Shown here: positions 1-32,420 of the stretch, piece by piece | Layout: every line of letters starts with the position of its first letter | Numbering within the stretch: the first letter of the stretch is position 1 | Origin: Halodesulfovibrio sp. | Lineage (GTDB): Bacteria > Desulfobacterota > Desulfovibrionia > Desulfovibrionales > Desulfovibrionaceae | NCBI RefSeq assembly: GCF_015482765.1 | Contig: NZ_JADMLB010000031.1 | Coordinates: 1-32,420, forward strand | Direction: 5' to 3' | DNA: 32,420 bases | Made by a program: the position numbers and the translations under genes | The notes under the pieces: generated by a model | Told to the model about the DNA's origin: nothing | Seen by the model: the letters and a program-made list of their open reading frames with translations, nothing else | The model's database searches: none

Positions 1-1
1 C

Positions 2-96
2 TGGCGGAGAGGGAGAGATTCGAACTCTCGGTACCAGTTTTGCTAGTACACACGATTTCCAATCGTGCTCCTTCGGCCGGGCTCGGACACCTCTCC
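2..96 (-). tRNA. tRNA-Ser (anticodon GGA)
   Basis: Read on the minus strand, this folds as a class II tRNA. The acceptor stem GGAGAGG pairs with CCTCTCC, followed by discriminator G and an encoded CCA at the 3' end. The anticodon stem CACGA/TCGTG encloses the loop TTGGAAA, so the anticodon is GGA (positions 60-58), which reads UCC/UCU serine codons. The T arm has the usual TTCGAAT loop on a GAGAG/CTCTC stem. A long variable arm, typical of serine tRNAs, lies between the anticodon and T arms. Its own terminator would lie left of the window. Confidence 0.96.
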
Positions 97-152
97 GCGT
101 CGAGGTGGATATCTAGCAAACAGGGTAGTCCTTGGCAAGTGAAAAAGCAAAA

Positions 153-184
153 AAAATAAAAAAAGGACGGCAAAAAAGCCGTCC
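153..184 (-). terminator. Rho-independent terminator of the small gene at 192-335
   Basis: On the minus strand a 7-bp stem GGACGGC/GCCGTCC with a TTTTTT loop is followed by seven T and a longer AT-rich tail. It begins 7 nt after the TAA at 192-194. That is where a terminator would be expected if translation of the upstream gene runs through the UGA to this TAA. Confidence 0.8.
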
Positions 185-191
185 TGATTGT

Positions 192-335
192 TTATTCATG
201 CTTGTGTGAATCATTTTCGTTAGTCGAGGAGCCTCCTCGCTTAAAGCCAGGACATCAGCCTCCGCCGTTGCGCAGAATTTTTGCTAAAAAATAAACAACA
301 AAAATGAGCGCAATAATTGAAAAAATATGACCCAT
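192..335 (-). CDS. Candidate small membrane selenoprotein A (UGA at 255-257)
   Basis: I do not recognise this family. From ATG 335 the frame encodes 26 residues with one hydrophobic helix (about residues 4-18), then basic residues (AKILRN), then GGG. Next comes in-frame TGA at 255-257, and the frame stays open for 20 more codons (CPGFKRGGSS, then an acidic/His-rich tail) to TAA at 192-194. Read through, it is 47 aa with a U-C pair at residues 27-28. A hairpin starts 15 nt after the UGA. GGAGG lies 7 nt before ATG 335. An in-frame ATG at 374 with AAAGGA upstream would add 13 Gly/Phe-rich residues and give 60 aa. By the positive-inside rule the tail faces the cytoplasm. The paralogue at 543-719 has the same plan. 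If UGA is a normal stop, this is a 26-residue membrane peptide. Selenocysteine is inferred from the sequence layout only. Confidence 0.55.
225..239 (-). promoter_or_regulatory. Candidate bacterial SECIS hairpin A
   Basis: On the minus strand a perfect 6-bp stem CGAGGA/TCCTCG closes a 3-nt loop GGC. The loop begins 21 nt after the UGA at 255-257. Bacterial SECIS elements are hairpins directly downstream of the UGA, usually with a small apical loop that carries G early in it, about 16-37 nt away; this one fits that pattern. In frame it encodes RGGSS. The same hairpin, with one A-U changed to G-U, recurs at 592-610. Confidence 0.5.
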
Positions 336-504
336 TGGAAAACCTCCAAAGCCTCCAAAAAATGAACATGACATGCCGTTGTTCCTTTGTGGTATATGTT
401 ACAACGAATGTTCATGGAATAGTCATCTGAGACTGCTGAGCTTTTTATACAGCTCAACACTGTATTGCGTTATGGAAACTGTAGAACAAGCATTCTTGAA
501 AATC

Positions 505-537
505 AAACAAAAAGGGCGGCAAAAATGCCGCCCTTTT
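505..537 (-). terminator. Terminator after the second small gene (end of the hisD-purC-fabI unit)
   Basis: The GC-rich stem GGGCGGC/GCCGCCC with an ATTTTT loop is followed on the minus strand by TTTTTG and an AT-rich stretch. It lies 6 nt after the TAG at 543-545, so it ends the transcript that reads fabI and the small UGA-containing gene. Flanking A and T runs could make it weakly bidirectional. Confidence 0.8.
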
Positions 538-542
538 ATTCG

Positions 543-719
543 CTATTTGCAGTTGTACTTTTTTTTATTCGCAGAACTGCATGAGCATCCTGACGAGGAG
601 CCTCCCCGTCCGTCAAAGCTTATGCCTCACCCAGAGGGTTTATGGCCTTTTGGAACAACTTTGATGCAGACGAGTGCTATAACCACTAATCCCACGATTG
701 GGATGATGAATTCAAGCAT
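543..719 (-). CDS. Candidate small membrane selenoprotein B (UGA at 627-629)
   Basis: This is a paralogue of the gene at 192-335 and also not a family I recognise. It has a strong Shine-Dalgarno, AGGAGG, 5 nt before ATG 719, and starts 24 nt after the fabI stop, so it is very likely co-transcribed with fabI. Thirty residues precede the UGA: one hydrophobic helix (about 4-19, with Cys18), then a basic Lys/His segment ending KPSG. After TGA 627-629 the frame is open for 27 codons (GISFDGRGGSSS, then GCSC, a Lys run and NCK) to TAG 543-545. Read through it is 58 aa. The tail holds three Cys, suggesting metal or thiol chemistry at the cytoplasmic membrane face (inference). The RGGSS segment is at nearly the same distance from UGA as in the paralogue, one codon further. 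If UGA is a true stop, the product is a 30-aa membrane peptide. Confidence 0.55.
592..610 (-). promoter_or_regulatory. Candidate bacterial SECIS hairpin B
   Basis: On the minus strand an 8-bp stem GACGGGGA/TCCTCGTC, including one G-U pair, closes the loop GGC. The loop begins 24 nt after the UGA at 627-629. Hairpin A has A-U where this has G-U, so pairing is kept despite a base change. It encodes RGGSS in frame, as hairpin A does. Confidence 0.5.
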
Positions 720-743
720 GCAAGCCTCCTTTCGGATTCTCCG

Positions 744-1517
744 CTACTTGATACCGATACCTACCACATGATAGCCGGCATCAACATGCAGAACCTCACC
801 GGTAACACCGGAAGAGAGGTCAGATGCAAGGTACAGAGCAGAGCGTCCCACGTCGTCAGTGGTAACGTTGCGCTGCTGCGGAGCATTTTCTTCAATGTAG
901 TTAAGAATTTTACGGAAACCGGAGATACCGGAAGCCGCAAGAGTCTTAATAGGACCAGCGCTGATAGCGTTGATACGAACATTTTTCTCGCCGAGATCAA
1001 CAGCAAGGTATCGTACGCTGGCTTCAAGAGCTGCTTTAGCTACGCCCATTACGTTGTAGTTCGTGATAACTTTTTCAGAACCGTAATAGGACATTGTAAT
1101 GATGGATGCATTATCTGACAAGAGATGCTCGAAAGCACCGCAAACAGCAGTCAGAGAGTATGCAGAAATATCCATCGCAAGTTTAAAACCGTCACGGGAA
1201 GTTTCAATAAAACGACCCTGAAGATCTTTACGGTCAGCGAAGCCGATGGAGTGAACAATAATATCCACGCCACCCCATTTCTCTTCAACCAATTTCACTG
1301 CTGCAGCAATTTCTTCATCGCTGCTTACATCACACTGGAAGATGAAATCGCCATCGAGCTCTTCACAGATAGGCTCAACACGTTTTTTCAGTGCATCGCC
1401 AAGATAGTTGAATGCTAATTTAGCACCGTTATCTTTGAACTGTTTAGCGATGCCGTATGCAATGCTTTTGTTGTTGGCAACGCCCAGAACGAGGGCTCGT
1501 TTCCCTTCAAGAAGCAT
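744..1517 (-). CDS. fabI: Enoyl-[acyl-carrier-protein] reductase (NADH)
   Basis: FabI reduces trans-2-enoyl-ACP to acyl-ACP in the last step of each fatty-acid elongation cycle, in the cytosol. The 257-aa length is typical. The N-terminal nucleotide-binding turn is GVANNKS at residues 12-18. The catalytic segment SYYGSEKVITNYNVMGVAK places Tyr144, Tyr154 and Lys161 with the Y-x6-K spacing of divergent short-chain dehydrogenases of the FabI type. GGAG precedes ATG 1517 at normal spacing. It is the third gene of a minus-strand run hisD-purC-fabI, with 65 nt between purC and fabI. A small UGA-containing gene follows 24 nt downstream. Confidence 0.97.
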   Translation of the reverse strand: MLLEGKRALVLGVANNKSIAYGIAKQFKDNGAKLAFNYLGDALKKRVEPICEELDGDFIFQCDVSSDEEIAAAVKLVEEKWGGVDIIVHSIGFADRKDLQGRFIETSRDGFKLAMDISAYSLTAVCGAFEHLLSDNASIITMSYYGSEKVITNYNVMGVAKAALEASVRYLAVDLGEKNVRINAISAGPIKTLAASGISGFRKILNYIEENAPQQRNVTTDDVGRSALYLASDLSSGVTGEVLHVDAGYHVVGIGIK

Positions 1518-1582
1518 ATGAACTCCATTTCAGTTTGTCTGCGGGAAGCAGACATCTTCGGTAATTATTGTGGTTGCACTCG

Positions 1583-2479
1583 TTAGAGTAGCAGCGTTTG
1601 CCCTGTAAGTATAGTGTAAGCCTCAGCGTACTTTTTGCCTGTTTCGGCAACTACTTCTTCAGGGAGTGCAGGAGCAGGAGGAGTTTTGTCCCAGTCCTGA
1701 GCACTAAGCCAATCACGAAGGAATTGTTTGTCAAAGCTTGGCTGGCTCTGCCCAGGTTTGTAGCTGGACTGTGGCCAGAAGCGGGAAGAATCAGGTGTAA
1801 GAACTTCATCAATGAGGATCAGTTCACCATCAACAATGCCGAATTCAAATTTAGTGTCGGCGATAATGATACCTTTTTCTTCAGCGTAATCACGACCCTC
1901 AGAGAAGATCTGCAGGCTGACGTTAGCAACTTTTTCAGCAAGTTCTTTGCCGATCATTTCAGTTGCACGCTCAACGGAAATGTTTTCGTCATGATCACCA
2001 AGTTCGGCTTTGGTGGAAGGAGTAAAGAGCGGAGTCGGGAATTTTTCAGACTCAAGCATACCTTCCGGTAAATCGTAACCGCAAACAGAGCCGGTTTTGT
2101 TGTAGTCTTTCCAGCCGGAACCGGAAATGTGTCCGCGTACAATACATTCGATAGGAAGCGGCTTAGCTTTTTTAACAAGCACGGAACGGCCATCCAGTTC
2201 ATCTGCGTATTTGTGCAGCGGCTCAGGGAAATCTTTAACGTCAGATGCGATGAGATGGTTGGCGATGATGTGCTCGAACTTTTTCATCCAGAACAGGGTA
2301 ATCTGGTTAAGGATAACACCTTTGTACGGGATAGGTTCTGCCATAATCACATCGAATGCGGACATACGGTCGGTAGTAATAATAAGCAGACTGGATTCAT
2401 CAATCTCGTAAATATCGCGGACTTTACCGCGGGAAAGAAGCGGGTATTCCGTAATAGTGGTCTTCGTAACGACTTTCAT
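1583..2479 (-). CDS. purC: Phosphoribosylaminoimidazole-succinocarboxamide synthase
   Basis: PurC joins aspartate to CAIR with ATP to make SAICAR in purine synthesis. The 298-aa protein matches the longer SAICAR synthetase class. Recognisable segments are GKVRDIYE near residue 18, [26 protein letters not shown] in the middle, and the acidic metal/substrate segment [15 protein letters not shown] near residue 225. GCAGGAG lies just before ATG 2479. It starts 20 nt after the hisD stop, so hisD, purC and fabI are probably one transcription unit although they serve different pathways. Confidence 0.97.
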
Positions 2480-2499
2480 GTGAGAACTCCTGCAAGGGG

Positions 2500-3807
2500 C
2501 TAATTTTTTAAGCGTGTTTCAGCGGAACGGGCGTGTGCTTCCAAACCTTCAAGTCGTGCAAGCCGCGCAATTTTCGGCGCATTCTTTTGCGTGAAGGAAG
2601 CAGACGCAGCAATGATGCTGGATTTTTTCGTGAAGGTATCAACAGACAATGCTGAAGAGAAACGTGCAGTGCCGTTGGTCGGCAATACATGGTTAGGGCC
2701 TGCAAAGTAGTCACCGACAGGTTCCGGAGAATTAGCGCCCATAAAAATGGCACCGGCATTTCGGATTGTCGGCAATAACGCCCAAGGGTCTTCAACAATG
2801 ACTTCCAGATGCTCAGGTGCAACATAGTTGGAAAGCTCCACAGCGGCAGCCATGTCCGGAGTAACAACAATAGCACTCCAGTCTTTAAGGGCTGTTGCAG
2901 CAATTTCATTGCGGGGGAGCGAACTTGTTTGCGTACCAAGCTCGTTGCGAACGGCGTCAGCAAGCTGCTGGTCGTCAGTCACGAGAATGGCGGATGCGAG
3001 CGGATCATGCTCAGCCTGAGAGAGCATGTCTGCGGCAATCTGCACAGGGTTACCTGTTTTGTCGGCAAGAATGAGAATTTCACTCGGGCCGGCAACCATG
3101 TCGATGCCGACAGTACCGATAAACAGGCGTTTAGCGGTAGTCACAAAGATATTTCCGGGGCCTGCAATAACATCAACAGCAGGAATGGTTTCTGTGCCGT
3201 AAGCAAGGGCTGCAATTGCCCATGCGCTGCCACAGGCAAACACATTGGTAATACCGAGATGATGTGCGGCTGCAAGGATATACTGATTCGGAACGCCGTC
3301 TGCACGTGGTGGGGAAACAACGCAGATTTCTTCTACGCCTGCCACCTGTGCCGGAATAACGTTCATAAGCATACTGGAGATAAGCGGTGTGTCGCCGCCT
3401 TGGCCGCCTGGAACATACAGTCCGGCGCGGTCAACAGGGCGAACAACCTGTCCCAAAATTGTTCCGTCTTCGCTTGTGGTAAACCAGGATTTCTCTTTCT
3501 GGTTTTCGTGGAACGTACGAATATTGTGTGCAGCTTCTTTGATAATATCAAAGTCTTCTGCCGGAATGTCCTGTGCAGCTTTAGCCAAAGTTGCTTCAGA
3601 CACTCGCACCATATCTTCCGTAAACGAAGGGCAGTCAAACTTTTGCGTGTAATGAACAAGAGCCTTATCCCCTTCTGTATGCACATGATGCAGAATATCA
3701 CGCACCACAGGTTCAACAGAATTGTCAGGGTTATCCCGTCCAGCGAGAAGTTCCCTGATTCCCTTCCAATCCTCTTTGGACTGGCAGCTGATCATACGAC
3801 AGGGCAT
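2500..3807 (-). CDS. hisD: Histidinol dehydrogenase
   Basis: HisD oxidises L-histidinol to histidine in two NAD-dependent steps with a bound zinc. The 435-aa length is normal. Family signatures are visible: [14 protein letters not shown] followed by [16 protein letters not shown], then [10 protein letters not shown] (zinc-ligand region), APEHLE, and [21 protein letters not shown] is 6 nt before ATG 3807. No other his genes are nearby, so histidine genes are scattered here, as in many deltaproteobacteria. It is the first gene of the hisD-purC-fabI run. Confidence 0.97.
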
Positions 3808-3839
3808 ACTGGCTCCTAATCAAATAAGGTTCATAAAAC

Positions 3840-3875
3840 TAAATCCGACGCCCCATCCTTATAAGAGGGTGTCGG
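3840..3875 (-). terminator. Possible terminator between the porin gene and hisD
   Basis: A 9-bp stem with one G-U pair, CCGACGCCC/GGGTGTCGG at 3845-3853 and 3867-3875, encloses a 13-nt loop. On the minus strand it is followed only by ATTTAGTTTTA, a weak T-tract. It would end the porin transcript before hisD. Confidence 0.45.
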
Positions 3876-3923
3876 AAAAGTCGAGCAGCATTACGATGAT
3901 ACAGAATGACACAGGTTGTCTTT

Positions 3924-5342
3924 TTAAAATTGATAATCCCAAAGAAGTACAGCACGGTACGCATCACGCGTATCAGACGTTCCCCATACTTGCGGGTCAA
4001 CTTCAATATGAATGTAGCCGAGGCGTAAAATCAAATTAAGGTTTTCATAAACCTTTACTGTGGTTTCTGAATCAATTTCAATTAGCCAGTCCCGTTTGGT
4101 CAGATATGTTCCCCAGTTGTTTCTGTAACCTCCTTCGAGAAGTTCAGGTGAGAAACGGTTGTTTTTTACTGCATCAGTATCGTTTGTTCCGCGCATATAA
4201 AGAAAAGTACAGGCCGTGCTTACATCTTCAGCCAGTACCAGATGGTCTACTACGAAACCTAATGTCCAGCGTCCGGTGGTGTCTTGGATGAGTAAACTTT
4301 CTTCGGTTGTAATGGCATACTTGTAGTAACCAAAGTCGGTCAGTCCCCATTGGTTGGTCACAAAAGGCATTCGTCCTGCACCATCTTTGTAAGCATTACT
4401 TCCGTCTCCTGACCCCCACCAGCCTAAGACACCAACTTTCATAAAATCGAGTATCCAATCTATTCCTGCTAATAATACGGCTCCTTGCCTGCTCGCAGCA
4501 TCTGTACCGCCATGGAGTGTTCCCCACATCAGGTCGGTTTTGAAGATGAGGTTAAACGGGCTGTGATATTGTCCGGAAAAGCCTGTCCAAAAGGCCCACG
4601 GATTGCCGGAAAAATCTGAAAACCCATTCCATAGCCCAATATTTCCGCCGTCTACCCATGCAGAACCTAACGGATCACCTGAAACGTCTTTGCCAAATTG
4701 ACTGTAGGCGATATAAGGAGTGAGTGTGCAATGGTCGGGAGTGTAGTTGAAAGATGCAGCAAAAATATCCATAGTCTGATTTGATACGCTGTGGTCTGCA
4801 TTATCGTACGGTCTTCCCCATAGGAGTGTACTGTTTATTTTTGGGGTAAGCCTGTAACTCATGGCGGCTCCTGCGATATTGTCATCAAGAATTATGGAAC
4901 CGCCGACTTGATTTGGTAAATGGGCAGAAATAAGCCCTGCTCGAACTTCTAAAGGAACTTCTGTCGGGCGTACGTGAAGGTAAGAATAGGTCGTTTGAAC
5001 GTTGACGCCGTCTGTACCGATTTGACCACCGGCAAATTCTGTGTCTTCTTCGTCAACGCCCCAGTAGGTATCTATTTCAAATAGTGTTGTTGCAGAAACA
5101 ACCTCATCAGGGTTGATGGAAAATTGGAGTCTATAGTACTGCGCTGCTCTGAAGTTGTTGTTAATTTCTTTATCTGCATAGGGAGAGGTAAAGCCGAGAG
5201 TAGAACCGGTTGACCATTGGGTGAAGACTTGCAACGTTCCGCTAGGGCGTATTTTTAGAGCAACACATGGGGTAGCCTTACCGAATATGACGGTGAGAGC
5301 GACACATACTATACTGAAAACTTTAAAAAATGAATTCTTCAT
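3924..5342 (-). CDS. Outer-membrane porin, Desulfovibrio homotrimeric type
   Basis: The 472-aa protein starts with a signal peptide (basic MKNSFFK, hydrophobic core to about residue 24, likely cleaved near CVA at about 29). The rest is long alternating, aromatic-rich beta-strand sequence ending in the aromatic pattern LLWDYQF. A C-terminal Phe is the usual signal for BAM-dependent outer-membrane insertion. Length and style match the major trimeric porins of Desulfovibrio, which admit small solutes such as sulfate and lactate. The substrate cannot be read from sequence. It is divergent from uvrC, and a candidate promoter lies at 5390-5417. Confidence 0.82.
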   Translation of the reverse strand: MKNSFFKVFSIVCVALTVIFGKATPCVALKIRPSGTLQVFTQWSTGSTLGFTSPYADKEINNNFRAAQYYRLQFSINPDEVVSATTLFEIDTYWGVDEEDTEFAGGQIGTDGVNVQTTYSYLHVRPTEVPLEVRAGLISAHLPNQVGGSIILDDNIAGAAMSYRLTPKINSTLLWGRPYDNADHSVSNQTMDIFAASFNYTPDHCTLTPYIAYSQFGKDVSGDPLGSAWVDGGNIGLWNGFSDFSGNPWAFWTGFSGQYHSPFNLIFKTDLMWGTLHGGTDAASRQGAVLLAGIDWILDFMKVGVLGWWGSGDGSNAYKDGAGRMPFVTNQWGLTDFGYYKYAITTEESLLIQDTTGRWTLGFVVDHLVLAEDVSTACTFLYMRGTNDTDAVKNNRFSPELLEGGYRNNWGTYLTKRDWLIEIDSETTVKVYENLNLILRLGYIHIEVDPQVWGTSDTRDAYRAVLLWDYQF

Positions 5343-5389
5343 ATCATAAGGTGTTGAGATTAAAGTCTATCATTAAAGTATGTATAGGC

Positions 5390-5417
5390 AGTATAGATGG
5401 AAATGATATTTATCAAA
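5390..5417 (-). promoter_or_regulatory. Candidate promoter of the porin gene
   Basis: On the minus strand TTGATA (5416-5411) and TATACT (5395-5390) are 15 nt apart, or 16 nt if TTTGAT is taken as the -35. The start codon is about 48 nt downstream of the -10. Short spacing makes this tentative. Confidence 0.35.
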
Positions 5418-5454
5418 TGTTGAAAGTATACAAAGTTAATCCCGACAGTAGGAT

Positions 5455-7332
5455 ATGAACGAAAAAGGTGATACACAGAAAACAATGGAACCTATCGATT
5501 TAAAAACCATTCCTGTTTCTCCGGGAGTCTATCTATATAAAGATGCAAACGGGCGCGTTGTGTATGTAGGCAAGGCAAAGCATTTGCGAAAAAGAGTTGC
5601 CTCATATTTTCGTCCGCCGGAGACACAAACTCCGAAAACTCGGGCAATGCTAAGGCAGGCGCAATCCATAACAACGCTGATTACTACGACTGAAAAAGAG
5701 GCGTTGTTGCTGGAAGCAAGCCTTATTAAAAAGCATCGTCCGCGTTATAATATTCTTCTGCGCGATGATAAGCAGTATGTGTTGTTCAAATTAAACAAGA
5801 AGCACCATTGGCCGAGATTGACACTGACACGTAAGGTTTTGAAAGATGGTTCCAAATATTTTGGCCCGTTTACGTCTTCACATTCTGCATGGGAAACGTT
5901 GAAAGCGATTCATAAAATTTTCAAACTGCGCCGCTGTTCGGACAGAGCCTTTTCGAACAGGGTGCGTCCTTGTCTGTATCATCATATAGGCCAGTGTCTG
6001 GCTCCGTGCTGCTTAGATGTTTCCCATGATGAGTACTCAGAGCAGGTTCAACGCGTTGAGCTGTTGCTGTCTGGAAAGTCCAATGAACTTGTAGATACAT
6101 TGACTGAAAAGATGTTCGCTGCATCCGAAGCCATGGAGTTTGAGACTGCAGCGCAATTGCGGGATCAAATTAAAGCTGTTGAAGTAACCGTTGAAAAACA
6201 GGCTGCTGTTATCCCTGCAGCACATGACATTGATGTCATCGGGCTTGGGGAGACAGATAAGGGACTGGCGTTAGGGATTTTGTTTATCCGTAACGGTATT
6301 CTTATTGATAAAAAGTACTTCTTCTGGGCGGGGCTTGGGCTGGAAGAAGCACCAGAGTTGCTGCAAACATTTATTTCCCAGTATTACGGAGTTAACAGCT
6401 TTGTGCCATCCCGTGTTGTTGTTCCATGGGGGAATGATGTTTTGGGAGACGAAACAAATTTAGAGCCGTTGGCAGCTCATGCAGAAGCGTTAACCGAGCT
6501 GCGTGGTATGTTGGTTCGTATTGCACCGCCTCGAAATGACACAGAAGGTAAGCTTGTAACTATGGCAACAGCAAACGCTATTGATGATTCAAAGAACAAG
6601 CGTGCCGTAAGTCCTCTTGCCATTTTACAAAAACGGCTGGGCATGGCGGAAGAGCCATATCGAACAGAAATTGTTGATGTATCTCATACCTCCGGTAAAG
6701 ATACACGTGTTGGGATGGTTGTGTTCGAAGGGGAAGCACCTGCAAAAAGTGAATATAGAACGTACGCCTTTTCAGATGAAGAAGGCGGTGGTGATGACTA
6801 CGGTGTCTTGGCATTGTGGATGGAACGCCGTCTGAATTCTGGGCCGCCTTGGCCTGATCTTTTACTGATTGATGGCGGACGTGGGCAGTTGAATGCTGTG
6901 GTGAGTGTGCTGGAGGCTCATGGCAAAAGCGACTTGTGTACGGTAATTTCTATTGCGAAGGCAAGAAAAGATGAATCCGGCAGGGCGGATAGGCGAAAAG
7001 GGAATATTGAAGACAGAATTTTTCTTCCCGGTCGCTCTAACCCGCTTCAGCTGAAACCTGGTGCACCAGAGTTACTTTTGCTGCAACACATGCGAGATCT
7101 TTGTCACGACTATTCAATTGGAAGACATCGTAAAGCACGCGCAGGGCGAGCCATGGCGGGTGAACTTCAACGTATCCCGGGAATCGGCCCTGCAATGGCA
7201 AAGAAACTGTGGGCGCATTATTCGTCTGTAAAAGAAATGGCGGATGCAACCATTAAAGATCTTATGCGTATTGAAGGTGTCGGGAAGAAAAAAGCAGAAG
7301 CCATATACGAAGGCCTTTCAGTGTTCCGTTGA
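5455..7332 (+). CDS. uvrC: Excinuclease ABC subunit C
   Basis: UvrC makes both incisions around bulky DNA lesions in nucleotide-excision repair with UvrA and UvrB. Domain order over 625 aa: GIY-YIG nuclease (GVYLY at 24-28, YVGK at 37-40); cysteines C161, C173, C181 and C185, with the 12-8-4 spacing of the E. coli UvrC iron-sulfur ligands; a UVR coiled-coil segment near 205-240 (FETAAQLRDQIK); the RNase H-like nuclease half; and tandem helix-hairpin-helix motifs at the C-terminus (IPGIGPAMAKKL, IEGVGKKKAEAI). The first ATG has AGGA only 1 nt away. A start at Met12 (5488) is equally compatible with the family N-terminus. No clear terminator follows. Confidence 0.96.
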   Translation: MNEKGDTQKTMEPIDLKTIPVSPGVYLYKDANGRVVYVGKAKHLRKRVASYFRPPETQTPKTRAMLRQAQSITTLITTTEKEALLLEASLIKKHRPRYNILLRDDKQYVLFKLNKKHHWPRLTLTRKVLKDGSKYFGPFTSSHSAWETLKAIHKIFKLRRCSDRAFSNRVRPCLYHHIGQCLAPCCLDVSHDEYSEQVQRVELLLSGKSNELVDTLTEKMFAASEAMEFETAAQLRDQIKAVEVTVEKQAAVIPAAHDIDVIGLGETDKGLALGILFIRNGILIDKKYFFWAGLGLEEAPELLQTFISQYYGVNSFVPSRVVVPWGNDVLGDETNLEPLAAHAEALTELRGMLVRIAPPRNDTEGKLVTMATANAIDDSKNKRAVSPLAILQKRLGMAEEPYRTEIVDVSHTSGKDTRVGMVVFEGEAPAKSEYRTYAFSDEEGGGDDYGVLALWMERRLNSGPPWPDLLLIDGGRGQLNAVVSVLEAHGKSDLCTVISIAKARKDESGRADRRKGNIEDRIFLPGRSNPLQLKPGAPELLLLQHMRDLCHDYSIGRHRKARAGRAMAGELQRIPGIGPAMAKKLWAHYSSVKEMADATIKDLMRIEGVGKKKAEAIYEGLSVFR

Positions 7333-7871
7333 TACTTTTTGATGAAGTTCTTCTTAAGTTATGTACTGCAAGGGAAAGTGTATATTGTACTTTTGTTTAT
7401 AATAGCGTTCCCTACTACCTTTTCTAGAAAAATATCTTAATGTGTTGCAATTATATGCAAAAAAGGGCTACAAGTAGATTGATCGTTTTCAGTCAACCCA
7501 AATCGGGAAATGAATATTTAAAAATAAGAATTCCGATTGCGTTAGAAATAGGTTGAGTGTAGTTCAAAATGGCGTTATGTTAGCGCCCACTTACAATGTG
7601 AAATAAAACACTACTTTTTCAGAAATTTATACCAAGTTAATAGACGCAAGCTGTTATTTGGTGTAGTTGAAAAATTACTATTATATTTGGGAGTTTGTAT
7701 AGGGTGTTGCTTTAATATGAACAGGAGGGGGATATCGTTACGTTAGGCGTAGTGTGACGATATACAAAGCACGTTGGCTTCTGCACGTTCTAGTCTTTTA
7801 GAATCTCATATGGCGTATTGAGATGTGATAGAACCGGGTGTGACTCCTCGTAGCAATGTGTAGGGAGAGTT
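7333..7871. other. 539-nt AT-rich gap between uvrC and the CII-like gene
   Basis: I find no convincing gene here on either strand. It holds several inverted repeats. One is a 7-bp stem with one G-U pair, GGCGTTA/TAGCGCC (7571-7587). A stem-loop at 7732-7763 has ATATCGT/ACGATAT outside and TACG/CGTA inside, with a one-sided bulge, and directly follows a strong SD-like AGGAGGGGG without a usable start codon. A third is a 6-bp repeat ATCTCA/TGAGAT (7803-7824) just upstream of the regulator gene. It could be a structured leader or operator region for the downstream gene. Confidence 0.4.
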
Positions 7872-8162
7872 ATGATGCGTTCAGAGTTAACTAAGATTGT
7901 CCATGAACTGGTGTTAAACAGCCCAATTCCAGCAAAAGCACTCGCGAAAGAAATTGGCAAGCCATATTCAACCTTGCTTCGCGAAGTGAACCCGTATGAT
8001 GCCGGAGCTAAGTTGGGTGTTGAAACCTTAATGGACATCATGAAGAAAACTGGAAACATTGAACCATTAGAGTACATTGCTCAAGAAATGGGATTTGCGA
8101 TTGTAGATCCAAAACTTATGGCAGAGCCGAGTGACACTGCTAACCTGGCCGAAATTGCATAG
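7872..8162 (+). CDS. Small CII-like helix-turn-helix regulator
   Basis: This 96-aa protein resembles the phage regulatory CII/CP76-like proteins common in Desulfovibrio chromosomes. Residues about 19-45 look like a lambda-repressor-type helix-turn-helix (PAKALAKEIGKPYSTLLREV), followed by NPYDAGAKLGVETLMDIMKKTG, which is also typical of the group. Such proteins are expected to bind DNA; the target is unknown. AGGGAGAG precedes the paired ATG codons at 7872 and 7875, so the start may be three bases later. No phage structural genes are next to it. It sits alone between a long leader and two terminators and converges on mnmA. Confidence 0.7.
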   Translation: MMRSELTKIVHELVLNSPIPAKALAKEIGKPYSTLLREVNPYDAGAKLGVETLMDIMKKTGNIEPLEYIAQEMGFAIVDPKLMAEPSDTANLAEIA

Positions 8163-8215
8163 CGAGCAATCACTATTGCAATCAGGCAGAGGTTATTAGT
8201 CTCTGTCAACCTTTT

Positions 8216-8252
8216 AAGAGACCTGTAGTAATACGGGTCTCTTTCTATTTTC
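8216..8252 (+). terminator. Terminator of the CII-like gene
   Basis: An 11-bp stem with one G-U pair, AGAGACCTGTA/TACGGGTCTCT, closes a GTAA loop at 8217-8242 and is followed by TTCTATTTT. A second small hairpin, CAGAG/CTCTG, lies just before it near 8187-8204. Confidence 0.75.
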
Positions 8253-8270
8253 TTAGGATGACAACCAATG

Positions 8271-8304
8271 AAAAAGCCCTCCAAAATATTTTGGAGGGCT
8301 TTTG
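8271..8304. terminator. Bidirectional terminator between the CII-like gene and mnmA
   Basis: An extended palindrome with the stem GCCCTCCAAAA/TTTTGGAGGGC spans 8276-8299. It is flanked by AAAAA on the left and TTTTG on the right, so both converging transcripts can end here. Confidence 0.85.
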
Positions 8305-8316
8305 TTTACAAGAGGC

Positions 8317-9351
8317 CTAAATGGAGCGTTCGATAATGCCACCGCCTAAAACGGTAAGATCTTCATCATAGATGCAGCATACCTGTCCACTTGCGGGAGG
8401 GGACTGCGGATCTGTGTACGTAACAAAAAGCATATCGCCCTCTGTACGGATTGTTGCAGGGATTGGCTGCTGGCGATAGCGTGTGCGAACAAGCAGATTT
8501 TTTCCCCAGTGCGTTTCGGCTACAAGGAAATTCATGTTGCTGACAGCACACCCTGTAGACAGTAACTCAGTCTTTGGGCCGACAATGAGCACATTCTTTT
8601 CAATATCCTTTTGAATAACATAAAGCGGCTCTTTCCATGCTATGCCAAGCCCTTTACGCTGTCCTTCAGTGTACTGCCATAATCCATTATGTTTTCCGAC
8701 AACTGTGCCGTCTGCAAGTTCCATATTTCCGCCGGAACCGAGATCTGCACCGCGATTAATTAAAAAAGCTCGATAGTCATCGTTGGGTACGAAGCAGATT
8801 TCTTGACTTTCACTCGGGTATGCTGGAGCAATGCCGCGTTCTGCAAGTTCGACTTTAATGTCTTCCTTTTTCTTTTTCCCTAGAGGGAAAAGTGCCTTTT
8901 CAAGCTGTTCTTTTGGAACCAAAGAGAGAAAGTAGCTTTGATCTTTTTTGCAATCATGCCCTCGCGATAGTGTACGTCCGTATATCGGGTGATCCTCAAG
9001 TACAGCGTAATGTCCGGTCGCAATTTGATCTGCACCAAGTTTTTCTGCTTCGCGAAGAAGCGCCCCGAACTTCATTGTTGCATTGCATAATGCACAGGGG
9101 TTGGGGGTGCGTCCGTGAACATATTCGTTCATAAACGGGGCTACAACGCATTGTTCAAATTCTTTGTGCAGATCTACAGCATAGAACGGGATATCCAGTG
9201 CAGAGCACATGGCGTCAATCGCTTCTTCCCGCTCCTTACAAGGCTCAAGAAAATGCGCATGAAGTGCAAAAATATCGTGCCCCTGTTCTTTCAACATAAG
9301 CAGGGCGTATAAAGAGTCTGTTCCGCCGCTTACTGCAACTGCAATAGTCAT
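8317..9351 (-). CDS. mnmA: tRNA-specific 2-thiouridylase
   Basis: MnmA activates U34 of Lys, Glu and Gln tRNAs with ATP and inserts sulfur to make s2U34. The PP-loop SGGTDS is at residues 8-13. The two cysteines are C89 (in TPNPCALCN) and C186 (in SQEICFV), 97 residues apart, as between Cys102 and Cys199 of E. coli MnmA. GHYA and DQSYFLS also match the family. At 344 aa it is slightly short, as in other Desulfovibrio. TTCCTGAG precedes ATG 9351, so the ribosome site is weak. Confidence 0.95.
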   Translation of the reverse strand: MTIAVAVSGGTDSLYALLMLKEQGHDIFALHAHFLEPCKEREEAIDAMCSALDIPFYAVDLHKEFEQCVVAPFMNEYVHGRTPNPCALCNATMKFGALLREAEKLGADQIATGHYAVLEDHPIYGRTLSRGHDCKKDQSYFLSLVPKEQLEKALFPLGKKKKEDIKVELAERGIAPAYPSESQEICFVPNDDYRAFLINRGADLGSGGNMELADGTVVGKHNGLWQYTEGQRKGLGIAWKEPLYVIQKDIEKNVLIVGPKTELLSTGCAVSNMNFLVAETHWGKNLLVRTRYRQQPIPATIRTEGDMLFVTYTDPQSPPASGQVCCIYDEDLTVLGGGIIERSI

Positions 9352-9501
9352 AGCTATTCCTGAGCGTTTAATAAATTGCCTTTGGCGAGTTTAACAGGCG
9401 GCGTGCTACCTGCCTGTACCTCTGGCAATATTTGTTATTTGTTTTGAGACGAACCAGAACAATCTTTGATGAACTACCGGCGGTCTCTATGATCGAGAAT
9501 T

Positions 9502-9651
9502 CTAAAATACCTGTTCCCAGTATTCGGGGTCAAGTGGCGGTTCTTTTGCATATGCAAGATGCCGCTTGCTCGAAGGCGTGGGAGCCTTCTTACAATTGGA
9601 TACTATAAACAAGGGGAAGCCTGTGACCAGACTTCCCCTTGAAGGTATCAT
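9502..9651 (-). CDS. Doubtful small ORF or gene remnant downstream of gatA
   Basis: The minus-strand frame from ATG 9651 to TAG 9502 would encode 49 aa. The C-terminal part looks protein-like: KKAPTPSSKRH, then AKEPPLDPEYWEQVF before the stop. The N-terminal part overlaps the gatA terminator hairpin, and there is no Shine-Dalgarno at ATG 9651. It is therefore either the 3' remnant of a lost gene or a small gene with another start (TTG 9612). I do not recognise it, and chance is possible. Confidence 0.25.
   Translation of the reverse strand: MIPSRGSLVTGFPLFIVSNCKKAPTPSSKRHLAYAKEPPLDPEYWEQVF
9603..9640 (-). terminator. Probable terminator of gatC-gatA
   Basis: A perfect 9-bp stem AAGGGGAAG/CTTCCCCTT (9611-9619 and 9632-9640) with a 12-nt loop lies 33 nt after the gatA stop. 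On the minus strand it is followed by GTTTATAG, a weak T-tract. Confidence 0.55.
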
Positions 9652-9672
9652 GAGTAGTGTGAAACTAGTCTG

Positions 9673-11136
9673 CTATAACCCTGCTGGAGTACCGAGTTTT
9701 TCAGTATTTTTTTCGAGTAGAGAGGCAACACTATAGAGAGTTGCTTCGTCAAACTCTTTACCAAGCAGTTGAAGACCTACTGGCATTTTGCTGTCTGCAC
9801 CTAAACCGACAGGGAGGGATAAACCTGGAAGGCCGGCTAAGTTCAGAGAGATTGTGTAGATGTCCATCAGGTACATTTTCAGCGGATCGCTAGTCAGTTC
9901 GCCAACGTTCCATGCGGTGACAGGTGATGCAGGGCCTACGAGTACATCGCATTGTTCAAGTGCTTTCAGGTAGTCTTCACGGATAAGGCGACGAACCTGT
10001 GCAGCTTTTTTGTAGTATGCATCATAGTAGCCGGAAGACAATACATATGTACCGAGCATAATACGACGCTGTACTTCATCACCAAAGCCTTCGGAGCGGG
10101 ATTTTACGTAGATATCAAGCAGATCCTGTGCATTGTCGCTGCGGTAGCCGTAACGCACGCCATCGAAACGGGCGAGGTTGGAGCTGGCTTCAGCCATCGC
10201 GATAATGTAGTAGGTTGCGATTGCGTAAGAAGAGTGAGGAAGTTCAACTTCAACAAGTTCCGCACCAAGCTCTTCGAGCTTTGCTACAGCTGCACGACAT
10301 GCGGCTTCAACTTCACCGTCCAGACCTTCAGCCCAGAACTCTTTCGGAAGGCCAACTTTAAGGCCTTTGAGATCTTCACGGTTCAGCGCTGCAAGATAGT
10401 CATCAACAGGAACATCAACGCTGGTAGAGTCGCGTTCATCGTGACCTGCAATAACTTGGAGCATGCGGGCGTTATCTTCAACAGATCGAGTCATCGGGCC
10501 GATCTGGTCAAGTGAAGAGCCATATGCAACCATACCGCGTCGTGAAACTCGACCGTATGTAGGTTTGATACCAACGCAACCGCACAGACTTGCAGGCTGA
10601 CGGATAGAACCGCCAGTGTCGGTACCAAGCGTACCGAATGCCTGAGAAGCAGTAACAGAAGCAGCGGAACCACCGGATGAACCGCCAGGGACTTTATTCA
10701 GATCCCAAGGGTTTTTGGTCGCTTTGTATGCAGAGTTCTCAGTAGAGGAACCCATAGCAAATTCATCCATGTTTGCTTTACCGATAAGAATCGCACCAGC
10801 TTCTTTGAGCTTTGCAATAGCGAAAGCGTCATAGAACGGCTCAAAGTTTTCAAGGATTTTAGAACCACATGTGGTTTTTGTTCCTTTGGTACAAAGAAGG
10901 TCTTTTACGGTGAGAGGAATACCCCAAAGCGGTTTGCTTTCATCTGGACCTGCTTCATCCATAGCGCGTGCCTGTTCAAGGGCTTCTTCAGCCTGTACAG
11001 AAATAAGTGCTTGAATGGAAGGTTCAGTTTCTTCAATACGCTTAAGACAAGCTTCTACAACTTCAGTAACAGTCAGCTCTTTTGCAAGCAGCTGGGAGCG
11101 GATTTCGCTCAGGGATTTTTCATACAAAAAAGACAT
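9673..11136 (-). CDS. gatA: Asp/Glu-tRNA amidotransferase subunit A
   Basis: GatA releases ammonia from glutamine; GatCAB uses it to turn Glu-tRNA(Gln) or Asp-tRNA(Asn) into the correct amidated tRNA. The amidase-signature triad is visible with its normal spacing: Lys78 in GIPLTVKD, Ser153 in [10 protein letters not shown] and Ser177 in [10 protein letters not shown]. The 487-aa length is typical. It starts 18 nt after gatC. GGAG is found before ATG 11136. gatB is not in this window, so the complex is encoded at two loci. Confidence 0.97.
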
Positions 11137-11154
11137 GTTGTAAAAACTCCACCG

Positions 11155-11439
11155 TTAAACAATCTTTGGAACAATAAAGAACTGGCCGTCTGTTTCCGGT
11201 GCGTTGGAAACAATATCTTCGCGTTCAAAGCGTTTTTCCGCTTTGTCTTCACGCAACGGTGTCGGCTGTTCCACAGGACTGTACAACGGTTCAGTACCAG
11301 CGGTATCAAGGCCGTTCAGTGTGTCCATGTAAGAGAGAATATCTTCAAACTGGCCTGCGAACAGGCGCTGTTTTTCATCGTCAAGTTCAAGTCGGGCCAG
11401 CTTGGCAATTTGCGCTACCCGTTCAGGAGTAATACTCAT
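11155..11439 (-). CDS. gatC: Asp/Glu-tRNA amidotransferase subunit C
   Basis: GatC is the small belt-like subunit that stabilises GatA against GatB. This 94-aa protein begins with the usual [16 protein letters not shown] helix and ends with the GatC-type tail [18 protein letters not shown], of normal length. It lies 15 nt downstream of the LpoA-like lipoprotein gene and 18 nt upstream of gatA, so all three are probably co-transcribed. Confidence 0.95.
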
Positions 11440-11454
11440 AGAGGTCGTCTCCGG

Positions 11455-13653
11455 TTATTGAGAAGTGGCTGGCGTAGTTTCAAAAGAGAACAGGCCGGAT
11501 TCTTCAGCCTCGGCAGTCTGGATAGACGAGGTACGTTCAGCAGTCTGCTGCTGTTGGTATTCGCCCAGTGATATGCCGAGTTTTTCAGCGTTTTTCGTAT
11601 CTGCCTCATCCATCATCATCTGGATGCGTTCATCGTGACGAACACGCACGGTGTTTACACGGTTTGCAAATGATTCAGGATTTACCGGTACAAAACCATT
11701 TCTGGAAGGACGGAACAGGAACAGGTTTTCGGAGGCTTTACCGTCTGCATCCCATGTCATAGGAGCGATGCTCCAGTCCATGTTCTGTGCAGAAGCAAGG
11801 CTTTCGTTTACTGAATCGTCATCCCAGTCAGAGGACATGGAACCCATGCCTGCGGTGAGGCGGATAAAGTCGTATCCGAGACCAACCCATGCATCCGGTT
11901 TTCCGAGTCCGGCATCGTCCATTGCCTGTACCAGTTGCTTGGAAGCGTTGGTCGGCGTGAACGGATTCCAGATACCCGGGAAAACAGCCAGCTTGTAGTA
12001 GCGGGATTCCAGCTTTTTACCGGCGGATAATCCCTGTTCCCACAATGTCGGGCCGAGGAATACTGCGCGGTCTTCCTGATGGAAGAAGAAATGTGGAATA
12101 ATAGATTCCATATTCTTCCAGCTGTCCGGAAGGAACACGGCCTTAAATGCCGGTTGGTAAGGCATATCTTCGTATTGGCCGGAGTTCATCTTGGCGTACA
12201 ACGGATTTTCTCCATTCCCATTAACAGCTTGGAGTTCTTTGTTTTCACGGTCGCTTTTAATGAGAAGGTTTTTAACATCTTTAGACCAACCTTGCGGTTG
12301 CTTTGGTGTGTAGCTTGCTGTCAGTACAGGGTTTCCTGTCTGCTGTTGTGCAAGGTCCACAAAAAGCTGAGTCATATGCTTACCATAACTTTCATTAGGG
12401 TAGAGCGCCGCATAGTTGTTAATGCCCAGATCAAACTGTGTAAAGTTCAACAGAGCTTGGATCTGATCTTTAGGGCTTGAGAAGAATCTCCACGCATCTT
12501 CTCCTTCCGTACCTGCAGGAAGAGAAGAGAGGAAACAGAAGAACGCATGCTTTTCTGTTAAATCACGGTCGTAAATCTTACGGAAAATATCTTTTCTCAG
12601 GGGGCCACCAACTATGGTGAAGCCTTCTGGAAGTGCCGCAAGTTCCTGTTCCCATGTCGGGGATTCTGTATTGATCACTTTAAGAGCAAAGTTGTAGCCG
12701 CTGTTTGTCAGCTGCCAGTGTGCAATGCCGGCACCGCGAAGAATCTTCCAGCCAATTGAGCCGTAAGGGCCGGTAAGTGGAAGTGCCAACGCAATACCTT
12801 GGGTCGGTTCCCCGAACTCTTTTTGTAGCGGAGCAAGTACAGAATCAATAATGGTAGGGTCTGCAAGTTTGCCTAACGTACGAAGTCGCTCGATGGCTGC
12901 CCAGGCAGATGGCCAGTTTTGTTGATCCCCTGCTGCACGACGTGCTTTTTCAAGCAGGATAAGTGAGTAAGGGTACGTGATTTCGTTTTCAGGAGTAAGG
13001 TGACCTGAAAGCGTTGCAAGCTGTTGTGCATCAATGCCGTTTAACTCAGAGAAAAGACGGCGCTCAAGAGCTGCTTTGTACTTGGTGTTCGGAGCTTTTG
13101 CATACAGATCTTCCAAAGACGTTAGGGCTGCACCGGTGTTGCCTTTTTTCCACTCAATTCCTGCGAGGAGAAGAGCAGCATTGGCACGCATACCCCATGG
13201 TTTTGAAGTATTTCTGTATGTAGATTCTAAAAGTTCAAGAGCCTTATCCTGCGGGAGCTGCTTAACTGCAAGCACCCACGCATCTTGCCACTCGGTGCTT
13301 TCTGTAACACCGGGCTGGCTTTGTTCCCATCTGTCCAGAGCTTGTAATCCGAGGAAAGCTCTTCCACTTTTAATGGTGCTGAGCGCGAAGTAGCGCCATG
13401 CACTGCGTTTTTCTGTTGCAGACAGGTTCGGCTTTTGCAGAATTCTGTCGTAAAGCGCACTGGCTGCTGTGTAGTCTCCGCGGTCATAGGCGACCCGAGC
13501 CTGCTGATGCAGCTGGCTTGCGCCTGAAGAAGGAGTAGCTTGCGGAGTTATGATGACTTTTTTCCCACAACCAGTAAGAGAAGCCACAGTAAGTGCCATA
13601 ACCATGAGTGTAATAATTACACCGCGTAAAGAAAAAGAAGATGTATATTTCAT
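11455..13653 (-). CDS. LpoA-like lipoprotein: TPR domain plus periplasmic-binding-protein fold
   Basis: The protein is 732 aa from ATG 13653. It has a lipoprotein signal: basic start MKYTSSFSLR, a hydrophobic core and the lipobox LTGC with Cys29. Helical TPR-like repeats (about 45-280, e.g. ARVAYDRGDYTAASALYDRIL) are followed by a type-1 periplasmic-binding-protein-like domain (GIALALPLTGPYGSIGWKIL onward). This order matches the LpoA/penicillin-binding-protein-activator family, which stimulates peptidoglycan synthases; the role here is inferred. An upstream in-frame ATG at 13689 lies inside the dnaK terminator hairpin, so I reject it. No good Shine-Dalgarno precedes 13653. It heads the unit with gatC and gatA. 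Confidence 0.75.
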   Translation of the reverse strand: MKYTSSFSLRGVIITLMVMALTVASLTGCGKKVIITPQATPSSGASQLHQQARVAYDRGDYTAASALYDRILQKPNLSATEKRSAWRYFALSTIKSGRAFLGLQALDRWEQSQPGVTESTEWQDAWVLAVKQLPQDKALELLESTYRNTSKPWGMRANAALLLAGIEWKKGNTGAALTSLEDLYAKAPNTKYKAALERRLFSELNGIDAQQLATLSGHLTPENEITYPYSLILLEKARRAAGDQQNWPSAWAAIERLRTLGKLADPTIIDSVLAPLQKEFGEPTQGIALALPLTGPYGSIGWKILRGAGIAHWQLTNSGYNFALKVINTESPTWEQELAALPEGFTIVGGPLRKDIFRKIYDRDLTEKHAFFCFLSSLPAGTEGEDAWRFFSSPKDQIQALLNFTQFDLGINNYAALYPNESYGKHMTQLFVDLAQQQTGNPVLTASYTPKQPQGWSKDVKNLLIKSDRENKELQAVNGNGENPLYAKMNSGQYEDMPYQPAFKAVFLPDSWKNMESIIPHFFFHQEDRAVFLGPTLWEQGLSAGKKLESRYYKLAVFPGIWNPFTPTNASKQLVQAMDDAGLGKPDAWVGLGYDFIRLTAGMGSMSSDWDDDSVNESLASAQNMDWSIAPMTWDADGKASENLFLFRPSRNGFVPVNPESFANRVNTVRVRHDERIQMMMDEADTKNAEKLGISLGEYQQQQTAERTSSIQTAEAEESGLFSFETTPATSQ

Positions 13654-13668
13654 AGCATTATACCGTAT

Positions 13669-13705
13669 AAAAAATGGCCTGATCCGCATAAGCGCGAATC
13701 AGGCC
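13669..13705 (-). terminator. Terminator of dnaK
   Basis: The stem GGCCTGAT/ATCAGGCC (13676-13683 and 13698-13705), with further CGC/GCG pairing inside, is followed on the minus strand by ATTTTTTA. It separates dnaK from the lipoprotein gene. Confidence 0.8.
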
Positions 13706-13785
13706 AAGGTAATCATAACAACCGGCAATTGCAAGAGCATGATGCGGGTAAGCGGTGTTATTACCCCATGCCGGTATTTGTGTAA

Positions 13786-15720
13786 TTATTTTACTTCGGT
13801 GTAGTCAGCATCAACAACGTCTTCGTCGTCTTTTTTCTGCTGAGCACCGGCACCAGCGTCTGCGCCAGCACCACAGCCGCCACCTGCACAGCCGCCTTCA
13901 GCACCCTGAGCCTGCTGAGCGTAAAGCTGTTCAGCAAGTTTGTGAGATGCCTGTGAAAGCTCTTCAGTAGCTGCTTTAACTGCGTCAACGTCGATTTCTT
14001 CAGCTTCGAGAAGCTTTTTAAGGGCTTCTGCTTTGCCTTCGATTTCAGTTTTCAGTTCAGCGTCAAGTTTATCACCAAGCTCATTGATAGATTTCTCGGT
14101 GGTGTAGATAAGAGTATCAGCCTGGTTGCGAACTTCGATTGCTTCCTGCTTTTTCTTATCTTCATCAGCATGCGCTTCAGCTTCTTTAACGAGGTTTTCA
14201 ATTTCCTCATCAGAGAGACCGGAAGAAGCGGTAATGCGGATAGACTGTTCTTTACCGGTGCCAAGGTCTTTAGCGGATACGCTTACGATACCGTTAGCAT
14301 CGATGTCGAAGGTAACTTCGATCTGAGGAACACCGCGTGGAGCTGCTGGAATACCAGTCAGTTCGAAACGGCCGAGAGTCATGTTGTCAGACGCCATTGG
14401 ACGTTCACCCTGCAGTACGTGAATAGATACTGAAGGCTGGTTGTCAGCAGCAGTGGTAAAGGTCTGAGACTTCTTGGTAGGGATAGTGGTGTTACGCTCG
14501 ATGAGCTTAGTAGCCACGCCGCCAAGAGTTTCAATACCGAGAGAAAGCGGGGAAACGTCGAGGAGAAGAACGTCCTTAACGTCACCAGCAAGGATACCAC
14601 CCTGAATTGCTGCGCCCATGGATACAACTTCATCTGGGTTAACAGAACGGTTAGGCTCTTTACCGAAGAAGTCGGAAACAACTTTCTGTACGAGAGGCAT
14701 ACGGGTCATACCACCAACGAGGATAACTTCGTCAATGTCGCCCTGCTTGAGGCCTGCATCGCTGAGTGCTTTCTGACAAGGGCCTTCGGTGCGTTTTACG
14801 AGATCAGCAACGAGGGTTTCCAGTTTAGCACGGGAAAGTTTAAGCATAAGGTGCTTAGGACCAGTCTGGTCAGCAGTGATGAACGGCAGGTTGATTTCGC
14901 TTTCCATGGAAGTAGAAAGGTCTTTCTTTGCTTTTTCTGCTGCTTCTTTAAGACGCTGCAGAGCCATGCGGTCAGCAGAAAGGTCAATGCCGCCGTTTTC
15001 GTTTTTGAACTCTTCAACAAGGTAGTTGATGATAGCGAGGTCAAAGTCTTCACCGCCGAGGAAGGTGTCACCGTTAGTTGCGAGAACTTCAACAACATTG
15101 TCACCAACTTCGAGAATAGAGATATCGAAAGTACCGCCGCCAAGGTCAAATACAGCGATTTTTTCGTTAGTTTTCTTATCGAGACCGTATGCAAGAGAAG
15201 CTGCAGTAGGTTCGTTGATAATACGTTTTACTTCGAGACCAGCAATTTTACCGGCATCTTTAGTAGCCTGACGCTGGGAGTCGTTGAAGTACGCAGGAAC
15301 AGTAATAACTGCTTCAGTTACGTCTTCGCCGAGGTATGCTTCAGCATCAGATTTAAGTTTGCCAAGTACCATAGCAGATACTTCAGCAGGAGAGTAGCTA
15401 CGGCCTTCTACTTCAACGTAAGCTTCGCCGTTTTTACCCTCTACGATTTTGTAAGGAGAGTGCTCAGCCCAACGCTGTACTTCTGGGGAGTTAAACTGAC
15501 GACCAACAAGGCGTTTAACTGCGAAGATAGTACGCTCAGGGTTAGTTACAGCCTGACGTTTAGCAATATCGCCAACGAGACGTTCTTTATCGGTGAAACC
15601 TACAATAGAAGGAGTAGTACGGCCACCCTCAGGGTTGGTTACGCACTTAGGATCTTTACCTTCCATGATGTAGACACAAGAGTTAGTTGTGCCAAGGTCG
15701 ATACCAATAATTTTACCCAT
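13786..15720 (-). CDS. dnaK: Molecular chaperone DnaK (Hsp70)
   Basis: DnaK folds and protects proteins in ATP-driven cycles with DnaJ and GrpE. The 644-aa protein begins [15 protein letters not shown], with the nucleotide-binding domain to about 380 ([39 protein letters not shown]), a linker [13 protein letters not shown], the substrate domain (GERPMASDN) and a lid. The C-terminus ends [14 protein letters not shown] as usual, but its Gly/Ala-rich tail contains two cysteines in CAGGGC, which is unusual. GAGGAGG sits 8 nt before ATG 15720. It has its own terminator and candidate promoter, separate from grpE. dnaJ and hrcA are not nearby. Confidence 0.98.
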
Positions 15721-15764
15721 GTTTAAACCTCCTCATGAGAAAACTCTCACGAATGTAATCTTAA

Positions 15765-15789
15765 ATTATAAAGAACCAGAGTGCTCTGG
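15765..15789 (-). promoter_or_regulatory. Candidate dnaK -10 box with palindromic operator
   Basis: On the minus strand a perfect palindrome CCAGAGCACTCTGG ends 5 nt before TATAAT. It therefore fills the region between a -10 and the expected -35, where a regulator would contact the promoter. The transcript would start about 38 nt before dnaK. No good -35 is visible, so an activator or a different sigma factor is possible. Confidence 0.4.
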
Positions 15790-16026
15790 CTTTTAGTCTT
15801 TGATGTTCCAAAATTTAAGCACGTTTTTTTTACGGGCAAGGGGCACATGTTATTTTTTTTGCATAAAGACGAGTCAAAAGGTGTGATTTAGAGTCTGTCT
15901 TATGTATAAAGTTTTTAAAAAACGGTATGTTGTGCGATTTTGGTCATATGGTAAAAAAAACTGAAAAAGTTGCAGAAAAGAGGAGCATAGTGCTGCGAAC
16001 AGGATAATTCGCATACACCAGAGAAT

Positions 16027-16058
16027 AAAAAAAGGCTGTCAACACGGAGTCGACAGCC
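16027..16058 (-). terminator. Terminator of grpE
   Basis: The stem GGCTGTC/GACAGCC with an 11-nt loop is followed by seven T on the minus strand. It lies about 50 nt after the grpE stop and separates grpE from dnaK. Confidence 0.85.
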
Positions 16059-16106
16059 ATAGAATCAATGGTTACTGCATAAGATTATGCAGTCGCTTTG
16101 TAACGG

Positions 16107-16664
16107 CTACTTACCGCCGGAAACAATAACTTTAGCAGGACGCAGGAGACGGTCTTTCAATTTGTACCCACGCTGCATAACGTGTTTAACATGGCCTTCG
16201 GCTACTTCGTCACAGTTTTCCTGACCAACAGCTTCATGCACTTCAGGGTTGAACTCATCGTTCTTATCACCAAGAGGGCAAAGGCCGTGACGTTCAATTG
16301 CTTCAAGAAGGAGCTTTTGAGTCATTTCTACGCCGATGAGCATGTTCTCACAGCCTTCAAGGTTACGACCGTAGTCGATAGCAAGCTGAAGGTTGTCCAG
16401 AGTCGGGAGAAGATCGCTCAGTACAGATTCAGTTGCGTACTTGAACTGTTCTTCACGTTCACGCTGGAGGCGTTTTTTGAAGTTTTCCATTTCTGCAAGG
16501 CAACGCAGACGAACTTCTTCGGCTTCCTGCATGGTGTTACAGTCAGGACAAACGCGTTCTTTAGCGAGTTTTTGCAGCTCCTCATCAGAGATTACAATCT
16601 CGGTAGTCTGTTCCTGTTCAGCATTTTCAACTGTTTCTTCTGGTTTCACAGTATCTTCACCCAT
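16107..16664 (-). CDS. grpE: GrpE nucleotide-exchange factor
   Basis: GrpE makes DnaK release ADP. The 185-aa protein has an acidic N-terminus, a long coiled coil with the family segment LAEMENFKKRLQREREEQ, and a C-terminal beta domain (EFNPEVHEAVGQ, HVMQRGYKLKDRLLRPAKVIVS). Just before the coiled coil it carries a CxxC pair, C39-P-D-C42, plus Cys at RLRC and several more further on, uncommon for GrpE. AAGGAG precedes ATG 16664. It is upstream of dnaK but has its own terminator. Confidence 0.96.
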   Translation of the reverse strand: MGEDTVKPEETVENAEQEQTTEIVISDEELQKLAKERVCPDCNTMQEAEEVRLRCLAEMENFKKRLQREREEQFKYATESVLSDLLPTLDNLQLAIDYGRNLEGCENMLIGVEMTQKLLLEAIERHGLCPLGDKNDEFNPEVHEAVGQENCDEVAEGHVKHVMQRGYKLKDRLLRPAKVIVSGGK

Positions 16665-16689
16665 TCTGCTAGCTCCTTATATTCTTATG

Positions 16690-16715
16690 CTGCTTTACTA
16701 GATAAGTAAAAGCAG
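16690..16715 (-). promoter_or_regulatory. Hairpin in the presumed grpE leader
   Basis: CTGCTTTACT pairs with AGTAAAAGCAG around a short loop, with one bulged base. It lies about 25-50 nt upstream of the grpE start and its GGAG. It could shape mRNA stability or heat-dependent translation; nothing in it matches a known thermometer motif by eye. Confidence 0.35.
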
Positions 16716-16733
16716 TGACGAATTATTAGTGCA

Positions 16734-16767
16734 AATATATTCTTGTCCTGAGTAACTCTTACTCAGG
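16734..16767 (-). promoter_or_regulatory. Candidate grpE promoter with 21-bp inverted repeat
   Basis: A perfect inverted repeat, half-sites CCTGAGTAA and TTACTCAGG with a 3-nt centre (16747-16767), ends 7 nt before a possible -10, TATATT (minus, 16739-16734). The outer bases CCTGAG/CTCAGG resemble the CCAGAG/CTCTGG palindrome before dnaK, but the centre length differs. Confidence 0.4.
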
Positions 16768-17027
16768 TTACGTACAACAGCGCGTGCTTGTTTACAGAGT
16801 ATAACGGAACACAGGCTCCCGCATATCCTAGCACATCGTGAACAGACGGGTAACAACGAGGTAACTACCTGTCAAGATGCAGGGGAGTGAGTCGTTTCTA
16901 ACTGTGAAGGTAATGTGTTGGATATGTTGGATTTTCTCTGATGAGTAATTGCGTAATATTTTGAGTCCTTCGCCGAAGTTTCGAGTCAATTGAAGTTCTG
17001 ACAAAACAATTTTTCCGATCAGAGAGT

Positions 17028-17059
17028 AAAAAAGGACTGCCTTTGGATCAGGCAGTCCT
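17028..17059 (-). terminator. Terminator of the AsmA-family gene
   Basis: The 9-bp stem AGGACTGCC/GGCAGTCCT with a 9-nt loop is followed by TTTTT on the minus strand. Confidence 0.85.
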
Positions 17060-17151
17060 TTATAGACAGAGTAAGCCGTATTGTTTCCCTATGCCCTCGT
17101 CTTTGTTGGAGCGAAAAGCCGGAAACAAGCTTCGTTGAGGAACGTCAGCTG

Positions 17152-19302
17152 CTATTTGAACAGGTTTTTCAGTCCTTTTTCAAGCTGCTTCAACGGGTTT
17201 TTGTCTTTATTCTCTTCATCCATGAGGCTTTTGGTAATGTCTTCTACAGAAGAACCAAGGAAGCGCTTCATGTCGATACCGTACTTCGGCTTTGACAACC
17301 TGCCGCTGATCACAACCGGAATTACCGGAACGTTGTCGAACTTAACATCTGCTTTATAATGAATAGAGTCAGAAGCAAGGTTCGCAAAACCGCTGCCTTT
17401 AGCATTCATCTCAGCAGCTTTCATAATAAAGTCATTATTAGATACACGTCCGTTTTTGGCAAACAACGTGCCTCGAATAACCTCATAAGGCTGTGCTGTC
17501 AGAGAGCTTTCAATTTTTTTACGAAGTGAGCCGTCAAGAACATCCAATGAACCTTTTGGTAACGCATCGAGTCCAGTGATGGTTCCGTCTGTGGCATTAA
17601 ATGTGGCTTTACCGTTAAGGGTTCTGCTGACTGTTTCTTTAGTCATGCCATAGGCGGAAAGTGATGCGTTAAGGAATAGTTTGCCGCTGGCGTACTGTTT
17701 TCCGGCAAGTAGTGTTGTAATATTTGCCAGATTCATTTTGTCAGTGGTTAATTTTATGGAGGTAACAGGTAAGGTACCGCGAAGATCAGTTTTTACGGTA
17801 CTGTTTACGTCACCTTCAAACACTGTAAAGCGAAGAGGGTTAACCGTAATGACGCCGTCTTTTCCGGTTCCTTTCGCAATAATGTTTGATACCGTCAGGT
17901 CTTTTACCACTACTTTTTTGATTGCAATATCAACAGTAGCATTGAGTTTTGCTAGGGTTTCAGGAGCGACAGCTTTTGCGATGTTTTTTTCAGCATTCCG
18001 TTCAACATTTGTTGTGCGTCCTTTAATAGCCGGTGATGCTACTCGGCGTTTTGGTTGCTGCTTTTTATTCTTTGCTGTCTTTTTCTCATGTTCTGAACTT
18101 TTACTTAGAAGTTCAGCCAGAGCAATGTACGGGTCAAGGTCAATCTGTTCAGCATTTAAGCGAAGACGAAGCTGAGGCTTGTTGCCGAAGTAGTATTGAA
18201 AATCACCATCTATCGGATAGCCGCCGAGACTTCCCTGAATATCGTTAAGTGCGAAAGTGTCCGGCACCAGCTTTACTTGTGTGGACAGAAGCAGCTCAGA
18301 GTTGTCATTTGCTGGTTGTGGTGGAGAAATTCCTAATGCTTTAGCAATCTTTCTGTAATCTGCTTCAATTGTAAGGTGTCCTTTCATATCAAGTTCATGT
18401 GCGTAGGCAGCTTCCCCCGTAAGTTTTACGGTGGTGTTGTACGCAGAAAGTTCACCCTTATGGACTGACACTGTTTTGTCTTTTAACTTTGCAGTAAGTG
18501 CAGAATTTAGATGAATACTTGCCTGTTTTCCTGGAAGATCCTTGCCTTTAGGTTCCATTGTTACATCAATATTTGTTACGTCAATGGTGTTGAAATCCAT
18601 AGAAGGATTGGCATCCAAGGTCATCTGGAATGGTGCTTCAACTTCTGGTTTTTCCGAGCGAGCAATACCGCTGAGTTTTAATGTAAACGGCTCACCGGCT
18701 CGCAAAGCAGATGAGGTAAGTGACAGGTCATTAATGGAATATTTTGTTTTTTGACGAAGACTTTCGAAGGTAACATTTGTGTCTGTGACAGAGAGTGATT
18801 CAATAAGAAGTGCTGCAAGCGCAACAGATTCGGATTGAGCTGCCTTAGGTTTGGATTCAACAATCGACCCTCGGCGTTTAGTTTTATGCTGAGCATCTTT
18901 GGGTGGAGCAAATGTCCAGTTGTTTTTGCCGTCTGCATTTTCAATAAGATTAAGTGTTAATCCTTTTAAGATCACATCTGAAAATTCAACTTCACGGAAA
19001 AAGAGCGGCATGACTTTTACACTGGCTTTTGCCTGTGCCACAGACGCGAATGCTTCTTCAGGAAAACCATTAGGGTTTGTGATGGATATTTCACCGAGAC
19101 TGACGCCGAACCATGGGAAGAACGTAAGGGACATATCCCCGTTAAACGTCAGTTCCCTTCCCGTGGCATCATAGACTGCCTTGGTAATTTCCTGTTTATA
19201 GTCATTGGGGTCGATAAGGGTGGTTAGTGAAACAGCTGCAATAATAAGCAGGGCTGCGATAGAACCTACGACTGCCAGAATAATTTTCGTTACGGGCTTC
19301 AT
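17152..19302 (-). CDS. AsmA-family envelope protein
   Basis: The 716-aa protein has an N-terminal membrane anchor (about residues 5-27, ILAVVGSIAALLIIAAVSL), followed at once by the AsmA signature LIDPNDYKQEITKAVYDATGRELTFNG and later NGFPEEAFASVAQAKASVKVMPLFF. Most of the rest is beta-rich repeat sequence of the bridge-like lipid-transfer type. A basic low-complexity part lies near 410-440. The family is linked to phospholipid transport and outer-membrane assembly; the exact role here is inferred. The C-terminal end, LKQLEKGLKNLFK, is amphipathic. It is monocistronic. Confidence 0.88.
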   Translation of the reverse strand: MKPVTKIILAVVGSIAALLIIAAVSLTTLIDPNDYKQEITKAVYDATGRELTFNGDMSLTFFPWFGVSLGEISITNPNGFPEEAFASVAQAKASVKVMPLFFREVEFSDVILKGLTLNLIENADGKNNWTFAPPKDAQHKTKRRGSIVESKPKAAQSESVALAALLIESLSVTDTNVTFESLRQKTKYSINDLSLTSSALRAGEPFTLKLSGIARSEKPEVEAPFQMTLDANPSMDFNTIDVTNIDVTMEPKGKDLPGKQASIHLNSALTAKLKDKTVSVHKGELSAYNTTVKLTGEAAYAHELDMKGHLTIEADYRKIAKALGISPPQPANDNSELLLSTQVKLVPDTFALNDIQGSLGGYPIDGDFQYYFGNKPQLRLRLNAEQIDLDPYIALAELLSKSSEHEKKTAKNKKQQPKRRVASPAIKGRTTNVERNAEKNIAKAVAPETLAKLNATVDIAIKKVVVKDLTVSNIIAKGTGKDGVITVNPLRFTVFEGDVNSTVKTDLRGTLPVTSIKLTTDKMNLANITTLLAGKQYASGKLFLNASLSAYGMTKETVSRTLNGKATFNATDGTITGLDALPKGSLDVLDGSLRKKIESSLTAQPYEVIRGTLFAKNGRVSNNDFIMKAAEMNAKGSGFANLASDSIHYKADVKFDNVPVIPVVISGRLSKPKYGIDMKRFLGSSVEDITKSLMDEENKDKNPLKQLEKGLKNLFK

Positions 19303-19488
19303 ATTAGAACTCTCTTGTTGTGGGAGAATATAGCGAATTGTGATTTTATGAGTATCTACAGTAAGTTCACATAGGAATATCTACAAACTTTATGAACATA
19401 GTATATGATATGTATTATGCGTGCATGTCAAATTTGTGCCGCGCGCTGTTCATCATGTGCCTTTTCATACTGGTCGGTAAAGAAAAAA

Positions 19489-21063
19489 ATGAGTACATAC
19501 CTTTCCATGAAGAATACAGTCACCACGTCGAAAACACCTTCACTTATGTTGCAGGGCACTAGTTCAAATGCTGGAAAAAGTGTGCTGACAGCAGCACTTT
19601 GCCGAATTCTTTTGCAGGATGGACTTTCAGTGGCGCCGTTTAAAGCGCAGAATATGGCATTGAACTCTTTTGTCACACCAAATGGCGAAGAGATCGGTCG
19701 AGCTCAGGCCGTTCAGGCATCAGCATGCAGACTAGAGCCTGATGTTCGTATGAATCCTGTTTTACTTAAGCCTTCATCTGATACAGGGTCGCAGGTTATC
19801 GTAATGGGTAAGCCTGTGGCAAATATGCGTGTGAAGGAATATGTAAAATACAAGCCGACTGCTTTTTCACATGTGCAAACTGCGTATGATTCCTTGGCTG
19901 AAGAACATGATGTTATGGTGCTTGAAGGCGCAGGAAGTCCCGCTGAAATTAATTTAAAAGCGCATGATATAGTGAATATGCAGATGGCGCGGTACGCACG
20001 GTCAAAAGTATTGCTTGTCGGCGACATCGATCGGGGTGGTGTTTTTGCTTCTCTCGTTGGGACAATGGAATTGCTCGATGCGTGGGAAAAAGATTTAGTC
20101 GCAGGCTTTGTGCTTAATCGTTTTCGTGGTGATGTTACACTGCTTGATCCTGCATTGGAGTTTACAACTGACCGCACAGGAAAACCTTTTTTTGGCGTTG
20201 TCCCTTACCTCATGCAGCTAGGGTTGCCTGAAGAGGATTCAGTCACCTTTAAGGAGTCCATAGGGCGTCAACTTCCCTTGCGGGATGATGCGTTAGATAT
20301 TGTACTTATCGATCTGCCTCATATTGCAAACTTTACTGATGTAGATGCGTTACTCATTGAGCCAGATGTCTCGCTACGTGTTGTAAATTCGGTAGCACAA
20401 CTGGGAAATCCGGATTGTATACTTATTCCGGGATCAAAAAATACGCCGGGTGATTTGAACTGGCTGCGCGAGAGTGGGCTTGCTTCAGCTGTGTGTGATT
20501 TTGCAGCATCAGGCGGAGTGGTCGTAGGAATTTGTGGTGGTTTACAGATGCTCGGTGAATCCGTTTCTGACCCGTCTGCTGTGGAATATGTAGAGCAGGG
20601 AGCAACAAGTAACGATGCTCGTATGCATGCTGTGCAGCAGGGGTTAGGTTTATTACCTCTTCGAACTGTCATGGGAGAGGAAAAAGTTCTTACAAGAGTT
20701 TCAGCAGTACATGCACCTTCGGGAATTAGCGTTTCCGGTTATGAAATTCATCACGGGATAACAGAGAGAACAGACGCTTTAGCTATGGAGGCGTCGATTA
20801 TTCGTGAAGACGGAACGATAATTGGGTATGGAGTCGATGGAAGACATTCATTCCAGCAGATTTGGGGAACATATCTACACGGGGTGTTTGATGCAGATTC
20901 ATTCAGAAGAGTTTTCATAAATGATTTGCGAGTGCGTAAGGGACTGGGACAGTTAGTAGGTGTGCAGGCTTCTTTTTCCATAGATCCTGCATTGGATAGA
21001 TTGGCAGATACAGTGCGTGATGCTCTAGATATGCAAAAGATTTATGAGGTTCTTGGTCTGTAA
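19489..21063 (+). CDS. cobQ: Cobyric acid synthase
   Basis: CobQ/CbiP amidates four side chains of adenosylcobyrinic acid diamide, using glutamine and ATP, in cobalamin synthesis. The N-terminal dethiobiotin-synthase-like ATPase has [29 protein letters not shown] and [19 protein letters not shown]. The C-terminal class I glutamine amidotransferase has the nucleophile Cys in [14 protein letters not shown] and the His in [11 protein letters not shown] start at ATG 19489 (524 aa), with weak GGTAAAG upstream; ATG 19507 also fits. The 19405 start would add a Cys-rich stretch unlike the family. No cobalamin riboswitch or other cob gene is visible nearby. Confidence 0.95.
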
Positions 21064-21096
21064 TATTTCCAAAAATTTCTTGTGAAAAAATAATGA

Positions 21097-21122
21097 GGCT
21101 GCCTGTAAAGGCGGCCTTTTTT
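21097..21122 (+). terminator. Terminator of cobQ
   Basis: The stem GGCTGCC/GGCGGCC, with one T-G pair and a TGTAAA loop, is followed by TTTTTT, 33 nt after the cobQ stop. Confidence 0.85.
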
Positions 21123-21233
21123 ATTGGTCGAGATAAAAAAGTGTACCTAACTCTGCGTTGTACCCCATGGATCAAGGGGGAGATTGTGTATGATGGGGCG
21201 CAAATTTAGATTCATTTATCTCTTGGAGGGAGT

Positions 21234-22307
21234 ATGACAGTAATCAGTCAACGAACTACGCATAGGTATGTCGGTGATGGTATACAGAACTCGTGGCCAA
21301 TATTATTCAAGTTTTTAGAACCGGAGCACGTCAAAGCATTAAAAACTTCTGTCGAAGGGGTGACGACTCCCCTTGTTTACGGAAGTGAGTATACGGTCAC
21401 AGCGCTTGAGGGCGGCGGGCAATGCTCTGTACAGTTGGAAGATGGTGAACAAATAACACTATTTCTTGATGTACCGTTAACTCAAGAAACTGACCTTCGT
21501 GATGCCGGAAGGTTAGCTCCGGAAGTGCTGGAACGGATGGCAGATAAGCTTACGCTAGCATTGCAGCAGCAAAAAGAGGATATCGGACGTTGTGTGAAGG
21601 TGCCACCTGAATCGGTAGAAAATCCTGATGACTATGTGCGGCATGTTTTTGATGTGGAGAAACAGGCACAGCAGTTAAAGGACGCAGCTGAGGCTGCGGC
21701 GACGGGAGCACTGGCGTATAAGGAACAAAGTGAAGAACAGGTTGGTCTTGCAGCAGTAGAAGTCGCAAAAGCTACCAGTATTGTATCTGAAGCAACCTCT
21801 ACCTTTTCAGAAGTACAGGAGTTGGTAGATCACGTGCGAGAGTTGATAAACAATATCCCTAATGGCGAACCTTCAAGTACTATGCTTTTGAGTGGAATGG
21901 TGATCCCTTTTAAAGGTACGATAAATGACGATGGGTATCCTGTAGATAGAATCTCTGGGATAGAAAATAGAAACTATGCCTTGTGTGATGGAAGAACCCA
22001 TAGCGCACCCGATGGAGCAGGCATTGTAACTCCTGATTTGCGTAATAGATTTATTACAGGAGCAGGAGAAGGGTACATGCAAGGGGATACAGGTGGTGCG
22101 GACTTGGTTGCACTTACTGTAGGTCAGATGCCTAGCCATACACACTCAATCCGTGCTGTTGACAGCGCAGGTGAGTTTACCTTTAATGATCTTTCAGTAG
22201 CAGCTCGACTGCAAACTAGTGAACGAACAGTTGGCGAGACTGGTGGTTCTGAGGCGCATGAAAACCGTCCGCCGTATTATGCTTTGGCGTATTTGATGAA
22301 GCTCTAA
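21234..22307 (+). CDS. Orphan phage tail-fibre/tail-collar protein
   Basis: The 357-aa protein has three parts. Residues about 5-125 resemble the N-terminal tail-attachment domain of T7 gp17-type fibres: a Gly/Asn-containing start, FKFLEPEHVKALK, YGSEYTV, and VPLTQETDLRDAGRLAPEVLERMADKLT. Residues about 130-215 are Ala/Glu-rich and probably coiled coil. Residues about 220-357 are a tail-collar domain: GMVIPFKG, YALCDGRTH, TPDLRNRFITGAGEGY, GQMPSHTHSIR, and the end ENRPPYYALAYLMKL. Such proteins trimerise in phage fibres. No other phage structural gene is next to it, so it is either a remnant or a recruited surface protein. TTGGAGGGAG precedes ATG 21234. It converges on the operon at 22363-24603. 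Confidence 0.8.
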   Translation: MTVISQRTTHRYVGDGIQNSWPILFKFLEPEHVKALKTSVEGVTTPLVYGSEYTVTALEGGGQCSVQLEDGEQITLFLDVPLTQETDLRDAGRLAPEVLERMADKLTLALQQQKEDIGRCVKVPPESVENPDDYVRHVFDVEKQAQQLKDAAEAAATGALAYKEQSEEQVGLAAVEVAKATSIVSEATSTFSEVQELVDHVRELINNIPNGEPSSTMLLSGMVIPFKGTINDDGYPVDRISGIENRNYALCDGRTHSAPDGAGIVTPDLRNRFITGAGEGYMQGDTGGADLVALTVGQMPSHTHSIRAVDSAGEFTFNDLSVAARLQTSERTVGETGGSEAHENRPPYYALAYLMKL

Positions 22308-22331
22308 TACGTCGTGTGAACAGAAACGTTA

Positions 22332-22364
22332 AACGCAGAAGAACCGAGGGGCTTCTGCGTTTTT
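22332..22364 (+). terminator. Terminator of the tail-collar gene
   Basis: The 10-bp stem AACGCAGAAG/CTTCTGCGTT with a 10-nt loop (22332-22361) is followed by further T on the plus strand. It overlaps the end of the converging glycosyltransferase-like gene and may act in both directions. Confidence 0.8.
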
Positions 22365-23310
22365 ATTTATGAAAAATTGCGTGATTACCGGACTTACACC
22401 ATGACTTCCATGGGCTGTTCAAGGTGCCGTTGGAATAGACTGAATAGACATTGTCCCTGTGTAGGATGTAGTTAAATACGGCCATGTCGTTTAGTTTGTC
22501 TGTAATATTAAGGCGTTCCATTTCTTCGCAGACCGTTTTAAGAAGTGTAAGGACTACGGATTTTCGTCCACCAATTATGCCGCAGTTGCGTATTGGCTTC
22601 GTTGAGAATTCAGGGAATTGCCGTCCGTAGATGTCTTGGAACTGTTGTAACATCCAAGGGTTTTGACCAATAGCGTTTGTTTCACCGCCAATAAACAGGG
22701 AAAAGGAGAATCGGTGGTCCCATGCATATTTTTGTTCAGCTATCAGACTGCGTAACAGGGGAAGATCGCCGAGAGAATTTTTCAAGCGAGAGTAGTCAAA
22801 ATAATCAAGATAGCTGCGGCGGAGTATGAGATGTGCAGGATTTTTTTTAAACCACGCATCTGAAATATCTACAATGAAAGCAGAACGGCAGTCAGGAAGT
22901 ACGTCTAGAAGGTCTCTGGCTGCAAAGAAACGTTCATCAGCAATTGTGAAACGTCCGGGGGAATAAGGGACAAAATGAAGGCTTCCTCCAGTCTCCGGTG
23001 AGGAATGCATGGAAAAAAACATTCGGCATTTTTCCATAAATTTTTCCGGTAGTCCGTCATGGAGGATGACCATATTTAATTCAAGGCGGATTGCACTGTG
23101 GAACCAACCTGCTATGTAGTCAAATGAAGCGGGTTGGACCGACACGCCGTGCTGAGGGTGAATCTTTTGAGTAAAGTAAGCTCCTATAACAATATCTTTT
23201 TCATGGAGCACATGGTTCAGTGTGTTTGCTTGTTCCGGTGTGCAAAGCAGAGAACCGGTGTTTGGATGTTCCGCGGGGGATGTCTCTTCAGTTGTTGCTG
23301 CAGCCTGCAT
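22363..23310 (-). CDS. GT-A-like glycosyltransferase (putative)
   Basis: This 315-aa protein has the look of a nucleotide-sugar glycosyltransferase of the GT-A fold. It has IGAYFTQKIHP near residue 43 and MVILHDGLPEKF near 79. The acidic FIVDISDAWFKKNP near 143 resembles the DxD-type metal/sugar-nucleotide site. Further on are NCGIIGGRKSVV near 240 and DMAVFNYILHRD near 280. There is no signal peptide or membrane helix. Its ATG overlaps the stop of the PqqD-like gene as TAATG, so translation is coupled. The acceptor is unknown. It is the third gene of the operon at 22363-24603 and converges on the tail-collar gene, which would be an attractive but unproven target. Confidence 0.6.
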   Translation of the reverse strand: MQAAATTEETSPAEHPNTGSLLCTPEQANTLNHVLHEKDIVIGAYFTQKIHPQHGVSVQPASFDYIAGWFHSAIRLELNMVILHDGLPEKFMEKCRMFFSMHSSPETGGSLHFVPYSPGRFTIADERFFAARDLLDVLPDCRSAFIVDISDAWFKKNPAHLILRRSYLDYFDYSRLKNSLGDLPLLRSLIAEQKYAWDHRFSFSLFIGGETNAIGQNPWMLQQFQDIYGRQFPEFSTKPIRNCGIIGGRKSVVLTLLKTVCEEMERLNITDKLNDMAVFNYILHRDNVYSVYSNGTLNSPWKSWCKSGNHAIFHK

Positions 23311-23711
23311 TAGCTTGCTCCTTCTTTCAACCCTATGATGCCCCGTTTTCCCAGCTGCCGGATAAACTGGCTTACTGCAACTCGTGATTCTTCTGGGTGC
23401 AGTTGGTAGCTTTTGGAAAGTTCGTTTGCGATTGCCTGAACGGATCGTTTGTCATTGATCAAAGACCAACAAAACGTTCCGAGCTCATCAAGTTCGAGAC
23501 GTTTTTTTTGTTCAGGAGGTTCGTGGCCGAATGCTGATGTGAGCTTGCTGAATAAAGGGCGCATTCGGAGAGGGAAGGATAACGTAACAGACTTTTCGGT
23601 GCGGTTGAGTTCTTCAACCAGCATATTGCGAACAGGAACACAAGCCATTGCCTTTTGCATAGACAATGGCTGTGTAGCCTGAAGTTGTTTTGTTTTAGTC
23701 CACTTCCACAT
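23310..23711 (-). CDS. PqqD-like protein (peptide-recognition fold)
   Basis: Residues about 70-130 of this 133-aa protein match the PqqD winged-helix pattern: LDELGTFCWSLINDKRSVQAIA, then a variable helix and VAVSQFIRQLGKRGIIGLKE. PqqD proteins and the related RRE domains bind a precursor peptide and present it to a modifying enzyme. The N-terminal 50 residues are basic and specific to this protein. The start ATG 23711 lies within the last 17 nt of the upstream gene, and the stop overlaps the next start by one base, which indicates a tightly coupled operon. No radical-SAM enzyme or obvious precursor peptide is adjacent, so the partner is unknown. Met18 is an alternative start. Confidence 0.7.
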   Translation of the reverse strand: MWKWTKTKQLQATQPLSMQKAMACVPVRNMLVEELNRTEKSVTLSFPLRMRPLFSKLTSAFGHEPPEQKKRLELDELGTFCWSLINDKRSVQAIANELSKSYQLHPEESRVAVSQFIRQLGKRGIIGLKEGAS

Positions 23712-24603
23712 GATTGCAAATAGATTCCAAAAACGAACTGGATATTGGGGAGTTCGACCGTATTTCTACAGTAACGAGCTTATTTTGCCCCTCAACTATC
23801 CACGCCGCACCTCGAACTTGCTGCTGTTTACCTAGCAGGGAAGAACGGAAGAGGCGTTTCATAAGAGAAGGCTCCTCTACGTGCTTCCAATGATAGCGTT
23901 TTTTTGCTCCGGTGGGGAGTATGGATTTGTCTTTGCGGAAGTTTTCTAATGGTAAATCGTATGTCGCGTGTAGCCATCGACGGAAAGGCTTGCCTTCAAG
24001 AACTACGTTTGCAGGGCCTAGCCGCGTAATGCAGATAGTGGAATTCCCTGATTGTAGTTCAAGTACAAACTCACCCGGTTTAAATGAATGGCGTACAAGA
24101 GTGGAACCGGCAGGCAAGGCGCAACGAAGACCGAACATACTGAATGTTACTGGTTCGTCAGCATTGGTAACGGCAATGGATGCCAGAATCTGCCGGAGGA
24201 CGTCTGTGTACTGGTCAACCGCTGCGTGAACCTGAAGTACCAGAATTGTATTAGAAGGAGTGTGGATGCAAACAGCACCGCTGCCTTTAGCATGAGAGAA
24301 GGGGTGAACTTGAAGACGGGATTGCAGGGCGTCTGTAAGGGAACGCCAATGCTCGGTAACAGCACTTTCTTCTGTGCTGAACCCTTTCATCCGTTTTAGC
24401 TGACGTATGACGTCGCCTTCTTTTTTAGGCAGGGCTTTAGAGTTGGCAACTCTATGCCATTTAATCTCCAGTGCAGGATGTGAATTACGAGAAAAAAGAA
24501 GATAACGCTGCTCAATCGCAGCAGGAATCCAGCTGTCAGGCATGGTCAGCGTAATGCCGTTCCATGCGGTGGGACTACCGGATATCTCCGATTGGGGGTC
24601 CAT
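23695..24603 (-). CDS. Unrecognised 302-aa protein with a possible duplicated beta-rich domain
   Basis: I do not recognise this protein. It has no signal peptide or membrane helix. Two segments look related: one near residue 16 (NGITLTMPDSWIPAAIEQRYLLF, read in part, followed by HPALEIKWHRV) and one near residue 155 (GLRCALPAGSTLV, followed by FVLELQSGNSTICITRLGPA). Each runs hydrophobic strand, Pro, turn, then an 'F.LE' strand and an 'I' strand, suggesting a duplication. The middle contains a long strand-rich segment. AAGGAA precedes ATG 24603. It is the first gene of the operon with the PqqD-like and glycosyltransferase-like genes, overlapping the former by 17 nt, so a shared pathway is likely. 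Confidence 0.65.
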   Translation of the reverse strand: MDPQSEISGSPTAWNGITLTMPDSWIPAAIEQRYLLFSRNSHPALEIKWHRVANSKALPKKEGDVIRQLKRMKGFSTEESAVTEHWRSLTDALQSRLQVHPFSHAKGSGAVCIHTPSNTILVLQVHAAVDQYTDVLRQILASIAVTNADEPVTFSMFGLRCALPAGSTLVRHSFKPGEFVLELQSGNSTICITRLGPANVVLEGKPFRRWLHATYDLPLENFRKDKSILPTGAKKRYHWKHVEEPSLMKRLFRSSLLGKQQQVRGAAWIVEGQNKLVTVEIRSNSPISSSFLESICNHVEVD

Positions 24604-25059
24604 GCATTTTTCCTTAGTTATAGTTGCACAACAACGGATGTAGAAAAAATCTGTATCTTCTTTTGAAGGATAGTCCGATTTTCTTTGGAACTGTCTACAG
24701 CCGTCTTCCCGCCAGGCGGGTTCCGTGAATCTAACAATCTGCCCTCATGCTGAAAATCTGAGAGACTTCAGATAAACTTTTGATGGCTATTTATATGCTT
24801 GAACTACTTTTGAAGCGTGGTCAAGCATATTTATCAGCTGTTATGCGCTGTGTAATTTTTTTTAGATAAAAACGTTTATATCTCAGTGTAATATGGTTTG
24901 ATTCTGTAGTGTGAGGTATTGTCCGGTAATAATGGTTTTAAGGGTAGTGCTGTTAGTAATTTTCCTCTGTAATGTACCTGATACCGTATATTTTTTACTA
25001 TGGGTAAAGTTTAAGCCGTAGGTACATGTATGCGGTAGTGATTCATTATGGGAGAAAGT
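24604..25059. other. 456-nt divergent control region between the operon at 24603 and the phosphatase gene
   Basis: No convincing gene is present. It carries a GC palindrome CCCGC/GCGGG at about 24710-24721 and a perfect 10-bp inverted repeat ATATGCTTGA/TCAAGCATAT with an 18-nt centre (24793-24830). A 28-codon frame from ATG 24784 spans that repeat, but lacks a Shine-Dalgarno. Promoters for both diverging genes must lie here. Confidence 0.5.
24793..24830. repeat. Perfect 10-bp inverted repeat with 18-nt centre
   Basis: ATATGCTTGA at 24793-24802 and TCAAGCATAT at 24821-24830. It lies about 230 nt upstream of the phosphatase gene and 190 nt upstream of the divergent operon. There is no T-tract, so it is not a terminator. 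A dyad operator or a structured RNA is possible. Confidence 0.55.
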
Positions 25060-26613
25060 ATGCGTGCATTTATACTCTACTTAATCGCCTTTATTCTTAT
25101 CTATGTATACAACGGAAGAATTTGTCCGTTGGTGGCCGGCTTGCCTGCATGGCAAATTGGTTTTGTGGTGTTTATCCCTATTGCTACAGCATATATATTT
25201 CGCCTGCTGCTCTTTGATCCGCTTGTGCAGAAACAAAAACTGGATGTACAAGCAAGCGTGGTCGGTTGGTTGGATTTTGCATTGTTTTTAGCTGCCGGTA
25301 TAGGGATGATTATCTTCAATGATGTTGTTTATGGTTTTCCACTGCTTGAAAGTGGTGTGAAGGTTATCAGCGGCACCTTGACTATTGGTTTTTTTGTTTC
25401 GACAGATCTTGCTTTGGAGCATAACCGTAAAGTTATGGACGTTCTCCGTAATACGAAGTGGTCGTATGGAATTCCCGATGTATATTATCCAATTACGACC
25501 AAGTTCTTTTTATTTGGAACGATAACAGTATTGCTTTTTGCCGGGCTTGTTATCTCTGTCATAGCACGTGATCTCTATCTGCTGCATGCAACACACATTT
25601 CAATAAACCGGGCGCATGTTCTGATGGCGCGAAAAGCTATCATAATTGATATTGGCTTCATCATGCTGGTGTTGATCGGTTTTATTATAAATCTGCTGTA
25701 CTCATACTCCTTAAACCTCCGTATGCTTTTTAAAAGTCAAACGGGGATCCTTGAACGCGTCAGTAAAGGGGATATGGATGATTTTGTGCCTGTGATGTCT
25801 TCTGATGAATTTGGTATCATTGCCGGACATACTAATACCATGATCACAGGGTTGCGTGACCGCATTCGCATGATGGAAGGGTTAAAGGTTGCCGGAGAAA
25901 TGCAGCAGGCACTGTTCCCTAAAAAACATGTTGAGTTTGAAGGGCTGGATATAGCAGCTACATCTCTTTTCAGTGATGAGACTGGCGGAGATTTTTTCGA
26001 TTTTATGGAGAATCTGGGCGATAATAATGATGAGATGGTTGTAGTGCTCGGGGATGTGACTGGTCACGGTATTGGTGCAGCATTACTTATGGCGTCAACC
26101 CGTGCATATCTTCGCATGCAGGCAGAGTACCAATTTTCCCCGGCTCTTTTGTTATCGAATACGAATAGATTATTGGCATATGACTGTTTTGGGACAGGAC
26201 GTTTTGTAACATTGTTTTGTTTACATATCTCGGGTGAGAATCATTACGTTAAGTGGGCGAGTGCCGGACATGATCCAGCAATTGTTTTTGATGCAAATAC
26301 ACCGGAGTTTAGAGAGTTAAAAGCTCGAGGGTTGCCACTCGGCGTAATGCCGGATTCTGATTACGAGGAAGTTTGTTGTGATGCATTGCGCGCTGGTGAA
26401 GTTTTGGTACTTGGAACTGACGGTATATGGGAAGCGATGAATAGTGATGGCGAGATGTTCGGTAAAGATCGTCTCCGTGATGTCATCAGCGCAAATCATT
26501 ATAAGCCGGCAGCAGAGATATTACACGCTGTTGCTGAAGCGGTTCGGGCTTTTCAAGGTGACGAGCCACAAGTTGATGACGTAACGATTGTTGTGATCAA
26601 AGCGGATACATAG
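25060..26613 (+). CDS. Membrane PP2C/RsbU-type serine phosphatase with HAMP domain
   Basis: The N-terminal ~200 residues hold about six hydrophobic helices without a large periplasmic loop. A HAMP-like linker follows (LERVSKGDMDDFVPVMSSDEFGI). The C-terminal SpoIIE/RsbU phosphatase has metal-binding Asp residues in DETGGDFFDF, VLGDVTGHGIGAALLM, SAGHDPAIVF, LGTDGIWEAMN and VDDVTIVVIK. Such phosphatases dephosphorylate anti-sigma-factor antagonists in partner switching. No STAS or anti-sigma gene is adjacent, so the partner is elsewhere. I start at ATG 25060 (517 aa), because GGGAG lies 6 nt upstream; the ATG at 25048 sits just before that site and has none of its own. Confidence 0.88.
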   Translation: MRAFILYLIAFILIYVYNGRICPLVAGLPAWQIGFVVFIPIATAYIFRLLLFDPLVQKQKLDVQASVVGWLDFALFLAAGIGMIIFNDVVYGFPLLESGVKVISGTLTIGFFVSTDLALEHNRKVMDVLRNTKWSYGIPDVYYPITTKFFLFGTITVLLFAGLVISVIARDLYLLHATHISINRAHVLMARKAIIIDIGFIMLVLIGFIINLLYSYSLNLRMLFKSQTGILERVSKGDMDDFVPVMSSDEFGIIAGHTNTMITGLRDRIRMMEGLKVAGEMQQALFPKKHVEFEGLDIAATSLFSDETGGDFFDFMENLGDNNDEMVVVLGDVTGHGIGAALLMASTRAYLRMQAEYQFSPALLLSNTNRLLAYDCFGTGRFVTLFCLHISGENHYVKWASAGHDPAIVFDANTPEFRELKARGLPLGVMPDSDYEEVCCDALRAGEVLVLGTDGIWEAMNSDGEMFGKDRLRDVISANHYKPAAEILHAVAEAVRAFQGDEPQVDDVTIVVIKADT

Positions 26614-26640
26614 TAGCAGGGCAGAGCAAATTAATACCAT

Positions 26641-26680
26641 AAAAAAAAGCCCCATCCGAGAACCTTCGGATGGGGCTTTT
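26641..26680. terminator. Bidirectional terminator
   Basis: The 11-bp stem GCCCCATCCGA/TCGGATGGGGC (26649-26676) has eight A on the left and TTTT on the right. It serves both the phosphatase gene and the converging Met-rich gene. Confidence 0.9.
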
Positions 26681-26699
26681 ACAGTTCAATTTTCGATTG

Positions 26700-27659
26700 T
26701 TACTCGTAAGTCTGGCCAGTGTATCCTTCACGCATTGGTGCGTTCATCATGTAGTCCTGATTGTAGTCAGGGTTTTCCTTTTGTGGTGAACGGTATCTTT
26801 CAGGAAGATTTTTCTGATGCATGTGTCCAGGAGCCATCTGGTGACGCATAGGTGTCTGCCCTCTGTAAACTGGCTGACCATTAACCATATTCATGTATAC
26901 TGGAGGATGGGCGCTCATAGGCATGTAGTTAGGGTCTGACATTTTCATCTGATGGAGACGATGGAGAAGCATGTCACGACCAGTAATGTCGAGGCCGTAG
27001 CTGTCTTTCAGAACAATCTGCTGCCTCTTGAGATTTTCCATTAACGCTTTACGTGCTTTTTCACGTTTGAGTTCGATGGTGGCTTTTTGTGCCGGTGAAG
27101 TCATTGCGGAGCGTTCCAGCATCATATGCTGATGTTTGAGCATCATTAATTCGTCAAACATCGGTTTGTTCTGTGCTGAAAATTCTGTCAGTGTTTTCAT
27201 AAGGTTTGCGCGCATTTCAGGGGTCAGATTAGCTGCCTGAATTTTTGCGCACATAGGACAACGTCCCATTTGAACCGGCTGCATTGTGTTATTGTACGGT
27301 GCAGGGTGGTGCATCATTCTGCCGTCTTGATGCATCATGCCTTTTTTCATCATCATCTGATCATGTTTAACCATCATGTCCTGATTCATCTGACCGTGCT
27401 TCATCATCATTTGCTGGCGATGCATGGTTTGCATTTCAGGTGAGTAATGTTTGGTGATGCCGCTAGGGGAAGTGTATGTTCTCGGCACAGCATACATTTG
27501 GTTGTCAGCCATTGAAGGTGCTGCCGGTTGCATGGTCGGATACATTTCCTGTTGCATCATGGCGCCGCTTTGAGGCTGCATTTCCTGTGACTGAGCTGCC
27601 TGCGGTGCAAAGAGTATTGCGGTGCAAAATATAAACAAGCTAATCTTTACCACTCTCAT
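26700..27659 (-). CDS. Exported Met/His-rich protein with Spy/CpxP-like helical segment
   Basis: The 319-aa protein has a signal peptide (MRVVKISLFIFCTAILFA, cleavage near AQS at about 24). I count 48 methionines, about 15% of residues, many in MM or MMM runs next to His (e.g. MMMKHGQMNQDMMVKHDQMMM, read in part), plus one CPMC pair near residue 135. Residues about 140-225 are a charged helical region (LTPEMRANLMKTLTEF onward) reminiscent of Spy/CpxP or metal-resistance helical-hairpin proteins. Met/His/CxxC richness suggests periplasmic binding of Cu(I)/Ag(I) or another soft metal; this is inference. A GAGGAGT-type ribosome site precedes ATG 27659. Confidence 0.7.
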   Translation of the reverse strand: MRVVKISLFIFCTAILFAPQAAQSQEMQPQSGAMMQQEMYPTMQPAAPSMADNQMYAVPRTYTSPSGITKHYSPEMQTMHRQQMMMKHGQMNQDMMVKHDQMMMKKGMMHQDGRMMHHPAPYNNTMQPVQMGRCPMCAKIQAANLTPEMRANLMKTLTEFSAQNKPMFDELMMLKHQHMMLERSAMTSPAQKATIELKREKARKALMENLKRQQIVLKDSYGLDITGRDMLLHRLHQMKMSDPNYMPMSAHPPVYMNMVNGQPVYRGQTPMRHQMAPGHMHQKNLPERYRSPQKENPDYNQDYMMNAPMREGYTGQTYE

Positions 27660-27982
27660 GGTAGAAACTCCTCATAGTTGTGTGTTTCAAATCGTTGGCC
27701 CTAGAGAGAGTAAAGCGCATTTCCGGCTTGTATGGACAGTATTATCGACTCACAAAGCTACTGTTGCGCTATTAAATACCTCGACTCAAAAAAGTAACTG
27801 GAAGTAGAGATCGCGCCGGTATTTCGTGCTTGTCAGAGTTAGACTTTACGGACAGAATGACGTATGTAAGCACGTTCAACAAGTTACGAAAATAATGGGG
27901 CTGAGACTCAACTTGCGGGTACAGCTTCTTCATGCACTAGATTTTTACAGGAGGAGTGCCGGAAACGGCCGTCCGAGACTAT
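27660..27982. other. Divergent control region between the Met-rich gene and lepA
   Basis: About 320 nt without a clear gene. It must contain promoters for both diverging genes. I could not assign a -35/-10 pair with confidence. AGGAGG at 27949-27954 belongs to the lepA start region. Confidence 0.4.
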
Positions 27983-29788
27983 ATGGCGAAACTGGATAAC
28001 ATTCGAAATTTCAGCATTATTGCACACATTGATCATGGTAAATCTACCCTTGCGGACCGTATTCTTGAAATTACCGGTCTGGTAAGTGAGAGAGACCAGC
28101 GTGAGCAGTATCTCGACCGCATGGAGCTTGAACGCGAACGCGGTATTACCATTAAGGCACAGGCGGTACGAATCCCGTATAAAGCTAAAGACGGTGAAGA
28201 GTACATTTTAAACCTGATTGATACTCCGGGACACGTTGACTTCGGTTACGAAGTATCTCGATCTCTTGCTGCCTGTGAGGGCGCTCTGCTTGTTGTGGAC
28301 TCCACACAGGGCGTTGAGGCACAGACACTTGCTAACGTATACCTTGCACTGGATCACGATCATGAAATCGTTCCTGTACTGAACAAGGTAGACTTGCCAA
28401 GTGCTGATGTAGATCGTGTTGGAGCTGAGATCGAAGAGAGCATCGGACTTGACGCAACAGACGCTGTCGGCGTGAGTGCTAAAACAGGTCTGAATGTAGA
28501 TCTTGTTCTTGAAGCAATTGTTGACCGCCTTCCTGCTCCTAAGGGAGAGAAGGATGCACCTCTCAAGGCTTTGATCTTCGACTCATGGTATGACTCCTAT
28601 CAGGGCGTTATTGTTATGTTCCGTATAATTGATGGTACCGTGAAAAAAGGCGATAAGATTCGTCTCATGGCAACCGAAAAGGAATATGAGATTACTCGCC
28701 TTGGTGTTTTCAGCCCTGAAATGGTTGAGATGAAGGAACTGGCTGCCGGTGAGGTAGGGTTCCTTTGTGCTACCATTAAAGAGCTTGGCGATGCGAAAGT
28801 CGGTGATACCATTACACTGGCGAATAATCCTTCGCAGGAAGCTATTCCCGGGTTTAAAGAAGTTCAGCCGATGGTTTTCTGCGGTCTGTATCCTTCTGAT
28901 TCTCAGGATTACGAAAACTTAAAATATGCTCTTGAAAAATTGCAGTTGAATGATGCTGCATTCCAGTATGAAGCAGAGACTTCTCAGGCACTGGGATTCG
29001 GTTTCCGTTGCGGCTTCCTTGGTTTGCTGCATATGGAAATTATTCAGGAACGTATTGAACGCGAATTTAATATCGACCTCATCGCAACAGCACCTTCTGT
29101 TATTTACAAAGTAGAAACAGCAGACGGCGTTGTTCATGAAGTGGATAACCCTGCAAAGCTTCCTGACCCAAGTAAAACGGAAGCATTGTACGAGCCGTTT
29201 GTACGCTGTGAGATTCACGTTCCGGACGAATACGTCGGCAACGTTCTAAAGTTGTGTGAAGAAAAGCGCGGTATTCAGAAGGATATGAAATATCTGACAA
29301 CAAACCGCGTTATCATCACGTATGAGCTGCCTTTTGCAGAAATTGTGTACGATTTCTTTGATAAGCTGAAATCATACACCAAAGGGTATGCTTCTATGGA
29401 CTACGAAATCGTAGACTACCGTGAAGCAAACCTTGTTAAGCTTGATATGCTGATCAACGGTGACCCAGTGGATGCTTTGGCAACAATTGTGCACAAAGAT
29501 AAAGCATACTACCACGGTCGCGCTGTAGCATTAAAACTGAAACGCAGTATTCCGCGCCAGTTGTACGAAGTTGTTGTACAGGCTGCTATCGGTCAGAAAA
29601 TTATTGCAAGAGAGCGCAATGCGCCGTTACGTAAAAACGTTACCGCTAAATGTTACGGCGGTGATATTTCACGTAAGCGTAAGCTGCTTGAAAAGCAGAA
29701 AGAGGGTAAGAAACGCATGAAGCGCATGGGTAACATTGAGTTACCGCAGGAAGCGTTCCTTGCAGCTCTCAAAATTGGCGACGATTAG
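27983..29788 (+). CDS. lepA: Elongation factor 4
   Basis: LepA/EF4 is a ribosome-binding GTPase linked to elongation quality and 30S assembly. GTPase motifs are AHIDHGKST, the switch region with [17 protein letters not shown] and NKVDLP, followed by EF-G-like domains and the LepA-specific C-terminal domain ([17 protein letters not shown]). From ATG 27983 it is 601 aa, the usual length. An in-frame GTG at 27956 would add 9 residues; it has AGGAGG, but only 1 nt away. The ATG has no good site at normal distance, so the start is uncertain. lepB follows after 44 nt. Confidence 0.96.
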
Positions 29789-29832
29789 AAGAGAATGTCC
29801 GTTCTGCGGGCGAACAAGCAGGTATAGAAAGA

Positions 29833-30492
29833 ATGGGTAATACATCAGGTAAAAGTGGATTGAGAGAATATTTGGAAGCCCTCGGGGTAGCACTGATTCT
29901 AGCGTTGATTATCCGCTCCTTTGTAGTTCAGGCCTTTACTATTCCGTCCGGCTCCATGCTCCAAACTTTGCAGATAGGTGACTACCTGCTGGTAAATAAG
30001 TTTGCCTATGGTGTTCGGTTCCCGTTTACAATTGAAGAAACCAATCCGGATGCACCGTCCGTATGGGCGCGCTATTCTGTAGTACAGGGTGGCGAAATGA
30101 TTGCCGTTGGTGACCCGAAGCGTGAAGATATTGTGGTATTTGAATACCCGAGAAATCCTTCAGTTCACTACATCAAACGTGTAATCGGTATTCCGGGTGA
30201 CACAATTGAAATTCGGAATAAGGTTCTGTACCGCAATGGTCAAAAAGTTGATGAACCATACGTTCAGCACACGAAAATGATGCCTGGTCCGGGCGACAAT
30301 TACGGACCGGTAATTGTGCCGGAAGGTAAGTACCTTATGCTTGGTGACAACCGTGACGAATCTTACGATTCCCGTTTCTGGGGATTTGTAGACCGTGAAG
30401 CGATTGTCGGTAATGCATTGATTATTTACTGGTCAATGGACGGTATGCGTTCTGTTCGATGGGATAGAATCGGTATGCTGGTTCAGCAGTAA
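29833..30492 (+). CDS. lepB: Signal peptidase I
   Basis: LepB removes signal peptides from exported proteins at the inner membrane. The 219-aa protein has one N-terminal membrane helix (about 15-33). The catalytic Ser41 is in IPSGSMLQTL and the catalytic Lys115 in VHYIKRVIGIPGD. The box GDNRDESYDSRFWGFV follows, then a short C-terminal part. The long linker between the Ser and Lys boxes (about 60-100) is normal. It is downstream of lepA, the classic lepA-lepB order. The ribosome site, AGAAAG, is weak. Confidence 0.96.
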   Translation: MGNTSGKSGLREYLEALGVALILALIIRSFVVQAFTIPSGSMLQTLQIGDYLLVNKFAYGVRFPFTIEETNPDAPSVWARYSVVQGGEMIAVGDPKREDIVVFEYPRNPSVHYIKRVIGIPGDTIEIRNKVLYRNGQKVDEPYVQHTKMMPGPGDNYGPVIVPEGKYLMLGDNRDESYDSRFWGFVDREAIVGNALIIYWSMDGMRSVRWDRIGMLVQQ

Positions 30493-30511
30493 GCAATACA
30501 TAGAATGAAAA

Positions 30512-30544
30512 GCCCCTGACATGAAAATGTCAGGGGCTTTTTTT
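30512..30544 (+). terminator. Terminator of lepA-lepB
   Basis: The perfect 11-bp stem GCCCCTGACAT/ATGTCAGGGGC with a GAAA tetraloop is followed by seven T. Confidence 0.95.
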
Positions 30545-30674
30545 ATGGTGTGGAACATGTCCCTTGAATTGTGGCAACACAGTGTGAAGGATGGGGTTAG
30601 CAGACGTATGTGATTCTTCGAGGTTGTTTATGGCGCTTTTATTTAAAAGCGTATTGGCCCAGTATGGTAAGGCT

Positions 30675-30710
30675 AAAAAAAATCCCCTGTGGAAACACAG
30701 GGGATTTTTA
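30675..30710. terminator. Bidirectional terminator, mainly for the MCP-hemerythrin gene
   Basis: The 11-bp stem AATCCCCTGTG/CACAGGGGATT with a GAAA loop on the plus strand is followed by eight T on the minus strand, and by TTTTT on the plus strand. Confidence 0.9.
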
Positions 30711-30732
30711 CTGCAAGGAAAAGGGTGACCAG

Positions 30733-32420
30733 CTAGTTTACGCCTTTGGAGCGTAAGAAGCTGCTGTACTGTTTGTCAGTGCCTTTAATATGGTGTGTGA
30801 GCCAGTCTTTGAGGAATTTCATCACATCCATGGTCACTGTCAGTTTACCGGAACGTACTCCGCCTTCGAAATCAACAACTTCCTGAACAAACTTACGATG
30901 CTGTTCAATATGTGCCGGAGTGTCTGCATACCCGTGTTTAGCGAAGAGGTCTTCTTCGTATCCGAAGTGGGTAACAGTGTAGTTCTTGAGATTGTCGATA
31001 ACATCAAGGAGCTCATTATGGCTGCGGCGGGCTTTCATAGCGGCATGAAGTTCGTTGATAAGAGAAACAAGAACCTTATGCTGCTCGTCAATGGAGTTTA
31101 TTCCCACAGAGAGGTCATCGCTCCAGATGAACAATGGGCCGTCGGTGGCAGCAGCGTTTTCAATATTCCCCTGTGAAAGACTGGAGATCATGGAATCAAG
31201 TTCTTCAACAAGGCCGGAAAGTTCAACAATGGCATTGGCTGCACTGTTCATACCGGTAGCTGTTTCAGAAGCAACACGTGTTACATCAGAAATGGCTCGG
31301 TTAATTTCTTCGGAAGCAGCAGACTGTTCTTCAGAAGCAGCAGCAATGGAAGCAACTTGGATTGCGGTTTCGTCAACGATGGTAACAATCTGTTCCATAA
31401 AGGTGCCGGACTCAGATGCTGCTTCCGTTGAAAGGGCTATGTCGTGTGCTGCAAGTTCAACTGCCTCAACGTTCTGTTGAGCGTGTGATTGAATAAGGTT
31501 GATTGCACCGCCTACTTCCTGTGTTGCATGCATGGTTTTTTCAGCAAGCTTACGTACTTCATCAGCTACAACTGCAAAACCTCTGCCTGCCTCGCCTGCA
31601 CGGGCGGCTTCGATAGCTGCGTTCAGTGCAAGCAGGTTTGTCTGGTCTGCAATGTCAGAAATAGTCACCATGATCTGGCTGATGGCATCAGCCTGCATTC
31701 CAAGCTGCCCCATGGTTTCTTTTAAGTTATAAATTCGTTGTTCCATTTGAACAATCGATTCTACAGCTCTGCGAACACCGTCTGCACCGGTTTCTGCGTT
31801 TTGTTTTGAATCAGAGGCAGAGTTGGCTGCGCTGGAAGCATTTTGTGCTACTTCGATAACTGTGCAGTTCATTTCTTCCATGGCAGTAGCGGTTTCGGTC
31901 ATACGCATATGCTGTACGTCTACACCGGCGTTTACCTGTTCAATCTGAGAGGACAACTCGTGAACTGCCTCAAATGCTTTCGTGGAAAGGGCATGAGCAC
32001 GTCCAGCAACGTCACGCATGGAGACGAGCATTTTCTGAACTTTGTCATCCTGTTCCTGTGCAGCAGCAAGTGCGCGCTTGGACTGTTCTTCTGTAATTTT
32101 AATAAGGTCGTTGCTTTTTTGAACCTGCGACATTTGATCTTTGAAGTTCGATACGATGCCGAGCAGGGAAGTCCTCAGTTCTTTGAATTCGAACTGGAAG
32201 CTTCCTTCAAGTTTTGCATCAAAATTTCCTTTATGGATATTTGCTGCGAATCGATGGATATTGTTGAGTGGAGCGATAAGCTGGTTGCGTACATTAATGA
32301 TGGTAAGCACCATTACAAGAAATGAAGCAATAGCCAGTACGCCTTGAATTGTATGGCGCATGAACTCGTTTTCTGCACCGGCAAACGAGAAGTCGGTGAG
32401 GAGCATCAATACGACAGTGC
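30733..32420 (-). CDS. Methyl-accepting chemotaxis protein with C-terminal hemerythrin domain (5' end outside the window)
   Basis: The frame is open to the window edge, so the N-terminus is missing. Visible in order: a hydrophobic end (TVVLMLL), a short extracytoplasmic loop, a membrane helix ([15 protein letters not shown]), a HAMP domain, and the methyl-accepting signalling hairpin with the conserved tip [30 protein letters not shown] (read in part). The C-terminal ~130 residues are a bacteriohemerythrin: [15 protein letters not shown], then [16 protein letters not shown] and [12 protein letters not shown] give the His/Glu/Asp di-iron ligands. This is the DcrH arrangement of Desulfovibrio vulgaris, an O2- or redox-sensing receptor that would steer these anaerobes away from oxygen. 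Confidence 0.9.

Follow-up and report, generated by a model that had tools for sequence, protein, structure and literature searches.

A fabI-linked group of candidate one-helix mini-selenoproteins in Desulfovibrionaceae

A short ORF (ORF A) on the minus strand of a 32,420-nt stretch of DNA from Halodesulfovibrio, family Desulfovibrionaceae (the whole stretch is called the window hereafter), is very probably the gene of a one-helix membrane mini-selenoprotein and forms, with a second ORF of the window (ORF B), part of a fabI-linked group in this family. The group to which both ORFs belong is larger and apparently undescribed. The proposal of the first-pass annotation that the UGA of ORF A encodes selenocysteine (Sec) is supported, as far as sequence can tell, by the selenocysteine machinery of the host, the conserved UGA and a covarying hairpin similar to those of FdhA.

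ORF A and ORF B in Halodesulfovibrio

The region from 374 to 192, translated with TGA as U, reads MSCSFFGGFGGFPMGHIFSIIALIFVVYFLAKILRNGGG-U-CPGFKRGGSSTNENDSHKHE*. The first-pass annotation had described an ORF with one hydrophobic helix followed by GGG-UGA-CPG, open for 20 codons beyond the UGA, and the minus strand contains exactly this: one hydrophobic helix, GGG-U-CPG, and 20 sense codons after the UGA, of which C, P and G are the first. Its extent had been given as 192..374. The stop was confirmed, but the protein probably starts 39 nt further in, at 335, and has 47 aa. This start is favored because all five homologues have a Met inside the frame, preceded within a few nt by a Shine-Dalgarno sequence of the GGAG type, whereas the upstream ATG is present in three of them. 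The clear terminator described after the TAA was also recovered, but the distance between them is 6 nt and not 7 nt. The sequence flanking ORF A downstream, on the tRNA-Ser side, is the same in G079, G142 and G108. The features of both ORFs are listed in Table 1.

Table 1. Coordinates in the window of ORF A, ORF B and adjacent features
Feature	Position	Strand	Remark
tRNA-Ser(GGA), downstream of ORF A	2..96	-	
Terminator of ORF A	164..185	-	stem 6 nt past TAA
Stop codon TAA of ORF A	194-192	-	
ORF A from its probable start, 47 aa, predicted Sec at residue 27	192..335	-	internal Met and Shine-Dalgarno sequence in 5/5 homologues
Putative SECIS hairpin of ORF A, CGAGGA-GGC-TCCTCG	225..239	-	loop 21 nt past UGA
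UGA codon of ORF A, predicted to be read as selenocysteine	255..257	-	
Extension of ORF A to the upstream ATG, 13 codons, probably untranslated	336..374	-	missing in 2/5 homologues
Shine-Dalgarno GGAGG ahead of the internal start of ORF A	343..347	-	
Terminator of ORF B	510..537	-	
ORF B, 58 aa, one helix, predicted Sec at residue 31	543..719	-	starts 24 nt after fabI stop
Putative SECIS hairpin of ORF B, GACGGGGA-GGC-TCCTCGTC	592..610	-	loop 24 nt past UGA
UGA codon of ORF B, predicted to be read as selenocysteine	627..629	-	
fabI, upstream neighbour of ORF B, anchor of the syntenic group	744..1517	-	

ORF A was searched as a single sequence against 149 genomes of the family and as a profile against 10 genomes of the genus. 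It was found in 5 of the 10 Halodesulfovibrio genomes, namely G000, G079, G142, G057 and, by synteny, G108, and all five copies carry the UGA. This set was drawn from 70 genomes matched at E <= 1; among the other matches at this level the DNA of L011 and L013 was inspected and the remainder was judged from the match table. At E <= 10 the profile matched all 10 genus genomes, and the weak rows other than those of the five copies, some of which have a TGA, lie outside the count. Among the five copies found in the 149 family and 10 genus genomes there was no Cys homologue, a genome-contig search with the ORF A alignment gave no relative, and searches of viral sequences with ORF A and ORF B gave no match. 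The pairing of Sec with an adjacent Cys, as annotated previously, holds for four copies, and G108 has Phe at this position (UF, not UC). Four copies end in TAA and one in TAG. Of the conservation that had been expected in relatives, the UGA and the covarying hairpin were found, but the tail residues are weakly conserved, and past the hairpin the tail is not conserved at residue level (dN/dS of the tail 0.36). In G120 (L036/L174), ORF A looks lost or never gained, because the sequence found beside ORF A in relatives comes immediately after the terminator of ORF B, as though ORF A had been taken out from between two terminators.

ORF B lies downstream of a gene that we take, from its sequence, to be fabI, encoding enoyl-ACP reductase. 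Its translation with TGA as U is MLEFIIPIVGLVVIALVCIKVVPKGHKPSG-U-GISFDGRGGSSSGCSCSSANKKKYNCK. It is present in all 10 Halodesulfovibrio genomes, always with UGA, so that no Cys homologue was found among the genus copies, and a genome-contig search with its alignment recovered two Halodesulfovibrio loci. In the tail, a CxC motif and a near-terminal Cys are kept in 9/9 aligned copies, dN/dS is 0.19 before the UGA and 0.34 after it, and nine copies end in TAG and one in TGA. Most of the weak matches outside the genus were rejected on their reading frames, a check that covered the matches other than L046, L047, L048 and L049. Two weak TAG-containing matches of the ORF B profile in g40 were set aside (g-numbers denote other genera of Desulfovibrionaceae in the genome set). 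Comparison of the ORF A and ORF B profiles gave a probability of 57% and an E-value of 1e-4, partly across residues encoded by the hairpins, and for this reason paralogy of the two ORFs is suggested and not stated more firmly.

The hairpin with a GGC loop that had been noted at a suitable distance after the UGA of ORF A is indeed present. Its 6-bp stem begins 15 nt past the UGA, and the hairpin folded alone has an energy of -8.0 kcal/mol. In the alignment of the five sequences 97.1% of the cells pair, slid versions of the alignment pair 37-66% of them, and three of the seven pairs are changed on both sides. The covariation score was reached by 0 of 500 shuffles; two of the five measures were unremarkable, as both-side pair changes were reached by 13/500 shuffles and further pair types by 408/500. 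In G142 and G108, the pairing is kept and the encoded residues are changed. When 42 nt were folded, the copy in the window preferred another structure (-10.2), whereas the other four copies formed the hairpin. The hairpin of ORF B has a GGC loop, 8 bp, a distance of 24 nt and a value of -10.4; taken alone it shows little covariation because it varies little. In G096 (L040/L108) its loop is AAAC and fails the rule for G in the loop, and in G149 (L177) it is shorter; the tail frame is kept in both. Both hairpins of the window fall within the loop, stem, spacing and MFE limits of the legend of Fig 2 of PMC13188914, where the bSECIS model has an apical loop of 3-9 nt with G in its first two positions, an upper stem of 4-16 bp, a distance of 16-37 nt from the UGA and an MFE <= -7.5 kcal/mol.

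The absence of selA, selB and selC from the host genome had been named in advance as an argument against Sec, and the host proved able to make selenoproteins: selA was found in the window's own genome by a search covering that genome, selB is above the cut-off in 10/10 genus genomes, and tRNA-Sec is present in all 10, each time with anticodon TCA. Free exchange of UGA for UAA or UAG, and conservation confined to the part before the UGA, had been named likewise; neither was observed, and UGA is retained in 5/5 copies of ORF A. The window's own genome also has three formate dehydrogenase genes and two related frames, each with one in-frame TGA. In the three FdhA hairpins a stem CGGCTCT/AGAGTCG closes a triloop of GGC or GGG that lies about 23 nt from the UGA; the two related frames fold with a larger loop, GGTCT. 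Among 22 tested genomes outside the genus, tRNA-Sec was found in 19 and not found in G006, G030 (64% complete, carrying a UGA form) and G334. In the window itself, a 615-aa frame contains a match to the SelB profile under the cut-off (28010-28711, plus strand, 76 bits), which is probably another translation GTPase.

The fabI-linked group in other genera

Because ORF B follows fabI, the regions downstream of fabI in other genera were examined. Short one-helix ORFs with a TGA were found there in g1, g17, g28, g30, g38, g39 and g40, with the loop of a hairpin at +18 to +25 and a frame that stays open beyond the TGA. A scan for a transmembrane ORF with TGA, hairpin and open tail gave 34 matches in 29 of 99 fabI-downstream regions, 2 matches on the reverse strand of such regions and a mean of 0.05 matches per set over 20 shuffled sets, ratios that are descriptive, as the thresholds were set after the first matches were known and the regions were chosen by fabI similarity. 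The 99 regions came from 102, with G125, which holds the ORF, left out and G003 and G018 too short. In 81 control loci totalling 550,748 strand-bases, from which known ORF A and ORF B loci were left out, the same scan gave no match. Over both strands of the whole window it gave three matches, which were ORF A, ORF B and one at +26670; the last (26670-26789, plus strand) lies largely opposite a minus-strand frame at 26700-27659 and was taken for chance. A helix ORF with a TGA 425 nt past the fabI stop of G334 (g42), where tRNA-Sec was not found, fails the scan and was rejected.

The strongest sequence evidence for Sec in the fabI-linked group is that of g40. When a profile built from five g40 sequences, in which the Sec column was given as C, was run against 288 genomes of the family, it matched 24, all of them g40, and the codon at the Sec position was TGA in 13 and TGT or TGC in 11. 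Replacement of TGA by Cys codons in relatives, which the first-pass annotation had named as support, was found in this part of the wider group (11/24) but not for ORF A itself. The motif HL[RK]WRE after this position is kept in 8 of the 11 Cys forms, and the two kinds can be compared in the pair GTPFANHSP-U-APYIEHLRWREKSDTPP and GTPFAHRCP-C-TPYVAHLKWREKSD. A hairpin defined by three or more contiguous pairs and a GG-triloop at +22 was present in 12/13 UGA forms and in 0/11 Cys forms, counts that do not represent independent events, the UGA forms being close relatives. Six of these hairpins have a stem of 5 bp and one a stem of 6 bp; in the remaining five a bulge comes after 3 bp. The Cys forms L223 and L225 encode an identical HLRWRE without the GG-triloop hairpin. 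An energy measure fails to split g40 cleanly, since -7.5 kcal/mol is reached by 8/13 UGA forms and 4/11 Cys forms. In four UGA forms the tail is weakly constrained, with dN/dS of 0.62 after the UGA and 0.56 before it. Both places are listed for 15 of the 24 g40 genomes; in 14 of these the mini-ORF shares the contig and strand of fabI and lies 164-390 nt downstream of it, and in G308 the two are on different contigs. Six g40 loci (L143, L146, L150, L194, L196 and L201) have an extra small one-helix ORF after fabI without Cys or Sec, for example MDxLTLNALGITxMAxFGLWxFYRAAQ..., which in several lies ahead of the UGA ORF.

In g28 and g39, the tail is better preserved than the helix. The tail GPKKECGWTPP is common to 3/3 copies of g28 despite the divergence of their helix (dN/dS 0.57 before the UGA and 0.23 after). 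In g39 a part resembling QAGAC.IKKK is kept in 5/5 copies, with pN of 0.18 after the UGA and 0.39 before and with dS saturated. All seven copies of g38 have 28 + 27 codons, and their 7-bp stem is fully paired in 7/7 though two positions vary, one of them on both sides; the tail is weakly constrained, at 0.63 after the UGA versus 0.17 before. G087 was left out of the dN/dS set. In g7, a Cys version beginning MSALLTLVFLVAVVYLLAKAEEKGLFHAAGCPCC... follows fabI in G073.

Ten of ten representatives have the predicted Sec at residue 27-33, which is 6-14 residues beyond the end of the helix. In all ten, the residues that follow the helix are positively charged, and those ahead of the helix window are neutral or negatively charged; g28, g39 and one g40 form have a Lys among the first four residues, inside the helix window. 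A Cys is often near Sec, as UC in ORF A, as CU in g38, g30 and one g40 form, and as UxxxxxC in g17 and g28. None of 11 mini-ORF proteins (ORF A, ORF B and nine others) reached the cut-off of a Pfam or NCBIfam model, and five weak matches of the typed proteins, with E of 0.012-0.095, were all under it. No profile similarity was found between ORF A or ORF B and the g40 type, and because of this a shared origin of the group is argued from position and architecture.

Comparison with known selenoproteins

The titles, abstracts and passages of open-licence literature that were covered, including those of PMC12013277, PMC9312934, PMC11955535 and PMC1914089, contain no report of the fabI-linked group. 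The selenoproteins listed for two Desulfovibrio species in the relevant passages of PMC1794560 are SelD, FdhA, DsrE-like, GlpC, HesB-like, FrhA and DsbA-like proteins; these share the decoding route proposed for ORF A and ORF B, but none of those listed there is a one-helix mini protein. Table 1 of the 2026 inventory PMC13188914 has 119 selenoprotein families or subfamilies, and by their family names none is a one-helix membrane mini-selenoprotein. Hypothetical protein DG, KCU-star and selenobacteriocin, as presented in the same table's article, are like the mini-ORFs in having UGA with a bacterial SECIS and, in some cases, CU or GU. The 11 mini-ORF proteins reached no NCBIfam cut-off, and not every family of that inventory has an NCBIfam or Pfam model.

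There is also a close likeness to the eukaryotic SELENOK and SELENOS, which the passages of PMC10650576 describe as having a single N-terminal helix and an unstructured, Gly/basic-rich cytosolic tail that contains Sec, as being grouped by architecture without significant sequence similarity, and as having Cys forms in other lineages. By hydropathy and charge counts the mini-ORFs have a similar single N-terminal helix and a basic, Gly-rich tail, so that they are likened by architecture. Unlike SELENOK and SELENOS, they are bacterial, have 44-61 aa, contain a bacterial-type hairpin inside the ORF and lie beside fabI. In addition, Sec is described as second or third from the C-terminus in SELENOK and SELENOS, but would be residue 27 of 47 in ORF A and 31 of 58 in ORF B, and because of this position in the middle of the protein the mini-ORFs are not classed with them.

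Predicted role and alternative readings of the UGA

In the mechanism that we propose, the hairpin 21 nt after the UGA of ORF A would recruit SelB with Sec-tRNA, and the UGA would be decoded as Sec. The predicted products of the group would have an N-terminal helix, a positive flank, Sec at 27-33, often a Cys close to it, and a polar tail. According to the positive-inside rule, the positive flank of a helix predicts the cytosolic side; this rule and the charge pattern would put the Sec tail on the cytosolic side of the inner membrane. Because Cys is often near Sec, a selenenylsulfide redox center is suggested, and Sec, alone or as a selenenylsulfide with this Cys, may act at the inner membrane in redox reactions of thiols or peroxides. 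The linkage to fabI raises the possibility that such activity, judging from position and chemistry, is tied to lipid synthesis near FabI. The redox role, taken alone and read from sequence, is tentative. We lean slightly towards regarding the group as an independently arisen bacterial counterpart of SELENOK and SELENOS, that is, an undescribed fabI-linked class in which the Sec of the tail is held at a nearly fixed distance from the membrane and would act in the redox chemistry of lipids or membrane proteins.

A real selenoprotein whose Sec serves for selenium storage, sensing or metal binding, and not for redox catalysis, would be consistent with tails that are short and polar and in which no Pfam or NCBIfam family was recognized. 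However, the Cys found near Sec in many forms (UC, CU and UxxxxxC) fits redox chemistry better, and we regard such a role as rather unlikely, though worth considering.

The conservation of the tails bears on whether UGA is instead an ordinary stop. ORF A and ORF B would then encode one-helix peptides of 26-30 aa, and the hairpin would be a 3′ RNA element for stability, termination or regulation. Such an arrangement agrees with the complete helix in the part before the UGA, with the terminator that each ORF has of its own, and with the poorly conserved tail of ORF A and the weakly constrained tail of g38. It does not account for the conservation of the protein after the UGA in ORF B, g28 and g39, nor for g40, where Cys replaces the UGA, the downstream protein is common to both forms, and the GG-triloop hairpin tracks UGA (12/13) but not Cys (0/11). 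The spacing and loop also agree with the FdhA hairpins of the host, and an ordinary stop is therefore improbable. Low-level read-through in which a near-cognate tRNA decodes the UGA, selenium plays no part and the protein gains a C-terminal extension would fit a tail that is in frame and under selection in ORF B, but is hardly credible, since it would need no covarying hairpin at SelB spacing and does not predict Cys in 11/11 sense forms, a count that leans on a profile with C at that column.

Decoding of the UGA as Sec in proteins of this size would have wider consequences. Because finders such as deep-Sep, which is described as requiring Cys homologues, depend on such sequences, selenoproteins of 45-60 residues may escape them, and bacterial selenoproteomes are perhaps systematically undercounted. 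A one-helix selenoprotein with exchange of Sec and Cys among close species would lend itself, as a small system, to tests of why Sec is retained. The group would also offer a bacterial parallel to SELENOK and SELENOS, and its linkage to fabI directs attention to lipid metabolism or membrane redox in Desulfovibrionaceae.
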